From Haloplanus vescus (lineage in GTDB: Archaea; Halobacteriota; Halobacteria; Halobacteriales; Haloferacaceae), in assembly GCF_900107665.1 (NCBI RefSeq), contig NZ_FNQT01000001.1, positions 1,218,398 to 1,282,397 on the forward strand: a stretch of DNA of 64,000 nt, written 5' to 3'. The notes beneath the pieces are model-generated. The model did not search any database. It was given only the letters and a program-made list of their open reading frames with translations, and was not told where the DNA came from. Positions 1 to 64,000 of this stretch are shown piece after piece. The translations under genes were made by a program, and so were the position numbers. Numbering within the stretch: the stretch's first letter is position 1; each line of letters begins with the position of its first letter.

Positions 1-794
1 AAGCGGGGCTGTTGCTCGCGGAGATTCAGACGGCAGGGCTGGCGACGATTCAGACCCGGATGGACGAGGTGGCGGGGACGCCGTTCCCGCACGTCGAGCT
101 CACGACGGACAAGCCAGCGCTCTCGCTGCTCTGCTCGCAGAAGGCGGGCTGGGAGCTCGTCAGCGAGAGCGTTGACGGCCTCGGGTCGGGACCGGCGCGC
201 GCACTCGTCGGCGAGGAACACGAGTTCGAAGTCGTGGGCTACTACGACGAGTTCGACCTGACGGTGCTGACCATCGAGGCGTCGACGCTCCCGGGCGAGG
301 ACGCCGCCGAACAGGTGGCCGACCGCGCGGGCGTCTCGCCGAGCGGCGTCTTCCTGCCCACGTATCCCACGGGGTCGATGGCAGGAAGCGTCAGCGCCGC
401 GGCCCGTGCCCCCGAACTCGCGCTGTTCCGGCTGTTCGAACTCGGCTACGACCCGACGGACGTGGTGTCGGCCGCCGGGAGCGCCCCGGTCGCCCCGGTG
501 AGCCACGACGAGGGCGTCGCGATGGGGCGGACGAACGACGCGCTGGCCTACGGCGGGCAGGTGTATCTGCAGGTGCGCGAGGACTTCGACCGGTTCGACG
601 AGGTGCCCTCCACCGCGGCCGACGAGTACGATACGCCCTTCGAACAGGTGTTCGAGGACGCCGACTGGGACTTCTACGAGGTGCCCGAATCCGTGTTTGC
701 CCCCGCGCAGGTGACTATCGACGTCATCAACGGGCCGACCTACGCGCTGGGTGAGACGAACCACGACCTGCTGGCCGAGTCGTTCGGGCTGTGA
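1..794 (+). CDS. mch: Methenyltetrahydromethanopterin cyclohydrolase, 5' truncated by the window edge
   Basis: Interconverts methenyl- and formyl-tetrahydropterin in the archaeal C1 pathway; in haloarchaea the pathway serves folate-like C1 metabolism, not methanogenesis. About 263 residues are visible, against roughly 310 for the family. The reading frame is open from base 3, upstream of the first visible possible start (TTG at 12), so the true start lies outside the window. Family-like stretches are SLLCSQKAGW, VFLPTYPTGS, ALAYGGQVYL and the terminal INGPTYALGETNHDLL. The stop overlaps the GTG start of the next gene by 3-4 bases, suggesting co-transcription. Confident of the family from overall resemblance to archaeal Mch. 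Confidence 0.88.
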   Translation, partial: AGLLLAEIQTAGLATIQTRMDEVAGTPFPHVELTTDKPALSLLCSQKAGWELVSESVDGLGSGPARALVGEEHEFEVVGYYDEFDLTVLTIEASTLPGEDAAEQVADRAGVSPSGVFLPTYPTGSMAGSVSAAARAPELALFRLFELGYDPTDVVSAAGSAPVAPVSHDEGVAMGRTNDALAYGGQVYLQVREDFDRFDEVPSTAADEYDTPFEQVFEDADWDFYEVPESVFAPAQVTIDVINGPTYALGETNHDLLAESFGL

Positions 795-1270
795 AGTTCA
801 AGCCCGTTCCCCCCGCGCCCGACGAGTTCGAGTTCGTCGCCCGCGCCCAGGGAGCGGTGCCGCGCGTGCCGGACAGCGAGGCCGACTGCTGTGCCCGCCT
901 CGTGGACCGACTCGACCTGTCCACGCGCGACGACGCCCGGACGTGGCTCACCTTCCTCCGGGCGCTCGAACTGGTGACCGAGACGCCGACCGGCTACCGC
1001 CGGACCGAGACGGAGCCGACGGTGCCGGACTGTCGCGCGGCGTTTCTCGACCGGGTGTTCGTCGCGAGTGCGGTCCACGACGCGCTGGCCGCAGAACCGC
1101 AGACGCCCGAGTCGGCGTTCGCGGCGGTTCGGGAACGGGTGCCGACGTGGGAGCGCCACCGCGACCCGTCGTGGGAGGCCACGTGGCGGGAACGCATCGC
1201 GCGACTCCTGGATTGGCTCGTCCTGTTCGAGGCCGCAGAGCGCGTCGACGACGGATTCCGGGTCCGTTAA
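791..1270 (+). CDS. Uncharacterised haloarchaeal protein, 159 aa
   Basis: Not recognised beyond being haloarchaeal in character. It is a soluble, acidic protein starting MKFKPVPPAPDEFEFV at a GTG that overlaps the mch stop codon, so translational coupling to mch is likely. The residues from about 35 to 85 (LVDRLDLSTRDDARTWLTFLRALELV) look like a helical, possibly winged-helix-type fold, and two tryptophan-rich stretches follow (VPTWERHRDPSWEATW). No signal peptide, membrane segment or metal-binding cysteine pair is visible. A role connected to mch would be inference from the overlap alone. Confidence 0.7.
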   Translation: MKFKPVPPAPDEFEFVARAQGAVPRVPDSEADCCARLVDRLDLSTRDDARTWLTFLRALELVTETPTGYRRTETEPTVPDCRAAFLDRVFVASAVHDALAAEPQTPESAFAAVRERVPTWERHRDPSWEATWRERIARLLDWLVLFEAAERVDDGFRVR

Positions 1271-1295
1271 CTCGCCCGGCCGTCTATCGCCGGCA

Positions 1296-1805
1296 ATGGC
1301 CGACGACTACGGCGGCGTCATCGGCGCGTTCCCCTACGCCTTCCGCGCGAGCGACTCGTGGCTGTTCCGGTCGTACGTCGTCCTCGGCGGGCTAGTGACC
1401 GTCGCGGTGGGGCTCCTGTTCGTCACGGCGGTCATCGGCGTCATCGCCGGGACGACGGGCGGCCGCGGCGGGAACCTGACGCTCTCGCGCTCGTTTTTCG
1501 CCGTGGTGGGCCTGTTCGTCGTGGTGCCGCTGGTGGCGCCCGTGCTGTTCGTGGCGCGACGACACCGACGACGCGAGGGCGTCGCCGACCGGTACGACGC
1601 TGCCCTCGGACTGACGGGCTACTTGTTCGTCGCGTCGCTCTACGTCGGCCTCGTGATTTCGGTGCCGCCCGGCCAGCAGACGGCGACGACGGGTGCCCTC
1701 GCCCCCGTCGTCGAGACGCTGTACGGACTCCCCCAGTTCGCGGGCGTCGTGCCGCCGCTTGCCGTCAGCGCGCTGATTCTCCTCTGTCACCGTCGGTTGC
1801 GGTGA
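1296..1805 (+). CDS. Small integral membrane protein, 169 aa
   Basis: Start taken at the ATG that gives MADDYGGVIGAFPYAFRASD, 25 bases after the preceding gene; a longer reading from 1068 would overlap that gene and has no support. About four hydrophobic segments are visible, near residues 27-52, 62-86, 98-123 and 145-165, separated by a basic loop (ARRHRRREGVADR). No enzymatic motif is seen. It probably sits in the cytoplasmic membrane and may share a transcript with the two genes upstream. Function unknown. Confidence 0.72.
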   Translation: MADDYGGVIGAFPYAFRASDSWLFRSYVVLGGLVTVAVGLLFVTAVIGVIAGTTGGRGGNLTLSRSFFAVVGLFVVVPLVAPVLFVARRHRRREGVADRYDAALGLTGYLFVASLYVGLVISVPPGQQTATTGALAPVVETLYGLPQFAGVVPPLAVSALILLCHRRLR

Positions 1806-1936
1806 GGGTGCGAAGGCCGTGGACGCAGTTTCCGGAGCGGGGTCGCGTGAGCCGCCAGAGAGGCACCATCGCCTCGGACCCGAGCGACGGGACGCGTGAC
1901 GAAACCCCGAAACGGCTCGGCCGCCTACGGGGTCGC

Positions 1937-2413
1937 ATGACCGACGAGACGGAGAAGACGGGGACGTTCCTCGTGACTGCGGCCGACGAGGGGAGCGCGG
2001 TCCTCACCGACGTGGACGACGGACAGGTACACACGCTGGCGGACAACCCCGGCGTCGACGCCGGCGAGGCCATCGAGGGGACGGTGGCCGCCGAACCGCC
2101 GCTGGAGGTGGCGTGGCGACTCGTCGACGTGGACGACCGCTGGACCATCAGCGTCGAGGAGAGCGACGAGTCGCCGACGACACACGAGCGTGACTTGGCG
2201 GCCGAGCAGGGCATCGGCGAGATGACGCGCCGGGAGCGGGCAGGCATAGGCGAGATTCACGTGCTGACGGTGACGGAGGAGGAGACCGACGCCGCCGTCG
2301 CGGACGTGCTCGACGACGACGAGGGGCTCCGGTCGCGAGCGGCCCGGCTGGGCGTCGAGCGGGTCGTGGTGCGCTCGGAACCGGGCGTGGTGAGCGTCCG
2401 TTACCTGCCGTGA
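1937..2413 (+). CDS. Haloarchaeal conserved protein, DUF5812-like
   Basis: A 158-residue acidic protein that begins MTDETEKTGTFLVTAAD; this ATG is preferred over longer in-frame readings because the upstream sequence overlaps a real gene. The N-terminal half (residues 10-70, with TFLVTAADEGSAVLTDVDDG and EAIEGTVAAEPPLEVAW) resembles a small beta-barrel. The C-terminal half carries GIGEIHVLTVTEEETDAAV. I associate this family with the secF-secD neighbourhood of haloarchaea and with the name DUF5812, from memory only. No catalytic residues are evident and no function is proposed. Confidence 0.7.
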   Translation: MTDETEKTGTFLVTAADEGSAVLTDVDDGQVHTLADNPGVDAGEAIEGTVAAEPPLEVAWRLVDVDDRWTISVEESDESPTTHERDLAAEQGIGEMTRRERAGIGEIHVLTVTEEETDAAVADVLDDDEGLRSRAARLGVERVVVRSEPGVVSVRYLP

Positions 2414-2474
2414 GCGACGGGCGAGTCCGCTAGACATAAGAAGGCTTAGTAGGCGTCGGGCTGGACCGGCGGGC

Positions 2475-3350
2475 ATGGTAGCGTTCGAAGTACCGGAGAT
2501 CGATTACACCCGGTACACGAATCGTCAGCTCGCGGCAGTCCCGCTCGCCATCCTCGCTGTCGCCCTCCTGATCATCGCAGGATGGTACGTCGTGACCGGC
2601 GCCCCGGTCTCTCCCGGGCTCGACTTCACGGGCGGCGCGGAGCTTCGCGTCGCCGTCGACGCGCCGAGCGACCAAGCACGCGCACAGATTCAAGAGACGT
2701 TCGACCCGGCGCCCGCAACGATTCGGAGCGTCCCGAACGACAACACGTACATCCTGACGTTCCAGACCGATTCGGCGGACATCTCGTCGTTAGAGGAGCA
2801 AGCGAGAGCCGCCGGCTTCGAGGTGGAGTCGAGTTACACCGTCTCGCCCTCGTTCGGTTCGCGGACGCAGATGCTCGCGCTCGGCGGCGTCGCCTTCGCG
2901 TTCGTCGGGATGAGCGTGCTCGTCTTCCTCATGTTCCGGACGTTCGTCCCGTCCATCGCCGTCGTCCTCTCGGCGTTCTCGGACATCGTCGTGCCCGTGG
3001 CGCTGATGAACGTCCTCGGCATCGACCTCACGCTGGGGACCGTCGCCGCACTCCTGATGATTATTGGGTACAGCGTCGACTCCGACATCCTACTCAACAA
3101 CCACATCCTGCGGCGGTCGGGCGGGTTCTACGAATCCACGCACCGCGCGATGCGGACTGGCGTGACGATGACGCTCACGTCGCTCGCGGCGATGGTCGTC
3201 ATGACCATCGTGGCGACGCTGTTCGGCATCCAACTGCTCGCCGCCATCGGGACCGTGCTCGTGTTCGGTCTCACCACTGACCTGATGAACACCTACATGC
3301 TCAATCTCAGCCTCCTCCGCTGGTACAAGTACGAGGGGGTGTCGAACTGA
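2475..3350 (+). CDS. secF: Protein-export membrane protein SecF
   Basis: Membrane partner of SecD that assists Sec-dependent translocation. The 291-residue protein has an N-terminal membrane segment (about residues 20-42), then the SecF signature PGLDFTGGAELRV at about 46-58, an external domain, and five further hydrophobic segments from about residue 130. The conserved intramembrane stretches SVDSDILLNNHILR and the terminal TTDLMNTYMLN are typical of SecF. A TATA-like stretch near 2440 precedes the ATG. The stop shares one base with the secD start, so the pair is translationally coupled. Length and order (secF before secD) are usual for Archaea. Confidence 0.95.
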   Translation: MVAFEVPEIDYTRYTNRQLAAVPLAILAVALLIIAGWYVVTGAPVSPGLDFTGGAELRVAVDAPSDQARAQIQETFDPAPATIRSVPNDNTYILTFQTDSADISSLEEQARAAGFEVESSYTVSPSFGSRTQMLALGGVAFAFVGMSVLVFLMFRTFVPSIAVVLSAFSDIVVPVALMNVLGIDLTLGTVAALLMIIGYSVDSDILLNNHILRRSGGFYESTHRAMRTGVTMTLTSLAAMVVMTIVATLFGIQLLAAIGTVLVFGLTTDLMNTYMLNLSLLRWYKYEGVSN

Positions 3351-4903
3351 TGGGGACGTTCCGAGACAACTGGCGAATCTTCGTCCTCGTGTTCGTCCTC
3401 ATGGCCAGCCTGTTCGCCCTGTTCTCGCCGACGATGGCACAGGGTGGGACGGAGACGTCCGGCCTCGCGAACGACGGCCCGACCAACCTCCAGTACGGTC
3501 TGCAGCTCTCCGGCGGGACGCGAATTCGCGCGCCGCTGGTCGGCGTGACCGCGACCGAGGTCGAGTACGGGTCCGAGGAGGCCCCGGAGGTCGAGCGAGC
3601 AGTCGCGAACGAACTCGACAACACGACGGTCGCGGACGTGATTGCACGGCCCGGGACGGACGGAGCGGGCACCGTCGAGGTGACTACCGAAGGCGTCACG
3701 CCGGCGGAACTCGGCACCGCCCTCGACGCGGCGGGCTACTCCTACGGTGAGACGCGAGACGGCGTCACCGAGGAGACGCGCAGTCAGACGGTCGACATCC
3801 TCTCGAACAAAATCAACGAAGCGGGTCTCTCCGGTGGGACCGTCCAGCAGATTACCAGCGGGAACGACCACTTCATCCTCATCGAGGTGCCCGACGAGAA
3901 CCGGCAGAACGTCGAGGAGCTGGTGAACCAGCGCGGGAGCGTGCGCGTCGACGTCTACTACCCGACGAACGGCGAGTACCAGCAAGAGACCGTGCTCGAA
4001 CGCGACGACTTCCAGAGCATCGGTAACGCCCGACAGGGCGGCGAGGGGCAACTCCCCAACGTCCCCGTCGTGGTGCGCGAGAGCGCCGCACCCCCGTTCC
4101 AGCAGCGGATGGTGGAGACGGGCGTCGCGGCCCAAGGTGGCTCCACCTGTCGATACGGGACGGCCCCGAACAGCACCGACGCGTGTATGCTCCTCGTCGT
4201 CGACGGCGAAGTCGTCAACGCCTTCGGGATGAGTCCCGGCCTCGCCGGCGACATGCGCACCGGCGACTGGGCGGACGACCCGCGATTCATCCTGCAGACG
4301 CAGAACTTCAGCGGCGCCCGCGAGGTGGCTATCAACCTGCGCGCCGGTGCGCTGCCCGCCCCCCTCGACATCGGCCCGGACGGTGAAGGTACGTCCTCGT
4401 ACATCTCGCCGAGCCAGGGGACGCAGTTCCGTGTCGACTCGCTGCTGACCGGCCTCATCGCCGTCCTCGCCGTCGCAGGGGTCGTCTTCCTGCGCTACGG
4501 CGAGGCTGAAGTGGCCCTGCCGATGATCGTCACCGCGCTCTCCGAGGTGATCATCCTCCTCGGGTTCGCGGCCGGCATCGGCTACCCACTCGACCTGTCG
4601 GTCATCGCCGGGTTCATCGCCGTCATCGGGACGGGGGTGGACGACCTCATCATCATCGCCGACGAGGTGATGTCGGAGGGCGACGTGAACAGTCGTCGCG
4701 TGTTCCAGTCGCGCTTCCGCAAGGCGTTCTGGGTCATCGGCGCCGCCGCCGCGACGACCATCATCGCCATGAGTCCGCTGGCCGTCCTCTCGCTGGGCGA
4801 CCTGCAGGGCTTCGCCATCTTCACCATCCTCGGCGTCGTCGTGGGCGTCCTCCTCACGCGTCCGGCGTACGGGGACATCCTCCGGGCGCTCATGACGCGC
4901 TGA
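3350..4903 (+). CDS. secD: Protein-export membrane protein SecD
   Basis: Forms the SecDF accessory complex with SecF. The 517-residue protein has one N-terminal membrane segment (about residues 8-32), the conserved QLSGGTRIRAPL (SecD D1 motif), a large extracellular domain with the IDGPDGEG-like stretch near residue 340, and five C-terminal membrane segments. The last part contains GTGVDDLIIIADEVMSEG, the counterpart of the RND-family acidic motif in membrane segment four. Archaeal SecD and SecF lack SecA, so their energy source is not known from the sequence. The gene ends 21 bases before the convergent rnhB. Confidence 0.95.
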   Translation: MGTFRDNWRIFVLVFVLMASLFALFSPTMAQGGTETSGLANDGPTNLQYGLQLSGGTRIRAPLVGVTATEVEYGSEEAPEVERAVANELDNTTVADVIARPGTDGAGTVEVTTEGVTPAELGTALDAAGYSYGETRDGVTEETRSQTVDILSNKINEAGLSGGTVQQITSGNDHFILIEVPDENRQNVEELVNQRGSVRVDVYYPTNGEYQQETVLERDDFQSIGNARQGGEGQLPNVPVVVRESAAPPFQQRMVETGVAAQGGSTCRYGTAPNSTDACMLLVVDGEVVNAFGMSPGLAGDMRTGDWADDPRFILQTQNFSGAREVAINLRAGALPAPLDIGPDGEGTSSYISPSQGTQFRVDSLLTGLIAVLAVAGVVFLRYGEAEVALPMIVTALSEVIILLGFAAGIGYPLDLSVIAGFIAVIGTGVDDLIIIADEVMSEGDVNSRRVFQSRFRKAFWVIGAAAATTIIAMSPLAVLSLGDLQGFAIFTILGVVVGVLLTRPAYGDILRALMTR

Positions 4904-4924
4904 GGCCGTCGGAAAGTTTCTTCT

Positions 4925-5563
4925 TCAGAAATCCGCGAGCGATGACTGCGCGTCCGCGTCGAGGACGTCGTCACAGGTCGACCACGACGCCCGCGCACAC
5001 GCCGGCAACTCGCCCTCGTCGCGGACGTACTCGGCCAGAAAGGTTCGCGTTCGCTCGTCGCTTGGGTAGCCACTTCCCACGTCGCCGTAGCGGTCGGTCA
5101 ACGCCTCGATTCGAGCGTCACGCTCCACCTTCGCGACGATACTCGCGGCCGCGACGTGGGCGTGGTGCTCGTCGGCCCGATGCTCCGCCTGCACCGTCAC
5201 CTCGGCGTCGACGCCCGCCGTCACGCGCCGGCCGAATCGCTCGGCGTCCACGTCGCCGGCGTCGACGACGACGGCGTCCCCGTCGGCCGCGACGCTCGCG
5301 ATGGCCTCCGCTTGTCCCGCGACGGTCAACCCGTTCATGTCCGTCTCGGGGTCGTCGATGCGGGCTGGCGTAATCACTGCGACACCGACGTCGACGGCGT
5401 CGGCATCGCGGAGTCGGTCGGCAAGTTCGCGGCGCCGGGCGGGCGCGAGGCGCTTCGAGTCGTCGACTCTCGCCGGGATAGCGTCGGCGGGCGCCCGCAC
5501 CGCCGCCGCGACCATCGGTCCGAGCACCGGCCCCTTGCCTGCCTCGTCGGCCCCGAGCTGCAT
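4925..5563 (-). CDS. rnhB: Ribonuclease HII
   Basis: Cleaves the RNA strand of RNA-DNA hybrids and removes single ribonucleotides from DNA. Visible are the N-terminal DEAGKGPVLGP (first catalytic Asp-Glu pair), VDDSKRLAPARR, a central VVVDAGDVD with a further acidic site, and EHRADEHHAHVAAASIVAKVERDARI, which holds the last catalytic aspartate and the characteristic SIVAKVERD helix. At 212 residues it matches archaeal RNase HII. It converges on secD with only 21 bases between. Confidence 0.95.
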   Translation of the reverse strand: MQLGADEAGKGPVLGPMVAAAVRAPADAIPARVDDSKRLAPARRRELADRLRDADAVDVGVAVITPARIDDPETDMNGLTVAGQAEAIASVAADGDAVVVDAGDVDAERFGRRVTAGVDAEVTVQAEHRADEHHAHVAAASIVAKVERDARIEALTDRYGDVGSGYPSDERTRTFLAEYVRDEGELPACARASWSTCDDVLDADAQSSLADF

Positions 5564-5599
5564 ACCGGCAGGTCGACGGTCGGCGACAAAACCGTTCGG

Positions 5600-5716
5600 T
5601 TAGTCGTCCGCCGGCGGCGTCAGCGTCGGCGTCGCGGCCTCCGTGTCGCCCTCGTCCTCGTCGCTCTCGGCGTACCGCTCCGCGATCAGGTCGATCGGCT
5701 TGTGATGGTGGCACAT
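5600..5716 (-). CDS. 38-residue Cys-His-rich small protein
   Basis: Reads MCHHHKPIDLIAERYAESDE followed by an acidic, Thr/Pro-rich tail ending PPADD. The CHHH start is suggestive of metal binding, and the PIDLIAERY helix looks structured. It lies upstream of rnhB on the same strand, and a potential TATA-like stretch is present in the 110-base gap to the divergent hydrolase gene. Codon choice follows the genome bias. I have the impression that similar short proteins beginning MCHH occur in other haloarchaea, but I cannot verify that here. Confidence 0.6.
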   Translation of the reverse strand: MCHHHKPIDLIAERYAESDEDEGDTEAATPTLTPPADD

Positions 5717-5826
5717 GATTCGATCCTCACACTAGTTGTCACTGCAGCGGAAAAAGCGTTTGGGCGGGCCAGCCACCCGCGTAGCCACGCGAATTCCGCC
5801 CTTTCAAGTATGCAGTATGGTAACAT

Positions 5827-6642
5827 ATGGATATGACACGCATCGAGGTTGCCGACGGCGTCGAACTACACGTCCACGACATCGGGACGGGCGACCCGAT
5901 AGTGTTCGTTCACGGCTGGCCGCTCGACCACCGGATGTTCGAGTCACAGTACCCGCACCTGCTCGACGAGGGGATGCGCTGTATCGGCATCGACCTCCGT
6001 GGGTTCGGTGAGTCCGACAAGCCCTACGGGGAGTACGGGTACGACACGTTCGCCGACGACGTGAAGGCCGTCCTCGAAGCGATGGACCTCGACGACGTGA
6101 CGCTCGTCGGGTTCTCGATGGGCGGCGGCGTCGTCACACGCTACATGGGACGCCACGACGAGGCACACGTCGGCAGACTCGCCCTTCTCGGCGCCGCGAG
6201 TCCGTGTCTCATCGAGCGATCCGACTACCCGCAGGGGCTTCCAGAGGGTGCACTCGACGACTTCATCGCGGGCGCTCGCGCCGCCCGGCCGGAACTGATG
6301 ACACAGATTACCGAACTGCTCTTCCACCAAGAGCAGAGCGAGGAACTGAAACGCTACCTCTGGACGCTGGGCATGCAGGCCTCCCAGCAGGCGACTGTCG
6401 CGGCGGCGGAGACGTTCCGCGACGCCGACCTGCGGCCCGATATGGAATCCATCACGGTGCCGACGCTCGTCTGTCACGGCACCCACGACGAAATCGTGCC
6501 GTTCGACGTCGCCGCGCCGGTGCTCGACGACGGCATCGAAAGCGCCGACCTCGTCCGATTCGAGGAGAGCGGCCACGGACTCACCGCGGACGAGCCAGAG
6601 AAACTGAATCGCACGCTGACCGACTTCGTTCGGGAGGCGTAG
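5827..6642 (+). CDS. Alpha/beta-fold hydrolase
   Basis: A 271-residue alpha/beta hydrolase of the haloperoxidase/epoxide-hydrolase-like group. It shows the oxyanion-hole motif VFVHGWPLDHRMF (about residues 27-39), RGFGESDKPYGEYGYD, the nucleophile elbow VGFSMGGG (Ser about 98), the acid in CHGTHDEIVP and the catalytic histidine in ESGHGLTADEPEKLN. The layout strongly resembles non-haem chloroperoxidase-type esterases. Substrate cannot be deduced. The start ATG is about 25 bases after an AT-rich TATA-like stretch (5801-5812), consistent with a leaderless message; a second ATG lies two codons in. Confidence 0.9.
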   Translation: MDMTRIEVADGVELHVHDIGTGDPIVFVHGWPLDHRMFESQYPHLLDEGMRCIGIDLRGFGESDKPYGEYGYDTFADDVKAVLEAMDLDDVTLVGFSMGGGVVTRYMGRHDEAHVGRLALLGAASPCLIERSDYPQGLPEGALDDFIAGARAARPELMTQITELLFHQEQSEELKRYLWTLGMQASQQATVAAAETFRDADLRPDMESITVPTLVCHGTHDEIVPFDVAAPVLDDGIESADLVRFEESGHGLTADEPEKLNRTLTDFVREA

Positions 6643-6672
6643 AAGGACTCGGTGAAAGGTCGTGTCGGCCGA

Positions 6673-7212
6673 CTACTGCTCGGCCACGCGCTCGGCGAAC
6701 TTCTCGCGGACCTTCTGTAACTTCGGCCGAATCTGCATCTGGCAGTACGCTCGCTCGGGGTTGTTCGCGTAGTAGTCCTGGTGGTAGTCCTCGGCCTCGT
6801 AGAACGTCTCCAGCGGTTCGACTTCGGTGACGATGGGGTCGTCGTAGGCGTCAGCGAGGCGGTCGATGGTCGCTTCGGCGAGTTCTCGCTGTTCGTCGTC
6901 GTGATAGAAGATGGCAGAGCGGTACTGCGACCCCACGTCCGGCCCCTGCCGGTTCTCAGTCGTCGGGTTGTGGAGCGCGAAGAACACCTCCAGCAGGTCG
7001 CCGTAGGAGAGTCGGTCGGTGTCGTAGGCTATCTGGACGGCCTCGGCGTGGCCGGTCGACCCGGAGCACACCTCGTCGTAGGTGGGGTCAGATACGTCGC
7101 CGCCGCAGTAGCCCGAGGTGACGCTGTGGACGCCGTCGAGTTCCTGAAACGGGGCTTCGAGACACCAGAAACACCCGCCCGCGAGCGTCGCTGTGGCGTG
7201 GTCGTCTGTCAT
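6673..7212 (-). CDS. msrA: Peptide-methionine (S)-S-oxide reductase
   Basis: Repairs oxidised methionine residues. The 179-residue protein has the MsrA active site [11 protein letters not shown] at residues 12-22, [12 protein letters not shown], the substrate-binding [11 protein letters not shown], and [21 protein letters not shown]. All are family hallmarks. The thioredoxin-resolving cysteines of the longer bacterial C-terminal tails are limited here to YCQMQIRPK near residue 158. It lies in the same orientation as pus10, 37 bases downstream of it. Very sure. Confidence 0.96.
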
Positions 7213-7249
7213 GGGCGCGTGTAGGCACCGGACGCCTATGTACCCCGCG

Positions 7250-8530
7250 CTACGCGAAGTAGTCCTCGTCCGCGAAGGGTTCGTCCTCGCCTTCGACAGC
7301 GAGTACGTCGAGAGCGGTGACGCGCGCGCCGACGCCGAGGAGGTCGGCGAGGCTCGGCTCCGTCCGGCCGTCGTCGCCCGAGATGAGTTCCTTGATGTAG
7401 AGGCCGCCGGCGCCGTGAATCTCGACGGTGGCGTGCTGGTCGTCGTCGAGTTCGCCCGAGGCGGCGTACACCTCGCGAGTGCGGGTCAGGTTCGCGCGCC
7501 GGTGGTCGACGCGCTGGGGTGTGTACTGCTCTATCGTCGCACCGTCGAGTTTAGCGAGGGCGTCGTCGAGGGCGTCGGCGTCGATTGGGTCGTCGAACTC
7601 GACGACGGCGCGGTAGGTCTTGCTCGCGTCCAAGCGCTTGACGCGTTCGACCATGTCGTAGGCGGCGCGGCGGAGGCCTTCGACTTCGACGGCGCCGTCG
7701 GCGAAGGCGTTGATGTCGTCTTCGAGGCGGTCGGTGTCGATAGCGCGGCGCCGCGGTTCCTTCACCTCAACGACGAAGGGGCGGCCGGTGCCGAGCATCA
7801 GGGCGTCGACGTCCTCACGGCCCGCGCCGTGGAAGACGGCGTCGACGCCGTCCATCACGTCCTCGACGAGGGGGGCGACGAAGCCCTCGACGCTGTCGTC
7901 GTAGAGGTAGCCCGACCCGCCGCAGTGGTCGCAGGGCTGGCTCCCCTGTCGTCCGCTGCCGTCGCACTCGCGGCAGGGCCACTCGGTCTGGGGGATGTCG
8001 CGTTCGAGTTTGCGGTAGCGACCGTAGACGAAGGCGGAGTTTATCTCCGTCTCGACGCGGTCGGCGTCGAAGTCGATGAGAAACTGTACGTCCGGGCGCT
8101 GGAAGTCGACTTCGGTGTCGGTGAGGCGGCCGACGAGTTTGCCGACCTCGCGGTTGAATTCGGACTTGAACAGTTCGCCGGCGTCCGCGTCGGCGCCGAT
8201 TTCCTCGCGGAGCATGCGTTCGTTCTCCTCGACGAGCGGAGGCGTCCGCGTCCCGACCTGATAGGTGTCGAACTCGATGTCGGTGACGGACTCGGCGGCG
8301 CGTTCGGCCCAGTCGTCGAAGGCGGCACACCGACCCTCACACACCCAGCAGTCTTCGGTGTCGACGGGGTCGAACGGCTCGTCGTCGTCGAGGGCGGCGG
8401 CGACGCGGAGCGAGCGACCACGCTCGGCGTTGGTCAGTCCGAAGCTCCGGTCGGCGAAGACGCGCCCGAGACACGCGTCACACACCGGTCCGGTCGCGGC
8501 GAGCTGGCGCGCGTCGTCGAGGAGGCTCAT
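7250..8530 (-). CDS. pus10: tRNA pseudouridine(54/55) synthase Pus10
   Basis: Converts U54 and U55 of the tRNA T-loop to pseudouridine, a job done by TruB in bacteria. The 426-residue protein begins with a cysteine-rich THUMP-like region ([17 protein letters not shown]), has a central zinc-finger-like [20 protein letters not shown] at about 218-237, and carries the catalytic-site block [19 protein letters not shown] near 275-293. The C-terminal half ends with a typical [20 protein letters not shown]1-methylation of pseudouridine 54 would be performed by TrmY, whose gene is also in this window at 24475-25065. Confidence 0.95.
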
Positions 8531-8638
8531 ACAGAGACAGGACGCGGCACCCGTAACTGTCTTGCCATCTTCGACGGCCCACCACGGTCAGCGAGCGGTA
8601 TACGAAGGTTCTTGCCGGCGGCGACTGCGTTGCTAACC

Positions 8639-9652
8639 ATGACGAGCGTCAAGGAGTTCCGCGTCGAACGGGAACCGACGGCGACGACGACCGGACGCGG
8701 ACGCTTTGCCTTCACCGACGACTACTCCGTCTTCGACTGGGGGCAGATGCCCGACCAGATTCCGGACAAGGGGCGGAGCCTCTGTACGATGGGCGCGTTC
8801 AACTTCGAACTGCTGGAAGACGAAGGCGTCCCCACCCACTACCGCGGCGTGGGACCGGACGCCGTCCCGCTTGCGGAGGCCGACGACGCGCCGCGCGAAC
8901 TCGCCATCGACCTCGTGCAGGTGCCGGACCTCCCCTTCGAGGACGGTACCTACGACTACGACGCCTACCACGCGGCGGCGGGGGACAACTACCTGATTCC
9001 GCTCGAAATCGTCTTCCGAAACACGGTCCCGGTCGGGTCGAGTCTCCGGTCCCGGGGCGACCCGTCCGACTACGGCGTGGACTACGACTCGTGGCCCGAC
9101 GAGACCGTTCAGCTTCCCGAACCGGTCGTCGAGTTCTCGACGAAGTACGAGGAGCAGGACCGCTATCTCGACCGCGCGGCGGCCGACCGTATCGCCGGCG
9201 CCGCCGATATCGACGCGCTTGACGACCTGGCGCGGACGGTGAACCGCGTCGTCACCGAACAGGCGAGTAGAACGGGCTTCGTCCACGAGGACGGCAAGAT
9301 AGAGTGCCTGTACGACGACGGAACGATAGCCGTCGCGGACGTGGTCGGCACCTTCGACGAGAACCGCTTCGCCTACGACCGGCAGGAGGTGTCCAAGGAA
9401 GTGGTGCGCCAGTACTACAAGCGCGCCCACCCCGAGTGGGTGGAGGCGGTGAGCGAGGCGAAAGCGGAAGCGGACGAGCGAGGCGTGGCCGACTGGCGCG
9501 AGCTGTGTTCGGTGTCGCCCGACCCCCTCCCGTCGTCGGTCGTCGACGCCGTCGCGGAGATGTACGCGGCGGGCGCGAACGCCTACACCGCCGAGGCGTG
9601 GTTCGACGCGCCGCGCATCGACGACGCCGTGGACGCGGTCCGGAATCTGTAA
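8639..9652 (+). CDS. purC: Phosphoribosylaminoimidazole-succinocarboxamide synthase
   Basis: Catalyses the SAICAR step of purine synthesis. The start is the ATG giving [19 protein letters not shown]; longer in-frame readings run through pus10 on the other strand and are discarded. The protein is about 337 residues, longer than bacterial PurC (about 240) as is usual in haloarchaea. Recognisable elements are [27 protein letters not shown] in two parts, [40 protein letters not shown] and [22 protein letters not shown]. The latter is an ATP/Mg-binding acidic block. purS and purQ follow directly on the same strand. Confidence 0.94.
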
Positions 9653-9708
9653 CGGACGCCACGGCGACTCCAAAACGGCTTTTGCGGACGGCCACCCACC
9701 AGCGACCG

Positions 9709-9960
9709 ATGACGGCATACACCGCGACGGTGACGGTGCGACTCAAGCGGGGCGTCCTCGACCCGGAAGCGGAGACGACCCAACGCTCGCTCGAACGACT
9801 CGGGTTCGACCTCGAGGACCTGCGGTCGGCGGACCGCTTCGAAATCGACGTCGACGCGGAATCCGCCGACGACGCGGCCGAACGCGCCGACGAGATGGCG
9901 GAACGACTGCTCGCGAACCCGACTATTCACGACTACGAGGTCGAGGTCACGGAGCGATGA
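9709..9960 (+). CDS. purS: Phosphoribosylformylglycinamidine synthase subunit PurS
   Basis: Small bridging subunit of FGAM synthase, holding PurL and PurQ together. The 83-residue protein begins MTAYTATVTVRLKRGVLDPE, has SLERLGFDLEDLRSADRFEIDV and ends NPTIHDYEVEV, all typical of PurS. The start codon was chosen because upstream in-frame sequence overlaps purC. The last four bases (ATGA) overlap the purQ start, so the two are translationally coupled. The large PurL subunit is not in this window. Confidence 0.94.
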   Translation: MTAYTATVTVRLKRGVLDPEAETTQRSLERLGFDLEDLRSADRFEIDVDAESADDAAERADEMAERLLANPTIHDYEVEVTER

Positions 9961-10649
9961 CCGTCGCGGTGCTTCAGTTCGGCGGGAGCAACTGCGACCG
10001 CGATTCGGTGCGCGCGCTCTCGCATCTCGGCATCGACGCCGAACGCGTCTGGTACGAGGACGGCCTGCCCGCCGACACGACGGGCGTGATGCTCCCCGGC
10101 GGCTTCTCCTACGGCGACTATCTCCGTGCGGGTGCGATGGCGGCGCAGGCGCCCGTCCTCGACGACGTCCGCGAGGCGGCCGCCGACGGCGTGCCCGTCC
10201 TCGGCGTCTGCAACGGCGCCCAGATCGGCTGTGAGGCGGGACTCACGCCCGGCGCCTTCACCACCAACCAGAGCGCGCGCTTCCAGTGTGAGCGCGTCCA
10301 CGTCCGCGTCGAGAACGCCGACACGCCGTGGACGCGGGCCTACGACGAGGGCGACATCCTCGAACTCCCCATCGCCCACGGCGAGGGTCGGTTCGAGGCC
10401 GGCGACGACACCTACGACCGACTGGTCGACGAGGACCGAATCTTCCTCCGCTACTGCGACGGCGACGGCGCGGTGACCGACGCCGCGAACCCCAACGGCT
10501 CGCGGGGGAACGTCGCGGGCGTCCTCGGCGACCACGAGACGGTCGCGGTGATGATGCCCCACCCGGAGCGAGCGACGCTCCCGGACCTCGACGGGACGGA
10601 CGGCGCGGGACTGCTCCGCGGGTTCGACGCCGTGGCGGCGACGCAGTAG
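9957..10649 (+). CDS. purQ: Phosphoribosylformylglycinamidine synthase, glutaminase subunit PurQ
   Basis: Supplies ammonia from glutamine to PurL. The 230-residue class I glutamine amidotransferase has the start MTVAVLQFGGSNCDRDS, the oxyanion strand MLPGGFSYGDYLRAGAMAA, the nucleophile elbow VLGVCNGAQIG (Cys about 85), and the catalytic His-Glu in MMPHPERATLP near the C-terminus. It overlaps purS by four bases. Haloarchaeal PurQ is of this length. Confidence 0.96.
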   Translation: MTVAVLQFGGSNCDRDSVRALSHLGIDAERVWYEDGLPADTTGVMLPGGFSYGDYLRAGAMAAQAPVLDDVREAAADGVPVLGVCNGAQIGCEAGLTPGAFTTNQSARFQCERVHVRVENADTPWTRAYDEGDILELPIAHGEGRFEAGDDTYDRLVDEDRIFLRYCDGDGAVTDAANPNGSRGNVAGVLGDHETVAVMMPHPERATLPDLDGTDGAGLLRGFDAVAATQ

Positions 10650-10742
10650 GGCGCCGGACGCATACGGATTATTGTGACTGTTTTCCGGTGGTTCGTCGAG
10701 ACGGGTCGGCGAACCTCCGGTGATGACTTACGACAAACCGTA

Positions 10743-13007
10743 TCAGAGCTTCTCCGACGCGATGGCCTGATTGGTTCGCTGTTGTGCCTGCTGGAAGCGA
10801 CGGCCCGCAGCCTCGGCTTCGTCGTCGGGCAGCGTGTCGCTGAGTCCGTCGAAGCGCTCGACGGCACGCTGGAGGTTGGAGGCGAGTGCCTGCAGGGCTT
10901 GGTCGGAGCCGCGTCGGTCACCGCCTTCGGCGCGTTCGGCCGCGCGTCCGGCCGCTCCGCTGACCGCCTCCATCGCCCGAAGCAACCCGCCAAGCGTGCT
11001 CGTCTTCCCCGATTCGACGACATCGACGGAGACGTTGTCCGTCGAGTCGTCGGAGTCGGTCGCCGTGGGCGTCGACCGGCCCGACTCCGTCTCGGTCGAG
11101 TCGTCGTCGCCGTCGTCACCGCTCCCGATGGAGGCGAGACGCGCCGCCGTCTCGTCCGTGATGGACGCCACGAACGAGGCGAGCGAGGCCGTCCCCGTCC
11201 GCGGGCGGTCGATGCGCGTCGGCGCGGTGTCGTCGGGGTTGACGCGGAAGGCGCCGACGGCGTCGTCGGCGTCGCGGACCTCCGTCGTGTACGCGCCGTC
11301 GCGGTGGACGTAGACGGCGTCGGAACCGTCGAACGGTGCCGCGTACAGCCGACCCCCGAAGTCGTCGTCGACGGCGAGGTCGGTCAGCGTCGCATCAACG
11401 CCGTCGGCGTTCACCTCGAGTTTCGTCGCGTCCTCGGCGGCGACGAGCGGAATCTCGCCTTCGACGCCCGCGACGGTCGTAGTTCGGGTGGCGTCGGTGC
11501 CCTCGGTGGTCGTCTCCGTGGCCGTCACCGTCTCGGTCGTCGTCGCCGTCTCGGTCGCCCCGTCGTCATCGCCGTCGCCGACCGACACGGGTTCCTCGTG
11601 GGGCGCAAGGCCCGCAGCGTTGACGGTGAGGCGGTGGTCGCCGGCCTCGACGCCGCGGAGCATGGCGACGCCGCGGAAGGTGGGGACGGCGGCGGGGTCG
11701 CTACGGAGGAGGGCGATGCCCTCGACGGAGATGTCGTCGGTCGTCACGCCGGCGCCGTCGGGTGCGTCGGCCGACTGGACGACCTCGCTTATCGTCGCGA
11801 GGACGTCGTTGACGGGGCCGGGCGGTGAGATGGCGTCGTAGCGGTCGGCGAGGGCCGCGCGGTGGACCGGTTCCGTGATGTCGGCGGCGGGGTCGGTGTA
11901 GCGTTCCTGCTTCCACGGCGTCCCGGCCGTCGTGATGTGGCTCGCGACGGCGTCCTCGGCGAACTCGGGGACAGAGAACTCGAAGCTCAGCTGCGGGCCG
12001 GTGAACTCGGCGATGTGGTCGAGTTCGGTCGTCGGGACGAGGTCGTAGTCGACGTCGGCCTCGGCGTCCGAGCGACCGCCGAAGGCGAAGGTGACGCCCG
12101 TCTCCCGCCCCGGCAAGTCGTCGGGAGGCGCGGTGAGCGCGTCGAAGGACCGAATCGTCAGGTTCGTCGGGACGAGTGCGTCGCTGTCGACCGACGGCAG
12201 GCGCTCGTGGTCGTAGATGGGCGCGCCGTCGAGTTCGGGCACGACGTAGGGGAGTCGAAGCCCCTCGTCGCGCGGCAGGCCGTAGGCCGCCGGGAGTTCG
12301 GCGAGTGCCTCGATGACGCCGATGACGCGGTTGGTGATGTCGGCCGAGAGGTCGCCGAGAGGCAGGCGCTGGAAGCTGGTGGGCCGGTCGTTCAGCGACA
12401 GCGCGCTGGAGTGTGAGCCGAGTTCGGTGAGGATTCGCGGGACTCGGTCCGGGTCGGGGTCGAGAAATTCGTTGTTGGGGACGCGCCCGGAGTGCGAACT
12501 CGCGACGAACAACTGCGGGTCGCCCGAATCGGTGTCGACGAAGACGTGCAACACCTCCCAGTCGTGCCAGTGGAAGTTGGTGGCGAACTGGTCGAACGCG
12601 GAGTAGTACCAGAACTGGACGACTGCGAGGGGAGAGTCGTCGTATTCGACGGCGTGATAGAAGACGGTCGGCGCGGGCGGCGCGTCTGCCTCGGCGGCGT
12701 CAGCGGTGTAGCCCTCGAAGGCGTCGAAGCCGTCGACCACCGTCCGGTCGTCCTGCTCGCTCGCGTACGCTCGCGGGTCGGTCGGGAACCAGCGCTCGGC
12801 GCTGTCGAAGGTGAGCGTCGGCGCGAAGCGCTCGGCCAGTTCTCGGGCGCGGTCGGGGTCGGCTGTCGACGGAGACGTGGCTGTGGTGTCGCCACCGCCG
12901 TTACTCGCAGGACACCCGGCCAACGCCGCCGTCCCGGTTCCGGCGAGGGCGCCGAGAAGCGGGCGGCGACGAACGGGCCAGTCGTCAGACTCGTCCATCG
13001 GCGGCAC
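10743..13007 (-). CDS. Large Tat-type lipoprotein with Vps62-like region
   Basis: A 754-residue exported protein. The N-terminus carries twin arginines (RRRPLLGALAG, Arg 13-15) and a lipobox LAGC with Cys 32, which predicts Tat export and a lipid anchor on the outer face of the membrane. Residues about 60-300 contain the aromatic block VVQFWYYSAFDQFATNFHW followed by HDWEVLHVFVD; this recalls the Vps62 family, tentatively. Around 480-510 lies a Thr-rich linker (TATETTTEGTDATRTTT), and a second acidic Ser/Thr linker lies near 640. The C-terminal 90 residues are helical. Nothing reveals an enzymatic role. A start three codons later (MDESDDWPV) is equally possible. Confidence 0.8.
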   Translation of the reverse strand: MPPMDESDDWPVRRRPLLGALAGTGTAALAGCPASNGGGDTTATSPSTADPDRARELAERFAPTLTFDSAERWFPTDPRAYASEQDDRTVVDGFDAFEGYTADAAEADAPPAPTVFYHAVEYDDSPLAVVQFWYYSAFDQFATNFHWHDWEVLHVFVDTDSGDPQLFVASSHSGRVPNNEFLDPDPDRVPRILTELGSHSSALSLNDRPTSFQRLPLGDLSADITNRVIGVIEALAELPAAYGLPRDEGLRLPYVVPELDGAPIYDHERLPSVDSDALVPTNLTIRSFDALTAPPDDLPGRETGVTFAFGGRSDAEADVDYDLVPTTELDHIAEFTGPQLSFEFSVPEFAEDAVASHITTAGTPWKQERYTDPAADITEPVHRAALADRYDAISPPGPVNDVLATISEVVQSADAPDGAGVTTDDISVEGIALLRSDPAAVPTFRGVAMLRGVEAGDHRLTVNAAGLAPHEEPVSVGDGDDDGATETATTTETVTATETTTEGTDATRTTTVAGVEGEIPLVAAEDATKLEVNADGVDATLTDLAVDDDFGGRLYAAPFDGSDAVYVHRDGAYTTEVRDADDAVGAFRVNPDDTAPTRIDRPRTGTASLASFVASITDETAARLASIGSGDDGDDDSTETESGRSTPTATDSDDSTDNVSVDVVESGKTSTLGGLLRAMEAVSGAAGRAAERAEGGDRRGSDQALQALASNLQRAVERFDGLSDTLPDDEAEAAGRRFQQAQQRTNQAIASEKL

Positions 13008-13085
13008 CTCGGCGGGCGGGTCTCGACGACGCGACTCGTGACATACCCGCTACTGCGGGTGACGAACGAAATGCTTTGGGGCAGA

Positions 13086-14156
13086 TTACCGCGCGAGCGG
13101 CATCGCGTAGCCAGTCTCCGTCTCGACCACCGTCTCCCACGTCGCCTCGCAGTCACAGGACACCTGCTCGAAGACCGAGGGGTCCTGTCGGAGGCTGAAG
13201 TCCTTGATGGCGCGTTCGACCTGCTCGTCGCACTCGCCGCAGTTGTGCGGGCCGCGTTCGCTCCCGCCGCCGACGGGGTCGGAGACGACGATGGCGTCGG
13301 CGTCGGCGGTGCGGTCCAGCACCTCGGCGACCGACCAGAGCCACGGCGGCCGGTAGCCGCCTTGGAAGTAGAGTTCGTCGACCATCGTGTACCGCTGGAC
13401 GTTACAGGGGTTCATTGAGACGGTGTGACAGTACTCCGCACAGCGGCGAACCGACTCTACCATGTCCTCGATGGCCTCGGCTTCGGTGAGGAAGGGCGGC
13501 TTCATGAGGAGATATGCCTTGACGCCGGCGCCCGCGGCCTCGGCTTCTGCCGTCGCGTCGACGAAGTCCTCGAAGTCGAAGTACTTGTTCACGCAGTCGT
13601 GGCGCACGCGGTCGGTCGCCGTCTCGAGGCCGACGGCCACGTCGGTGTCGAGGCCGCGCTCGGTGAAGTCGGCGAGTTTCTCGCGGTCGACGAAGTCGGG
13701 GAGGGACTCGACGACGATGCGCTCGCGGTCGGCGAAGGCGTCAGCGATGGCGGCCCGCGTCTCCGCGCCGACTTCGCGTTCGTCGAGGAAAGAACCGGAG
13801 GTGTAGATTTTGATGAGTTCGGCCGGCTCGTCGGCGTTCTCGCGCTCGTGGGCGAGACAGGCGTCTATCTGGTCCATCAGCGCGTCGTGGGAGACGGAGC
13901 CGCCCTCGACGGATTCGGCGACGTAGCCACACATGGTACAGCCGCCGGCGCGCGCCCAGCGACAGCCGCCGGTGTTGAGGATGATGGTCAGCGACTGGTA
14001 GACGCCGCCGGGCGTGTTGTCCTCGTCGAGCCACACCCGCGTCGGCTCGTGGGGGTCGTACGTCTCGTCCTTGCGCGACCGGATATCGCGCATCACCTGA
14101 TTGTGGGCGTCCATGCCCTTCCCCTGCTCGTAGACGTCGGGGCTCGGTTCGCTCAT
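13086..14156 (-). CDS. raSEA: Archaeosine synthase beta subunit, radical SAM protein RaSEA
   Basis: Partner of ArcS in making archaeosine at tRNA position 15: ArcS attaches lysine to preQ0, and RaSEA cleaves the lysyl adduct by radical SAM chemistry. The 356-residue protein has the unusual cluster motif CRWARAGGCTMCGY (C-x7-C-x2-C) near residue 67, then KIYTSGSFLDERE, VESLPDFVDREK, GLETATDRVRHDCVNKYF and KAYLLMKPPFLTEAEAI. A C-terminal pair CGECDEQ and CDCEATW may bind metal. The ATG giving MSEPSPDVYEQGKG was preferred over one 41 codons upstream because homologues begin this way. ArcS and TgtA are at 31792-33543 and 35053-36543. Confidence 0.92.
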   Translation of the reverse strand: MSEPSPDVYEQGKGMDAHNQVMRDIRSRKDETYDPHEPTRVWLDEDNTPGGVYQSLTIILNTGGCRWARAGGCTMCGYVAESVEGGSVSHDALMDQIDACLAHERENADEPAELIKIYTSGSFLDEREVGAETRAAIADAFADRERIVVESLPDFVDREKLADFTERGLDTDVAVGLETATDRVRHDCVNKYFDFEDFVDATAEAEAAGAGVKAYLLMKPPFLTEAEAIEDMVESVRRCAEYCHTVSMNPCNVQRYTMVDELYFQGGYRPPWLWSVAEVLDRTADADAIVVSDPVGGGSERGPHNCGECDEQVERAIKDFSLRQDPSVFEQVSCDCEATWETVVETETGYAMPLAR

Positions 14157-14315
14157 TGGCGGCGGTAGCCGGGCGACGCGTAAAGCGGCTTCGGGGTCGG
14201 CCGCCGTGACGGCGGGAGTGGTTCGACACCTGACACCGTCGTCAGCGCGGCGTGCGGCAGTTTTCGTCGGCGTAACCACTTTCGATTACATATCCGAAGC
14301 AACGACTAACAGCTT

Positions 14316-14328
14316 GGAGGTATAATAA
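14316..14328 (+). promoter_or_regulatory. BRE-TATA promoter of the aor gene
   Basis: A purine-rich GGAGG followed by TATAATAA lies 17-29 bases before the aor ATG. The arrangement matches a haloarchaeal BRE plus TATA box. The spacing is a few bases shorter than ideal for a leaderless start at 14345, so the transcription start may fall at or just before the ATG. Confidence 0.55.
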
Positions 14329-14344
14329 ACGACCGTACGTTACC

Positions 14345-16279
14345 ATGACTGACTTAGGCGGTTTCAAAGATCACGTAGCGCACGTGGACCTCAGCGAGGG
14401 CGATGTCACATATCAGGGCATCGACGACGAGGACGCGAAGAAGTACATCGGGGGACGCGGCCTCGGTGTGAAGTACGTCTTCGACGCTGGTCCGGATGTC
14501 GACCCGCTGGGTCCCGACAACCGACTCGTGTTCATGAACGGTCCGCTCACCGGCTCGCAGGCCGTCATGAGCGGTCGAATCGCGATTTGTACGAAGTCCC
14601 CGCTCACGGGGACGGTGACGGACTCCCACCACGGTGGCTGGTCCGGCGCCCGACTCAAGTGGTCCGGCTTCGACGGCCTCGTCTTCGATGGCCAGGCGGA
14701 CGACCCCGTCTACGCCGTCGTCGAAGACGGCGAGGTCGAGCTCCGTGACGCCTCCCACATCTGGGGCAAGGGCGTCCACGAGACCCGCGAAATCCTCGAG
14801 GAAGAGGTCGACGGGTCCTACGGCAAGAACCTCTCGCACATGGCCATCGGTCCGGCCGGCGAGAACGAAGTTCGTTACTCCTGTGTCGTCAACGAGGACG
14901 ACCGCGTGTCGGGCCGCGGTGGCACCGGCTGCGTGATGGGCAACAAGGGCCTGAAGGCCGTCGTCGTGAAATCGGGGACGAAGATGCCCAAGCCCGCTGA
15001 CTCCGACACGTTCGGCGAGGGCGCCCGCGAGGCCATGCAGGTCATCCAAGAGTCCGACGTCACCGCGCCCAACGAGGGCGCGCTGTCGATGTACGGTACG
15101 AACGTGCTCATGAACATCACGGAGGAGATGGACGCACACCCGACCAAGAACGGTCAGTACACGTCCTCCTTCGCGATGAACGAGGCAGAGGGCACGGACA
15201 TCGAGGCAGAGCGCATCAGCGGCGAGAACGTTCGCGAGAACATCCTCGTCGACGAGCCGACCTGTCACTCCTGCCCCGTCGCTTGTAAGAAAGAGGTCGA
15301 AGTCGACTACAAGCACAAGGGCCAGGACATGAACGTCCAGATGGAGTCCTACGAGTACGAGAGTGCGTGGGCTCTGGGCACCAACTCGGCGAACGACGAC
15401 CGAGACGCCATCGCGGTCATGATCGACCGCTGTAACGACATGGGCATCGACACCATCGACATGGGGAACATCTTCGCCATGGCGATGGAGATGACCGAGA
15501 AAGGCAAACTCGACGACCTGGACGACGGCATCGACTGGGGCGACGAGGAGCACATGATCGACCTCATCGAAGAGGTCGGTCACCGCGACGGCGAACTCGC
15601 TGACCTGCTCGCCGAAGGTGTCGAGAGCATCGCCGAATCGCAGGATGCTCACGACTGCCGTCTCGACGTCAAGGGCCAGACCATCGCCGCTTACGACCCC
15701 CGCGCGATGAAGGGGATGGGCATCGGCTACGCGACTTCGAACCGCGGTGCCTGCCACCTGCGCGGCTACACGCCGGCTGCCGAGGTTCTCGGCATCCCGG
15801 AGAAGGTCGACCCCTACGAGTGGGAGGGCAAGGGCGAGCTTTGCGCCACCTTCCAGGACCTGCACGCCATCTCGGACTCGTTCGACATCTGCAAGTTCAA
15901 CGCGTTCGCAGAGGGCATCGAGGAGTACATCAAGCAGTACAACGGCATGACCGGCCGCGACCTCACCGAGGAAGAGCTCATGACGGCTGGTGAGCGCGTG
16001 TACAACCTCGAACGCTACTTCAACAACCTCGCCGGCTTCGACGGCTCGGACGACTCGCTCCCGGGTCGCTTCGTCGAGGGCGACGAGGAAGCCATCCCGG
16101 GCCAGCGCGGCTCCGAGGGTGAACTCTGCGAGCTCGCAGAGATGAAAGACGAGTACTACAGCCACCGTGGCTGGGAAGACGGCGTCGTCACCGACGACAC
16201 GCTCGAACGCCTCGACATCGACATCGGTCCGGGCACGGGCGTCTCCGGCTCTGGCGGTCAGGCGCCGGCAGACGACTAA
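14345..16279 (+). CDS. aor: Aldehyde:ferredoxin oxidoreductase (tungsten-pterin family)
   Basis: Oxidises aldehydes to acids with ferredoxin as acceptor, using a bis-pterin tungsten (or molybdenum) site and one [4Fe-4S] cluster. The 644-residue protein has the N-terminal pterin-binding GGRGLGVKYVFD, SGRIAICTKSPLTGTVTDS and GRGGTGCVMGNKGLKAV. It then has the cluster ligands CHSCPVACK (Cys 307, 310, 314), DPRAMKGMGIGYATSNRGACHLRG, and the fourth ligand in FDICKFNAF (Cys 516). All four cluster cysteines are therefore present, unlike the paralogue at 29934-31766. It stands alone, with its own promoter and a convergent NUDIX gene after it. The physiological substrate is not deducible. Confidence 0.93.
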   Translation: MTDLGGFKDHVAHVDLSEGDVTYQGIDDEDAKKYIGGRGLGVKYVFDAGPDVDPLGPDNRLVFMNGPLTGSQAVMSGRIAICTKSPLTGTVTDSHHGGWSGARLKWSGFDGLVFDGQADDPVYAVVEDGEVELRDASHIWGKGVHETREILEEEVDGSYGKNLSHMAIGPAGENEVRYSCVVNEDDRVSGRGGTGCVMGNKGLKAVVVKSGTKMPKPADSDTFGEGAREAMQVIQESDVTAPNEGALSMYGTNVLMNITEEMDAHPTKNGQYTSSFAMNEAEGTDIEAERISGENVRENILVDEPTCHSCPVACKKEVEVDYKHKGQDMNVQMESYEYESAWALGTNSANDDRDAIAVMIDRCNDMGIDTIDMGNIFAMAMEMTEKGKLDDLDDGIDWGDEEHMIDLIEEVGHRDGELADLLAEGVESIAESQDAHDCRLDVKGQTIAAYDPRAMKGMGIGYATSNRGACHLRGYTPAAEVLGIPEKVDPYEWEGKGELCATFQDLHAISDSFDICKFNAFAEGIEEYIKQYNGMTGRDLTEEELMTAGERVYNLERYFNNLAGFDGSDDSLPGRFVEGDEEAIPGQRGSEGELCELAEMKDEYYSHRGWEDGVVTDDTLERLDIDIGPGTGVSGSGGQAPADD

Positions 16280-16393
16280 TAGGGTTCCCGGAAGTCGCCA
16301 TCGAGTCTCGCCGGCACGGTCCGGCGAGACTCGATTGACAGTTACGAGAATCCCTACAACGCCGCACTCGCAACCGATTTCTTTCTTCTTTCG

Positions 16394-16963
16394 TCACCGC
16401 GTAGCCGACGGCTCGACGCCAGCCGCCCGGCGGAGTTCGAACTGTGAGAGCGCGAGCACCGCCCGCCCGTCGCGCAAGTCGCCGTCGACGGCAGCGGCGA
16501 GAAGAGTGTCGTAGTCGGCGGTGTCGACGCGGATGCTTTCGTTGAAATCGAGGTCCGTCTCGGCGGTGGGCGTGCAGTTCCGCGCGACGAAGTGATGGTG
16601 GACGGAGTTGGCGATGCCGTTCGTCGGTTCGACGGTGCAGAGGTGGGCGAGTTCGCCGGCTTCGTAGCCCGTCTCCTCGCGGAGTTCGCGCCGCGCGGCG
16701 ACGGTCAGGTCGGCGTCGTCGGCTTCGACGGAGCCAGCGGGGAGGCCGCGATTGACGCGCCCGACGGCCTGTCGCCACTCCTCGATGACGACCACGTCGC
16801 CGTCAGGGGTGAAGGGGAGAATGACGACGGCGGGTGTCTCGTCGACGTAGTGGTAGTCGGTGTCGGTGCCGTCGGGTAGGGTCACCTCGTCGCGACGGAC
16901 GTCGAAACCGGGACAGGTGTAGTCGATGGCCGAGTCGGTCGTCTCCCACGACAGGTCGTCCAT
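16394..16963 (-). CDS. NUDIX hydrolase
   Basis: A 189-residue NUDIX protein resembling ADP-ribose/nucleoside-diphosphate-sugar pyrophosphatases. The NUDIX box is readable as GLPAGSVEADDADLTVAAR continuing RELREETGYEAGEL (about residues 76-108), with the REXXEE core complete. Upstream it has YHYVDETPAVVILPFTPDGD and VVIEEWRQAVGRVNRGLPAG, which is the usual ADPRase substrate loop. A second NUDIX gene of similar type is at 61376-61912. Converges on aor with a 114-base gap. Confidence 0.9.
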   Translation of the reverse strand: MDDLSWETTDSAIDYTCPGFDVRRDEVTLPDGTDTDYHYVDETPAVVILPFTPDGDVVVIEEWRQAVGRVNRGLPAGSVEADDADLTVAARRELREETGYEAGELAHLCTVEPTNGIANSVHHHFVARNCTPTAETDLDFNESIRVDTADYDTLLAAAVDGDLRDGRAVLALSQFELRRAAGVEPSATR

Positions 16964-17005
16964 ACCGGCGGTGCGGTGAGCGCGGTGAAAAGGATGGGGG
17001 CCGAG

Positions 17006-18262
17006 TTACTCGCGCCACCGGACGACGAGCCCCGACCCGACGAAGGCGATGGAGACGAGCGTCAGGAAGAGGTGAATCTCACCGACCCAGAGAGGGAGGC
17101 GGACAGCGGCGCTGAGGAGGCGAAGGAGCGGCGTGAGCACGGGTATCTGACTGCCCGCGGCGGTCATCGTCCCGGCGTCACCGTAGGTAGGTGCGCCGAC
17201 GGGTTCGCCGGTCGGCAGGCGGTCGGCCTCGTAGGGCAGGGTCCGGTAGTCGAACTGGTGTTCCCAGACGACGGTGCCAGAGGCGTTGATTTCGACGAGG
17301 CGGGCGTTGCGCGTGTCGGTGATGAGCGTGTTGCCGTTGGGAAGGCGGTCGGCGTCGCGCGGCCAGTCGAATCGCTGGCCTGCGGCGCCCCGAAGCACCC
17401 AGACGGGTTCCCAACTGCCGTCGTCGGTGCGGTGGAGTTCGACCACGCGGTGGTTCTCGCTGTCGGCGACGAGGACGGCGCCGTCACCGAGCCACTGCGG
17501 GTTGTGCTGGTGGTAGAGGACGTTCGGGTCGCCGACGAGGCCGTCGTCGTCCGAGGCGTCGTCGTGGTCGGCGTTGATTACCTCGACGACCCCCTCGCCG
17601 CGCTGGAGGACGAGCAACTGGTTCGCGTTGCGGACGGAGACGAGGAAGCGCCCGTCACCGATGCGGTCAACGTCGTTGATGTGGAGCCAGTCGGTTGTCG
17701 TCGGGTCCGCCGGCGGGTCATAGCGCGTGCTGGCGTTCCACTGCCACGTCACCTCGCCGTCCTCGACGACGACGATTCGCTCGTGTTCCATGTCCGCGAC
17801 GACGAACCCACCGTCGGGGAGGGGCTCGACGTCGTGGACTTCGCTCGCGACGCGGTTCCGGACCGGGAACGACCACTCGTAAGTCACTTCGGGCGAGGGG
17901 TCGGGGTCGATGATTCGGAAGCCGGTCCGGAAACAGGGGGAGGAGTAGGGACCGCAGTTCTGGTAGCCGTCGGCCATGAAGCCCGCGAGGACCGAGCCGT
18001 TGTCGAGGCGGGTCACGTCGAAGTAGACGCCGTCGGTCGAGGTGCGCCACTGTTCCTCGCCGCCGTCGAGGAGGCGAACGGAGCCGCCGTCGTGGTAGCT
18101 GCCGACGCCCTGGACGCCGACGAGAGTGGTTCGTGCCTCGTCGGACGCCGTGGCGCCGGCCGGAGCGGTCGGGGACAGGGCCGCGCCGGCGACGGCGGTA
18201 GTGAGAAAGCAGAGACAGCCGAGGACGACGAGCGCGTCGCCGGTTCCGAGCCGGGAGGACAT
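17006..18262 (-). CDS. Arylsulfotransferase (ASST)-like beta-propeller membrane protein
   Basis: A 418-residue protein with an N-terminal hydrophobic segment (about residues 10-32, signal-anchor like) and a C-terminal membrane segment (about 390-412). The body holds repeated propeller blades of the ASST/NHL type: DVEPLPDGGFVVADMEHERIVV, HINDVDRIGDGRFLVSVRNANQL, LGDGAVLVADSENHRVVELH (each quoted in part) and DRLPNGNTLITDTRNARLVEIN. The recurring 'hD-hxxLxNGNxLhaD' theme is typical. The ASST catalytic histidine cannot be assigned with confidence, so enzymatic sulfotransfer is unproven. Probably an envelope protein facing outward. Confidence 0.78.
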   Translation of the reverse strand: MSSRLGTGDALVVLGCLCFLTTAVAGAALSPTAPAGATASDEARTTLVGVQGVGSYHDGGSVRLLDGGEEQWRTSTDGVYFDVTRLDNGSVLAGFMADGYQNCGPYSSPCFRTGFRIIDPDPSPEVTYEWSFPVRNRVASEVHDVEPLPDGGFVVADMEHERIVVVEDGEVTWQWNASTRYDPPADPTTTDWLHINDVDRIGDGRFLVSVRNANQLLVLQRGEGVVEVINADHDDASDDDGLVGDPNVLYHQHNPQWLGDGAVLVADSENHRVVELHRTDDGSWEPVWVLRGAAGQRFDWPRDADRLPNGNTLITDTRNARLVEINASGTVVWEHQFDYRTLPYEADRLPTGEPVGAPTYGDAGTMTAAGSQIPVLTPLLRLLSAAVRLPLWVGEIHLFLTLVSIAFVGSGLVVRWRE

Positions 18263-18389
18263 CGTTGCGCCCGTCGTCCGGTTTCGAGCATAAGCCTTCG
18301 GATACCGTGTCGGGTGCGCCCAGACGGCGTCAGACCCGCGTCAGACGGGGCGCCAACAGTCTTGTGGGATGAGCCTGTAGGTCTACGCG

Positions 18390-19310
18390 ATGACCGACGG
18401 CACCCCTGATAACGTCCTCTTCGAGTGGTACGAACGGTACATCGGCGACCCGGAGACGGAGACGGACGTCTATCTCGGCTTCGCCCTCTTTTTCGGCGGT
18501 ATCGCGCTCGGTGCGGTGGGTATCGCCGTGTTCCTGCTGTCGGCGGCCGTGAGCGGCGGCGGTGCGCCGGCGTGGGGAATCCGCGAGGTGGCGATGGTCG
18601 CCGCGAGCGCCGGGTTCCCGATTCTGTTGCTCGGGATGGTCGTCCTCCTGCCCGGCGACCGACGAATGACGTACGTCTCGGTGGGCGGACTGGCTATCTG
18701 TCTCGTCGCCATCGCCCTGTTCGTCGCCACCTACCCGCGGCACTGGAACGTGGCGCGAACCCCCGATTACAGCGCGCAGGGCGTCGCCATCTACGCCGTC
18801 GGGTTGGTGGCCGTCGTCGGCGCGACAGGGGCCGCGCTCGTCGGCCATCAGGTCGAACGCGCCACGCCGGGCGAGCGCGCGGCCGACGTGCGCGCCACGG
18901 CCGAGACTGCAGACGAGACGAGCGGCACCCCGGGCGAGAGCGTCTCGGAGGAGCAGGTTCGCCGCGATATCGACGAGGCGATGGAGGATGCCGACCTGTC
19001 GTGGGGTGGCGTCAACCGGAAGAACACCAAGCGCCTCGAACTCAACACCGACACCGACGTGGAAGTGGACCGGGAGGCGTTCGAGAACGCCGAGGCGACC
19101 ACCGTGCGCTCGTCCGGGAACGACGTCGACGACGCGCTCTCGAACCTCCGAAAGCTGCAGGGTCGCGAACAGGAGACGGACTCCTCGTCGGGCGTCGACA
19201 ACCAGACGGCGGCGCTGACCGAACTCCGCCAGCAACAGGAGGCAGAGGACATCGCGACCGACGACGAGGAGTCATTTGTCGACCGGGCGAAGGGACTGTT
19301 TTCGCGATAA
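18390..19310 (+). CDS. Membrane protein preceding salactin
   Basis: A 306-residue protein with five hydrophobic segments in the first half (about residues 30-55, 67-88, 96-113 and 128-150 are clearest). A charged, Ala/Glu-rich cytoplasmic tail of about 150 residues follows. The tail contains a helical VSEEQVRRDIDEAMEDADLSW, a basic NRKNTKRLEL, and ends FVDRAKGLFSR, an amphipathic basic helix suited to membrane or protein contact. It lies 129 bases upstream of the salactin gene on the same strand. A structural partnership with the actin homologue is my inference from position and topology; nothing in the sequence proves it. Confidence 0.75.
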   Translation: MTDGTPDNVLFEWYERYIGDPETETDVYLGFALFFGGIALGAVGIAVFLLSAAVSGGGAPAWGIREVAMVAASAGFPILLLGMVVLLPGDRRMTYVSVGGLAICLVAIALFVATYPRHWNVARTPDYSAQGVAIYAVGLVAVVGATGAALVGHQVERATPGERAADVRATAETADETSGTPGESVSEEQVRRDIDEAMEDADLSWGGVNRKNTKRLELNTDTDVEVDREAFENAEATTVRSSGNDVDDALSNLRKLQGREQETDSSSGVDNQTAALTELRQQQEAEDIATDDEESFVDRAKGLFSR

Positions 19311-19409
19311 TTCCCGTCGGGGCATGCCGTCCTCGACGTTCTGAACCACCGATTTCGGGTGTCTGACGCCTGTCAGACCTAGGTAAGCGGTCGGACACTT
19401 TGGCGAACG

Positions 19410-19415
19410 TTTATG
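19410..19415 (+). promoter_or_regulatory. TATA-like box for salactin
   Basis: TTTATG lies 25-30 bases before the ATG at 19440, which supports a leaderless message and chooses that ATG over two in-frame ATGs at 19413 and 19416 that overlap the box itself. Confidence 0.5.
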
Positions 19416-19439
19416 ATGGCTACGGAGTATCACACGCGT

Positions 19440-20474
19440 ATGGCAAAAGGCCTAGACGTCGGCACCATGAACCTCATCTCGGCACAGCAGGAGGGCGCAG
19501 AGACGGTATTCGTCCAGCAGCGCAACTCCTTCGTCGAAATCGAGTACTCCGACATGGCAGAGCAGATGCTGTCGCGGAGTGACGTCCTCCACATTCGGAA
19601 AGACGACAAGGTGTACGTCGTCGGCGACGACGCCCTCAACTTCGCGAACATCTTCAACGAGGAGACGCGCCGCCCGATGCAACACGGCATCCTCTCCTCC
19701 GAGGAGTCGTCCGCGATTCCGATGATCAAGCTCATCACGGAGCAGGTGGTCGGCCAGCCGAACCACCCCGGAGAACGCCTGTACTTCTCCAGTCCGGCGG
19801 ACCCCATCGACTCCGACCTCTCGACGCTGTATCACGAGAAGACGCTGGAGTCGATGCTCGGTGACATGGGCTACGAGACCGAACCCATCAACGAGGGGAT
19901 GGCGGTCATCTACTCCGAACTCGCCAACCACAACTTCACGGGACTCGGCGTCTCCTTCGGCGCGGGCATGACCAACGTCTGCCTGTCGTACTACGCCGTC
20001 CCCGTCATGAAGTTCTCCATCGCCCGCGGTGGCGACTGGATCGACGAACAGGCCGCGCAGGCGACGGGCACGCCCGTCGACAAGGTCACCTCCATCAAGG
20101 AGGACGACTTCGAACTCGACTTCCGCACCGACGTGGGCGGCGTCGAGGGTGCGCTGGCCATCTACTACGAGAACCTGCTTGACTACGTCATCGAGAACAT
20201 CGCCCGCGAAGTCGACGAGGAGGACGTGGAGGAGGACCTGGACGTGCCCGTCGTCGTCACCGGCGGCACCTCCAGCCCCCGCGGCTTCGAGAAACTGTTC
20301 GAGGACCACCTCCGCGACGCCTCGATTCCGTTCTCCATCAGCGAGGTCCAGAGCGTCGACGAACCGCTCTACAGCGTCGCCCGCGGTGCGCTGGTCGCGG
20401 CCCGCTCCGACGAAGAACAGGAAGAGCAAGACGGCGAGGGCCGTCAGGCGCAGGAATCGAGCGCGGAGAACTGA
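19440..20474 (+). CDS. Salactin, haloarchaeal MreB/ParM-like actin homologue
   Basis: The protein (344 residues from [17 protein letters not shown]) has the actin-fold nucleotide-binding elements: phosphate 1 GLDVGTMNL at residues 3-11, the connect/phosphate 2 block [21 protein letters not shown] at about 168-188 (read in two parts), and the adenosine motif [17 protein letters not shown] near 275. Salactin of Halobacterium salinarum is known to form dynamically unstable filaments; I assign this gene by resemblance to that family. The C-terminal 20 residues are acidic and probably disordered. The gene converges on a zinc-ribbon gene with a 3-base gap. Confidence 0.85.
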
Positions 20475-20477
20475 CGC

Positions 20478-20882
20478 CTACTGGCTCGCGTCGGCTTCCG
20501 TCTCGACGCTGTCGTCCGACGCTGCCTCGTCGTCAGTTTCCTCGGTGCCGGTGTCGTCGGCCACCTCGTCGGTGTCCCCGCTTTTTTCGGACGCGTCCCC
20601 GTCCGCCTGTCGCGCGTAGAACCGTCGGAGGGCGTCGTCCCACGATTCGGAGGGCTCGTTCGTCGGGCGAGAGAGCGGCGGGTGGAGGTCGACGCTCGGC
20701 GCACCGTCGCGGCCGTGTGCGCGATAGAATCGGCGGAGGGCGTCGTCCCAGGACTCGACCGCGCGGGGGTCGCCGCGGTGCTCTGCCGCGATGCCGACGT
20801 AGCCGCAGTCCTCACAGACGGACGCCTCGCTATCACTCAGGGCGTAGGTGTCGAGCGTGCCGCCACACTGCGGACAGTCCAT
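20478..20882 (-). CDS. Zinc-ribbon protein with duplicated ESWDDALRRFY motif
   Basis: A 134-residue protein beginning with a zinc ribbon (CPQCGGTL at 3-10 and CEDCGYVG at 23-30). It then has two copies of the same helix, ESWDDALRRFYRAHG at about 43-57 and ESWDDALRRFYARQA at about 78-92, joined by a Pro-rich linker. The last 40 residues are almost wholly acidic and Ser/Thr-rich, likely disordered. The paired helix looks like a binding module. It is convergent with, and only 3 bases from, the salactin gene. Confidence 0.72.
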   Translation of the reverse strand: MDCPQCGGTLDTYALSDSEASVCEDCGYVGIAAEHRGDPRAVESWDDALRRFYRAHGRDGAPSVDLHPPLSRPTNEPSESWDDALRRFYARQADGDASEKSGDTDEVADDTGTEETDDEAASDDSVETEADASQ

Positions 20883-21001
20883 ACCCCCGGATTGCTGCGA
20901 CGCCTATTCAGCCTTCCCCACCGTTTCTGTGCGTTCACAGTGTCGAACGCAGCAGTCGCGTACCCTGGCCTCAAGCGCAGCGGGTCGACTCGAGATGTAA
21001 C

Positions 21002-21009
21002 TTTATATA
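21002..21009 (+). promoter_or_regulatory. TATA box for the surface glycoprotein-like gene
   Basis: TTTATATA lies 24-31 bases before the GTG at 21033. It is a near-consensus haloarchaeal TATA box and indicates a leaderless transcript starting at that GTG. Confidence 0.65.
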
Positions 21010-21032
21010 GTCTCTCGAATGATATATTCGCA

Positions 21033-21917
21033 GTGACACACATTTCGAACTCGACAGCACTCGTCGCCGTCGCCCTCCTCCTCCTCGTCGGCGCAGTCGC
21101 CCTCCCCGTGGGTGCGGTGAGCGAACCGCGCGACCGACCGGCCGAGACGAGAGCACCAGTCCAGGTGTACGTCAGCGAGACGCTGAACATTTCGATGGTG
21201 CGCCTCTCCGGCGGCGAGCGAATCGGCACCGACCCGATAACGCTCCGAGCCGTGAGCAGCGGTGAGCGAGTCACCATCAACGACCCGACGAATGCCGACT
21301 TCGACGGATGGAAAGCCGGCGCCTACGCCGCCGTCAACGACAGCGACATCCGCGCGGACCTGAGTGTCACCCGGCCCGAAGTGTCGACGGTCACGCTCCG
21401 CGACGAACGGTCGCTCCGCGTCAACGGCGAATCCATCGCCCCCGAGCGACTGAATCGGCTGACGATTCTGGCCCAGTACGACTTCGCGTCGGTGGACCGC
21501 CTCGACGTCACCGTCACAGGGCCGTCGGGGTCGGAAGTGGCCACCGGTCGTATCACCGAGAGCGGGGGGCAAATTACGGTCGACCTCGGTGAACCCCAAC
21601 CGGGCACCTACCGCGTCATGGTGGCTGGGAGCAACGTCGACGCAGGAAACAGAACGGAGACGGTTCGCGTGAAGGGCGTGACGGCGACGCCGACGGCCGA
21701 ACCGACGGCGACATCGACAGCGACGCCGACGGCCACGGCCACCGCGACGGCCACAGCCACCGCGACACCGACGCCAGAACCGACCGCCACCGCAACGGCA
21801 ACGTCGACGGCCACGGCGACGCCGACTACGACGACGGGAGACGGGACTGGATTCGGCGTCGTCGCGGCGCTGCTCGCACTCGTGAGCCTCCTCGCGGGGC
21901 TGGTCCGGCGACACTAA
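21033..21917 (+). CDS. Secreted, C-terminally anchored surface glycoprotein-like protein
   Basis: Starts at GTG (VTHISNSTALVAVALLLLVG), placed by the TATA box. Residues about 9-27 form a Sec signal ending near VGAVSEP. A beta-rich ectodomain follows (about 30-200; e.g. GPSGSEVATGRITESGGQIT, and PQPGTYRVMVAGSNVD). Next come a stalk of about 60 residues made almost only of Thr, Ala and Pro, then GDGTGFGVVAALLALVSLLAGLVRRH split as GTGFG, a hydrophobic helix and RRH. The ending has the layout of archaeosortase-processed PGF-CTERM proteins, with TGFG in place of PGFG. The stalk is a likely O-glycosylation site. 294 residues. Confidence 0.75.
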   Translation: MTHISNSTALVAVALLLLVGAVALPVGAVSEPRDRPAETRAPVQVYVSETLNISMVRLSGGERIGTDPITLRAVSSGERVTINDPTNADFDGWKAGAYAAVNDSDIRADLSVTRPEVSTVTLRDERSLRVNGESIAPERLNRLTILAQYDFASVDRLDVTVTGPSGSEVATGRITESGGQITVDLGEPQPGTYRVMVAGSNVDAGNRTETVRVKGVTATPTAEPTATSTATPTATATATATATATPTPEPTATATATSTATATPTTTTGDGTGFGVVAALLALVSLLAGLVRRH

Positions 21918-22552
21918 TCCACGGACTGCGTCCGTTCGAACCGATACGGCGGGAGGCGAAGGTCGTCGAGCTCCGGCATGTGCTTGACGTTGTAGACGAC
22001 GCGCATCTCGGCAGTCGAGGGCGCGCCGAGACAGGACAGGTGGATGCCGCGCTCGGTCAGCTCGCGGGAGAGGACGTGGTCGATTTGAACCGTCATCTCG
22101 CCCTCGACGACGGCGACGGCGCAGTTCGCGCACGCCCCACCGCGACACGCGTAGGGCCACGCGAATCCACGATTTTCCGCGGCTTCGAGGAGCGTCTCGC
22201 CCGGTTCGACCAGAAACGCACCGTAGTCGGTGGGGTCGAGGTCGGCCGCCGCCGCACGGTCGAAGAGGCCGTCATCGGTGAGCGACCACCCGCGGTCGTC
22301 GACCACCTCGTAGTTCAGATACTCGACGCGGGACTGGGCGTAGTGTGTGTCGTCGGTACCGGCGTCCGGAGCGTCCGTCTCGCCGTCGCGCATGGCCTGA
22401 ATCGTCTCGTAGGCCCGCTTGACTCGCTGGAACGCGCGGGTCGAGCCACCCTGGTCGGGGTGGGTCTCCATCACACGACGGCGGTACGCCTGGTCGACCG
22501 CCGCGTCGTCCGCGTCCGGCGCCACTCCCAACACCTCGAACGGGGCGTCCAC
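21914..22552 (-). CDS. J-domain fused to a haloarchaeal [2Fe-2S] ferredoxin
   Basis: Residues 1-60 form a DnaJ-type J-domain (PFEVLGVAPDADDAAVDQAYR, then METHPDQGGS with the HPD tripeptide). From about 85 the protein follows haloarchaeal plant-type ferredoxin: RVEYLNYEVVDDRGW, DYGAFLVEPGETLLEAAENRG, the cluster ligands CRGGACANC and a fourth cysteine in LSCLGAPSTAEM, ending VVYNVKHMPE. The J-domain may recruit Hsp70 during Fe-S assembly, or the protein may be an electron carrier with a chaperone-contact tag; both are inference. The GTG at 22552 puts the J-domain at the very N-terminus; a GTG at 22618 would add 22 residues. Confidence 0.85.
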   Translation of the reverse strand: MDAPFEVLGVAPDADDAAVDQAYRRRVMETHPDQGGSTRAFQRVKRAYETIQAMRDGETDAPDAGTDDTHYAQSRVEYLNYEVVDDRGWSLTDDGLFDRAAAADLDPTDYGAFLVEPGETLLEAAENRGFAWPYACRGGACANCAVAVVEGEMTVQIDHVLSRELTERGIHLSCLGAPSTAEMRVVYNVKHMPELDDLRLPPYRFERTQSVD

Positions 22553-22622
22553 GGGCGTGAGTAGGGGGGATGGCGCATTAAGGCTGTCCGGGGACTCACC
22601 TGTCAGGCCACGAGGCACGAGC

Positions 22623-22631
22623 TATTTATTA
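22623..22631 (+). promoter_or_regulatory. TATA-like box for the receiver-GAF gene
   Basis: TATTTATTA lies 29-37 bases before the ATG at 22660. The same AT-rich patch could serve the divergent J-domain-ferredoxin gene. Confidence 0.45.
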
Positions 22632-22659
22632 CGGCCGGCCGGACTGTCAAGACGATTGG

Positions 22660-23538
22660 ATGATTCTGTGTGTAGACCCGGACGAACGGGCGCGGACGGC
22701 GACCGTCGACGCGTTCGACGAGGCGGGTTTCGAGACGCGTGCAGCGTCGTCGTCAGCGACTGCCCGGCGGGTTCTCGACGAGACGGACACCGTCGATGCC
22801 CTCGTCACCGAGTACGAGCTGCCCGACGGGACCGGTCTCGAACTGGTGCGTGACGCTCGTGAACTGTCGCCGGACACCGCGTGCGTGCTGTTCACGGCGG
22901 TCGGCCTCGACGACATCGACACGAGCGAGTTCGGCGGTGTCGTGGCCGAATTCGTCTCGAAAGACGACCCCGACGCACGGGCGGAGGTCGTCGCCCGCGT
23001 CGAGCAGAGCGTCGCGCTCCAGACGCAGACGGCGTATCCGCTCCCGGAGGACGAGGGCGCACGCGTGGCCGCGCTCGAACGCTACGCCGCGAACCCCGCG
23101 GAACTCGGCGACTCTATCGACCGACTGGCGGAGCTGGCGACCGCGCTGTTCGACGTCGACTCGTCCGCTATCGGCCTCATCGACGCCCACGAGCAGCGCT
23201 TCCTCGCGTGTCACGGCATCTCCTTCGACCCAGTCGACCGCGAGGACACGGTGTGTACCTACGCGATTCTCGACGACGACGTGACCGTGTTCGAGGACAC
23301 GCAGGACGACCCCCGCTTCAGCGGGAACGAGGGCCTCGCGGCCGCGAACATCCGCTTCTACGCGAGTGCGTCGCTCACCACGCCCGACGGCCACCACATC
23401 GGGACGTTCTGCGTGTACGACGACACGCCCCGGACGTTCTCCGAGCGTGACCGTCACCACCTCCAGTTGCTCGCCGACGAGGCGATGGAACAGTTGGAGT
23501 TGCGCCGACAGCTCAAAGGGGGTGAGCGCGATGTCTGA
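22660..23538 (+). CDS. Receiver-GAF sensor protein with a degenerate phosphoacceptor
   Basis: A 292-residue cytoplasmic protein. Residues 1-115 are a CheY-like receiver (MILCVDPDERARTATVDAF, then DALVTEYELPDGTGLELV, then VSKDDPDARAE with the conserved Lys). The position normally held by the phosphorylated aspartate, four residues before LPDG's proline, is glutamate (TEYELP), which would mimic phosphorylation. Residues about 135-285 are a GAF domain (SSAIGLIDAHEQRFLACHG, VCTYAILDDDVTVFED, YASASLTTPDGHHIGTFCV). There is no kinase or output domain. Its last 8 bases overlap the next gene, so the two likely work together. Confidence 0.85.
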   Translation: MILCVDPDERARTATVDAFDEAGFETRAASSSATARRVLDETDTVDALVTEYELPDGTGLELVRDARELSPDTACVLFTAVGLDDIDTSEFGGVVAEFVSKDDPDARAEVVARVEQSVALQTQTAYPLPEDEGARVAALERYAANPAELGDSIDRLAELATALFDVDSSAIGLIDAHEQRFLACHGISFDPVDREDTVCTYAILDDDVTVFEDTQDDPRFSGNEGLAAANIRFYASASLTTPDGHHIGTFCVYDDTPRTFSERDRHHLQLLADEAMEQLELRRQLKGGERDV

Positions 23539-24178
23539 GGGCTACAGTTTCGCGTCGCTCCCACTCGCGGACATCCGCCCGGGGACGACGGTGCTCGTGG
23601 CCGGGCCGATTCACGGCGGCGCGCGCGAACTCGGTCTGCGGATGCTCGCCGGCGAATCGGACGAAGGCGCTATCATCGTCTCGACGAACGAGCGGTCGAG
23701 CCGCATCGTCGAGGAGTGCAAACGCGTCGGCCTCGACGTGCGGGCCGACAGCACGGCCATCCTCGACTGCGTGGGCGACGAGGACCAGAGCGTGCCCGCT
23801 CGCGTCCTGCCGCTCTCCGGACCCTCGGATCTCACGGGCATCGGGATGCGCTTCTCGGACGTGTATCGGGACTTCCAGCGCGCCGGCATCGACCGCGTGC
23901 GGACCGGCCTCTACACCACGTCGACGCTGCTCACGTTCAACGACCTGCAGACCGTCTCGCGGTTCGTCCACACGCTCGTCGGCCGCATCGACAGCGTGGA
24001 CGGCCTCGGCATCCTGCTCATCGACCCCTCGAATCACGACGAGCGAGCGGTCGGCACGCTGGCGCAGTTCTGTAACGGCCGGATCGACGTGCGCGACGCA
24101 GACGACGGCCCCGAATTGCGCGCCCGTGGACTGGCAGACCAGCCTCGCGACTGGACGCCGTTCGACCCGACCGAGTGA
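23531..24178 (+). CDS. KaiC/RadA-like haloarchaeal protein lacking a Walker A motif
   Basis: A 215-residue protein with the fold outline of a RecA/KaiC domain: TTVLVAGPIHGGARELGLRM takes the place of the P-loop but lacks the GxxxxGKT lysine. It is followed by DEGAIIVSTNERSSRIVEEC, a Walker-B-like strand GLGILLIDPSNHDE and a C-terminal beta region. Haloarchaeal proteins of this kind commonly sit beside two-component genes. It overlaps the receiver-GAF gene by 8 bases, arguing for a joint signalling function. ATP hydrolysis seems unlikely. Confidence 0.75.
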   Translation: MSEGYSFASLPLADIRPGTTVLVAGPIHGGARELGLRMLAGESDEGAIIVSTNERSSRIVEECKRVGLDVRADSTAILDCVGDEDQSVPARVLPLSGPSDLTGIGMRFSDVYRDFQRAGIDRVRTGLYTTSTLLTFNDLQTVSRFVHTLVGRIDSVDGLGILLIDPSNHDERAVGTLAQFCNGRIDVRDADDGPELRARGLADQPRDWTPFDPTE

Positions 24179-24202
24179 TTCGAGGCTGTCGCTGACGAAT
24201 TG

Positions 24203-24230
24203 AAAGTGGGGAAAATGGGCCGGCACGAAT
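24203..24230. repeat. Partial duplicate of the tRNA-Pro 3' end and its flank (att-like)
   Basis: This stretch repeats, with a 2-base difference, the sequence at 24329-24357. It covers the last 15 or so bases of tRNA-Pro plus the T-rich 3' flank (on the plus strand AAAATGGGCCGGCACGAAT is common to both). Such duplications arise when an element integrates at a tRNA 3' end; only about 100 bases now separate the two copies. Confidence 0.6.
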
Positions 24231-24244
24231 CGTGAATCACGGTC

Positions 24245-24261
24245 GCAAATCTTCGATTTGC
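24245..24261. repeat. Short inverted repeat between the att-like copies
   Basis: GCAAATC and GATTTGC form a 7-bp stem around a TTC loop. Six bases later a 13-base string GATTCAAATTCGT, identical to part of the tRNA-Pro T-arm but on the opposite strand, occurs at 24267-24279. Together they look like remnants of recombination. The rest of 24179-24474 holds only the tRNA and its promoter; I see no protein gene there. Confidence 0.5.
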
Positions 24262-24342
24262 TCCCTGATTCAAATTCGTCCAGTATTCCACACCCACTAC
24301 AGACGCCTCGCTAACGCTCGTCGTTGTGAAGTGGGGTGAAAA

Positions 24343-24415
24343 TGGGCCGGCACGAATTTGAATCGTGGTTACGGCCACCCGAAGGCCGAAGGATACCAAG
24401 CTACCCCACCGGCCC
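24343..24415 (-). tRNA. tRNA-Pro (anticodon CGG)
   Basis: Read on the minus strand: acceptor stem GGGCCGG with CCGGCCC and discriminator A. The D-arm contains AGCTTGGTA. The anticodon stem CGGCC/GGCCG encloses the loop TTCGGGT, so the anticodon is CGG. A 4-base variable loop is followed by a T-arm CACGA-TTCAAAT-TCGTG. All stems pair perfectly except one or two D-stem positions. CCA is not encoded. No intron. A T-rich stretch just past the 3' end could terminate transcription. Confidence 0.93.
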
Positions 24416-24440
24416 GCAGTGAGAAAAACACCTGCGGCGA

Positions 24441-24446
24441 GTTTAA
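24441..24446 (-). promoter_or_regulatory. TATA-like box for tRNA-Pro
   Basis: On the minus strand TTAAAC lies 26-31 bases before the first base of tRNA-Pro, the distance expected for the archaeal TATA box. Confidence 0.5.
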
Positions 24447-24474
24447 CAGTTGTGATTCAGCGGCCGGCCAGAGG

Positions 24475-25065
24475 TCAATACGACTCGAAGCCGTCGGTGT
24501 CCAGGTAGTTGTGCGCGACGGTGATGGCGTGGTCGGCGTGGAGCGCCGTCGGCCCGAGTCGAACCCGCAGGTCCGCCCGGTCAGAGAGGAGCGACGCCTC
24601 AGCGTCGGTGAAGTCGTGGTGGTCCGAGAGGACGAACACGGGGTCGGTGGGCGGTTCGGCGTCGACGACGGGGGTGCCGTCCTCGTGGAGGTGGACGAGC
24701 GAGCCATCGAGGGCGTCGAGGGTCGCCGCGAACCCGCGGCGGCGGATGGCGACGCCGGGACTCGATTCGACCGGCTGGTGGCCGATGGCGTCCTCGCGAC
24801 GGTCGAGGGCGTTGCGAATCAGGGCGGCCGTGCTCCGCTCGTCGGGGTTGAGTCGGCGGAGGTCGGCGCCGTCGAAGGTGACGGTGAACTCGTCGCCGAG
24901 GACGAGGTGGACGCGAACGTCCTCCCGGAGCGCGTGCGAGAGGAAGAAAGCGGAGTTGACACACCGACAGAGCACGTCGAGGCGTCCGGCGGCGCCCGCG
25001 AGGTCGTCGAGCGCGAAGTCGGGGGTCGTGGGGGCGTCGTGACCGATGACGACGAACTGGCGCAT
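24475..25065 (-). CDS. trmY: tRNA (pseudouridine(54)-N1)-methyltransferase TrmY
   Basis: A SPOUT-class methyltransferase that turns pseudouridine 54 of tRNA into N1-methylpseudouridine using SAM; it acts after Pus10 (gene at 7250-8530). The 196-residue protein begins [20 protein letters not shown], contains [20 protein letters not shown], the SAM-binding knot strands VHLVLGDE and [15 protein letters not shown], and [23 protein letters not shown], typical of TrmY. The gene ends beyond the tRNA-Pro region and lies 34 bases downstream of the ABC permease. Confidence 0.94.
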
Positions 25066-25099
25066 GGCCGCTCTGCGTGGCCGGCGGCCTTGGCTCTGG

Positions 25100-25861
25100 C
25101 TATTCGGTCAGGCCGTAGCCACGCTTGAAGAGCAGGTAGTCGACGAGGAGGACGACCACCGTCGTCGCCGAGAGGACGACGAGGGAGACGTTCGGGTCGA
25201 TTTCGGTGACGCCGATCATGCCGTAGCGGACGCCGTTGACCATGTAGACCATCGGGTTCAGCAGGGAAATCTGGCGCCAGAGCGGCGGCAACACGTCGAG
25301 CGAGTAGAAGACGGCGCCGAAGAACACCAGCGGGCGGAGGATGAACTGGTTCATGACCGTCAGGTAGTCGAAGTCGTCGGCCCAGAGGCCACCGATGATG
25401 CCGAGGCCGCCGAACAGCGTCGTGATGACCAGTAGGAAGCTGACCAGATAGAGGGGATGAGAGATGGGCACAGCGGTAAACACGAGTCCGACAGCGACGA
25501 TGAGGACGGCGGTGAGGACGCCACGGGTGGCGCTCGCGATGACGTACGCCGAGACCATGCTGAGATTCGACAGCGGAGTCACGATGACGGCGTCGATGTA
25601 ATCGTTCCACCGGCCGTGGAAAATCGAGAACGAGGCGTTCTCGAAGGCGTCGGAGATGGCGCCCAAGACGACCAGGCCCGGCAACACGAACTGGATGTAG
25701 CTCACGCCCGCGATGGCGCCGATGCGACTGCCGAGGATGACGCCGAACACGGAGAAGTAGAGCGCGTTCGTGATGATGGGGGGGAGGAACGTGTTGTAGG
25801 GACGCCTGACGAAGCGGAGAATCTCCCGGCGGGTCAGCGTCTTCAGGCCGACGAGGCTCAC
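25100..25861 (-). CDS. ABC-2 type transport permease
   Basis: The membrane half of an ABC exporter. The 253-residue protein has about six hydrophobic segments and the ABC-2 signature region around [53 protein letters not shown] and [20 protein letters not shown] are also characteristic. The start overlaps the stop of the ATPase gene by four bases, so both are made from one transcript. Substrate is unknown; relatives export drugs, lipids or polysaccharides. Confidence 0.92.
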
Positions 25862-26805
25862 GCTTGCCCCTCCGGAACGGCGGTGTCCTGTCGCGTCATC
25901 TCGACGAACACCTCTTCGAGCGAGGTGCGGGACACGTCAAGGTCGACGATTTCGTAGCCGGCGTCGTCGAGTTCGCGGACCAGGTCGGGGGCGACCACGC
26001 CGCCGCGGGACGCGGCGACGACGAGGCGACCGTCTTCGACGTCGACGGCCTCGATGTGGCCGTCGCCGACGGTGATGTCGGGGACGGACTGAATCGGGTC
26101 GCGGAAGGTGACGGTGATGCGGTCGGTGCCGCTGTCCATGAGTTCGTCGGGGGTGCTCACGGTCACGACCCGTCCGCTGTCGAGGATGGCCACCTCGTCA
26201 CAGAGGCGTTCGGCTTCCTCGATGTAGTGGGTGGTGAGAAGGATGGTCGTCCCTCCCTCGTTGAGGTCGGTGATGAGGTCCCAGAGGTCGTGTCGGAGCT
26301 GGACGTCGACGCCGGCGGTCGGTTCGTCGAGGATGAGGAGGTCCGGCTGGGTGACGAGCGCACGGGCGATGAGGAAGCGGCGCTTCATGCCGCCCGAGAG
26401 CCAGTCGAAGCGGGTGTCGCGTTTCTCGTAGATGCCGACCTGTTTCAGCACCTCGTCGGCGCGCTCCCGCGCCTCGCTCGCGGGGATACCGTGGTATCCA
26501 GCCTTGTGCTCTAGTACCTCTCGAATCGGGAAGAAGCGGTCGACGTTGAACTCTTGGGGCGCGACGCCGATGTGGTTCCGGGCCTCGCGGTAGTCCGCCT
26601 CGATGTCGTGTCCGAACACGCGCGCCTCGCCGCCGCTCTTGCGAACGAGGCCGACGAGGATGTTGATGAACGTCGTCTTGCCCGCGCCGTTCGGACCGAG
26701 GAGGCCGAAGAAACTCCCCTCGGGCACCGTCAGCGAAACGCCGTCGAGTGCCGTCACGTCGCCGTATTCCTTCCTGAGATCGTCGATCTCTATCGCAGCC
26801 ACCAT
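25858..26805 (-). CDS. ABC transporter ATP-binding protein (DrrA/NodI type)
   Basis: Energises the permease encoded just downstream. The 315-residue protein has Walker A GPNGAGKTT (about residues 36-44), Q-loop VAPQEFNVDRFFP, signature LSGGMKRRFLIARAL, Walker B LLILDEPTAGVD and the H-loop TTHYIEEAERLCDE. The ~85-residue C-terminal extension ending [12 protein letters not shown] is the regulatory domain found in DrrA-like ATPases. A TATA-like TTAATT lies about 28 bases before the ATG on the minus strand, fitting a near-leaderless message. Confidence 0.94.
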   Translation of the reverse strand: MVAAIEIDDLRKEYGDVTALDGVSLTVPEGSFFGLLGPNGAGKTTFINILVGLVRKSGGEARVFGHDIEADYREARNHIGVAPQEFNVDRFFPIREVLEHKAGYHGIPASEARERADEVLKQVGIYEKRDTRFDWLSGGMKRRFLIARALVTQPDLLILDEPTAGVDVQLRHDLWDLITDLNEGGTTILLTTHYIEEAERLCDEVAILDSGRVVTVSTPDELMDSGTDRITVTFRDPIQSVPDITVGDGHIEAVDVEDGRLVVAASRGGVVAPDLVRELDDAGYEIVDLDVSRTSLEEVFVEMTRQDTAVPEGQA

Positions 26806-26871
26806 CTACCGGGAATCGGCGCTGGACGGAATTAAGCCCCGTGGAGTCGGGGTCCGCAAGCGTGAGGTTGT

Positions 26872-26886
26872 ATCACACCATGTGAT
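26872..26886. promoter_or_regulatory. Palindrome in the aceA upstream region
   Basis: ATCACA and TGTGAT form a perfect 6-bp inverted repeat around CCA. It sits just upstream of a markedly AT-rich stretch (26886-26938), which probably holds the promoter of the small gene and aceA, or lies between that promoter and the divergent ABC operon. A binding site for a regulator is a reasonable guess. The region 26806-27030 otherwise contains no convincing gene. Confidence 0.4.
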
Positions 26887-27030
26887 TAAATGACATTAAC
26901 AAATATTATCATTAAAAATCATTATGTTTATTTACCTCCCAATCCTGGGTCCGGTTGCAATGCACGTACGCTCTCTCGCGGAGACGGCCCGCACCGCCCG
27001 ACGACCGACGACCGACCCGACACTCACACC

Positions 27031-27261
27031 ATGGAACCCACGACCCGACCCGACGACGAACTAGCACAGCAAGCTCCCCTCGTCCCCGACATCGGCCGAG
27101 GCGACACCACGAGAACCGACGGCGGACGACGGGACGAGCGACGCCCCGCGGCCCGCCGGCCGCCGACGGACCGCGCGACGCTGCGAGGGTACGACGACGA
27201 ACAGACACAGGAAGCGCCACTCGTTCCCGATATTCGGTATCGAACCGAGAAGCGACGATGA
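27031..27261 (+). CDS. Small disordered protein with repeated APLVPDI motif, coupled to aceA
   Basis: A 76-residue protein, Arg/Asp-rich and probably disordered. It holds two copies of one motif, [15 protein letters not shown] at about 9-23 and [15 protein letters not shown] at about 57-71. The ATG giving [11 protein letters not shown] was chosen; an in-frame start at 26890 would add 47 residues rich in unusual codons. The last four bases ATGA overlap the aceA start, so it is translated immediately before isocitrate lyase. I do not recognise the family. Confidence 0.55.
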
Positions 27262-28313
27262 CGCCGGAGGACCTCGACACCGACACCGTCACGCGCGACA
27301 TCGACAACCCGGCGGCGGTCCAGTTCCGGGAGCAACTGGCAGACCAACAGTTCGTCTTCGCGCCCGGCCTCTATCACGCCCTCGACGCGCGCCTAGCGGA
27401 GATGACCGGCCACGACGCCGTCTACATGAGCGGTTACTCGACGGTTCTCGGCCAGTTCGGCTTCCCCGACCTGGAGATGGTGACGATGACCGAGATGGTC
27501 GAGAACGCAAAGCGCATCGCGGAGGCGACGACCCTGCCCGTCATCGCCGACTGTGACACCGGCTACGGCGGGATTCACAACGTCCGCCGCGCGGTCCGCG
27601 AGTACGAGAAGGCGGGCGTCGCGGCGATTCACATCGAGGACCAGACGACGCCCAAGCGCTGTGGTCACATCGCGGGCAAGCAAATCGTCTCCCGCGAGGA
27701 GGCGGAGGCCCGCTTCCGCGCCGCCGTCGACGCCAAGCAGTGCGAGGACACCGTCATCATCGCCCGCACGGACGCCTACGGCTCCGCCAACGGCGACTGG
27801 GAGGAACACCTCGAACGCGGGCGCATCTACGCCGACGCGGGCGTCGACCTCGTCTGGCCGGAGATGCCCGACCCCTCCCGCGAGGACGCAGTCGAGTACG
27901 CCGAGACCATCCACGAGACCCACCCGGACCTCGATCTGGCGTTCAACTACTCGTCGTCGTTCGCGTGGTCCGAGGAAGACGACCCGCTGACGTTCTCGGA
28001 ACTCGGCGACCTCGGCTACAAGTACATCTTCATCACCCTGTTCGGGCTCCACTCGGGCGCCCACGCCGTCTACGAGGACTTCAAGGCCCTCGCGGAGACG
28101 GACGAACGAGCGCAGTTCGACCTCGAAGAGCGGTATCTCGGCCACCCGACGGAGAGCCACCACGAACTCTCCTTCGTCAGCAAGTACCAAGACATCGAAG
28201 CGGAGTTCGACCCCGAGGCGCGACGACGGATGGAGTCCTCGGCGGGGTTCAGCGAGGAGGAACGCGACCCCATCTCCACGGAGGAGGAGACGCCGCCGGC
28301 GAACGACGACTGA
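27258..28313 (+). CDS. aceA: Isocitrate lyase
   Basis: First enzyme of the glyoxylate bypass, splitting isocitrate into succinate and glyoxylate; needed for growth on acetate or fatty acids. The 351-residue protein has ICL/PEP-mutase superfamily features: [30 protein letters not shown] with metal-binding aspartates, [20 protein letters not shown] containing the catalytic-cysteine motif KRCGH, and [10 protein letters not shown]. The KRCGH signature favours isocitrate lyase over methylisocitrate lyase or PEP mutase. No malate synthase gene is in this window. The acidic tail is probably disordered. Confidence 0.88.
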
Positions 28314-28340
28314 CCGCGGGCGCTCGGGGCGTCGGTGCCG

Positions 28341-28712
28341 TTACGTCCCGACGACGACGGCTTCGCGGATTTCGAGCGCCGTCTCGAACTCGTCGTTCCG
28401 GCCGGTGTCGGAGCCGATGCTGCGGAGCTGTTCGGCGTGCGCGCGAGCGACGGCCTTCCGCTCTCGCTCGCCGAAGTCGAGTCGGTCGGCAATCTGTTCC
28501 CAGTGACCGGTCGGGACGAGAAACACCTCGCGGTCGTCCTGCTGGGCGACGCGCTCGAAGTCGCGACGGTAGACGTCGAGCCGGCCCCCGACGTCGGCCT
28601 GCACCCGAGACAGCAGGTCAGATAGCTTGCTGGGTGCGACACTCGCCTTCGCGGCGGCGAGCATGAACACTTGCCCGTCGATGGGCGATTCCGGCGCGCC
28701 CGACACGCTCAC
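28341..28712 (-). CDS. Uncharacterised protein at the end of the SAMP-like cluster, 123 aa
   Basis: A soluble, mostly helical protein starting at GTG, MSVSGAPESPIDGQVFMLAA. Distinct stretches are ASVAPSKLSDLLSRVQADVGG, YRRDFERVAQQDDREVFLVP and HWEQIADRLDFGERERKAV. No metal site, membrane segment or known motif is visible. Its start codon overlaps the stop of the MoaD-associated gene (GTGA), and that gene in turn overlaps the SAMP-like gene, so the three form a translationally coupled set. Not recognised; its context suggests sulfur transfer or pterin work. Confidence 0.7.
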   Translation of the reverse strand: MSVSGAPESPIDGQVFMLAAAKASVAPSKLSDLLSRVQADVGGRLDVYRRDFERVAQQDDREVFLVPTGHWEQIADRLDFGERERKAVARAHAEQLRSIGSDTGRNDEFETALEIREAVVVGT

Positions 28713-28981
28713 CCACCGGCGCGCATCGCCTTCTGGGCGAACCGCTCGATGAGCGGGTCCAACGCCTCGGGGTCGCCCTCGAAATCCAGGTCGACCTGCG
28801 TCAGCGTCGTCGACGGGCCGATGCTGACGGTCTGTGTCGACAGGTCGGCGGCCCAGTCCTCGGCCTCGACTCGGTCGTCGCTGACCTGCTCGGCGCCGAG
28901 GTTTCCGAGATACTTGATCGCCAGTCGCTTCGAGATGCCCCGGAAGGAGCGCTCTCGGGTGACCCAGTCGTCGTCGGTCAT
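28709..28981 (-). CDS. MoaD-associated small protein (DUF1952-like), 90 aa
   Basis: Begins MTDDDWVTRERSFRGISKRL, followed by AIKYLGNLGAEQVSDDRVEAE and TLTQVDLDFEGDPEALDPLIE. It resembles the domain found fused to the C-terminus of MoaD in some bacteria (DUF1952, as in Thermus MoaD-related proteins); I give this from memory and tentatively. Here it is a separate gene whose ATG overlaps the stop codon of the ubiquitin-fold gene upstream (ATGA), the split equivalent of that fusion. Probably cytoplasmic and a partner of the SAMP-like protein. Confidence 0.72.
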   Translation of the reverse strand: MTDDDWVTRERSFRGISKRLAIKYLGNLGAEQVSDDRVEAEDWAADLSTQTVSIGPSTTLTQVDLDFEGDPEALDPLIERFAQKAMRAGG

Positions 28982-29262
28982 GCTCCTCCTGCCACCGGCG
29001 GGAATATCGACAGCGTGTCGTCGTCTTCCATCAGCGTCTCGGTGCCCTCCATGTGCAGGACCTCGCGACCGTTTTTCAGGATGTTGAGGTTCGGCTGCAG
29101 GTCGCCGTCCTCGGTCAGGATTTGGCCCTCGAGTCCCTCATACTCGGATTCGAGCGTCGAAAGGACGTTTCCGACCGTCGCGCCATCCTCGAACTCGTGT
29201 TCGAGCGTCTTCTGGCCGACGGCTTCGCGGAACGTCGCGAAAAATCGCAAGTTCAGATGCAT
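28978..29262 (-). CDS. samp3: SAMP3/MoaD-like ubiquitin-fold protein ending in GGA
   Basis: A beta-grasp protein of 94 residues beginning MHLNLRFFATFREAVGQKTL, with TVGNVLSTLESEYEGLEG, LNILKNGREVLHMEG and the terminal SIFPPVAGGA. It closely resembles small archaeal modifier protein 3, which is both conjugated to proteins and related to the MoaD sulfur carrier. Both roles need a C-terminal Gly-Gly, activated by the E1-like UbaA. Here one alanine follows the Gly-Gly, so cleavage or loss of function must be considered. The extra codon arises where the stop overlaps the ATG of the next gene. The ATG at 29262 is preferred over a non-homologous 14-residue extension. Confidence 0.85.
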   Translation of the reverse strand: MHLNLRFFATFREAVGQKTLEHEFEDGATVGNVLSTLESEYEGLEGQILTEDGDLQPNLNILKNGREVLHMEGTETLMEDDDTLSIFPPVAGGA

Positions 29263-29313
29263 ACCTATTCTTGAGGAAGCCGAGAGTGAAAAGTGACGCG
29301 GCACGACCCGGTG

Positions 29314-29697
29314 TTACCGGTCGCTCAGGCGAATTCCGTCTTCGACAGTCTGGTAGTTGCGCTCCTGGTCGATGCGCTCTGCGACCCAGCCGACATCCTG
29401 AATCTGCATGATGAGGTCCGCCTGCAGGTTGCGCCACGCGATGGCGTAGATGGGCGACTGCCCCCACGCGCGGAGTTCGGGGACGAACTCGTCGTACTGT
29501 TCGAGCTGGTCTTCGAGACGTTCGAGAGCGCTGACGACGTTCTGGGCTGCCTCGCGCTGGTCCTCAGCCGCCTCGACGGCCTCGTTGAGTCTGGCCTCGA
29601 GTCCGGCGACAGCCCGCTGCATGTCCTGTCGGGCCTCGTCGTCGTCGGGGAGCGATTCGAGAATCTGTTTCGGGACGCCAAGGTCGAATTCGTCCAT
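29314..29697 (-). CDS. Coiled-coil protein, 127 aa
   Basis: Start at the ATG giving MDEFDLGVPKQILESLPDDD. Residues about 20-75 (ARQDMQRAVAGLEARLNEAV, EAAEDQREAAQNVVSALERL and EDQLEQYDEFV) form one long heptad-rich helix. A compact aromatic C-terminal part follows (GQSPIYAIAWRNLQADLIMQ, then DVGWVAERIDQERNYQTVEDG). No catalytic motif. It lies between the AOR-like/zinc-ribbon genes and the SAMP-like gene, with gaps of about 50 bases on each side. Possibly a scaffold; function unknown. Confidence 0.7.
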   Translation of the reverse strand: MDEFDLGVPKQILESLPDDDEARQDMQRAVAGLEARLNEAVEAAEDQREAAQNVVSALERLEDQLEQYDEFVPELRAWGQSPIYAIAWRNLQADLIMQIQDVGWVAERIDQERNYQTVEDGIRLSDR

Positions 29698-29747
29698 ACG
29701 ATTGGGTGGCCCGCGAGCGGTAAAAGGCTCTCGCACTCGGCCACTCC

Positions 29748-29927
29748 TCACTCCAAGAAGTCACGTAGCGCCGCCGAACAGGACCGACAGAGCAGCACCC
29801 GAAGCTCGCCTTCGGCGTCGAGCAAGTCGAGTGCGCCGTAGACGTGTCCGGGGTCGATGGTCTGCCCGCACCGATGACAGTCGTGCGGGCGAGCGGGGTT
29901 CGACCCGGTGGTGGTGTCGTCGGTCAC
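29748..29927 (-). CDS. Small zinc-ribbon protein, 59 aa
   Basis: Starts at GTG, MTDDTTTGSNPARPHDCHRC. Two Cys pairs are visible, CHRCGQTI at residues 17-24 and CRSCSAAL at about 47-54, enough for one zinc ribbon, with VYGALDLLDAEGELRVLL between. It starts 6 bases after the stop of the AOR-like gene, so co-expression is very likely. Small zinc-ribbon proteins of this kind act as adaptors or stabilise partners; the exact role here is unknown. Confidence 0.68.
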   Translation of the reverse strand: MTDDTTTGSNPARPHDCHRCGQTIDPGHVYGALDLLDAEGELRVLLCRSCSAALRDFLE

Positions 29928-29933
29928 GGCTCG

Positions 29934-31766
29934 TCAGCGTCCGTGGTCGTGGCGGCGGTCACGCTCCCTGGCACCCGACTCGTCGGTGACGGCGGGGGCC
30001 GCACCGAGCGGTGTCTCGTCGTCGATGACGCTGTGGAGGCCCAATCGCTCGACGGTCACGGCGGTGGGGAGGCCGTCGGGCGACCACCCGCGGGCGTCGT
30101 AGTAGGCGTCGAGCATCGCCTCGAAGGCCTCGCGGTCGACGGTCCGGCCCGCCGCCGGGCCGTCGGGCATCGGCTCCTCGAACACCTCGGGCAGGGAGTC
30201 GTCGTCGCGGTCGAACCCCTCGCGGGCGTTGAACAGGCGCACGAGCGTCCAGACGCGCTCGCCGAGCGTCGCCAGCGAGTCTCGGTCGTGGTCGATGTCG
30301 ACGGCCTGGAGCCACTCGGCGCCGAGGTCCTGCCACATCGTCTCCCCGGCGAAGTCGTCGACGACGAGGCTCCAGAGCGTCGAGCGGACGTTCTGGGCGC
30401 CGACGACGGTGGCGACGCGGTCGGCGGTCGACCACTCGTCGCGGGCGAACGCTTCGCGCTCGACGGGGCGGGCGCGGCGGTGACAGCCGCCGCGGTCGCT
30501 CGTGGCGTAGGCGAGTGCCATCCCCGCCGCGCCCCGCGGGTCGTACGCCGGCAGCTCCATCGACTTCACCGTCGGCACCGCGTTCGCGCCGGACCGGTCG
30601 CGGGCGGCCTCCACGCCGTCGGCGAGGGTGTCGCCGAGGGCCGTCGACCGCGCCGCAATCTCGGCGAGCAGTCGCTCCGCAGCGTCGGCGTCGCCGAAGT
30701 CGAGGTCGGTGTCGAGGGCGTCGGCGTCCGTGGCGCGCATGGCCCACGCGACGGCGTTGCCCGCGCTGATGACGTCCATCCCCAATCGGTCACAGGTCGC
30801 GCCGAGACGGGCCACGTCGTCGAAGTCGTCGATGCCGAGGCCGGCGCCGAGCGACATGAGCGTGCCGCCGCGGGGGACCGCCTCGCCCTCGTCCGTGTCG
30901 ACGCGGAAGCCACCGGGGACGGCGTCGCTCTCGTTCTCACGCCCGGTCGACGCCTCGCGGACGGCCTCGACGCCGATGTCGGCGGCGTCGTCGAAGGTGC
31001 CGCCCTGCCAGCCACGCGTCGAGAGGACGCCCACCTCGTTGGCGAAGTCGACGCTCTCGACAGTCTCGCCAGCGGCCTGCCAGCGACCGGTGTCGTCGTC
31101 GCGGTAGGCGTCGGTGTACCGGGCTTGGAGGTCCGCGAGTTCGCCCGTCGGTTCCGGTGGCGTGCCGTGGACGGCGACGGCCTTCAGTCGCTTGGCACCC
31201 ATGACGGCGCCGGCGCCGCCGCGGCCCGCGTGGTGGTCGCCGCCGTCGGAGGCGATGGTGGCGTACGCAACCTCGCGTTCGCCCGCAGGGCCGACGCAGG
31301 CGACGGCGCCGTCGAGGGCGTCGTCGACGGCGGCGGTGTCGGCGCCCCAGAGGTCGCCGGCGGGCGAGAGCGACGCCTCGCCGTCGCGGACGGTGAGTAC
31401 GACCGGGTCGTCGGCGGTGCCCTGAATCACCAACCCCATCGCGTCGGGGAGGGCGCCAGCGAGGGCGTCGGCGAACGAGCCGCCGCTGTAGGAGTCGAGG
31501 AAGGCGCCGGTCAGCGGCGATTTGGTGACGGCGGCGAAGCGCGACTCGCCGGGGAGATAGCCCGAGAGCGGACCGAGGAGGAGCGCAAGGCGGTTGTCCG
31601 GGCCGAGCGGGTCGGCCCCGGCGTCGAGTTCGTCGTAGAGATAGCGGGCGCCGAGTCCCTTGCCCCCGAGGAAGTCGCGGCGCCAGTCGGCGGGGATTCG
31701 TTCTCGCGAGACGCGACCGGCCGAGAGGTCGACCCGAATCACGTCGCGCCGGACGGGCGTTGACAT
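29934..31766 (-). CDS. AOR-family pterin protein lacking the [4Fe-4S] cysteines
   Basis: A 610-residue relative of aldehyde:ferredoxin oxidoreductase. Pterin-binding features remain: GGKGLGARYLYDELDAGADP, SRFAAVTKSPLTGAFLDSYSGG, GRGGAGAVMGAKRLKAVAVH, DPRGAAGMALAYATSDRGGC. But the CxxCxxxC that ligates the cluster is absent: the corresponding region runs AVPGGFRVDTDEGEAVPRGG with no cysteine, and the fourth ligand site reads NVRSTLWSLVVDDF. The intact paralogue at 14345-16279 has all four. Without a cluster, electron flow to ferredoxin would have to differ, or the protein may have a different role. The ATG at 31766 was chosen over a GTG six bases upstream. Confidence 0.88.
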   Translation of the reverse strand: MSTPVRRDVIRVDLSAGRVSRERIPADWRRDFLGGKGLGARYLYDELDAGADPLGPDNRLALLLGPLSGYLPGESRFAAVTKSPLTGAFLDSYSGGSFADALAGALPDAMGLVIQGTADDPVVLTVRDGEASLSPAGDLWGADTAAVDDALDGAVACVGPAGEREVAYATIASDGGDHHAGRGGAGAVMGAKRLKAVAVHGTPPEPTGELADLQARYTDAYRDDDTGRWQAAGETVESVDFANEVGVLSTRGWQGGTFDDAADIGVEAVREASTGRENESDAVPGGFRVDTDEGEAVPRGGTLMSLGAGLGIDDFDDVARLGATCDRLGMDVISAGNAVAWAMRATDADALDTDLDFGDADAAERLLAEIAARSTALGDTLADGVEAARDRSGANAVPTVKSMELPAYDPRGAAGMALAYATSDRGGCHRRARPVEREAFARDEWSTADRVATVVGAQNVRSTLWSLVVDDFAGETMWQDLGAEWLQAVDIDHDRDSLATLGERVWTLVRLFNAREGFDRDDDSLPEVFEEPMPDGPAAGRTVDREAFEAMLDAYYDARGWSPDGLPTAVTVERLGLHSVIDDETPLGAAPAVTDESGARERDRRHDHGR

Positions 31767-31788
31767 CGACACACGTAGTCGGGAAACC

Positions 31789-31796
31789 GTGTTAAG
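31789..31796 (-). promoter_or_regulatory. TATA-like box for the AOR-like gene, overlapping the arcS stop
   Basis: On the minus strand CTTAACAC lies 23-30 bases before the ATG at 31766. It overlaps the arcS stop codon, so the AOR-like operon can be transcribed separately from arcS. Confidence 0.45.
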
Positions 31797-33543
31797 CGTT
31801 GTCCTCCACGTGTCGCACCTGTACGGCGACGCCGCGGGAACTTTCGCTCATCTCCGGGCCGTTCATCTCGGCCCGGCCGACACCGAACGCGACCGGTCCC
31901 TCGACGACGACTTCATCGCCGACGCGGATGTCGTCGCTCGCGTCGACGACGCCCGGCGCCAACACGCTCCCGTGGGGGACGAAGGAGTCGATTTCGACGC
32001 GCTTGGTCGGCGCGTCGCTTGCCGCCCAGTGGCGAGCGCCTTCGAGCGTAAAGGAGAGCACGCCGTACTGCGGGACCTGCGCCGCGAGTTGGGTGCCGTC
32101 GCCGTCGCGGACCTGCAGTTTGGGGTGGCGACTCGTCGTCTGCAGGTCCGGGAACAGGTCGTCGCCCGCGCCGGCGCCGAACTGGTAGTCAGCGATGGCG
32201 CGAACCGTGTTGTGCTGGCGCTCTCGCTTCGAGAACTTGAGTTCGCCAGCGAGGGCGGCCGAAAGGTTCGACAGCGACTCCGAGGTGGTCGGGTGGTCCT
32301 CGACGGTGTACTCAAAGGGCACGTCCACCTCGGCGGCCACGCGTTCGCAGATGTCACGGTAGCCCTCGCCGGGGACGTGGGCGATGACCCGCGGGTAGTC
32401 GTTGCGTTCGAGATAGCGCCGGAGCACCTCGGCGACGAACGTCTTCTCGCCCTCCGTCCAGTCGCCGGTGACGACGGCGTCGTAGTGCTGGGCCGGGTAC
32501 GTACACTCCAGCTCTTGGGGGACGACGCCGATGGGTGAGGTCATCGACGCGAGGTGGCCGCGGTAGTTGATGGCGCGGTGGAACTGGGCGTGGCTCTGGG
32601 AGTCGCTGTAGGGCTTGCGCGCCGAACACGGGACGAGAACGAGGGGGTTGGCGAACCGGTTCCGGTAGCGGGTCGTCACCCGGTCGGCGAAGCGCTGAAT
32701 CTCGACGCGGTTGAGGGTGTCCTCGCTCGCCGCGCTAATCTCGGCGTCGCGAATCACGGGCGTCCGCCGTTCGAGGTAGCGGTACTCCTGGTCGAACTCG
32801 CGGAAGGTGGCGGTCAGCCAGTTCTCGTGGCGGGCTTGGCCCTCCAGATAGTCGCGGAGTCGCCCCCGTCGAATCCGGGTGCGGGCCGTCGCGAGCGCCG
32901 ACTCCAGCGCCGCGACGTTGTGTTCGACGCAGTCCTCGCGGGTGAACTCGTCGCGCGGCGGGTCGGAGGGGAAGGCGCCGGGGAGTTCGGCGAGTTCGTC
33001 GAGGTGGTATTCGCCCTCGGTGGTGAGATAGCGGCCCTGTCGGCCCTTCACGCGGGCGAGTTTGGTGTCGACGAGGTCGACGCCCGCGGCGACGAGGGAG
33101 GCGACGTTCGCGGGCGTCGCGACGCCGGAGAGATAGAGTGCGGTGTCGGCGGGAATCGCCTCGCGGACGGCGATGATCTCGTCCCGGAACGATTCGCCGT
33201 GGCCGACGACGCCCGACGCCGTCGAGAGGACGTACGCGTCACAGCCGAACTCGCCTGCGGTGTCGCCGGTGACGACGGCGGCGGACGGGTAGTCTACGTC
33301 CGGAATGTCGGCGTCGAAGGAGTCCTGTACGGTCGGGTCCGTCCCCGCCGGGAACGAGCGGTGGGGGAGGACCGTCAACTCGTCGTCGCTTCCCTCGGGC
33401 ACGTCGCGGTCGGCGGCCCACAGGCTCCCGCCGTCGACGACACTGTCGTCGGCGAGGGCGGGCGTCGTCACGGACTCGCGCAGGCGGAGTTCGCCAAGGC
33501 GGGCGGCCCCGTCGCGCGCGTGAATCTCGAAGTACTCGGTCAT
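31792..33543 (-). CDS. arcS: Archaeosine synthase alpha subunit ArcS
   Basis: Adds lysine to preQ0 at tRNA position 15; RaSEA (13086-14156) then releases the product. The 583-residue protein has an N-terminal TGT-like barrel (PHRSFPAGTDPTVQDSFD, VLSTASGVVGHGESFRDE, LYLSGVATPANVASLVAAGVD) and, near residue 320, the ArcS-specific motif PCSARKPYSDSQSH (PC-x3-KPY-x2-S-x2-H). An ELECTYPAQHYDAVVTGDW block follows. A C-terminal PUA domain is seen in VEIDSFVPHGSVLAPGV and DEVVVEGPVAFGVGRAEMNG. The ATG giving MTEYFEIHARDGAARLG was chosen; longer readings enter unrelated sequence. Confidence 0.95.
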   Translation of the reverse strand: MTEYFEIHARDGAARLGELRLRESVTTPALADDSVVDGGSLWAADRDVPEGSDDELTVLPHRSFPAGTDPTVQDSFDADIPDVDYPSAAVVTGDTAGEFGCDAYVLSTASGVVGHGESFRDEIIAVREAIPADTALYLSGVATPANVASLVAAGVDLVDTKLARVKGRQGRYLTTEGEYHLDELAELPGAFPSDPPRDEFTREDCVEHNVAALESALATARTRIRRGRLRDYLEGQARHENWLTATFREFDQEYRYLERRTPVIRDAEISAASEDTLNRVEIQRFADRVTTRYRNRFANPLVLVPCSARKPYSDSQSHAQFHRAINYRGHLASMTSPIGVVPQELECTYPAQHYDAVVTGDWTEGEKTFVAEVLRRYLERNDYPRVIAHVPGEGYRDICERVAAEVDVPFEYTVEDHPTTSESLSNLSAALAGELKFSKRERQHNTVRAIADYQFGAGAGDDLFPDLQTTSRHPKLQVRDGDGTQLAAQVPQYGVLSFTLEGARHWAASDAPTKRVEIDSFVPHGSVLAPGVVDASDDIRVGDEVVVEGPVAFGVGRAEMNGPEMSESSRGVAVQVRHVEDNA

Positions 33544-33587
33544 GGGGTGTCGTGGCGGGCGGCGCGGAACTACGTTTCGTTCCCGCC

Positions 33588-33821
33588 TCACATCGACCGG
33601 GTGCCCACCTCGTCGCGCACGACGTAGTAGAGCACCCAGACGACGAGACTGCCGAGGAAGGCGCCCACGGCCCACGCGAGGGCGTGACGACTCCCCCGAC
33701 CCTTCGCGTCTCGATAGACGAGGACGGAGACGGCGAGGGGGACGACGAACGACAGGCCGAACACGAGGAGCAGCACCAGAATCTCGATAGCGCCGGGGAC
33801 GGCGAACTGGAGGGGCAACAT
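33588..33821 (-). CDS. Small two-helix membrane protein
   Basis: A 77-residue protein with two hydrophobic segments (about residues 10-37 and 48-68: GAIEILVLLLVFGLSFVVPL and HALAWAVGAFLGSLVVWVLY), joined by a basic loop YRDAKGRGSRHA. Both termini are short. The YRDAKGRG loop recalls small haloarchaeal membrane proteins seen elsewhere, function unknown. It ends 44 bases upstream of arcS on the same strand. Confidence 0.65.
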   Translation of the reverse strand: MLPLQFAVPGAIEILVLLLVFGLSFVVPLAVSVLVYRDAKGRGSRHALAWAVGAFLGSLVVWVLYYVVRDEVGTRSM

Positions 33822-33968
33822 CGTGCGAGCGAATTGTCAGCGCCACAGTAAAAGCGTTCGGCGGCGCGCACCGTCCAGTTTCACTTTCACCACGGTCGGC
33901 GACGGTATATGTATCTCCGGGTGCTACGGGGAAGTGGAGCGCGGTGCTCCCACACGCTCAGTTTCCCC

Positions 33969-34118
33969 ATGCCGTCTCAATCACCGACACTCGGCGACTG
34001 CCCGAACTGCCATACGGACATCTCTCGGCATTCGCTCCTCATCGAGTACGACACCACCGACGGCCCGGCGGCGTACGCGGAGTGTCCCGACTGTCGGGAC
34101 GTGGTTCATCCAACCTGA
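33969..34118 (+). CDS. Small zinc-ribbon protein, 49 aa
   Basis: Starts at the ATG giving MPSQSPTLGDCPNCHTDISR. It contains CPNCHTDI at residues 11-18 and CPDCRDVVHPT at the C-terminus, one zinc ribbon. A 20-residue upstream extension is possible but Arg/Cys-rich and unlike the rest. A nucleic-acid or protein adaptor role is plausible. The gene precedes the flavin-like oxidase gene by 42 bases. Confidence 0.62.
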   Translation: MPSQSPTLGDCPNCHTDISRHSLLIEYDTTDGPAAYAECPDCRDVVHPT

Positions 34119-34160
34119 GCCGGGCCGCGGATTTTAGCCGTTCGCGTCCCAACGCGCCCC

Positions 34161-34619
34161 ATGCCCGAGTACACCGGCGAGTGGGACCGCGCGGGCGTGG
34201 CGGCGTACTTGGCTGACGCGCGGGTCCCCATCAGACTCGCCTGTCGGACGCCCGCAGGCGGCCTCTGGATGCTCTCGCTCTGGTATCGCTTCGACGCCGA
34301 CGCCGAGCGACTGGTCTGTGCCACCTCGGCAAACGCGAACGTGGTCGAGTATCTCCGCGCCGACGACGGCGTCGCGTTCGAGGTGTCGGACAACGACCCG
34401 CCGTACCGCGGCGTCCGGGGGAACGGCCGCGCGACCATCGGGCCCGACGAGGAGAAGGCGGTGCTCCGGAGCCTGCTGGAGCGATATCTCGGCGGGACGG
34501 ACTCGTCGCTGGCCGACCGCCTCCTCGCGCCCGACCGCGAGGAAGTCGTCGTCGAACTCGACCCGAAGCGGGTGTACTCGTGGGACTTCAGCGAGCGAAT
34601 GCGTGGCGTGAACGAGTGA
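34161..34619 (+). CDS. Pyridoxamine 5'-phosphate oxidase-like (FMN-binding split barrel) protein
   Basis: A 152-residue protein of the PNPOx/F420-binding split-barrel group. Visible are VPIRLACRTPAGGLWMLSLWYRFD at the first strands (quoted in part), LVCATSANANVVEYLRADD, GVAFEVSDNDPPYRGVRGNG and the terminal VELDPKRVYSWDFSERM. The pattern matches pyridoxamine-oxidase-like general-stress proteins, which bind FMN, F420 or haem; which cofactor is unclear. It follows the small zinc-ribbon gene. Confidence 0.85.
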   Translation: MPEYTGEWDRAGVAAYLADARVPIRLACRTPAGGLWMLSLWYRFDADAERLVCATSANANVVEYLRADDGVAFEVSDNDPPYRGVRGNGRATIGPDEEKAVLRSLLERYLGGTDSSLADRLLAPDREEVVVELDPKRVYSWDFSERMRGVNE

Positions 34620-34704
34620 GCGGACGGTCCAGTCGGTCGTGGATGGAGTCAGTCCGGAAAACGCGTCGTGTCGACGCCGAATCGGCGTCGGTGATTACTG
34701 CGAG

Positions 34705-34899
34705 TTAGTTTCGCACGAGGTTCGTCGCGCGGGGACCCTTGGGGGAGTCCTCAATATCGAAATCGACGTCCTGGCCCTCTTCGAGGTCCGGACCGCCAAC
34801 GTCCTCCATGTGGAAGAACACGTCGTCGTCTGCGTCGTCAGTCTCGATAAATCCGTAGCCGCCTGTGTCGTTGAAGAAATCAACCTTACCGTTTGCCAT
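34705..34899 (-). CDS. cspA: Cold shock protein CspA
   Basis: A 64-residue OB-fold RNA/DNA-binding protein with RNP1 DTGGYGFIET and RNP2-type DVFFHMEDVG, beginning MANGKVDFFN. It destabilises RNA structure. The ATG at 34899 was chosen (family start is MANGKV); an ATG three codons upstream is unlikely. Its C-terminus SPKGPRATNLVRN is typical of haloarchaeal Csp. It lies 153 bases downstream of tgtA, on the same strand, with a strong hairpin between. Confidence 0.94.
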   Translation of the reverse strand: MANGKVDFFNDTGGYGFIETDDADDDVFFHMEDVGGPDLEEGQDVDFDIEDSPKGPRATNLVRN

Positions 34900-34977
34900 T
34901 GCAAACAATTGTACACCCGGTAGAGGGATAACGGTTCCGAGAGTCGTGGTACCACGGCGGTCGGGGATGGCTCATAC

Positions 34978-35049
34978 TGTTGGCTGTCACTGCTGCAAGA
35001 CAGTCGGCACTCCGGGGTGCCGACTGTCTGTATTGAGTTACAGCCGACA
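34978..35049. repeat. Nested hairpin just downstream of tgtA
   Basis: The inner stem is a perfect 12-bp inverted repeat, GACAGTCGGCAC at 34999-35010 with GTGCCGACTGTC at 35017-35028, loop TCCGGG. The outer stem pairs 34978-34987 (TGTTGGCTGT) with 35040-35049 (ACAGCCGACA), 10 bp with one G-U. The element begins 4 bases beyond the tgtA stop. It might end tgtA transcription, protect the message, or be a small structured RNA. No U-tract of the kind expected of an archaeal terminator follows directly. Confidence 0.6.
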
Positions 35050-35052
35050 GGA

Positions 35053-36543
35053 TCACTCGACGCGGTCCGGGCGCGCGCCCAGTGGTTCGACGGTCACCGA
35101 GGCGGGCAACATCCCGAGCGCCGACGCCGGCCAGTCGTCGTGGGAGACGGTCACGTCCGTCTCGGGGTTGGCGGCGACGAGTTCGGCGACGCCGCGCGCG
35201 GCCGCCTCGCAGGCCGCGTCGTCCGTTCGGTCGGGGAGTTCGGCGGTGAATGGATACGTCTCCGAGAGCGCCCGCGGCACGGGGCCAAAGGGTGGGAGGA
35301 GGCGCCACGCGGCGTCGAACCGGTCGCCGGAGGGCGCGTTCCCCTCGGTCAACAGGAGGCTGTCGGGGGTGTCGAGTCGGGCGAGTCGGTCGTGGTGGCG
35401 GACTACCTCGGGCCGGCGCGCGCTCTCGGCGGAGCAGTAGAAGAAGGACCCCTTCGAGGCCGGGTCGTGGCGTTCGATCTGTCGGGCGTGGTCGAGGAGC
35501 GCGCGGTAGCCGTCGAGCATCGACGGGTGGCCGCGGGCGCGCGTCTCGACGAGTTCGAGGAGGGAACCGTCGCGGATGGCCTGCTTGATGCGACGGAGTT
35601 CGCCGTAGGAGACGTGGAGGTTGTGTTCGGCGAGGAGGCGTTCGCGCTCTCCGTCGTCCGCGGCGCGAATCTCGGCCGGCGAGTGCGCGGAACAGACCGG
35701 GCACTCGCAGGGGAAGTACTCGATGTCTTCGAGGTGTTTCGTGCCGCGGACGGTGAGATAGCGGTCGTCGCGGGCGTAGATGGCGTAGGCGGCGGAGTCG
35801 AAGAGGTCACACCCCATGGCGACGGCGAGGGCGAACATCATGGGGTGACCGGCGCCGAAGAGGTGGACGGGCGCGTCGGCGCCGAGGCCGCGTTTCGACG
35901 CCGCGACCACGTCCACCACGTCGTCGTATCGGTAGTCGTTCATCAGGGGGACGACGGCGCCGACGGGGAACACGTCGAGGTCGGTGGCGTCGGCGTGGCG
36001 GGCGGCCGCCTCGCGCAGGTCGAGGTGTGTCGACCCCTGCACCGGGGCGTTGACCAGCATCTCGCCGGTGTCGACGGCGGCGGCGTCGGCGAGGGCCTGT
36101 TCCGTGGTTTCGAGGTCGGCTTCGGCCTGTTCGCGGGAGACATCGGGCGGCGTCGGCACGTCGACGGGCGTGGCCACGTCCGAGCCGATGTCGTGTTGGA
36201 ACTCCAGAATCTCGCGGGTCGTCACGTCGATGTCGCCGTACTCGGCGAGTTGGAACGACCCGGAGTCGGTGACGATGGCGCCCGAGAAGTCGAGCATATC
36301 GTGCAGTCCCTCGTCGAGGGCGCGTTCGCGCAGGTCGTCGGTGCTGCGGATGATGTAGGAGTTGGTGATGAGAATCTCGGCGCCGAACTCGGCTTCGAGG
36401 CGAGCAGGCGCCACCGTCTCGAGATTTGGGTTGATCACGGGGAGCAGCGCCGGCGTCTCGACGGTCCGACCGGCGCGCGGCACGGTCAATGCCCCGATTC
36501 GGCCGAGGGCGTCGCCGTGTCGCACTTCGAAGTGCTCGCGCAT
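35053..36543 (-). CDS. tgtA: Archaeosine tRNA-guanine(15) transglycosylase
   Basis: Exchanges guanine 15 of tRNA for preQ0, the committed step toward archaeosine. The 496-residue protein has [38 protein letters not shown] with the catalytic aspartate (about Asp 92), an [13 protein letters not shown] loop, [18 protein letters not shown] and a zinc site [11 protein letters not shown]. The C-terminal region matches archaeal TgtA lacking the full PUA found in some longer members. RaSEA and ArcS, which act next, are in this window. Confidence 0.95.
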
Positions 36544-36586
36544 ACCACCGGCTTTCGCGGGCGCCGCGGTAAGGGTTCCGTTCCGC

Positions 36587-37381
36587 CTACAGCAAGGCGA
36601 GGAGGGCCTGTGACGCCTCGGTGCCGCTGGGCGCCATCCCCGATTCCGAGAGGCGAATGGCGACGTACGCGAGGGCGAAGAGCGTCGCGTTGTAGGCGCC
36701 GTGGACCAGCGACGGGACGACGAGGTTCTCGGACAGTTCGTAGACGGTCCCGAAGACGAGCGCCGGGAAGAAGAGGATGGTAATCGTCACGAGACGCCCG
36801 CCTGCGCCGCCGGTGAGCGCGAGGTAGTGGATGGCGGCGAAGAGGGCGCTCGCGAGGACGACGCCCGGCACCCGGTCGAACGTCTCGCGCAGGCGACCCT
36901 GAACGATGCCCCGGAAGAGCAGTTCCTCGCCGGGGCCGATGAGCAGAAACGAGGCGGGGACGAGCCAGAGCAGGACCGAGGGGTCGGAACTGGCGAACTG
37001 CGACACTTGGTTCTCGCCGGCGGGCGCACCGGTGATGCTGATGACGATAGCCCCGGAGATGGCGGCGACGAACGCCGCCACGTACCCGCCGACGGCGAAC
37101 AGGAGGTCACGGAGCGACGGGAGTCGGAGCCCGACGCTCCCGAGTGAACGGCCCCGGAAACGGAGATATAGGAGGGCGACACCGCCGAACGCGACCCCCT
37201 GAATCGAGACGAGGGAGACGACGAGGAGGACGAACGGTGAGGGGTCGACGCCGAGGAGGGCGAGAGCTACCGAGAGACCGAAGACGAGGACGAGGCCGGT
37301 AGCGAGGCCGATGCCAGCCACGAGGAGGGCGACCACGACGGCCCGGACGCGGGCGACCGTGCGGTCGGAGATATCGGGCAT
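36587..37381 (-). CDS. CPBP-family intramembrane metalloprotease (CAAX-protease-like)
   Basis: Membrane protease of the Rce1/Abi group. The 264-residue protein has about seven or eight hydrophobic segments. The first motif is [16 protein letters not shown] (EExxxR), the second [14 protein letters not shown] (FxxxH), the third [13 protein letters not shown] (HxxxN). These hold the metal ligands and catalytic glutamates. Start at [16 protein letters not shown]. Often linked to stress, immunity against bacteriocins or protein processing; its substrate here is not known. Confidence 0.9.
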
Positions 37382-37426
37382 ACCCCCTCCTGAGTGCGGG
37401 AGCGTCGAAAAGCTTCTCACCGACCG

Positions 37427-39256
37427 TCACTCGTCGTCGGTGGGCGATTCGACGCGGTCCCGGAACGCCCGCGCAGGGCGTCGGTCCCGCGAGGGCGACC
37501 CGAACAGTCGCTCCCAGACCGAGCGCCGGGAGGGACGTTCGGCCAACAGCACCGAGCAGTCCACGTCGTTGATGACGTCCAAGTGGAGCGAGTTCTGGAC
37601 CAAGCGCGAGAGCAGACCCTGTTCGGTCGCCCCGAGCATGAGCATCGTGCTGTCGGTGGCTGCGCGGGCGATTGCCGGTTCCACGTCGCCCGAGTCGACG
37701 GTGACAGTCACGTCCGTCAGGTCGTGCGTGTCTGCCCAGTTCCGGAGGAAGGCCTCGCCCGCCCGGTGATCGGCCTCGTCGGCGACGACGTGGAGTAACT
37801 CGACCTCCGCGCTCGCGACCTGCTGGAGGGCGCGAGCGACCGCGGCGTTCAGGTCGGAGTCGGGGCCGCCCGCGGTCGGCAGCAGAATCTTCGACGTGTC
37901 GAGTCCGCGGTCGTTGACGACGAGGAAGTCACAGGGGAGTCGGTTGGTCAACTCGTCGAGGGGGCGCTCCGCGCGGGCCGAACTCCACAGGCCCTCGCGG
38001 TCCCAGTCCATCACGACCAGATTGGGATTGGTCCGGCGGGCGAGCGAGAACACTTCCTCGAAGGACCGCGGCGTGACGACCGTCGACGTCTCGAAGGACA
38101 CGTCGTAGGTGGTGCCGATCTGTCGGGTGTCCTCGAGGAGGCGTTCGGACTCGTTTCGGATTCGGTCCCGCTGGGCCGCGTCGGCGTCCGGCGCCCACCG
38201 GCGCGGCGCCTGCACGACGTGGACGACGTGGACTGTCCCTTTCTCATGGCTACTGGCCAGTTGGCAGGCCAGCTTGACCACGCCGGTCTCGGTCCGGGGG
38301 TTGGCGATGGGGATCAGGATGCGGTAGGCCTCGGGGTCGCGGACGATGTCCTCGACGGTGTCGATGACGGGGACGTACGACCGCCCGGCGAGCGACCCCA
38401 GCAACCACTCCCGAATGGAGAGGCGGCGGACGTTCTGGAAGCGGTCTATCTCCAACCGGCGGTCGGAGGTTTGGTAGTAGTTGACGACCGTCACCAACAG
38501 GATGCCGCCGAGGGTGTTGCCGACCAGGACGGGCAACACGAATTCGAGCAGTGCGGGGCCGGGATTGACGCCCGACACCAGCGCCAGATAGACCACCTCG
38601 GTGAAGGAGACGACGACGTGGAACAGGTTCCCCATCGGGATGGCGAGGAAGGCGAGATAGACGACGGCCAGTCGGGAGACGGTGTCGCGGGCGGCGAAGT
38701 TGATCCAGACGACGCCGGCGACGATGAGGCCCGCGAAGGCAGCCTTGACGAACAGGTCAGTCGCGGGTGTGGCGATGCCCTTCTGTGCGAACTCGGCCGC
38801 GACCGTCGCGGTGGTGTCGTCGAACACGCCGCCGTACGCGAGAGCGACGGCGCCGAGGCCGCCACCGAGGAAATTGCCGGCGAGGACGACCAGCCAGTGC
38901 CGGACGAGCGTGGGAATCGACACCAGTCGCTCCAGCGTCAGCGCCACCGGTGGGAGCGTGTTCTCCGTATACAGCTGGTAGCCGCCGATGATGATGTAGA
39001 TGAATCCAAGGGGGTAGAGCAGGACGCCGACGAACTTGGAGTCGGTCGTCGCCGTGACGGAGGCGTACAGCAGGAAGGTGACGGTGATTGCAAAACCCGC
39101 GGCCAGCGCGCTGAAGAACAGCTCGCGCGTCCCCGAGGTGATTTCATGGTCGGCATCGGCGACCACGCGCTGATACACCTCGTCGGTGGATAGCTTGTCG
39201 GCAAGCACGTCGTCGTCGTGACTCCCGTCCGGAGCCGCGGAGTTCGAATCGGCCAT
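37427..39256 (-). CDS. Formate/nitrite-type channel fused to two Usp domains
   Basis: A 609-residue chimera. Residues about 30-290 are an FNT channel with six membrane segments (SALAAGFAITVTFLLYASVT, LYTENTLPPVALTL, RHWLVVLAGNFLGGGLGAVA, RDTVSRLAVVYLAFLAIPMGN with the filter region, PVLVGNTLGGILLVTVVNYY). A universal-stress-protein domain follows (about 320-445: RILIPIANPRTETGVVKLA, CDFLVVND), then a second (about 450-590: KILLPTAGGPDSDLNAAVAR, TMLMLGATEQGLLSRLV, CSVLLAERPSRR). The Usp domains, often ATP-binding, may gate or sense transport. Which anion passes is not known. MADSNSAAPDG was taken as start. Confidence 0.9.
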   Translation of the reverse strand: MADSNSAAPDGSHDDDVLADKLSTDEVYQRVVADADHEITSGTRELFFSALAAGFAITVTFLLYASVTATTDSKFVGVLLYPLGFIYIIIGGYQLYTENTLPPVALTLERLVSIPTLVRHWLVVLAGNFLGGGLGAVALAYGGVFDDTTATVAAEFAQKGIATPATDLFVKAAFAGLIVAGVVWINFAARDTVSRLAVVYLAFLAIPMGNLFHVVVSFTEVVYLALVSGVNPGPALLEFVLPVLVGNTLGGILLVTVVNYYQTSDRRLEIDRFQNVRRLSIREWLLGSLAGRSYVPVIDTVEDIVRDPEAYRILIPIANPRTETGVVKLACQLASSHEKGTVHVVHVVQAPRRWAPDADAAQRDRIRNESERLLEDTRQIGTTYDVSFETSTVVTPRSFEEVFSLARRTNPNLVVMDWDREGLWSSARAERPLDELTNRLPCDFLVVNDRGLDTSKILLPTAGGPDSDLNAAVARALQQVASAEVELLHVVADEADHRAGEAFLRNWADTHDLTDVTVTVDSGDVEPAIARAATDSTMLMLGATEQGLLSRLVQNSLHLDVINDVDCSVLLAERPSRRSVWERLFGSPSRDRRPARAFRDRVESPTDDE

Positions 39257-39364
39257 CGCCGTAGGTAGGGCCTTCAAAGGGAGCGACAAGTAGCTTTGTG
39301 GTCGGGCGGCCCCGACGTGCGGCGAGTACTAACCCTTACGGCACCGCCCGTCCAAAGTCCGCCG

Positions 39365-41155
39365 ATGAGTTCGGTTCCCGAACGCAGTGAGATAGACGCC
39401 GAGGACAAGTGGGCGCTGGAGAGCATCTTCGAGAGCGACGAGGACTGGGAGGACGCCTTCGAAGACGTCCGCGAGCGAGTCGACGACCTCGCCGCGTACG
39501 AGGGCCGAGTGACGGAGAGCCCCGAGGTGCTCCTCGAACTGCTGAACCTTCACGAGGACCTGTTGCGCGACGTGTCCGTCGTCTCGACGTACGCCAGCCT
39601 GCGGAGCAGCGAGGACACTCGCAACCAGGAGTATCAGGCCATGTCGGCGCGGGCGGAGTCGCTCGCGGCCGACGCGCGCAGCGCGGCGAGTTACATCGAA
39701 CCCGAACTACAGGAACTCGACGAGGCGGAGCTCAAGGCGTTCGTCGAGGAGGAACCCGCTCTCGCCGAGTACGAACACTACTTCGACGACGTGCTCCGGC
39801 AGAAACCGCACACGCGCTCGAAGGAAATCGAGGAGCTGCTGGCCGACCTCTCGGAGGTGACCGACGCCGCGAGCGACGTGTACAGCATGCTCTCGAACGC
39901 GGACATGGAGTTCCCGACGGTGGAGGACCCCGACGGCGACGATATCGAAATCTCGCTGGGCAACTTCACGAAACTCCAGAAACACCCGAACCGCGAGTTC
40001 CGACAGGAGGTCCACGAGGCCTTCTACGATCGGTGGGCAGACGTGCGAAACAGCGTGGGCACGTCGCTCAAAAAGAGCGTCACGTCGGACGTGAAACTCG
40101 CCCGAGCGCGCAACTACGAGACGGCGCGGGAGGCGGCGCTCGACGGCCCGAACGTCCCGAGCTCGGTGTACGACAACCTCCTCGAAACGGTGCGGGACAA
40201 CCTCGACTATCTCCACCGACACGCGGAACTGAAAGCGGACGCACTCGGCGTCGACGACCTGCAGATGTGGGACCTCTACGCGTCGATGGCCGAGGGCGAA
40301 CCGCCCGAAATCCCCTACGAGCAGGCGGTGGAGTACGTCACCGAGGCGGTCGCACCGCTCGGCGACGCCTATCAGGAGCGCATGGCCGAGGGCCTCGACT
40401 CGCGGTGGGTCGACGTCTACGAGAACCGAGGCAAGCGGTCGGGGGCGTTCTCGGCGGGGACCTACGACACCCAACCGTTCATCCTGCTGAACTACCAAGA
40501 CGACGTGGCCTCGATGTTCACGCTGGCGCACGAACTCGGGCACTCGATGCACTCGGAGCTGACCAACGAGGCCCAGCCGTGGCAGTACAGCAGTTACGAC
40601 ATCTTCGTCGCGGAGGTGGCGAGCACGGTCAACGAGACGCTGTTGACCCACCATCTGCTGGAGACGGTCGAGGACGAACGCCTCCGCCGGCACGTCCTCG
40701 ACGAGTATCTGGAGCGGTTCCGGTCGACGCTCTTTCGCCAGACCATGTTCGCCGACTTCGAGCTGCAGATTCACGAAATCGTCGAGGACGGCGGTGCGCT
40801 CACGCCCGACCGCTTCGACGACATCTACGGCGAACTGAAGGAGACGTACTACGAGCCAGCGGTGGTCGACGACCGAATCCCCCGCGAGTGGATGCGGATT
40901 CCCCACTTCTACATGGGCTACTACGTCTACCAGTACAGCACGGGCATCAGCGCGGCGACGGCCATCGTCGACCGCATTCTCGACGAGGGCGACGCGGCCG
41001 CGGCGGACTACCGCGATGCGCTGGAGATGGGCGGCAGCGCCTACCCAGTCGACGTGTTGCAGACGGCGGGCGTCGACATGACGACGGCCGGACCCATCGA
41101 GGACGCCCTCGCCGTCTACGGGACGTATCTCGACGAGATGGAAACGCTGCTCTGA
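39365..41155 (+). CDS. pepF: Oligoendopeptidase F (M3 family)
   Basis: A zinc oligopeptidase that trims short peptides, probably downstream of the proteasome. The 596-residue protein has the catalytic motif TLAHELGHSMHSELTN with HExxH (about residues 383-387) and the third zinc ligand region FVAEVASTVNETLL 28 residues on, plus the substrate-specific YEPAVVDDRIPREWMRIPHF block split around residue 500 and YYVYQYSTGISAA. ATG at 39365 gives MSSVPERSEIDAED. It stands immediately upstream of the PAN gene. Confidence 0.95.
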   Translation: MSSVPERSEIDAEDKWALESIFESDEDWEDAFEDVRERVDDLAAYEGRVTESPEVLLELLNLHEDLLRDVSVVSTYASLRSSEDTRNQEYQAMSARAESLAADARSAASYIEPELQELDEAELKAFVEEEPALAEYEHYFDDVLRQKPHTRSKEIEELLADLSEVTDAASDVYSMLSNADMEFPTVEDPDGDDIEISLGNFTKLQKHPNREFRQEVHEAFYDRWADVRNSVGTSLKKSVTSDVKLARARNYETAREAALDGPNVPSSVYDNLLETVRDNLDYLHRHAELKADALGVDDLQMWDLYASMAEGEPPEIPYEQAVEYVTEAVAPLGDAYQERMAEGLDSRWVDVYENRGKRSGAFSAGTYDTQPFILLNYQDDVASMFTLAHELGHSMHSELTNEAQPWQYSSYDIFVAEVASTVNETLLTHHLLETVEDERLRRHVLDEYLERFRSTLFRQTMFADFELQIHEIVEDGGALTPDRFDDIYGELKETYYEPAVVDDRIPREWMRIPHFYMGYYVYQYSTGISAATAIVDRILDEGDAAAADYRDALEMGGSAYPVDVLQTAGVDMTTAGPIEDALAVYGTYLDEMETLL

Positions 41156-41252
41156 GCGGACGCTCGCGGCGAATCTCGCCGGTGATTGGCCGGGTGCGAA
41201 CGGCACACGACCCAAAGGCACATTTACGCCCGCCCCCTAGCGAAGCCAACCA

Positions 41253-42482
41253 ATGTCACGGAGTCCGTCGCTGCCGGACCGTCCGCGGTTGGATCTCGAT
41301 CCGGAGATGTCCGACGCGGAACGTCTCGACGCCATCCGACAGCACTACGAGCGGATGGTTCGGGTCAACGAAGAACTCGCGGAGCGTCTCGACGAGACCG
41401 ACGACCGCCGCGAAGAACTCATGGAGGAAGTCGACCACCTCAAGCGGCGCAACGAGGTGCTGAAGACCTCGTCGCTGTACATCGCCACCGTCGAAGAGGT
41501 CACCGACGACGGGACGATAATCAAACAGCACGGCAACAACCAGGAGGTCCTGACGGAGCCCTCGCCGCGCATCCGAAAGGAGCTGTCGGCGGGCGACCGC
41601 GTCGCCGTCAACGACTCCTTCGGCGTCCAGACCATCCTCGACGACGAGACTGACTCGCGGGCACAAGCCATGGAAGTCGAGGAGTCGCCGACCGTCACCT
41701 ACGACGACATCGGCGGCATCGACGAGCAGATACGCGAGGTCCGCGAGGCCGTCGAGGACCCCCTCCTGACGCCGGAACTGTTCGAGGAAGTCGGCGTCGA
41801 CCCGCCGTCCGGCGTCCTCCTTCACGGGCCGCCGGGAACGGGGAAGACGATGCTCGCGAAGGCCGTCGCCAACGAAACCGACGCCACCTTCATCAAGATG
41901 GCCGGCTCCGAGCTCGTCCGCAAGTTCATCGGCGAGGGGTCGCGGCTGGTCCGTGACCTCTTCGAACTCGCCGAGGAGCGCCAGCCGGCGGTCATCTTCA
42001 TCGACGAAATCGACGCTGTCGCCGCCAAGCGGACGGACTCGAAGACGTCCGGCGACGCCGAAGTCCAGCGGACGATGATGCAACTCCTCTCGGAGATGGA
42101 CGGCTTCGACGACCGAGGCGAAATCCGCATCATGGCGGCTACGAACCGCTTCGACATGCTCGACGAGGCCATCCTGCGCCCCGGCCGGTTCGACCGCCTC
42201 ATCGAGGTGCCCGAACCCAACGCCGAGGGCCGCGCCCAGATTCTCCGCATCCACACCCGTGATATGAACATCGCCGGCGACGTGGACTTCGAAGAAGTGG
42301 CCGAGGACCTCGACGGATACAGCGGTGCGGACATCGCCTCCCTCGCCACGGAGGCGGGGATGTTCGCCATCCGCGACGACCGCACCGAGGTGCAGATGCA
42401 GGACTTCCGCGACGCCAAGGCGAAAATCGAGGACAACTCCGACTCCGGCCCCGTGATGGCGTTCACGGACTACCAGTACTGA
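41253..42482 (+). CDS. pan: Proteasome-activating nucleotidase (PAN, second type)
   Basis: Hexameric AAA ATPase that unfolds substrates and feeds the 20S proteasome. The 409-residue protein has an N-terminal coiled coil (LDAIRQHYERMVRVNEELAE onward), an OB domain (RIRKELSAGDRVAVND), Walker A HGPPGTGKTMLAKAVANE, Walker B PAVIFIDEIDAVAAKR, second-region MAATNRFDMLDEAILRPGRFD and a C-terminal helix. It ends MAFTDYQY. The HbYX tail that docks on the proteasome (penultimate Tyr) is not in its standard form: the last three residues are Y-Q-Y. An AT-containing stretch before the ATG may be the promoter. Confidence 0.94.
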   Translation: MSRSPSLPDRPRLDLDPEMSDAERLDAIRQHYERMVRVNEELAERLDETDDRREELMEEVDHLKRRNEVLKTSSLYIATVEEVTDDGTIIKQHGNNQEVLTEPSPRIRKELSAGDRVAVNDSFGVQTILDDETDSRAQAMEVEESPTVTYDDIGGIDEQIREVREAVEDPLLTPELFEEVGVDPPSGVLLHGPPGTGKTMLAKAVANETDATFIKMAGSELVRKFIGEGSRLVRDLFELAEERQPAVIFIDEIDAVAAKRTDSKTSGDAEVQRTMMQLLSEMDGFDDRGEIRIMAATNRFDMLDEAILRPGRFDRLIEVPEPNAEGRAQILRIHTRDMNIAGDVDFEEVAEDLDGYSGADIASLATEAGMFAIRDDRTEVQMQDFRDAKAKIEDNSDSGPVMAFTDYQY

Positions 42483-42569
42483 GCGCGACGCTCGGCGGAC
42501 GGACTCGGCGGGACTCTCGGGACGGGCGACGACTTTTTACCTGCGGTCCGCGTACGGCTATCGACTCGG

Positions 42570-42953
42570 ATGAATGGAAACACGCCGTACGGAGGCGCAC
42601 CCGGAGTTGCCGAAGCGGGACAGCCATCGACGGATATCGAACTTACGCAGGATCAGCGCCGGGCGCTCCGCCAGGCGGTCGCGGGTATCGTCTCTCGCAC
42701 GCGCTCGTATCTGCCCGACAGCTACACCGTCGGGTCGGAGCTATCCTACGGTTCGAACGGGCCGACGGCGACCGTCGCCGTTCGCCCGCCGGCGGGCCAC
42801 CCCGTCAGCGCAGGGTTCACGCCCGACCTCGACGACCTCGAGGCGGGAATCGCCAACGCAGAACGCGACGAGGTGGCACGCGGACTGGCCGCGAGCGCGG
42901 CCCTCCAAGTAATGGATGCCGTGGGCGACGGCGTCAAGCCGACGGCCCGGTAG
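42570..42953 (+). CDS. Haloarchaeal conserved protein, DUF5811-like
   Basis: A 127-residue soluble protein starting MNGNTPYGGAPGVAEAGQPS. Its core, QDQRRALRQAVAGIVSRTRSYLP and SYTVGSELSYGSNGPTATVAV, followed by ERDEVARGLAASAALQVMDAVG, forms a helix-sheet-helix arrangement. I associate this family with the name DUF5811, from memory only. It follows PAN at 88 bases and overlaps the end of a convergent small membrane-protein gene by 20 bases. No functional motif visible. Confidence 0.68.
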   Translation: MNGNTPYGGAPGVAEAGQPSTDIELTQDQRRALRQAVAGIVSRTRSYLPDSYTVGSELSYGSNGPTATVAVRPPAGHPVSAGFTPDLDDLEAGIANAERDEVARGLAASAALQVMDAVGDGVKPTAR

Positions 42954-43158
42954 TCGGCGCGCCGAGAGAGATAGCGTAGCCGAACGGAATCGCGGAAACG
43001 AGGCTGCCGGCACCCATCGCGACCGTTTCTGAGACCGGCGTGAGCATCGTCAGCAACACCCCGCAGAGCAACGGTATCGGCATGAGTGCCAACAGCAGGT
43101 CGTACCGAGAGACGGTCGGCAGGGCGATACGGTCACTCGGGGTAGTTCGAACACTCAT
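42934..43158 (-). CDS. Small membrane protein, 74 aa
   Basis: Two hydrophobic segments (LLALMPIPLLCGVLLTMLTP and AMGAGSLVSAIPFGYAISLG) follow a basic N-terminus, suggesting a cytoplasmic N-terminus. The start ATG gives MSVRTTPSDRIALP. Its end overlaps the end of the convergent upstream gene by 20 bases, which slightly lowers confidence. No enzymatic motif. The gap after it (43159-43317) is intergenic and holds a TATA-like TTTATA at 43285-43290. Confidence 0.55.
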   Translation of the reverse strand: MSVRTTPSDRIALPTVSRYDLLLALMPIPLLCGVLLTMLTPVSETVAMGAGSLVSAIPFGYAISLGAPTTGPSA

Positions 43159-43317
43159 CGTCGGTCACCTCGTTTCTTACTTGCTCTGGTTCCGACTAAA
43201 AAGTTACTCCGCGTGTACCAGAGACATCCTCGAAAGTTGTGTGAATAATATGAGTGAGATTCCGCGGCGAGCGATTAGTCCCGATTTATAACCGAGCGGG
43301 CGGCGTGGCTCGGGTCG

Positions 43318-43704
43318 ATGACCGGTCCGAACGACCAGCGACTCCACCAGTTCGTACACGAGCGAGCGGGCGACGGGTATCGGGCGCTAGTGCGCTACGA
43401 CGCCGACGAGTGGGAGGTGTTGTACGTCCGCGAGGACCTCTCGAGCGAAACCATCGAGGCGGCGATTCCACAGATCGCCGAGCAGTTACGCGAGCGACAT
43501 GCGCTCGTCCGAGAGGAGGAAAGTCCGATGCTCGGCGGCGTGAACGCGACGCTCGAAGTCCACGACGACGGCGTCCTCCTCCACCTTCCGGAGGGGTCGG
43601 CGAGTGGCGTCGTCGTCTCGCTGGACCAACGGGTCGCGCGTCACCTCGTCGAGTTCATCGTGCAATGTACGTCAGTCCTCAACGACGGGGAGACGGCCGA
43701 ATGA
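43318..43704 (+). CDS. Uncharacterised haloarchaeal protein, 128 aa
   Basis: Begins MTGPNDQRLHQFVHERAGDG. The stretch YRALVRYDADEWEVLYVRED and NATLEVHDDGVLLHLPEGSA form an alternating strand pattern, and a helix follows (QRVARHLVEFIVQC). The ATG lies 28 bases after a TTTATA, which supports a leaderless message and the chosen start. Small proteins with this YVRED/HLPEG pattern are widespread in haloarchaea, in my recollection, but unassigned. It converges with infB (1-base gap). Confidence 0.7.
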   Translation: MTGPNDQRLHQFVHERAGDGYRALVRYDADEWEVLYVREDLSSETIEAAIPQIAEQLRERHALVREEESPMLGGVNATLEVHDDGVLLHLPEGSASGVVVSLDQRVARHLVEFIVQCTSVLNDGETAE

Positions 43705-43705
43705 C

Positions 43706-45508
43706 CTATTTCCCCCAGAAGGGGTCGCGCCGCCGACGGTTGTCGAGATAGCCGCGGAGCGCCTCCAACTCGTCGGCCGGAATCTCGTCGTCGAGCTCCT
43801 GTTCCAGAATCTTCGCGTGTTTCTCGGGGAGGTCGACCCAGAGTTCGTCGCCCTCGTGGATCTGCCGGCCGACCGTCGGGCCGTCGATGGCGACGCTGAC
43901 GCGTTCGCCCGCGCGGGCCTCGTCTACGTCTTCACCCTGCTTCTGGATGCCGCTGAGTTGGCCGAGTCGCTCGAACTCGTTGCCGTCGAAGCGACCGACG
44001 TTGACGTTGTTTTTCAGCGTGCCCGAGAGGACTTCGACGCCGACGACGGCGGGGTCGTTCTGGCGGAAGACGTGGTCGGGGAGAATCTGGAAGCGCGCGG
44101 GCCGAATGATTTTGTCGAGGACCGTCTCCTGCTGGGCGCGTTCGCGTTCCTCGACGAACGCCTCGTAGTCCTCGACGAGTTGGTAGATGACGTCGTCGCT
44201 GAAGAGGCGAACGTCGGTCGATTCGAGTTCGCGTTCGGCGTTGGAGAGCACGTCGACGTTGAACCCGAGGATGACCTTGTGTTCGTCCTCGCCGGCGGTG
44301 CTGGCGACGGCCACGTCGCGCGGGGCCACGTCGCCCACCTCCGCGCGGAGGATGGGAACCTCCGCCTCGACGAGGGCGTTCGCCATCGCTTCGAGGCTAC
44401 CGAGCGTGTCGGCTTTGACGACGACGCCCTCCTCCTCGGTTTCGACCTCGATTTGGGCGAGTTCGGACTCCACGTCCGCGATGACCGTCTCGCGCGTGCG
44501 GTTCCGAATGACCCGAACCGGCGCGCCGGCCATGGCGTCTTCGAGGTCGGGGGCGGCAATCTTCACACCCGCGGCGGCGGCGACGGCGTCGACTCGCTCG
44601 AACTGCTTTTCGGTCCGAATCTCGGCGAGTGGCTTGGGTTGCAGGAGCGCCCGCACCTCGGTCACGATGGGGTCTTGCATCCCGCCGACGACGATTTCGT
44701 CGCCCTCACGAATCGTCCCGTCGTACATCACCACGTCGAGGGTGGTGCCGAAGCCCTTCTCCTCTTTGACTTCGAGGACCGTCCCGGCGCCCGGTCCCTC
44801 TACGTCGATGGCCATCTCGTCTTTCATGTACCGTTGCGAGAGGCCCATCAGGACCGTCAGGAGGTCGGGGACGCCCTCGCCGGTCAGCGCGGAGACGGGG
44901 ACGACGCCGATGTTGGCCTGGAAGTCCTGGACGCGCCAGTAGAGGTCGGCGGAGAAGCCCGAGTCCGAGAGTTCGCCGATTATCTCGTAGAGGTTCTCGT
45001 CGAGGCGGGAGCGGGCGCGGTCGCTCTGTGCCTCGTAGGTGACCTGGATGGGTTCGCCCTCCTGTGGGTTCCACCCGGGCGTGGTGTCGATTTTGTTCGC
45101 GGCGACGATGAAGGGCGTCCCCGTGCGTTTGAGGATGTCGATGGCTTCCTCGGTCTGGGGCTGGAAGCCGTCGTTCACGTCGACGACGAGGACGGCGATG
45201 TCGGCGAGTGCGCCGCCGCGAGAGCGAAGCGTCGAGAACGAGTGGTGGCCCGGCGTGTCGATGAAGAGCAGGCCGGGAAGGTCGAAGTCGTCGGGGTCGA
45301 CGAGGCTGCCAGCGATACCCGAGATGGTGTCGAGTGGCACGGCCGTCGCGCCGATGTGCTGGGTGATGGCGCCGGCCTCGCCCTCGCTGACCGCCGACCC
45401 GCGAATCTTATCGAGCAAGCTAGTCTTCCCGTGGTCGACGTGCCCCAGCACGGCGACGATGGGGGTGCGAAGCGTATCCGACCGGTCGCGTGTATCCGAA
45501 TCTGACAT
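43706..45508 (-). CDS. infB: Translation initiation factor IF-2 (aIF5B)
   Basis: GTPase that joins ribosomal subunits at initiation. The 600-residue protein has G1 GHVDHGKTSLLDKIRG, G3 DTPGHHSFSTLR, G4 NKIDTTPG and the further domains II-IV (VDVEGPGAGTVLEVKEEKGF, VVKADTLGSLEAMANAL, VGRFDGNEFERLGQL). No intein interrupts the P-loop. C-terminal KHAKILEQELDDEIPADELE matches aIF5B. The gene is divergent from the PRC-barrel/nob1 pair and convergent with a small unknown gene. Confidence 0.95.
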   Translation of the reverse strand: MSDSDTRDRSDTLRTPIVAVLGHVDHGKTSLLDKIRGSAVSEGEAGAITQHIGATAVPLDTISGIAGSLVDPDDFDLPGLLFIDTPGHHSFSTLRSRGGALADIAVLVVDVNDGFQPQTEEAIDILKRTGTPFIVAANKIDTTPGWNPQEGEPIQVTYEAQSDRARSRLDENLYEIIGELSDSGFSADLYWRVQDFQANIGVVPVSALTGEGVPDLLTVLMGLSQRYMKDEMAIDVEGPGAGTVLEVKEEKGFGTTLDVVMYDGTIREGDEIVVGGMQDPIVTEVRALLQPKPLAEIRTEKQFERVDAVAAAAGVKIAAPDLEDAMAGAPVRVIRNRTRETVIADVESELAQIEVETEEEGVVVKADTLGSLEAMANALVEAEVPILRAEVGDVAPRDVAVASTAGEDEHKVILGFNVDVLSNAERELESTDVRLFSDDVIYQLVEDYEAFVEERERAQQETVLDKIIRPARFQILPDHVFRQNDPAVVGVEVLSGTLKNNVNVGRFDGNEFERLGQLSGIQKQGEDVDEARAGERVSVAIDGPTVGRQIHEGDELWVDLPEKHAKILEQELDDEIPADELEALRGYLDNRRRRDPFWGK

Positions 45509-45633
45509 AGTTTCCCCCGCTAGAAGTTCTGTGTCCCGAGAGAGCCGTGGACCGAAGTTAAGTCTTTCAACATGGGCCGCTCGCGAACGACGACCCCGTG
45601 GCGTTTAAGGTCATCCCCACGAATGTGGAGCGT

Positions 45634-45879
45634 ATGTCAGACGTACTCGCCGAGAACCTCTCTGGAAAGTCCGTTATGGGCGCTGACGGAACGGAACTCG
45701 GCATGCTGTACAACATCACGATGAACCTGAAGACGGGGGCCCTGAACGACCTCCTCGTCTCGCCGAACGAGGAGTTCTCGGCGTCGGACTCCGCGTTCCA
45801 GCAGGACGAACAGGGCCGACTCCACGTGCCAGTCTCCCGCGTGCAGGCAGTGAAAGACTACATCGTCATCGACCGGTAG
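45634..45879 (+). CDS. PRC-barrel domain protein, 81 aa
   Basis: A short PRC-barrel protein: MSDVLAENLSGKSVMGADGT, then ELGMLYNITMNLKTGALNDLLVSP, SRVQAVKDYIVID. PRC-barrels bind RNA or ribosome-associated factors (as in RimM). The ATG at 45634 is 26-31 bases after TTTAAG, favouring a leaderless start over the GTG at 45598. It is followed with no gap by the NOB1 gene, so a role in ribosome maturation is reasonable by context. Confidence 0.85.
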   Translation: MSDVLAENLSGKSVMGADGTELGMLYNITMNLKTGALNDLLVSPNEEFSASDSAFQQDEQGRLHVPVSRVQAVKDYIVIDR

Positions 45880-46338
45880 ATGCACGTTCTGGACTCTTCT
45901 GCGTTCATTCACGAGTATCACACCTCCGAGCAGATGGCGTCGGTCCCCGCCGTCGAAGCGGAACTCGAAGACGAGAGCGCCTACCGCTTCGACGCCATGG
46001 AGGGCGCGGGGATGCACATCCACATCCCGGCCGACAACACCATCGAAACCATCGAGCGCGCGGCCGTCGAGACGGGCGACGGTGAGGAACTCTCCGACAC
46101 TGACGTTCGCCTTGTCGCGGCCGCGTTCGAACTCGACGGAACGCTCGTCACCGACGACTACGCGATGCAGAACGTCGCCGAGCATCTCGGCGTCACCGTC
46201 GAAGTCATCGCGCGCGAGGGCATCACCGAACAGCGCAACTGGCGCTTCCAGTGTCAGGGCTGTGGCCGCGAGTTCGACGACCACCGCGACCGCTGTCCCA
46301 TCTGCGGGAGCGACCTCTCGCGGAAGAACCCCGCCTGA
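45880..46338 (+). CDS. nob1: NOB1-family endonuclease (PIN domain and zinc ribbon)
   Basis: Cleaves the 3' end of the 16S rRNA precursor. The 152-residue protein has a PIN domain beginning MHVLDSSAFIHEYHT (first acidic ligand Asp 5), SDTDVRLVAAAFELDG and LVTDDYAMQNVAEHLGV (later acidic sites), then a zinc ribbon CQGCGREF ... CPICGSDL near residues 126-146. It starts on the base after the stop codon of the PRC-barrel gene, clearly one operon. Confidence 0.94.
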   Translation: MHVLDSSAFIHEYHTSEQMASVPAVEAELEDESAYRFDAMEGAGMHIHIPADNTIETIERAAVETGDGEELSDTDVRLVAAAFELDGTLVTDDYAMQNVAEHLGVTVEVIAREGITEQRNWRFQCQGCGREFDDHRDRCPICGSDLSRKNPA

Positions 46339-46392
46339 CAGAGGAAAGTAGGTCGGCGTGGCCGTTTTGTGCCTCGGCGTTCGTGAGAGCGT

Positions 46393-47427
46393 ATGCGCGC
46401 CGCCACGTACCACGGCCCCGGCGACATTCGAATCGAGGAGCGACCGCGACCCGAAATCGAGGCCCCGACCGACGCTATCGTCCGCGTCACGCACACGGCG
46501 GTCTGTGGCTCCGACCTCTGGTTCTATCGGGGCGAGAGCGACCGTGAGGTGGGAAGTCGCGTCGGCCACGAACCGATGGGTATCGTCGAGGAAGTCGGCG
46601 ACGACGTGCGCTCGGTCGAACCGGGCGACCGAGTGCTGGCCCCCTTCCGCATCAGCTGTGGTTCCTGTGAGTTCTGTCGGAAGGGACTGTACACCTCCTG
46701 TGTGAACGGCGACTCGTGGGGCGACGCCAACGGCGGCGGGCAGGGCGAGTACGTCCGCTCGACACACGCCGACGGCACGCTGGTTCGGGTGCCGGACCGC
46801 CACGCCGACGACGAGGATACCCTGCGCGCACTCCTCCCGCTGACGGACGTGATGGGGACGGGCCACCACGCCGCCGTCAGTGCGGGCGTCGACGCCGGGT
46901 CGACGTGTGTCGTCGTCGGCGACGGGGCGGTTGGTCTGTGTGCCGTCCTCGCCGCGCGACGACTGGGTGCAGAGCGCATCATCGCCGCCGGGCACCACGA
47001 GGACCGCCTCGCTGTCGCCGAGGAATTTGGCGCGACGGAGACGGTGGCGGCCCGCGGCGACGAGGCCATCGAACGCGTCCAGGAGCTCACATACGGCGGC
47101 GCGAACCACGTCGTCGAGTGCGTGGGCGCCACGTCGTCGATGAACGCCGCCATCTCGATGGCGCGACCGGGCGGGACAGTCGGCTACGTCGGCGTCCCCC
47201 ACGGCGTCGACGGCCTCGACCTCTACGGGATGTTCGGGGACAACATCACGCTCAGCGGGGGCATCGCGCCCGTTCGCGCGTACGCCGAGGAGTTAATGGC
47301 CGACGTGCTCGGCGGGACGCTCGACCCCTCGCCCATCTTCACGGAGACGGTCGACCTCAACGGCGTCCCCGAGGGCTACCGGATGATGGACGAACGCGAG
47401 GCCATCAAGGTGCTCGTCAAACCCTGA
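46393..47427 (+). CDS. Zinc-dependent alcohol dehydrogenase
   Basis: A 344-residue medium-chain dehydrogenase. Catalytic zinc ligands appear in HTAVCGSDLWFYRG and GHEPMGIVEEVG, the structural zinc site in CGSCEFCRKGLYTSC, and the NAD(P)-binding strand in VVVGDGAVGLCAVLAARRLG. The active-site block GMFGDNITLSGGIAPVRAY is typical of bacterial-type alcohol/threonine dehydrogenase relatives. Its alcohol substrate is unknown. OsmC follows 41 bases later. Confidence 0.92.
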   Translation: MRAATYHGPGDIRIEERPRPEIEAPTDAIVRVTHTAVCGSDLWFYRGESDREVGSRVGHEPMGIVEEVGDDVRSVEPGDRVLAPFRISCGSCEFCRKGLYTSCVNGDSWGDANGGGQGEYVRSTHADGTLVRVPDRHADDEDTLRALLPLTDVMGTGHHAAVSAGVDAGSTCVVVGDGAVGLCAVLAARRLGAERIIAAGHHEDRLAVAEEFGATETVAARGDEAIERVQELTYGGANHVVECVGATSSMNAAISMARPGGTVGYVGVPHGVDGLDLYGMFGDNITLSGGIAPVRAYAEELMADVLGGTLDPSPIFTETVDLNGVPEGYRMMDEREAIKVLVKP

Positions 47428-47468
47428 GGCCCGGAACGCTTTTTCCGGCGCTCGGACCATGTGGTTGT

Positions 47469-47975
47469 ATGACAGACAGCGATCTTCGCGAGACACAGAA
47501 GCCGCTGAAAGAGCAGTACGAGGCCGACCCGGAGGCGGCCCAACTCACCATCAGCGCGACGGGCGACGAGGCGGCGGACGCGACGACGTGCAGCGTCGAA
47601 GTCGGGCAGGCGATGTACGAAGCAGAGCTACACGAGGGCGCGGGCGGGTCGGGGACCGCGGCGTGTTCGGGTGACCTCCTCCTCGGCGCGCTGGCGGCGT
47701 GTTCGCAGTTGACGGCGCAAGCAGTCATCGAGAACTTCGGCGTCGACGCCGACGTGTCGGTCCGCGTCGAAGGTGACCTCGACCTGCGGGGGACGATGGG
47801 CGTCGCGGACGTGCCCGTCGGGTTTCAGGACATCCGCCTCGACGTGACGCTCGCGGGTGACCTCGACCCGGAGACGGCGGCGTCGATTCGGGACGCGACC
47901 GAGCGGTTCTGCGTGGTGTACCAGACGCTCGTGGACGGCGCAGACGTGAGTACGGACTGGACGTTCGAGACGTAA
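47469..47975 (+). CDS. OsmC-family peroxiredoxin-like protein
   Basis: A 168-residue OsmC/Ohr-fold protein involved in hydroperoxide or thiol stress. The ATG giving MTDSDLRETQKPLKEQYEAD was taken; the preceding dehydrogenase ends 41 bases before. The active-site helix is ACSGDLLLGALAACSQLTAQ (Cys about 66 and 77) and a second conserved cysteine lies in ATERFCVVYQTL. Both reactive cysteines of the OsmC type are thus present. Membrane segments are absent. Confidence 0.87.
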   Translation: MTDSDLRETQKPLKEQYEADPEAAQLTISATGDEAADATTCSVEVGQAMYEAELHEGAGGSGTAACSGDLLLGALAACSQLTAQAVIENFGVDADVSVRVEGDLDLRGTMGVADVPVGFQDIRLDVTLAGDLDPETAASIRDATERFCVVYQTLVDGADVSTDWTFET

Positions 47976-47984
47976 GTGGAAAAG

Positions 47985-48069
47985 CGCCGAGGGTGAGATT
48001 TGAACTCACGAGTCCTAACGGACAGTTGCTCTCGAAGCAACCGCCTTGGCCGGGCTAGGCTACCTCGGC
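47985..48069 (-). tRNA. tRNA-Ser (anticodon CGA)
   Basis: On the minus strand: acceptor GCCGAGG with CCTCGGC and discriminator G. The D-arm holds TAGCCCGGCCAAGGCG, and the anticodon stem GTTGC/GCAAC encloses TTCGAGA, so the anticodon is CGA. A long variable arm (TGTCCGTTAGGACTC), typical of tRNA-Ser, and the T-arm GTGAG-TTCAAAT-CTCAC follow. No intron, CCA not encoded. The 3' end lies 10 bases beyond the stop of osmC on the other strand. Confidence 0.93.
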
Positions 48070-48165
48070 TCGGCCTACACTCGTCGGGCGTGCGTTTAAT
48101 CGGTTTCGATTCGGTGCCGCCCCGCGATACCGCGCTTTCAAGTCCACGGCGCTCCACCCGCAACC

Positions 48166-48609
48166 ATGTCGACTGTCGACACGGCAATCAACGCGGTACA
48201 CTTGCTGTTCGCTGGGCTGTGGGCCGGAAGCGTGCTCTTCGTCGCGCGGGCGGTGTTGCCTGCGGCACAGGACGGTGACCTCGACGCCACGCCGCTGCGA
48301 GGGATAATCGGGAAACTCCGGACGTGGACGCGTCTCTCCGCGGTGGTCCTGTTTCTGACCGGCGGCCACCTCGCGGCACAGCGCTACACCGCCGAGTCGC
48401 TCTTCGGGTCGACGCGGGGCTACCTCGTCGTCGCGATGGTCGTGCTCTGGTTGCTCCTCGCGGGTCTGGTCGAGATGGGGTCGGGACGGCTCGTCGACGG
48501 ACTGGACGAGCGGAAAATCCGCGAGCCCGCGCGGTCGGCGGCGCCGTTTTTCACCGCGGCGTCGGTCGTGGCGGTTGCTCTCCTCGTCATCGGCGGCGTC
48601 CTGCTGTAA
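48166..48609 (+). CDS. Small membrane protein of the copper-resistance CopD type
   Basis: A 147-residue protein with four hydrophobic segments (about residues 6-30, 57-73, 86-105 and 126-147). It begins MSTVDTAINAVHLLFAGLWAG with the conserved His and Trp of CopD/YnhC-type membrane proteins, and has VVLFLTGGHLAAQRY later. CopD domains may take up copper; this truncated relative (family usually longer) could be a haem- or copper-handling protein, not proven. Confidence 0.75.
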   Translation: MSTVDTAINAVHLLFAGLWAGSVLFVARAVLPAAQDGDLDATPLRGIIGKLRTWTRLSAVVLFLTGGHLAAQRYTAESLFGSTRGYLVVAMVVLWLLLAGLVEMGSGRLVDGLDERKIREPARSAAPFFTAASVVAVALLVIGGVLL

Positions 48610-48634
48610 CGCGGGAAGAAAAGCGGCGACCGAG

Positions 48635-48748
48635 TCAGCCGGTCGCGGAACCCGTGCCGTTGATGATTCGTTCGACGATGTCGTCGATATCGGGTGGCGT
48701 TCGCTCACGAGGCGGTTCGTCCGCTGGCAGGTGTGGCACGACGGGCAT
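48635..48748 (-). CDS. Possible 37-residue small protein
   Basis: Reads MPVVPHLPADEPPRERTPPD then IDDIVERIINGTGSATG. The sequence has a Pro-rich half and a short helix, and its codons fit the genome bias. On the minus strand a TATA-like CATATT lies about 25 bases before the ATG, as leaderless haloarchaeal genes show. There is no supporting neighbour. A chance reading frame is possible. Confidence 0.4.
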   Translation of the reverse strand: MPVVPHLPADEPPRERTPPDIDDIVERIINGTGSATG

Positions 48749-48801
48749 CGACCATCACCCACCCGGAATATGACGGATTCCTAACGCAAAAATATTCGGC
48801 G

Positions 48802-49098
48802 TCAGCGCATCCCACCGGAACTGCCGGTGATGTCGGCGACGGCAACCATGGCGACGCCGACGACGGCGGCGGCACTCCCGCCCACGGTGACAGCCGTCTT
48901 CACGAGCGTTCGCACCGCCGAACAGGAGAGTTGGAGCGTTTCGCTTCCCGAAGCGCCGACGACGAACGTTCCCTGCGGGCCACCGCTACAGGCGACCAGA
49001 AAACCCACCGCAGCACCGGTGAACAGGTACAACACGACGGGCGTGAGTATCGTCACTCCGAGGAGGGCACCGAGCCAACCGAGTACGTCCCGATTCAT
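48802..49098 (-). CDS. Small membrane protein, 98 aa
   Basis: Two or three hydrophobic stretches (GWLGALLGVTILTPVVLYLF, FTGAAVGFLVAC, TVGGSAAAVVGVAMVAVADI). The ATG giving MNRDVLGWLG was chosen; in-frame starts at 49125 and 49161 would add 9 or 21 polar residues. Paired cysteines (VACSG, LSCSA) may form a disulfide. Its divergent neighbour on the plus strand has an operator-like palindrome, so the two may share control. Confidence 0.6.
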   Translation of the reverse strand: MNRDVLGWLGALLGVTILTPVVLYLFTGAAVGFLVACSGGPQGTFVVGASGSETLQLSCSAVRTLVKTAVTVGGSAAAVVGVAMVAVADITGSSGGMR

Positions 49099-49163
49099 AT
49101 CCGACTCAACCGCGTCCGGGTACATATGCGTCGGGGGAACGAGCGACACGCCGAACCGCACCC

Positions 49164-49171
49164 TTTTTATT
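49164..49171 (+). promoter_or_regulatory. TATA box before the CxxC small-protein gene
   Basis: TTTTTATT lies 24-31 bases before the ATG at 49195 and abuts the palindrome at 49171-49186. Confidence 0.5.
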
Positions 49172-49186
49172 TTAGGTATCCCTAAA
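49171..49186. promoter_or_regulatory. Perfect palindrome overlapping the promoter (DtxR-type operator)
   Basis: TTTAGG and CCTAAA form a perfect 6-bp inverted repeat around TATC. The shape TTAGG-N-CCTAA is that of metal-dependent DtxR/IdeR/SirR-family operators, which in haloarchaea control iron- or manganese-dependent genes. It begins at the end of the TATA box and ends 8 bases before the ATG, so a bound protein should repress transcription of the gene at 49195. Confidence 0.6.
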
Positions 49187-49194
49187 GAAGTGTG

Positions 49195-49362
49195 ATGCCA
49201 ACTGGTACGGAGTCGGGCGCGGACGAAGACGGGGAGCCATCGATGCCCGAGACCCCCACAGTGTCGGTCTGTGAGAGCTGTCCCGGGCGAACGGTGTTCA
49301 TCGAATCCGGAAACACCGAGGGTTGGATTGCGAGCGACCTGACCGTCGAACCGAAACAGTAG
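49195..49362 (+). CDS. Small CxxC protein under a palindromic operator, 55 aa
   Basis: Reads MPTGTESGADEDGEPSMPET then PTVSVCESCPGRTVFIESGN and TEGWIASDLTVEPKQ. The one Cys pair (CESC) is in a context like short zinc- or haem-binding peptides, but a single pair cannot form a full ribbon alone, so dimerisation or a redox function is possible. It lies directly after a TATA box and a perfect palindrome that probably responds to a metal. I do not recognise the family. Confidence 0.65.
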   Translation: MPTGTESGADEDGEPSMPETPTVSVCESCPGRTVFIESGNTEGWIASDLTVEPKQ

Positions 49363-49386
49363 TCTCTCTCACTCGCCGACCACTTC

Positions 49387-49566
49387 TCAGGACGCCGAGC
49401 GTCGCCGCCACTCGTTGATGAGCGTCGGGAGGATAACGCCGATTCCGAGCAGCGTCGCGAACGAGACGAGCGAGTTTTGGGTCACCTGCCGGGCCAGATA
49501 CCACGACGTGAGTCCGAGGAACATACAGCCGAGCACTATCTTCGTCTCGGTCTGGAGGAGGGCCAT
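49387..49566 (-). CDS. Small membrane protein, 59 aa
   Basis: Begins MALLQTETKIVLGCMFLGLT, has one or two hydrophobic stretches (VLGCMFLGLTSWYLA and SFATLLGIGVILPTLI) and ends NEWRRRSAS with a basic tail. The start codon is 40 bases after the end of the 99-residue membrane gene at 49606-49905, on the same strand, so the two may be co-transcribed. Function unknown. Confidence 0.62.
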   Translation of the reverse strand: MALLQTETKIVLGCMFLGLTSWYLARQVTQNSLVSFATLLGIGVILPTLINEWRRRSAS

Positions 49567-49605
49567 ACCGAGGGGACGTGAAGACGAACCTTGGCTCTGT
49601 CGGTG

Positions 49606-49905
49606 TCAGCGCATCGTCACGTACGTGAGGAAGGCGAGCGCGACGAACTGGAGGGCACGCATCGCGAGGACTGCGGTCTGTGCGCTCGCCGACGCCGCGT
49701 ACAGCATGTCGGAGCTGAAGAAGAAGCCGATGGCGACGACGTTCTCGACGGCGAGGACGGACGCGAACGCGACCAGTCCGAGCGTGAGCGGCGTGCGGAA
49801 CTGCCGGTAGTTGCGTCCCCACACGACCAGCAGGGCGGCCAAGAGGACGATGTTCAGCCCCGAGAGGGCGCTCGCAATCGTGAGGGTGGGAGTCATCGAT
49901 GCCAT
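49606..49905 (-). CDS. Haloarchaeal membrane protein linked to a winged-helix gene, 99 aa
   Basis: Three hydrophobic segments (IASALSGLNIVLLAALLVVW, FRTPLTLGLVAFASVLAVE, AIGFFFSSDMLYAASASA and a last ALQFVALAFLTYVTMR) make it an integral membrane protein. Start at MASMTPTLTI; the preceding wHTH gene ends 1 base before. Small membrane proteins of this shape beside a winged-helix gene recur in haloarchaea, to my recollection, and may form a sensor-regulator pair. Confidence 0.7.
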   Translation of the reverse strand: MASMTPTLTIASALSGLNIVLLAALLVVWGRNYRQFRTPLTLGLVAFASVLAVENVVAIGFFFSSDMLYAASASAQTAVLAMRALQFVALAFLTYVTMR

Positions 49906-49906
49906 G

Positions 49907-50179
49907 TTAGACGTGTTCCGTTATCTCCTCGAACTGCTCGCGGTGTCGGTCGAAGCGGTCGGTGAGGAAGTAGAGCCGACCGTACGATTGGTCGCCACTC
50001 TCGACTACGTCGTGGTCCACCAGCATGTCGAGGTGATGGCGGACGGAGTTGTAGTCGATGTCCAGCTCCTCGCAGAGTTGGTTCGCGTTTCGCGGGCGCT
50101 CGTCGAGCAGGCGGATGATCTTCGCGCGGTTGGCCCCGCCCCGCGTGCCCGCGAGCAGGTACCAGAGTGCCTTCTCCAT
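49907..50179 (-). CDS. Winged-helix DNA-binding regulator, 90 aa
   Basis: ArsR-type HTH: GTRGGANRAKIIRLLDERPR, ANQLCEELDIDYNSVRHHLD (recognition helix) and LVDHDVVESGDQSYGRLYFL (wing). Start at MEKALWYLLAG. It is transcribed ahead of the small membrane-protein gene with a 1-base gap, so it may control a response sensed by that membrane protein. Its ligand is not apparent; no metal-binding cysteines of ArsR are visible beyond a single Cys. Confidence 0.86.
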   Translation of the reverse strand: MEKALWYLLAGTRGGANRAKIIRLLDERPRNANQLCEELDIDYNSVRHHLDMLVDHDVVESGDQSYGRLYFLTDRFDRHREQFEEITEHV

Positions 50180-50298
50180 CGACTGTGGTAACTGTTGGCG
50201 TGATTTGTCCCCGTGGGTCGCCGAACGGACGACGACGCGCCGGGGCTGACTCGCGACACACCTACCAGCGGTCGGCGTGGGCAAAACGCTTCGCCCGC

Positions 50299-51750
50299 TC
50301 ACGGCTGGACGGTGCGCGACACCCACCCGCTCGGCCCGCTGGGGTACGCTCGCTTCTCGTCGCGTGGCTGGAGCGTCCCGGTGCCGTCGGTGGCGCGGAC
50401 GACCACCTCGTGTTCGCCCGCCGGGGGCTCGTATCGGTACACCCACTGTCGCCACACGTCCTCGCCGGGGAGCGGGTCCGAGAGGTCGGCGTCGGCCCAC
50501 GTCTCGCCGCCGTCGGTCGACACCTCGACGCGCTCGATTCCACGAGTGCCCGCGTACGCGGGGCCGGCGACTTCGACGCGCCCGTCGTCGAGGTGGTTCT
50601 CCGCCCACAGCTTCGCCACCGTGTTGACCGGGCCGGTGCCGTGCCACCCGCGTTCCTCCCAGTAGCCCGTCGCTGGCTCGTCGAGCACCTCGATTTCGGT
50701 GAGCCACTTCACGTTGATTTCGCCCCAGTGGCCGGGAATCAGCGCCCGTGCCGGCGCGCCGTGGCCGCGGGGGAGTGGCTGGCCGTTCATCCCGACGGCG
50801 AGGAAGCCGGATTCGAGCGCGTCGACCGGGAACTCCTCGTAGAAGCCGTCCGCCGCGCGGAGCATCACGTACTCGCCCTGCAGGTCGGCGGCATCGAGTA
50901 AGTCCATCAGGGGGACGCCCGTCCAGAGCGCGGTGTCGAGTTTGCGGCCGTTGAGCGTCTCGCCCACGCAGCGGAGCGTGTTGAACTGGTGTTCGTGGTC
51001 CATCGCCTCGATGTCCTCGAACGTGTACGTCGTCTCCTCACCGACGGCGCCGTGAATCCGGACCGACCAGTCCTCGCGAGTCGGGTCGGGGTCGACGCTC
51101 GCGATGTCGACGGTGTAGAAGTCGTCGCTCACCAACGGCTCCAGCGACTCGACGTCGAAGGACTTCTCCTCGGCCTCGGAGAGGAGAGTCGCCACGTCGT
51201 CGGGAACCGGCACTTGGGCGGATTCGGTCGCGGACGCGAACGTGCGCCGCCCGCCGACGGCCAACGTGCCAGCGGCGAGGGCGGCGACGCCGGCTAACAC
51301 CGAACGCCGGGCGTCGGTGGTCGTCTCCGCGGGCGCCCCCACGTCGACGGCGGTGGCGACGAGTGCCGCGCCGACGCCGGCGCCGACGGCGGAGGTGAGG
51401 TCCGTCGAGAGCGCGGCGCCGACGAGGGCGACGGCCGCGCCGCCGACAAGCGGGCCGGCGAGCGGTCGTCCCGCGCGGTCGGCGGCGAGGCGGGCGCCGC
51501 CGGCGACGGCACCGAGGACGAGCGCCGTCGCCGCCAGCCCGCCGCCGTAGGCCAGTTTGCTCCCGAGGTCACCGAGGAGGGTGATGGCGAGCGTGACGAG
51601 TGCGCCCGGCGCGAGCGTGACCGCCGCGTTGGCGATGGGCGTCGCGACGAACGCCGGGGACTCACCGACGACGGCGTAAGAGCCGGCGACGGCGGCGACG
51701 CCAGCGGCGATGGCGACGGCGACACGGTCGAGGCGGTGAGGCAGGTCCAT
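50299..51750 (-). CDS. Membrane-anchored sulfite-oxidase-type molybdoenzyme
   Basis: A 483-residue protein. The first 170 residues hold five to six hydrophobic segments (AVAIAAGVAAVAGSYAVVG, NAAVTLAPGALVTLAITLLG, LAATALVLGAVAGGARLA and more). The remainder is a molybdopterin-binding domain of the sulfite oxidase/YedY-related group: FNTLRCVGETLNGRKLDTAL with the Mo-ligating cysteine (about Cys 258), GMNGQPLPRGHGAPARALIP and GEINVKWLTEIEVLDEPATG. A C-terminal Ig-like dimerisation domain follows (RVEVAGPAYAGTRGIERVEV). The polytopic N-terminus suggests membrane electron transfer. Substrate unknown. Confidence 0.9.
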   Translation of the reverse strand: MDLPHRLDRVAVAIAAGVAAVAGSYAVVGESPAFVATPIANAAVTLAPGALVTLAITLLGDLGSKLAYGGGLAATALVLGAVAGGARLAADRAGRPLAGPLVGGAAVALVGAALSTDLTSAVGAGVGAALVATAVDVGAPAETTTDARRSVLAGVAALAAGTLAVGGRRTFASATESAQVPVPDDVATLLSEAEEKSFDVESLEPLVSDDFYTVDIASVDPDPTREDWSVRIHGAVGEETTYTFEDIEAMDHEHQFNTLRCVGETLNGRKLDTALWTGVPLMDLLDAADLQGEYVMLRAADGFYEEFPVDALESGFLAVGMNGQPLPRGHGAPARALIPGHWGEINVKWLTEIEVLDEPATGYWEERGWHGTGPVNTVAKLWAENHLDDGRVEVAGPAYAGTRGIERVEVSTDGGETWADADLSDPLPGEDVWRQWVYRYEPPAGEHEVVVRATDGTGTLQPRDEKRAYPSGPSGWVSRTVQP

Positions 51751-51864
51751 ACCTCACGAGAGACGCCGGCCGGGGTAAGGGATTTCTCAAGGTTCGTCCG
51801 AACTCCGTCTAGAATTCGTCGAGGGTCGAAAGACAGTAGGCGGGACCGCGTGTATCGGCCGATT

Positions 51865-53040
51865 GTGTCTCGGACCCGGAGCCGCGTCGTCCTCGCCGCC
51901 GTCGTCTACGCCGTCCTGCTGGCGCAGGTGTTGCTCTATCCCGGCATCGACACGCTCGTTGCCGCGCTCGGCGCGGACACGGCACTCAACGCCAGTACGT
52001 GGTTTCTCGCCGCCGAGTTCGGCGCGTTCGTCGTCTTCGCCGTCCCGTGGGGAGTGGCGAGCGACGCCGCGGGCCGGCGCGTCCCCTTCGTCGCCGCGGG
52101 CGCGTTCCTCGGTGCCGTCGGCTACGCCTGCCTCGCCCTTCTGCCGACGGTAACGGGGTCGTTCGCCGTCGCGTTGGGGCTGCGAGTCCTACAGGGCGCG
52201 GCCACCGTCGGCGCCTTCTCCCTCTCGATGACGATGCTGATGGATTTGGAGGGGTCGCACGGCCGAAATATGGGCGCGACGGGCATCGCCATCGGTCTCG
52301 GGACGGCGACGGGCGCACCGCTGGGCGGCGCGCTCTACGAACTCGGCCCGCTCGTCCCCCTCTACGTCGCGAGCGGGGTGCTCCTCCTCGTCGCCGTCTG
52401 CGTCTCCTTCGTCGCCGACCGGGCGCCCGAGGGCGGTACTCGTCGGTCGCCGTTCGCGAGTCTCCGCCGACGGCCGACGCTCGCGCTCCCCTACGCCTTC
52501 GGCTTCGTCGACCGCCTGACTGCGGGCTTTTTCTCCCTCGTCGGGACGCTCTACTTCCGGACGGTGTTCGGGTTGAGTCCGGGCGCGACGGGGGTGACGC
52601 TCGCGCTGTTTTTCGCCCCCTTCGCCCTGCTGCAGTACCCCTTCGGTGTCGTCTCCGACCGAATCGGGCGGACGATACCCATCGTCGTTGGGTCGGCGCT
52701 GTACGGCGTGGCGGTCATCGGTGTCGGCGCCGTGGCGGACCTCCGGGTCGCGCAAGCGGGGATGGTGGTGGTCGGCGTCCTCGGTGCGCTCATGGCGCCG
52801 GCGACGCTGGCGCTCGTGACGGACCTCGCGGGCGTGAGAGAGCGCGGCGTCGCCATGGCCGGGTTCAACATCGCGGGGAGTCTGGGCTTCCTCACCGGCA
52901 TCGTCCTCGGCGGCCTCGCCGCCGACGCCTACGGCTACGGGGCGGCGTTCCTGCTGGTCGGCGGGCTGGAATGTATCCTCGCGGCGGTGACGCTGCCCGC
53001 GTTCGTCCGCCTCGATATCGGCCGCGTCGAGCGCGCTTAG
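51865..53040 (+). CDS. Major facilitator superfamily transporter
   Basis: A 391-residue, 12-segment secondary transporter. The GTG at 51865 begins VSRTRSRVVLAAVVYAVLLA, putting a basic N-terminus before the first helix; an in-frame ATG upstream would add 43 residues of Arg-rich non-homologous sequence. MFS motif A is visible as GVASDAAGRRVPFVAAGAF between helices 2 and 3, repeated as GVVSDRIGRTIPIVVGSALY in the second half, plus GIAIGLGTATGAPLGGALYE. Drug/sugar type cannot be set. The end overlaps the convergent FAD gene by four bases. Confidence 0.9.
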   Translation: MSRTRSRVVLAAVVYAVLLAQVLLYPGIDTLVAALGADTALNASTWFLAAEFGAFVVFAVPWGVASDAAGRRVPFVAAGAFLGAVGYACLALLPTVTGSFAVALGLRVLQGAATVGAFSLSMTMLMDLEGSHGRNMGATGIAIGLGTATGAPLGGALYELGPLVPLYVASGVLLLVAVCVSFVADRAPEGGTRRSPFASLRRRPTLALPYAFGFVDRLTAGFFSLVGTLYFRTVFGLSPGATGVTLALFFAPFALLQYPFGVVSDRIGRTIPIVVGSALYGVAVIGVGAVADLRVAQAGMVVVGVLGALMAPATLALVTDLAGVRERGVAMAGFNIAGSLGFLTGIVLGGLAADAYGYGAAFLLVGGLECILAAVTLPAFVRLDIGRVERA

Positions 53041-54065
53041 AGATTCTCGGCCAGTCGCTCGCCCGTCTCCAGTCCGTTGCGGACGGCGGCGTGGAGGCGC
53101 GCCTCGCCCGCGACCCAGTCGCCGAGGCAGTACCAGCCGGCATCCTCGGCGGCGGCGAGTGCGTCGGTCCGGACGCCCGTCTCGGGGAGCGCGTAGCGCC
53201 ACCCCTGGTGGTCCGTCCACGTCGGGTCGGTGAGTCGCTCGTCGTCGACGACGCTCGCGACGTGGTCGGCGAGGGCGGCCACGTTCGCCTCGGGCGAGTC
53301 GTCGTAGTGGTCGACGGACCACTCGTGGTTGGCCTGGGCCACGAGCACGGATTCGCCGTCGGGGACGTGGCCGGGCTTGCACTCCTCGCGGGCAATCCAG
53401 CCGAGTGCGTGCTCCTTGTCCGTGTTCACCAGCGCGTAGTGGGGCCAGTCGAGTTCGAAGTCGTAGCCGAGGACGGCGGTCCAGATGGAGCGATAGTCCA
53501 CGTCGCTGACCGCCGCCAGCAGGTCGTCGCGGGCGGCGGCGTCCCAGTCCGCCGTCTCGACGAGCGTCGCCGTCTGCGGGGCCGGCGGGTTCACGAGGAG
53601 GGCGTCGAACGGTCCCCAGCGCTCGCCGTCGGCGTCGACGAGCGTCCATCGGTCGCCCTCGCGGACGACGCGCTCGACCCGGGTTCGGCGGTGGACCGTC
53701 GCCTCGGTGGCGCCGAACAGATGCTTGGCGAGGCGGGTGAGTCCCGACCGGTAGGTGAATTTGCGTTCCTGATTCTCGCGGCCTTCGCTCACCGCGCCAG
53801 TCTGGTCGAAGACGCCGATGTCGCCCTGCACCTCGACGAGGCCGTCGTCGAACTCGTGAGCGAGGTCCACGACTCGCTGGTCGTCGTCTTTCAGGTAGTT
53901 CGCGCCGTAGTCGTAGGTCACGTCGTCGCGGCGGCGCGTCGCCGCGCGGCCACACACGCCGCCGGACTTCTCGAGGACGGTCACGTCGGCGTCAGTCGCG
54001 CTGTCGAGGACGTAACAGGCCGCGGCCGCCGCCGCGCCGGCGCCCACGACACCAATCGCTGTCAT
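53037..54065 (-). CDS. FAD-dependent amine-oxidase-like protein (renalase type)
   Basis: A 342-residue flavoprotein with the dinucleotide-binding start MTAIGVVGAGAAAAAACYVL, a second adenine-binding region VTVLEKSGGVCGRAATRRRDD and YDYGANYLKDDDQRVV, matching renalase-like NAD(P)H/amine oxidases. The C-terminal GWYCLGDWVAGEARLHAAVR is the usual FAD-closing motif. Start at M12 of the longest reading, giving the glycine-rich strand at once. Converges with the MFS gene. Substrate not known. Confidence 0.88.
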   Translation of the reverse strand: MTAIGVVGAGAAAAAACYVLDSATDADVTVLEKSGGVCGRAATRRRDDVTYDYGANYLKDDDQRVVDLAHEFDDGLVEVQGDIGVFDQTGAVSEGRENQERKFTYRSGLTRLAKHLFGATEATVHRRTRVERVVREGDRWTLVDADGERWGPFDALLVNPPAPQTATLVETADWDAAARDDLLAAVSDVDYRSIWTAVLGYDFELDWPHYALVNTDKEHALGWIAREECKPGHVPDGESVLVAQANHEWSVDHYDDSPEANVAALADHVASVVDDERLTDPTWTDHQGWRYALPETGVRTDALAAAEDAGWYCLGDWVAGEARLHAAVRNGLETGERLAENL

Positions 54066-54139
54066 ATCCCCTCTACGACTGGAGCGACAAAACGCCACGG
54101 GGAGGAGGAACTATGAGGGTCGCGGAAGGACCGACGCAC

Positions 54140-54823
54140 ATGACCGTCCCCGACACCTTCGATGCGTACGCGAACGGGCGCGAGGACGCCCGGTTCACCG
54201 ACTGGCTCCGCGAGGGCTCCGAACCCGACTGGAGTGCGGCGGTCGACGGCCGGTTCGTCCGCGAACTCGGCGCCGGCGAGGTCGACCCCGACGTTTTCCG
54301 GCGGTATCTGGAGCAGGATTACGCCTTCGTAGCGACGCTGACGGGGACGTTCGGCCACGCGCTGGGTGAGGCGCCGTCGATGGCCGCCAAGGGGCGGTTC
54401 GCCGACTTCCTCGGGACGCTCACCGACGAGGAGAACGACTACTTCGAGCGATCGTTCGACGCACTGGACGCAGACCCGGACGCGTCGCGGGCGCCGACGA
54501 CGCGGGCGTTCGTCGACCTGCTCGAACGCGCGGGGCGACAGGGCGGGTACGCCGAGACGCTCGCAGTCCTCGTCCCCGCCGAGTGGGTGTACGAGACGTG
54601 GGCGACGAGTGTCTCCGAGCCGATTCCCGAACCGTTCTACCTCGGAGAGTGGGTCGAGTTGCACGCGAACCCGGCGTTCGTGGACTTCGTGGACTGGCTC
54701 CGAACCGAACTCGACCGCGAGGGAGCAGCGGCCTCGGCTGACCGCCAGCGCCGCCTCGACGACCTGTTCCGGCGGACCGTCGAACTGGAGCGGGCGTTTT
54801 TCGAGTCGGCCTACGAGAGCTAA
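54140..54823 (+). CDS. tenA: TenA-family protein with Glu in place of the catalytic Cys
   Basis: Helical TenA (thiaminase II) relative of 227 residues, beginning MTVPDTFDAYANGREDARFT. Family features are RFVRELGAGEVDPDVFRRYL and EQDYAFVATLTGTFGHAL, but the usual nucleophile motif P-C-x-W is here VPAEWVYETWATSVS, so the catalytic cysteine is absent and a glutamate is near. That is characteristic of the TenA_E subgroup, which salvages thiamin pyrimidine or has other activities. It overlaps the divergently-read MATE gene end by four bases. Confidence 0.8.
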   Translation: MTVPDTFDAYANGREDARFTDWLREGSEPDWSAAVDGRFVRELGAGEVDPDVFRRYLEQDYAFVATLTGTFGHALGEAPSMAAKGRFADFLGTLTDEENDYFERSFDALDADPDASRAPTTRAFVDLLERAGRQGGYAETLAVLVPAEWVYETWATSVSEPIPEPFYLGEWVELHANPAFVDFVDWLRTELDREGAAASADRQRRLDDLFRRTVELERAFFESAYES

Positions 54824-56226
54824 CTGGTCGACGCGTGCGCCCGCCCGACGGCCTTCCAGCGGTTCGAGCGCACCCGCCGGACGTTCAGCGCCGCGGGGAC
54901 GACGGTTTCCACGACGAGGGCGACGAGGAGCGCCGTCGGGCCGAGCGCCGTGACGACGCCGAGGGCCGCGATGGGGAGCGCACAGACGTAGCGGCCGAAC
55001 AGCGACACGACGAACGGATAGCCGGTGTCGCCGGCACCCCGGAGCGTCCCCGTCGCCGCGCCGTCGACGCCGAGGAAGACGACGCTGAGCGCCGCGGCGG
55101 CGACGAAGGGCGTGGCGACGGCGACGACGTCCGGGTCGTCGACGAACAGCCCCGCAATCCACGGCGAGGCGGCGAGCACGACGGTGGCGGCGACGAGATA
55201 GACGACTATCGAGAGGCGGATGATGCCGAGGGCGTACGCCTCGGCGTCGGCCTCGTCGTCGGCGCCGAGACGCTGGCCGACGAGCGTGCTCGCGGCGATA
55301 GAGAAGCCCCACGAGAGGCTGTCTATCAGCGTGCGGACGCGGCGGGCCACCTCGTAGGCGGCGACGACGGCCGGGCCGAAGGTGGCGGCGATGGCGAGAA
55401 GCGGGAAAGCGACGAGCATCTCGGCGGTCCGCCGGGCCATCAGGGGCGCGGAGACGACGAGCAAGCGCCGGGCGAGCGGGGCGAAGCCGTCGAAGCGAAG
55501 CGTCTCGCGAGAGATGGCGACGGGGCAGGCGCCGTAGCCGCCGTACGACCGCCCGGAGAGCCCCCACGCGAAGACGAGGACGACGACGCCGGTGGCGAGC
55601 GAGGTGCCGATGGCGGCGCCCGCGACGCCGAGGCCGTAGCCGAAGATGAGCGTCGCGGAGAAGGCGATGTTGAGGAGCGCGCCCGTCCCCCGAATCGCCA
55701 TCGGCGTCACGGTGTCGCCGACGCCAGCGTAGGTGCGACTGGCGATGAGGTTCGGAAACTCGAAGAGCAGCGCGGGCGCGACGAGCGAGAGGTAGGTGGC
55801 GGCGTGCCGGAGGGGGTCGGGTTCGGAGCCGAGGACGGCCACCAGTCGCGGCGCGAAGACGCCGTAGGCGGTGACGAGCGGCGCCGCGACGACGAGCGTG
55901 ACGACGAGGCTGACGGCGACGGTGGCGCTCGCGCGCTCGTAGTCTTCGGCGCCGTAGGCCTGTGAGACGAGCGTGACCGTGCCGCCCGCGAGGCCGATGC
56001 CGAGGTACTTCCCGACTTGCCAGTAGGCGTTGGCGAAGGCGAGTCCGGCGACGGCCGCCGTTCCAACGTCCCAGCCGACCATCGCGAGGTCGACGGTGGA
56101 TTTCGACATTATCGCCAGGCCGGTGAGGACGCGCGGCCACGCGAGGTCGAACGTCTCGTGGAAGCGGCGGCGGTCGATGACGCCGGCGCGGTCGAGCAAG
56201 CCGGCGAGCGCGGCGAGGCCACCCAT
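54820..56226 (-). CDS. MATE-family efflux transporter
   Basis: A 468-residue protein with about 12 membrane segments. Family features are DLAWPRVLTGLAIMSKSTVD, LVSQAYGAEDYERASATVAV, SLSWGFSIAASTLVGQRLGA and GAGDTGYPFVVSLFGRYVC. MATE proteins exchange cations for drugs or metabolites. Start at MGGLAALAGLLDRAGV, shortly after the divergent dehydrogenase. Which solute is not visible. Confidence 0.92.
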   Translation of the reverse strand: MGGLAALAGLLDRAGVIDRRRFHETFDLAWPRVLTGLAIMSKSTVDLAMVGWDVGTAAVAGLAFANAYWQVGKYLGIGLAGGTVTLVSQAYGAEDYERASATVAVSLVVTLVVAAPLVTAYGVFAPRLVAVLGSEPDPLRHAATYLSLVAPALLFEFPNLIASRTYAGVGDTVTPMAIRGTGALLNIAFSATLIFGYGLGVAGAAIGTSLATGVVVLVFAWGLSGRSYGGYGACPVAISRETLRFDGFAPLARRLLVVSAPLMARRTAEMLVAFPLLAIAATFGPAVVAAYEVARRVRTLIDSLSWGFSIAASTLVGQRLGADDEADAEAYALGIIRLSIVVYLVAATVVLAASPWIAGLFVDDPDVVAVATPFVAAAALSVVFLGVDGAATGTLRGAGDTGYPFVVSLFGRYVCALPIAALGVVTALGPTALLVALVVETVVPAALNVRRVRSNRWKAVGRAHASTS

Positions 56227-56267
56227 CGACCGAGGTATTGGGTGGGGGGATTAGGAGGCTGTTGGAA

Positions 56268-57275
<1,008 letters not shown>

Positions 57276-57324
57276 TCAATAGTTCGACAAATGACGATGG
57301 CTGATTAGGTGTATGTCCTTATCT

Positions 57325-57336
57325 TTAATAAAAATT
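57325..57336 (+). promoter_or_regulatory. AT-rich TATA box before the ThDP enzyme gene
   Basis: TTAATAAAAATT lies about 38-49 bases before the ATG at 57374 and about 23-34 bases before the ATG at 57359. The latter spacing would favour leaderless initiation at 57359, while family length favours 57374. Both are in frame. Confidence 0.4.
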
Positions 57337-57373
57337 AACTTTACAACCCCGGGGGGTCATGTTGGCCTATACG

Positions 57374-58987
57374 ATGAATGTAACAGATGCCATCGCCGAC
57401 ATATTGGCAGAAGAAGGTGTTGAACACCTGATTGGGTTCCCGAGCAATCCCCTGTTCGACGACAACGCAGCGGAGGAAGCGGGCATCCGCTCTATCGTCG
57501 TGCGCCAGGAACGGACGGGCGCGCACATGCTCGACGGCATCGCCCGAATCACCTCGGGCGATCAGGTGGAGGCCTTCGCCTGTCAGCACGGCCCCGGAAC
57601 GGAGAACTCCGTGGGCGGCATCGCGCAGGCGTACGCCGAGTCGGCACCGCTCGTCGCGCTCCCGGCCGGTTACTCCCGTGCGAAGACGAACACGGACCCG
57701 AAGTTCAGTTCGCTCGTCAACTACCAGCACGTGACGAAGACGACCGAACAGCTGACCGACCCCGACGCCGTCGAAGAGACCATCCGGCGCGCGTTCCAGG
57801 CAGCGCGTAACGGCCGTCAGCGCCCCGGTCTCGTCGAGATTCCGAAAGACGTCTTCCGCAAGGAAGTCGGCGACATCGACTACGAGCCCACGTCGTCGAC
57901 GCGGTCCGGCCCGGACCCGGCAGCCATCTCCGACGCCGCCGACGCGCTTCTCGACGCCGACCTCCCCGTCATCAACGCCGGGCAGGGCGTCCACTACGCC
58001 AAGGCGTGGGAGCCCCTGAAGGAACTCGCCGAACTCCTCGAAGCGCCGGTCGCGACCACGCTCAACGGCAAGAGCGCGTTCCCCGAGGACCACCCGCTCT
58101 CGCTCGGCGCCGGGTCGAAGAGCGAACCGCGCCAGCTCAACCACTTCGTCCACGAGGCCGACGTGCTCTTCGGCATCGGGTGCAGCTTCACCAAGACGGC
58201 GTACGGCATCACGCCGCCGACGGAGGACAACACCCTCATCCACTCGACGAACGACCCCGGCGACGTCGACAAGGACTACCAGTCCGACCTTGCGGTCATC
58301 GGCGACGCGAAGCTCGTCCTCGAAGCCCTCATCGACGAAATCGAGGGCCGCATCGACGACACCGACTTCGGTCGCTACGACGAGGTGACCAGCGAAATCG
58401 CGGACATCGAGGAAGCGTGGCTCGACGACTGGAGCGACGTGCTCGAATCCGACGAGACGCCCATCAACCCCTACCGCGTCGTCCACGAGCTCGACCAGAC
58501 CCTCGACAAGGAGGAAGTCGTCGCCACCGCCGACGCCGGCAACGCGCGTGACTTCATGGCGCCGTTCTTCAACGTGACCGAGCCGCTCTCCTACCTCGGC
58601 TGGGGCAAGACGACGCAGCTCGGCTACGGGCTGGGTCTCATGATGGGTGCGAGGCTCTCCAAGCCGGAGAAGACCTGCGTCCACGTCATGGGTGACGGCG
58701 CCATCGGCATGGTCGGCATGGACTTCGAGACGGCCGTCCGAGAGGACATCCCGATCATCGCCGTCGTGCTCAACAACTTCGAGATGGCGAGCTACGACAC
58801 GCCGTTCTCGGGCAACTACGCCGAGTTCGCCGAATCCATGGGCGGCTACGGCGAACGCGTCGAGGACCCGTCGGAAATCTCCGACGCCATCGAGCGCGCC
58901 GTCCAGAAGAACGAGGAGGGCACCCCCGTCCTGCTCGAGTTCCTGACCGCCAAGTACACGGAACTCTCGCGCCCCGACCTCGAATAA
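57374..58987 (+). CDS. Thiamine-diphosphate enzyme of the acetolactate synthase superfamily
   Basis: A 537-residue three-domain ThDP enzyme. The N-terminal pyrimidine domain carries the catalytic glutamate region VRQERTGAHMLDGIARIT. The middle domain covers about residues 190-330. The C-terminal pyrophosphate domain has MGDGAIGMVGMDFETAV ending in VVLNN, the GDG-x25-NN cofactor motif. Family members include acetolactate synthase, glyoxylate carboligase and oxalyl-CoA or benzoylformate decarboxylase; which this is cannot be decided. It lies alone between divergent promoters. ATG at 57374 (MNVTDAIADI) was chosen, with 57359 as alternative. Confidence 0.88.
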   Translation: MNVTDAIADILAEEGVEHLIGFPSNPLFDDNAAEEAGIRSIVVRQERTGAHMLDGIARITSGDQVEAFACQHGPGTENSVGGIAQAYAESAPLVALPAGYSRAKTNTDPKFSSLVNYQHVTKTTEQLTDPDAVEETIRRAFQAARNGRQRPGLVEIPKDVFRKEVGDIDYEPTSSTRSGPDPAAISDAADALLDADLPVINAGQGVHYAKAWEPLKELAELLEAPVATTLNGKSAFPEDHPLSLGAGSKSEPRQLNHFVHEADVLFGIGCSFTKTAYGITPPTEDNTLIHSTNDPGDVDKDYQSDLAVIGDAKLVLEALIDEIEGRIDDTDFGRYDEVTSEIADIEEAWLDDWSDVLESDETPINPYRVVHELDQTLDKEEVVATADAGNARDFMAPFFNVTEPLSYLGWGKTTQLGYGLGLMMGARLSKPEKTCVHVMGDGAIGMVGMDFETAVREDIPIIAVVLNNFEMASYDTPFSGNYAEFAESMGGYGERVEDPSEISDAIERAVQKNEEGTPVLLEFLTAKYTELSRPDLE

Positions 58988-59096
58988 GGTCGACCCGCGC
59001 TGTATCGGATATGAAATAACCCTTTGTGGTTACTAATTTCTGGGAACGTTACTCCTAGTAGTTACGTTTAGGTGAGTGGCGTCCGTACCGGCGGGT

Positions 59097-59330
59097 ATGG
59101 ATACCTCGTTCGTTCGGCGGCCCAGGCAGTCGTGGTCGCGAGCGCTGGCGAAGACGCTCTGCTACCGGCTGTTGATGGTCGCCATCACTATCGTGGTCGC
59201 GTGGGCCATCGTCGGCGACGTGAGCGAGGCGGCGAGTATCGGCCTCGTCGCCAACGTCGTCAAAACGGGGACGTACTACGGATACGAACGCCTGTGGGAC
59301 CGCGTCGCGTGGGGACTGGAGTCGGCGTAA
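59097..59330 (+). CDS. DUF2061-family small membrane protein
   Basis: A 77-residue protein beginning MDTSFVRRPRQSWSRALAKT, with two short hydrophobic stretches (LCYRLLMVAITIVVAWAIVG and AASIGLVANVVKTGTYYGYE) and the terminal LWDRVAWGLESA. The KTxxYRxL and YxxERxWDRxxWG pattern is that of DUF2061. The ATG lies about 25-33 bases after TTTAGG, in keeping with a leaderless start. No function is known. It directly abuts the convergent aconitase gene. Confidence 0.82.
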   Translation: MDTSFVRRPRQSWSRALAKTLCYRLLMVAITIVVAWAIVGDVSEAASIGLVANVVKTGTYYGYERLWDRVAWGLESA

Positions 59331-61289
59331 CTACGCTTCTTCGCCGACGCCGTCGGCGAACTGCTGGCGCGTGTGCGGGAGTTTGCCGCCGGCGGCGAGC
59401 AGTTCTCGCTGGCGCTCGTTGGCGTCCAGTCCCACCGTCGCCTCCCAATCACCGTTGACGCGAATCGTGAGTTCCTCGGCGCCGCTCTCGACGGCCTCGA
59501 CGGCGTTCTCGACGAGTTCGATGTCGTCACCCTGCTCGATGCGGTCGTAGGTCTCCTCGTCGATGGTCAGGGGGAGTAGGCCGAAGTTGATGAGGTTGGA
59601 CTTGTGGATGCGAGCGAAGGACTGCGCGAGGACGCCGTGAACTCCGAGATACATCGGGCAGAGCGCGGCGTGTTCCCGGGAGGAGCCCTGTCCGTAGTTC
59701 TCGCCGGCGACGAGGAAGCCGCCGTCGGCGTCAGCAGCGCGCTGGGCGAACGTCTCGTCGACGCGCTTGAGGGTGAACTCCGAGAGCTTCGGCACGTTCG
59801 AGCGGTAGACCGACACCTCCTGAGTCGCCGGGATGATGTGGTCGGTGGTGATGTTGTCCGGCATCTTCAGGAGCGCCGAGCCGCGGAGCGAGCCCCCAAG
59901 CGGGTCCTTCAGCGGCACTTCGTCGATGTTCGGCCCCTTGACGAGGCCGTCGTCGACCGACTGGTCCGGCATAATGATGTCCGCCTCGCTGGCGCCGATG
60001 TAGCGCTCGGGGTACTCGAAGCCGGGCGCGTCGATGTCGGCGTCGAGGTCACGCGGGTCGGTGATTTCGCCGGTGAGCGCCGTCGCCGCCGCCACCTCGG
60101 TCGAGCAGAGATAGACGGCGTCGTCTTCCATGCCCGACCGCCCCTCGAAGTTGCGGTTGAAGGTGCGCACGCTCACGGAGTCTGAGGCGGGGACGTGGCC
60201 TGCGCCGATACAGGCGCCACACGTCGCTTCCGAGATGCTGACGCCGGCGGCCATCAGTTCCGCCGTCAGGCCGTTGCGCGCCAGCATCTCGGAGGCCTGT
60301 TTCGACCCCGGTGCGATTATCATCTCCGTCTGTTTCGCCACCTCGCGGTCGCTGAGCATCTTCGCGACCGGCAGGATGTCCTCGTAGGCGCCGTTGGTAC
60401 AGGAGCCGACGAGCACTTGGTCGGTGTCGATGCCCGCTACCTCGCGGACGGGAACGACTTCGTCCGGCATCGACGGGCAGGCGATGAGGGGTTCGATCTC
60501 CGAGAGGTCGACGACGATTTCGTCGTCGTACTCGGCGTCCTCGTCGGGCGCGAGTTCGACGTAGTCCTCCGGGCGACCCAGTCGCTCGAAGAACTCCTTC
60601 GTTTGCTCGTCGGAGGGGAAGATGGAGGTGGTCGCGCCGAGTTCCGTCCCCATGTTCGTGATGGTGGTGCGCTCCTGTGCCGAGAGCGTCTCGACGCCCG
60701 GGCCGGTGTACTCGAACACCTTGCCGACGCCCTCCTTGACGGAGAACCGGCGGAGGAGTTCGAGGATGACGTCTTTGGCCGTCGACCACTCGGGCAGTTC
60801 GCCCTCGAGGCGGACGTTCACGACTTCGGGCACGTCGAGGTAGAACGGCGCGCCGCCCATCGCAGTGGCCACGTCGAGGCCGCCGGTGCCGATGCCGAGA
60901 CAGCCGAGGCCGCCGGCGGTCGGTGTGTGGGAGTCCGCGCCGATGAGCGTCTTGCCCGGCGCCGTGAAGTTCTCCTTGTGGACCTGGTGGAGGATGCCAG
61001 TTCCCGGTCGCGCGAAGTACGCGCCGTAGGTGCCGGCCGCCGAGCGGAGGAAGCGGTGGTCGTCGGATACCTTGTAGTCCGGCTGGTAGGTCTGGTGGTC
61101 ACAGTGCTGGCCGGCCACCTCGACCTGTACTTCGTCGAGGCCGAGGGCTTCGAACTGGAGCCACGCCATCGTCCCCGTCAGGTCGTGTGCGATGGTCTGG
61201 TCGACGGCGATGCCAATCTCCTCGCCCGGCTCGAGTTCACCGTCTACGAGGTGGTCTTCGAGAATCTTCTCCGTGAGTGTGAGTCCCAT
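59331..61289 (-). CDS. acn: Aconitate hydratase
   Basis: Interconverts citrate and isocitrate through a [4Fe-4S] cluster. The 652-residue protein has HQVHKENFTAPGKTLIGADS, VLVGSCTNGAYEDIL (first cluster cysteine), GVSISEATCGACIGAGHVPA (two more cysteines), RNFEGRSGMEDDAVYLCST and NYGQGSSREHAALCPMYLG near the C-terminus (swivelling domain). The size and motifs match the haloarchaeal mitochondrial-like class. A second, very similar aconitase begins outside the window and ends at 63846. It converges with the DUF2061 gene. Confidence 0.95.
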   Translation of the reverse strand: MGLTLTEKILEDHLVDGELEPGEEIGIAVDQTIAHDLTGTMAWLQFEALGLDEVQVEVAGQHCDHQTYQPDYKVSDDHRFLRSAAGTYGAYFARPGTGILHQVHKENFTAPGKTLIGADSHTPTAGGLGCLGIGTGGLDVATAMGGAPFYLDVPEVVNVRLEGELPEWSTAKDVILELLRRFSVKEGVGKVFEYTGPGVETLSAQERTTITNMGTELGATTSIFPSDEQTKEFFERLGRPEDYVELAPDEDAEYDDEIVVDLSEIEPLIACPSMPDEVVPVREVAGIDTDQVLVGSCTNGAYEDILPVAKMLSDREVAKQTEMIIAPGSKQASEMLARNGLTAELMAAGVSISEATCGACIGAGHVPASDSVSVRTFNRNFEGRSGMEDDAVYLCSTEVAAATALTGEITDPRDLDADIDAPGFEYPERYIGASEADIIMPDQSVDDGLVKGPNIDEVPLKDPLGGSLRGSALLKMPDNITTDHIIPATQEVSVYRSNVPKLSEFTLKRVDETFAQRAADADGGFLVAGENYGQGSSREHAALCPMYLGVHGVLAQSFARIHKSNLINFGLLPLTIDEETYDRIEQGDDIELVENAVEAVESGAEELTIRVNGDWEATVGLDANERQRELLAAGGKLPHTRQQFADGVGEEA

Positions 61290-61375
61290 GGTGGTTGATC
61301 TACTCGGGTTTTGCCGACTGCTTCATATAACCGTTTCCCACCCGTCTCGGGCGGCGAATTTCGCCGGCGCAGGGG

Positions 61376-61912
61376 TTACAGCAACCCCTCGTCGCGGGCC
61401 AACAGAACGCCCTCGATGGTGGCGTCGTTGGTCGGGTCGCGACGCGCCACGTCGACCGCCTCCGAAACGGGTATCGCCTGCGGCGTGAGGAACTCGTTGC
61501 CGTCGAGGTCGCGGTCCACGGGCGTGAGTCCCTCCGCGAAGACGATGCCGCGCCGGTGGCGCAACACGCCCGTTGCCGTCCAGAAGTCGTCGAGAAGCGC
61601 CGTCGAGTCGGGGGCAAAGCCCGTCTCCTCGCGGAGTTCGCGGGCCGCCGCCGTCGTGAACGACTCGCCGTCCTCGACGACCCCCGCGGGGAGTTCGAGC
61701 TGTGTCTCGCGAATCGTCGGCCGGTACTGCTCGACGAACAGGAGGTGGTCGTCGACGACGGCGACGACGACCACCGCGGGCGGGAGTTCCGCCCAGTAGT
61801 AGCGCTTCGTCGAGCCGTCAGGCTGTTCGACCAGGTCGTAGCCGCCGGTGTACCACCCCGTCTCGTACTCCGTGACGGATTCGAGCACCGGCCAGTCGTG
61901 GTCGTCGCTCAT
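61376..61912 (-). CDS. NUDIX hydrolase (ADP-ribose pyrophosphatase-like)
   Basis: A 178-residue NUDIX protein. The box reads LPAGVVEDGESFTTAAARE continuing LREETGFAPDSTALL (about residues 76-110) with REXXEE intact. VVVVAVVDDHLLFVEQYRPT and the acidic N-terminus MSDDHDWPVLESVTEYETGW match ADP-ribose pyrophosphatases. It overlaps the stop of the next gene upstream (61909) by four bases, so they share a transcript. Confidence 0.9.
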   Translation of the reverse strand: MSDDHDWPVLESVTEYETGWYTGGYDLVEQPDGSTKRYYWAELPPAVVVVAVVDDHLLFVEQYRPTIRETQLELPAGVVEDGESFTTAAARELREETGFAPDSTALLDDFWTATGVLRHRRGIVFAEGLTPVDRDLDGNEFLTPQAIPVSEAVDVARRDPTNDATIEGVLLARDEGLL

Positions 61913-62283
61913 CGTGTCACCGTTACCAGATAGCGCTGGTCGTCCACCTGTACGAGGACGCCGTCGTCGCGTCTCGCGTCGGGATTTCGCGCCACCAACC
62001 CCTCGTGCTCGTCGAACGGCGAGTGCGTGAAGGCCTCCTTCAGCCCGACCGGGCCGCGGCGATACGGCTCCGAGCGCCCCGTCTCAACGGCCGTCGTGAG
62101 ATAGGGGTAGCGACGCTCGGTCAGGTTGGTGGCGTTCACCGCCGGCCCGTCGGCCTCCGTCGGCGTCGCCGTCAGGTAGTACGGGTCGCCGGTCCCCAGA
62201 AAGGAAGGGAGGGCACCGAGCGCGAGCAACCCGAGACAGACGAGGGCGAAGCCGACGAGCACGCGGCGTGTGATGGGTCGCAC
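61909..62283 (-). CDS. Exported or membrane-anchored small protein, 124 aa
   Basis: Starts MRPITRRVLVGFALVCLGLL. Residues 8-31 form a signal peptide or anchor. The outer part has TATPTEADGPAVNATNLTER, EPYRRGPVGLKEAFTHSPFDE and a final strand VLVQVDDQRYLVTVTR. No catalytic motif. Its stop overlaps the NUDIX start, arguing for a common transcript. Not recognised. Confidence 0.65.
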   Translation of the reverse strand: MRPITRRVLVGFALVCLGLLALGALPSFLGTGDPYYLTATPTEADGPAVNATNLTERRYPYLTTAVETGRSEPYRRGPVGLKEAFTHSPFDEHEGLVARNPDARRDDGVLVQVDDQRYLVTVTR

Positions 62284-62322
62284 GAGCGCGGTTGGCGTGG
62301 CGGGGTGAAACGCCTTTCGCCG

Positions 62323-62736
62323 CTAGAGGCGGTCGGCGTACAGGCGACCGAACGCCTGCCGGCGGAGCGTCGCGACGGCCGCGTCGCGTTCGTTCTCGAA
62401 GGTGGCGGCGACCGCCTCGTCCGCGAACGGCGCGACGTGCCAGACGACTCGGTCCACGTCCTGACTGCCGAGGACGGTCACGGTCACGTCGGCGTCCTCG
62501 CGCCACGCGTCGAAGGCCTCGCGGTCCGCGACGGTGACGGTCAGCAGCGACGCGAACAGGGCGTCACGCGCCGTCTCGACCACGTCGCTCGTCACGCGCT
62601 CCTGATACTCCGGGCGGTCGAAGTCCATCGCTGTCGCCACCTCGCGGACGACGGTCTGTGCCGCCGGCCCGACCGACTCGTAGGCCTCGCGGGCGTCCGC
62701 GAGCGTCTCGGGGTCGAATACGCCCTCGGTCTCCAT
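62323..62736 (-). CDS. Haloarchaeal conserved protein, DUF5809-like
   Basis: A 137-residue soluble, helical protein beginning METEGVFDPETLADAREAYE. It has VVREVATAMDFDRPEYQERV and FASLLTVTVADREAFDAWRE, then VTVTVLGSQDVDRVVWHVAPF. I associate this family with DUF5809, and its neighbour with DUF5810, a pair that occurs together in haloarchaea, from memory only. No catalytic residues can be assigned. Confidence 0.68.
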   Translation of the reverse strand: METEGVFDPETLADAREAYESVGPAAQTVVREVATAMDFDRPEYQERVTSDVVETARDALFASLLTVTVADREAFDAWREDADVTVTVLGSQDVDRVVWHVAPFADEAVAATFENERDAAVATLRRQAFGRLYADRL

Positions 62737-62760
62737 ACGCCACCCTTCGGCGGCGACGGC

Positions 62761-63228
62761 TTACGCCTTGTTATCGTCCGCGGCGGTGTCGTCCGCGGCG
62801 GTGTCGTCCTCGGTGTCGTCCGCGGCGGTGTCGTCCTCGGTGTCGTCCGCGGCGGTGTCGTCCTCGGTGTCGTCCCCGGCGTCCAACATCGCCTGCGTCA
62901 TCTCGCGGGCCTCCGCGAGGATTCGACTCGCGTCGCCGTCGAGCGTGGCCGGGTCGAGCGCCTCGGTTTCGACGGATGCTGTCGACGGGGCGTCGTGGGC
63001 GTGGTCGTCGGTCGTATCCTCGAACACCGTCTCGTGGGGCACTTCCTCGGCGTGGTCGACGGCGACAGGTGCCAACTCCGCGGCCCCCTGCTCGCTCCAG
63101 TCCGGGGCGTGGTCGTCCAGCCATCGCTCGTGGGCGTCGCCGTGGAGCATGGCGGTGAAGGCGAGGTGGTTCGCGAGATGTTCACCGTCTCGCTGGGGCG
63201 TCTCGCACACCGGACAGGCGTATCCCAT
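62761..63228 (-). CDS. Zinc-finger-like protein with acidic tandem-repeat tail (DUF5810-like)
   Basis: A 155-residue protein starting MGYACPVCETPQRDGEHLAN. CPVC plus two histidines about 10-17 residues on (HLANH) form a likely zinc site. The middle, DAHERWLDDHAPDWSEQGAAE, is conserved-looking. The C-terminal 30 residues are three and a half copies of the nonapeptide TAADDTEDD, which makes the tail strongly acidic. The DNA behind it is a 27-bp tandem repeat. Together with the preceding gene it forms the pair mentioned there. Confidence 0.7.
   Translation of the reverse strand: MGYACPVCETPQRDGEHLANHLAFTAMLHGDAHERWLDDHAPDWSEQGAAELAPVAVDHAEEVPHETVFEDTTDDHAHDAPSTASVETEALDPATLDGDASRILAEAREMTQAMLDAGDDTEDDTAADDTEDDTAADDTEDDTAADDTAADDNKA
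62780..62879. repeat. 27-bp tandem repeat inside the DUF5810-like gene
   Basis: The 27-base unit GCGGCGGTGTCGTCCTCGGT plus GTCGTCC is repeated about three and a half times, in frame. Each unit encodes nine residues (TAADDTEDD on the coding strand). Repeat number may vary between strains through slippage. Confidence 0.75.
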
Positions 63229-63266
63229 GCCTTCGGGAGGGGGCGTGAGACGTATGAGCGTGGCGG

Positions 63267-63779
63267 TCAGGCGTCCGGTTCGCGCCACGCAGGGAGGTCG
63301 AGAACCATCACGAGGGCGTCCTCGCCGTCGCGGTAGTAGTGGGGGTTCCGCCGCGCGACTTCGAAGCCCACGTCGCGATACAGCGCTCGCGCGGGGTCGT
63401 TGCCCTCGCGGACTTCGAGTTTCACCACGTCCGCGCCCTCGATGGCGAGGGCGAGCAGCGAGCGGACGAGCAGCGAGCGCCCGATACCCCGTTCGCGGGC
63501 GGGTTCGGCGACGGCGAGGTCTTTGACGTGCCCGATGGTGCGCCCGAAGTCGGGCGTCGCGTCGGCGACGACGTAGCCGACGACGGCGTCGGTCCAAGCA
63601 GCGCCGTCGTCGCCGCCCCGGGTCGCGACGAGGAAGCCGGGGTCGCCGAGGAAATGCTCGAAGGCGGTGTAGGGCCACGGCTGGTCGAAGGCTTCGCGCT
63701 CGATGCGGACCACCGACTGCAGGTCGGCCGCCTCGGCGTCGCGAATGGTCACGTCGGCGGGCGTCGTCGGAATGGCCAC
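63267..63779 (-). CDS. rimI: Ribosomal-protein-alanine N-acetyltransferase
   Basis: A 170-residue GNAT acetyltransferase, archaeal Ard1/RimI type, acetylating protein N-termini with acetyl-CoA. It has VRIEREAFDQPWPYTAFEHF, VVGYVVADATPDFGRTIGHV, and the acetyl-CoA motif EPARERGIGRSLLVRSLL (the RxxGxG/A signature), then KLEVREGNDPARALYRDVGFE. The start MAIPTTPADVTIRDAE was used. No second domain is fused. Confidence 0.92.
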   Translation of the reverse strand: MAIPTTPADVTIRDAEAADLQSVVRIEREAFDQPWPYTAFEHFLGDPGFLVATRGGDDGAAWTDAVVGYVVADATPDFGRTIGHVKDLAVAEPARERGIGRSLLVRSLLALAIEGADVVKLEVREGNDPARALYRDVGFEVARRNPHYYRDGEDALVMVLDLPAWREPDA

Positions 63780-63845
63780 GCCTCGGCTACGGGGGATGGC
63801 CTCAAAAACGCACGGGCGTCACGCGGGCCGTCGTGGCTCGCGCGA

Positions 63846-64000
63846 CTAGTCGTCTGCGGGGGACGCGCCGCTGGCGTCGTCGGCGTACTGCTGTTTCGTG
63901 AGCGTGAGTTTGCCACCGGCGGCGAGGATTTCGCGCTCGCGCTCGGAAGCGTCGAACTGGGCGGTTGCCTCCCAGTCGCCGTTGACGCGAATCGTGAACT
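63846..64000 (-). CDS. acn: Aconitate hydratase, 3' end (second copy, cut by the window edge)
   Basis: The visible 50 codons read FTIRVNGDWEATAQFDASER then EREILAAGGKLTLTKQQYAD and end ASGASPADD. They match the C-terminus of the aconitase at 59331-61289 (TIRVNGDWEATVGLDANERQ, RELLAAGGKLPHTRQQFADG) almost residue by residue, with a longer acidic end. The rest of the gene lies beyond 64000. Paralogy or diversification (aconitase versus a related hydro-lyase) cannot be decided from the fragment. Confidence 0.88.
   Translation of the reverse strand, partial: FTIRVNGDWEATAQFDASEREREILAAGGKLTLTKQQYADDASGASPADD

Follow-up and report, generated by a model that had tools for sequence, protein, structure and literature searches.

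A haloarchaeal clade of aldehyde:ferredoxin oxidoreductase family proteins that lack [4Fe-4S] ligands, are linked to genes for FDH-type bis-MGD enzymes, and are probably non-catalytic

Results

The window, a 64,000-nucleotide stretch of the Haloplanus vescus genome, carries on its minus strand a gene (29934..31772; 612 amino acids from a GTG) whose product was recognized by Pfam search and alignment as a clusterless member of the aldehyde:ferredoxin oxidoreductase (AOR) family, here called AOR-X. An ATG at 31766, internal to the GTG-started frame, is the likelier start and gives 610 amino acids. Directly upstream on the same strand lies the gene for ArcS, the archaeosine synthase alpha subunit (31792..33633; NF040592, 801.6 bits). 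Directly downstream, also on the minus strand, is a gene for a 145-amino-acid protein that looks coiled-coil-like by eye and is found in 4 compared loci (29314..29751), followed by SAMP1, a ubiquitin-like/MoaD-type sulfur carrier (28978..29262, minus strand; NF041918, 110 bits against a cut-off of 60). A canonical, cluster-bearing AOR paralogue on the plus strand (14345..16279) served for comparison and is intact, as originally predicted, with the ligands CHSCPVAC ... DICKF. Of the four AOR-family genes in the host genome, three are cluster-bearing; the genome also has a yqeC gene about 67 kb from AOR-X, whose own neighbors are ArcS and SAMP1.

Neither of these two neighbors qualifies as a general partner, since too few loci have either. 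ArcS is rarely conserved beside AOR-X. SAMP1 in the window resembles the WorX/SAMP1-type ThiS/MoaD genes found beside WORs, but such adjacency is a feature of canonical AORs (15 of 20) that is not general for AOR-X, where SAMP1 lies nearby in only a few genera (3 of 78 loci). A 620-amino-acid formate/nitrite-transporter-like protein is encoded at 37427..39289 (minus strand), with its FNT match at about residues 45 to 276 and a long C-terminal extension; it was rejected as a partner because no other AOR-X locus has a homologue. Archaeosine genes flank both AOR paralogues in the window, with RaSEA (13086..14279, minus strand) by the canonical AOR and ArcS by AOR-X. On contig 2 of the same genome, one cluster-bearing AOR (L207) lies near an FDH gene.

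AOR-X is a full-length member of the AOR/WOR sequence family. The Pfam domains AFOR_N (E value, 1.3e-63; 214.8 bits; cut-off, 29.8) and AFOR_C (E value, 4.6e-91; 306.3 bits; cut-off, 27) together cover its whole length, and a Pfam search of the window protein found no other domain, the FdhD-NarQ domain (PF02634) included. The solved structures that it matches are AORs and FOR. An AlphaFold2 model built from 51 sequences (pLDDT, 92.8; pTM, 0.92) has the three-domain AOR fold, aligning with FOR 1B25 at a Z score of 49.3 (2.1 Å over 580 residues), with 9MQX at 49.2, and with 1AOR at 48.5 (1.9 Å over 569 residues), with TM scores of about 0.88 for both 1AOR and 1B25; unrelated or designed structures at Z scores of 4 or below were left out of this comparison. 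As the model is ligand-free, the fold is evident from it and cofactor binding is not.

Residues were compared in 50 aligned orthologues from more than 40 genera, the window protein among them, using Pyrococcus furiosus (Pf) AOR numbering and residue roles taken from a cryo-EM study of AOR (PMC10413684). All four cluster cysteines are gone, as originally predicted: Pf C288, C291, C295, and C494 align with Ser, Val, Phe, and Asp in the window protein, the first three in a shortened segment (residues 282 to 289; 30906..30929, minus strand) aligned to the CxxCxxxC loop, and none of the 50 orthologues has a cysteine at any ligand position. The fourth ligand was correctly called lost, but it had been placed in NVRSTLWSLV; the true position is D472, a few residues further on in WSLVVDDF, and it is Asp in 50/50 orthologues. 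No alternative ligand cysteines are apparent. The window protein has three cysteines in total. Two of them, C327 and C430, are shared by the orthologues and match C337 and C447 of the cluster-bearing P. furiosus AOR.

The active site has changed as well, a loss that the original prediction did not mention. In place of the P-E-Y-E catalytic segment (Pf E311-Y312-E313), AOR-X has P-R-G-G (residues 300 to 303; 30864..30875, minus strand), with E311 replaced by Arg and Y312 by Gly in all 50 orthologues. The catalytic glutamate E313 (E331 of AORAa, with its role from PMC10413684) has become Ala, Gly, or Ser in 36, 8, and 6 of them, respectively, so that within a new P-R-G-[A/G/S] motif the R-G-[A/G/S] portion is present in 50/50. 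The equivalent of the catalytic histidine Pf H448, H431 in the sequence GGCH (30480..30482, minus strand), is kept throughout (50/50).

Pterin motifs had been described as retained, and for most contacts they are: R76 is kept in 49/50 orthologues, G95 in 50/50, D338 in 47/50, and D343 in 50/50, along with the AGRGG motif. The exception is the pterin-site residue D489, replaced by Trp in every orthologue within the segment WSLVVDD (residues 467 to 473; 30354..30374, minus strand), which also holds the Asp at C494; judging from the alignment, one pterin site may be weaker as a result. R182 is replaced by His, as it is in the cluster-bearing sister group. The new Asp at C494 presumably mirrors the one at the pseudo-symmetric D343 of the first pterin motif, and from this match we infer that the second site may hold pterin without a cluster.

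With the window protein as query, matches were found in 177 of the 243 genomes of the order. Orthologues, assigned by identity (mostly 51 to 84%) and with fragments counted, are present in 126 of 243; full-length matches at 43 to 47% identity were assigned to the sister group, outside this count. A contig scan gave 80 loci, with haloarchaeal titles except for metagenome-assembled genomes named only Euryarchaeota or uncultured archaeon, and 78 of the 80 proved to be AOR-X. Scores against the AOR-X query separate intact members (824 to 1004 bits) from the sister group (about 614) and from proteins outside the order (at most 425).

In a quick tree computed without the ligand columns and with SH-aLRT as its only support, 26 sampled AOR-X proteins form one clade (support of 99), to which a cluster-bearing clade (L083 to L088) is joined as sister at 100. 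This supports monophyletic loss of the cluster, and the glutamate is lost in the same clade. With a single AOR-X clade and a sister that retains all four cysteines, one change suffices to explain the absence of the cluster, and 20 of 20 AORs sampled from the rest of the phylum keep the four cysteines. Reading frames in the sampled loci are full length across many genomes, and the possibility of a misread frameshift does not apply. Four close pairs gave dN/dS ratios of 0.09 to 0.23, and AOR-X is under purifying selection. The invariance of the replacement residues is likewise not expected from decay. Sister-group genes (L083 to L088, L170, and L174) have other neighbors, by eye aldo/keto-reductase-like and cupin-like genes, and bis-MGD genes were found near them in 0/6 and 0/2 loci in two samples.

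The neighborhood of AOR-X across haloarchaea is that of cofactor maturation for bis-MGD enzymes. Within about 6 kb of the gene, an FDH-like bis-MGD enzyme was found in 25, YqeC in 20, TorD in 17, and MobA in 14 of 50 loci. At least one of these four lies within 7 kb in 69 of 78 AOR-X loci versus 3 of 39 cluster-bearing AORs (Fisher P = 3e-18, uncorrected for shared ancestry); the 78 named loci and the sample of 50 come in part from the same genomes. YqeC was identified as TIGR03172 (168.9 bits; cut-off, 73) next to a MobA-like transferase, which scores below the MobA equivalog cut-off. In Haloferax gibbonsii (L127), yqeC is co-directional with AOR-X and lies 61 bp downstream of it, with mobA at 816 bp. 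The neighboring FDHs have the R-x-C-H signature of Cys-type enzymes and are of three different types, and AOR-X often does not directly adjoin them.

Two other genes recur in these loci. In 17/50 loci the start of a DUF7124 (PF23439) gene is no more than about 45 bp from the end of AOR-X, and the two often overlap; in many genomes (L072, L070, L068, and others) the DUF7124 gene overlaps or abuts the AOR-X stop codon, and its product is a possible partner. A protein of about 200 amino acids with no Pfam or NCBIfam match is encoded beside the cytosolic FDH gene (L060, L074, L075, and others).

Across genomes, AOR-X tracks YqeC. YqeC is present in 125 of 126 AOR-X genomes versus 31 of 117 others, and the sole exception (G133) is a genome 77% complete. 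Fisher tests of these counts are blind to ancestry, and within-genus contrasts alone bear on kinship: by eye, 14 genera hold both genomes with the two genes and genomes with neither (12 when genera resting on incomplete genomes are set aside), so the pattern is not that of one old split. PF00384 proteins occur in 126/126 AOR-X genomes. Fdh-alpha scores over its cut-off in 112 of the 126 versus 54 of 117 others, and all 14 AOR-X genomes without it have other PF00384 proteins. FDH as the sole determinant of AOR-X presence was rejected, as this association is weaker than that with YqeC. Among the 31 genomes with YqeC and no AOR-X, 29 have Fdh-alpha; AOR-X is dispensable for YqeC-linked FDHs.

In an FDH tree, the proteins of 15 genomes lacking both genes, AOR-X and YqeC, group in a clade of their own (SH-aLRT, 99), and FDHs of genomes with AOR-X or YqeC fall elsewhere. 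In a hand-picked set, the cytosolic FDH type was found in 29 of 51 genomes with YqeC versus 1 of 18 without. FdhD (PF02634) was detected in none of 80 haloarchaeal genomes, most of which have Fdh-alpha genes; the same model matches 8 of 14 control genomes, including E. coli, Methanocaldococcus, Sulfolobus, and Methanosarcina. Genomes with FDH and without AOR-X also lack a detectable FdhD, and AOR-X therefore cannot be a general substitute for it.

Discussion

AOR-X shares both Pfam domains, the fold, most pterin contacts, and the catalytic histidine with characterized AOR/WOR proteins (Pf AOR 1AOR, FOR 1B25, Aromatoleum AorB 8C0Z, and E. coli YdhV) but differs from them in lacking the [4Fe-4S] ligands and catalytic glutamate, in the replacement of D489 by Trp, and in its genetic context of bis-MGD/FDH maturation. 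Going by these residues, it is probably a repurposed, non-catalytic member of the family. In the main-text passages of the 2026 WOR classification (PMC13328260), the large subunit of the classes described contains a [4Fe-4S] cluster, and there is no mention of a clusterless clade.

Because both the cluster and a key catalytic residue are lost and the gene lies by FDH cofactor genes, AOR-X probably acts in carrying or assembling cofactor, and not as an enzyme that oxidizes aldehydes. Three functions had been suggested at the outset. Storage of pterin or a scaffold role fits best, given the lost glutamate and the bis-MGD/FDH context. An alternative electron acceptor is less probable, since cluster and catalytic residues were altered together. 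More specifically, we lean toward AOR-X being a non-redox bis-pterin scaffold or hand-off protein that works with YqeC and MobA to mature bis-MGD enzymes, chiefly FDH-type Mo/W enzymes, and we give this reading somewhat more credence than doubt. AOR-X may serve at bis-MPT assembly, guanylylation, sulfuration, or insertion. In the sequence of events that we infer, the general pathway would load Mo or W onto MPT, AOR-X would bind and hold the resulting Mo/W-bis-MPT core without aldehyde turnover, and the cofactor would pass to MobA for guanylylation and, through interaction with YqeC, be readied, perhaps by sulfuration, and brought to the FDH apoenzyme.

Such a role has parallels in known systems. 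MobA guanylylates the bis-MPT core, and FdhD takes up bis-MGD, supplies its sulfido ligand, and inserts the cofactor into FDH (PMC13197769, PMC12140954). E. coli YdhV, itself of the AOR family, still held bis-Mo-MPT when purified without a functional [4Fe-4S] cluster, and MobA converted this cofactor to bis-MGD in vitro (PMC9103625). By analogy, AOR-X would suit the part of a protein that keeps the bis-MPT core and later hands it on. Its proposed role resembles that of FdhD/FdsC, the FDH-dedicated bis-MGD chaperone and sulfurtransferase, in that cofactor would be held for FDH; AOR-X, however, has no FdhD domain, and FdhD holds bis-MGD by means of a dimer tunnel (PMC12140954). The haloarchaeal TIGR03172 YqeC beside a MobA-like transferase likewise recalls the YqeC/YgfJ (MocA) set of selenium-dependent molybdenum hydroxylases but is linked instead to FDH-type bis-MGD enzymes and AOR-X. 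The function of YqeC is uncertain even in bacteria (PMC11448449). A broader proposal is tentative, and we doubt it more than we credit it: in haloarchaea, AOR-X and YqeC would jointly make up a system that replaces FdhD in maturing FDH-type bis-MGD enzymes, with AOR-X holding the core during guanylylation or sulfuration and then handing it to FDH.

Among other explanations, AOR-X could be a bis-pterin enzyme of formate or C1 metabolism with a non-redox or cluster-independent reaction (for example, a hydratase-like step or transfer straight to a partner protein) and be encoded alongside FDH because the two share a pathway. The retained H448 and most cofactor contacts, the purifying selection, and the invariant R-G-[A/G/S] motif, which could be a new active site, would suit such an enzyme, but the genes that recur beside AOR-X (YqeC, MobA, and TorD) have to do with cofactors rather than with one metabolic pathway, and the FDHs are of three types; we regard it as unlikely. 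A structural or regulatory subunit, or a pseudoenzyme of FDH complexes that has lost pterin binding, would account for the D489-to-Trp change, the loss of the E-Y-E segment, and the close linkage to FDH genes. This is quite unlikely given that R76, G95, D338, D343, and AGRGG are retained and that AOR-X follows YqeC more tightly than FDH and often does not stand directly beside it. A general Mo/W-pterin storage protein with no dedicated client would agree with a fold retained and catalysis lost, yet is improbable in view of a linkage that is specific to bis-MGD/FDH genes and absent for canonical AORs. Finally, an error of sequencing or reading frame, or a pseudogene in decay, is ruled out with near certainty by occurrence in 126 genomes, full-length frames in the sampled loci, invariant replacement residues, and dN/dS values of 0.09 to 0.23.

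If the broader proposal of a joint AOR-X and YqeC maturation system is correct, AOR-X would be, to our knowledge of the open-licence literature, the first AOR-fold protein to serve as a cofactor-assembly factor. The joining of two MPT units round one metal is a step described as not completely resolved (PMC9103625), and haloarchaea have many FDH genes with FdhD undetected. A conserved protein with the AOR fold but without its former chemistry, encoded in the company of YqeC, MobA, and FDH, makes the bis-MPT step, the function of YqeC, and the absence of FdhD testable in haloarchaea.
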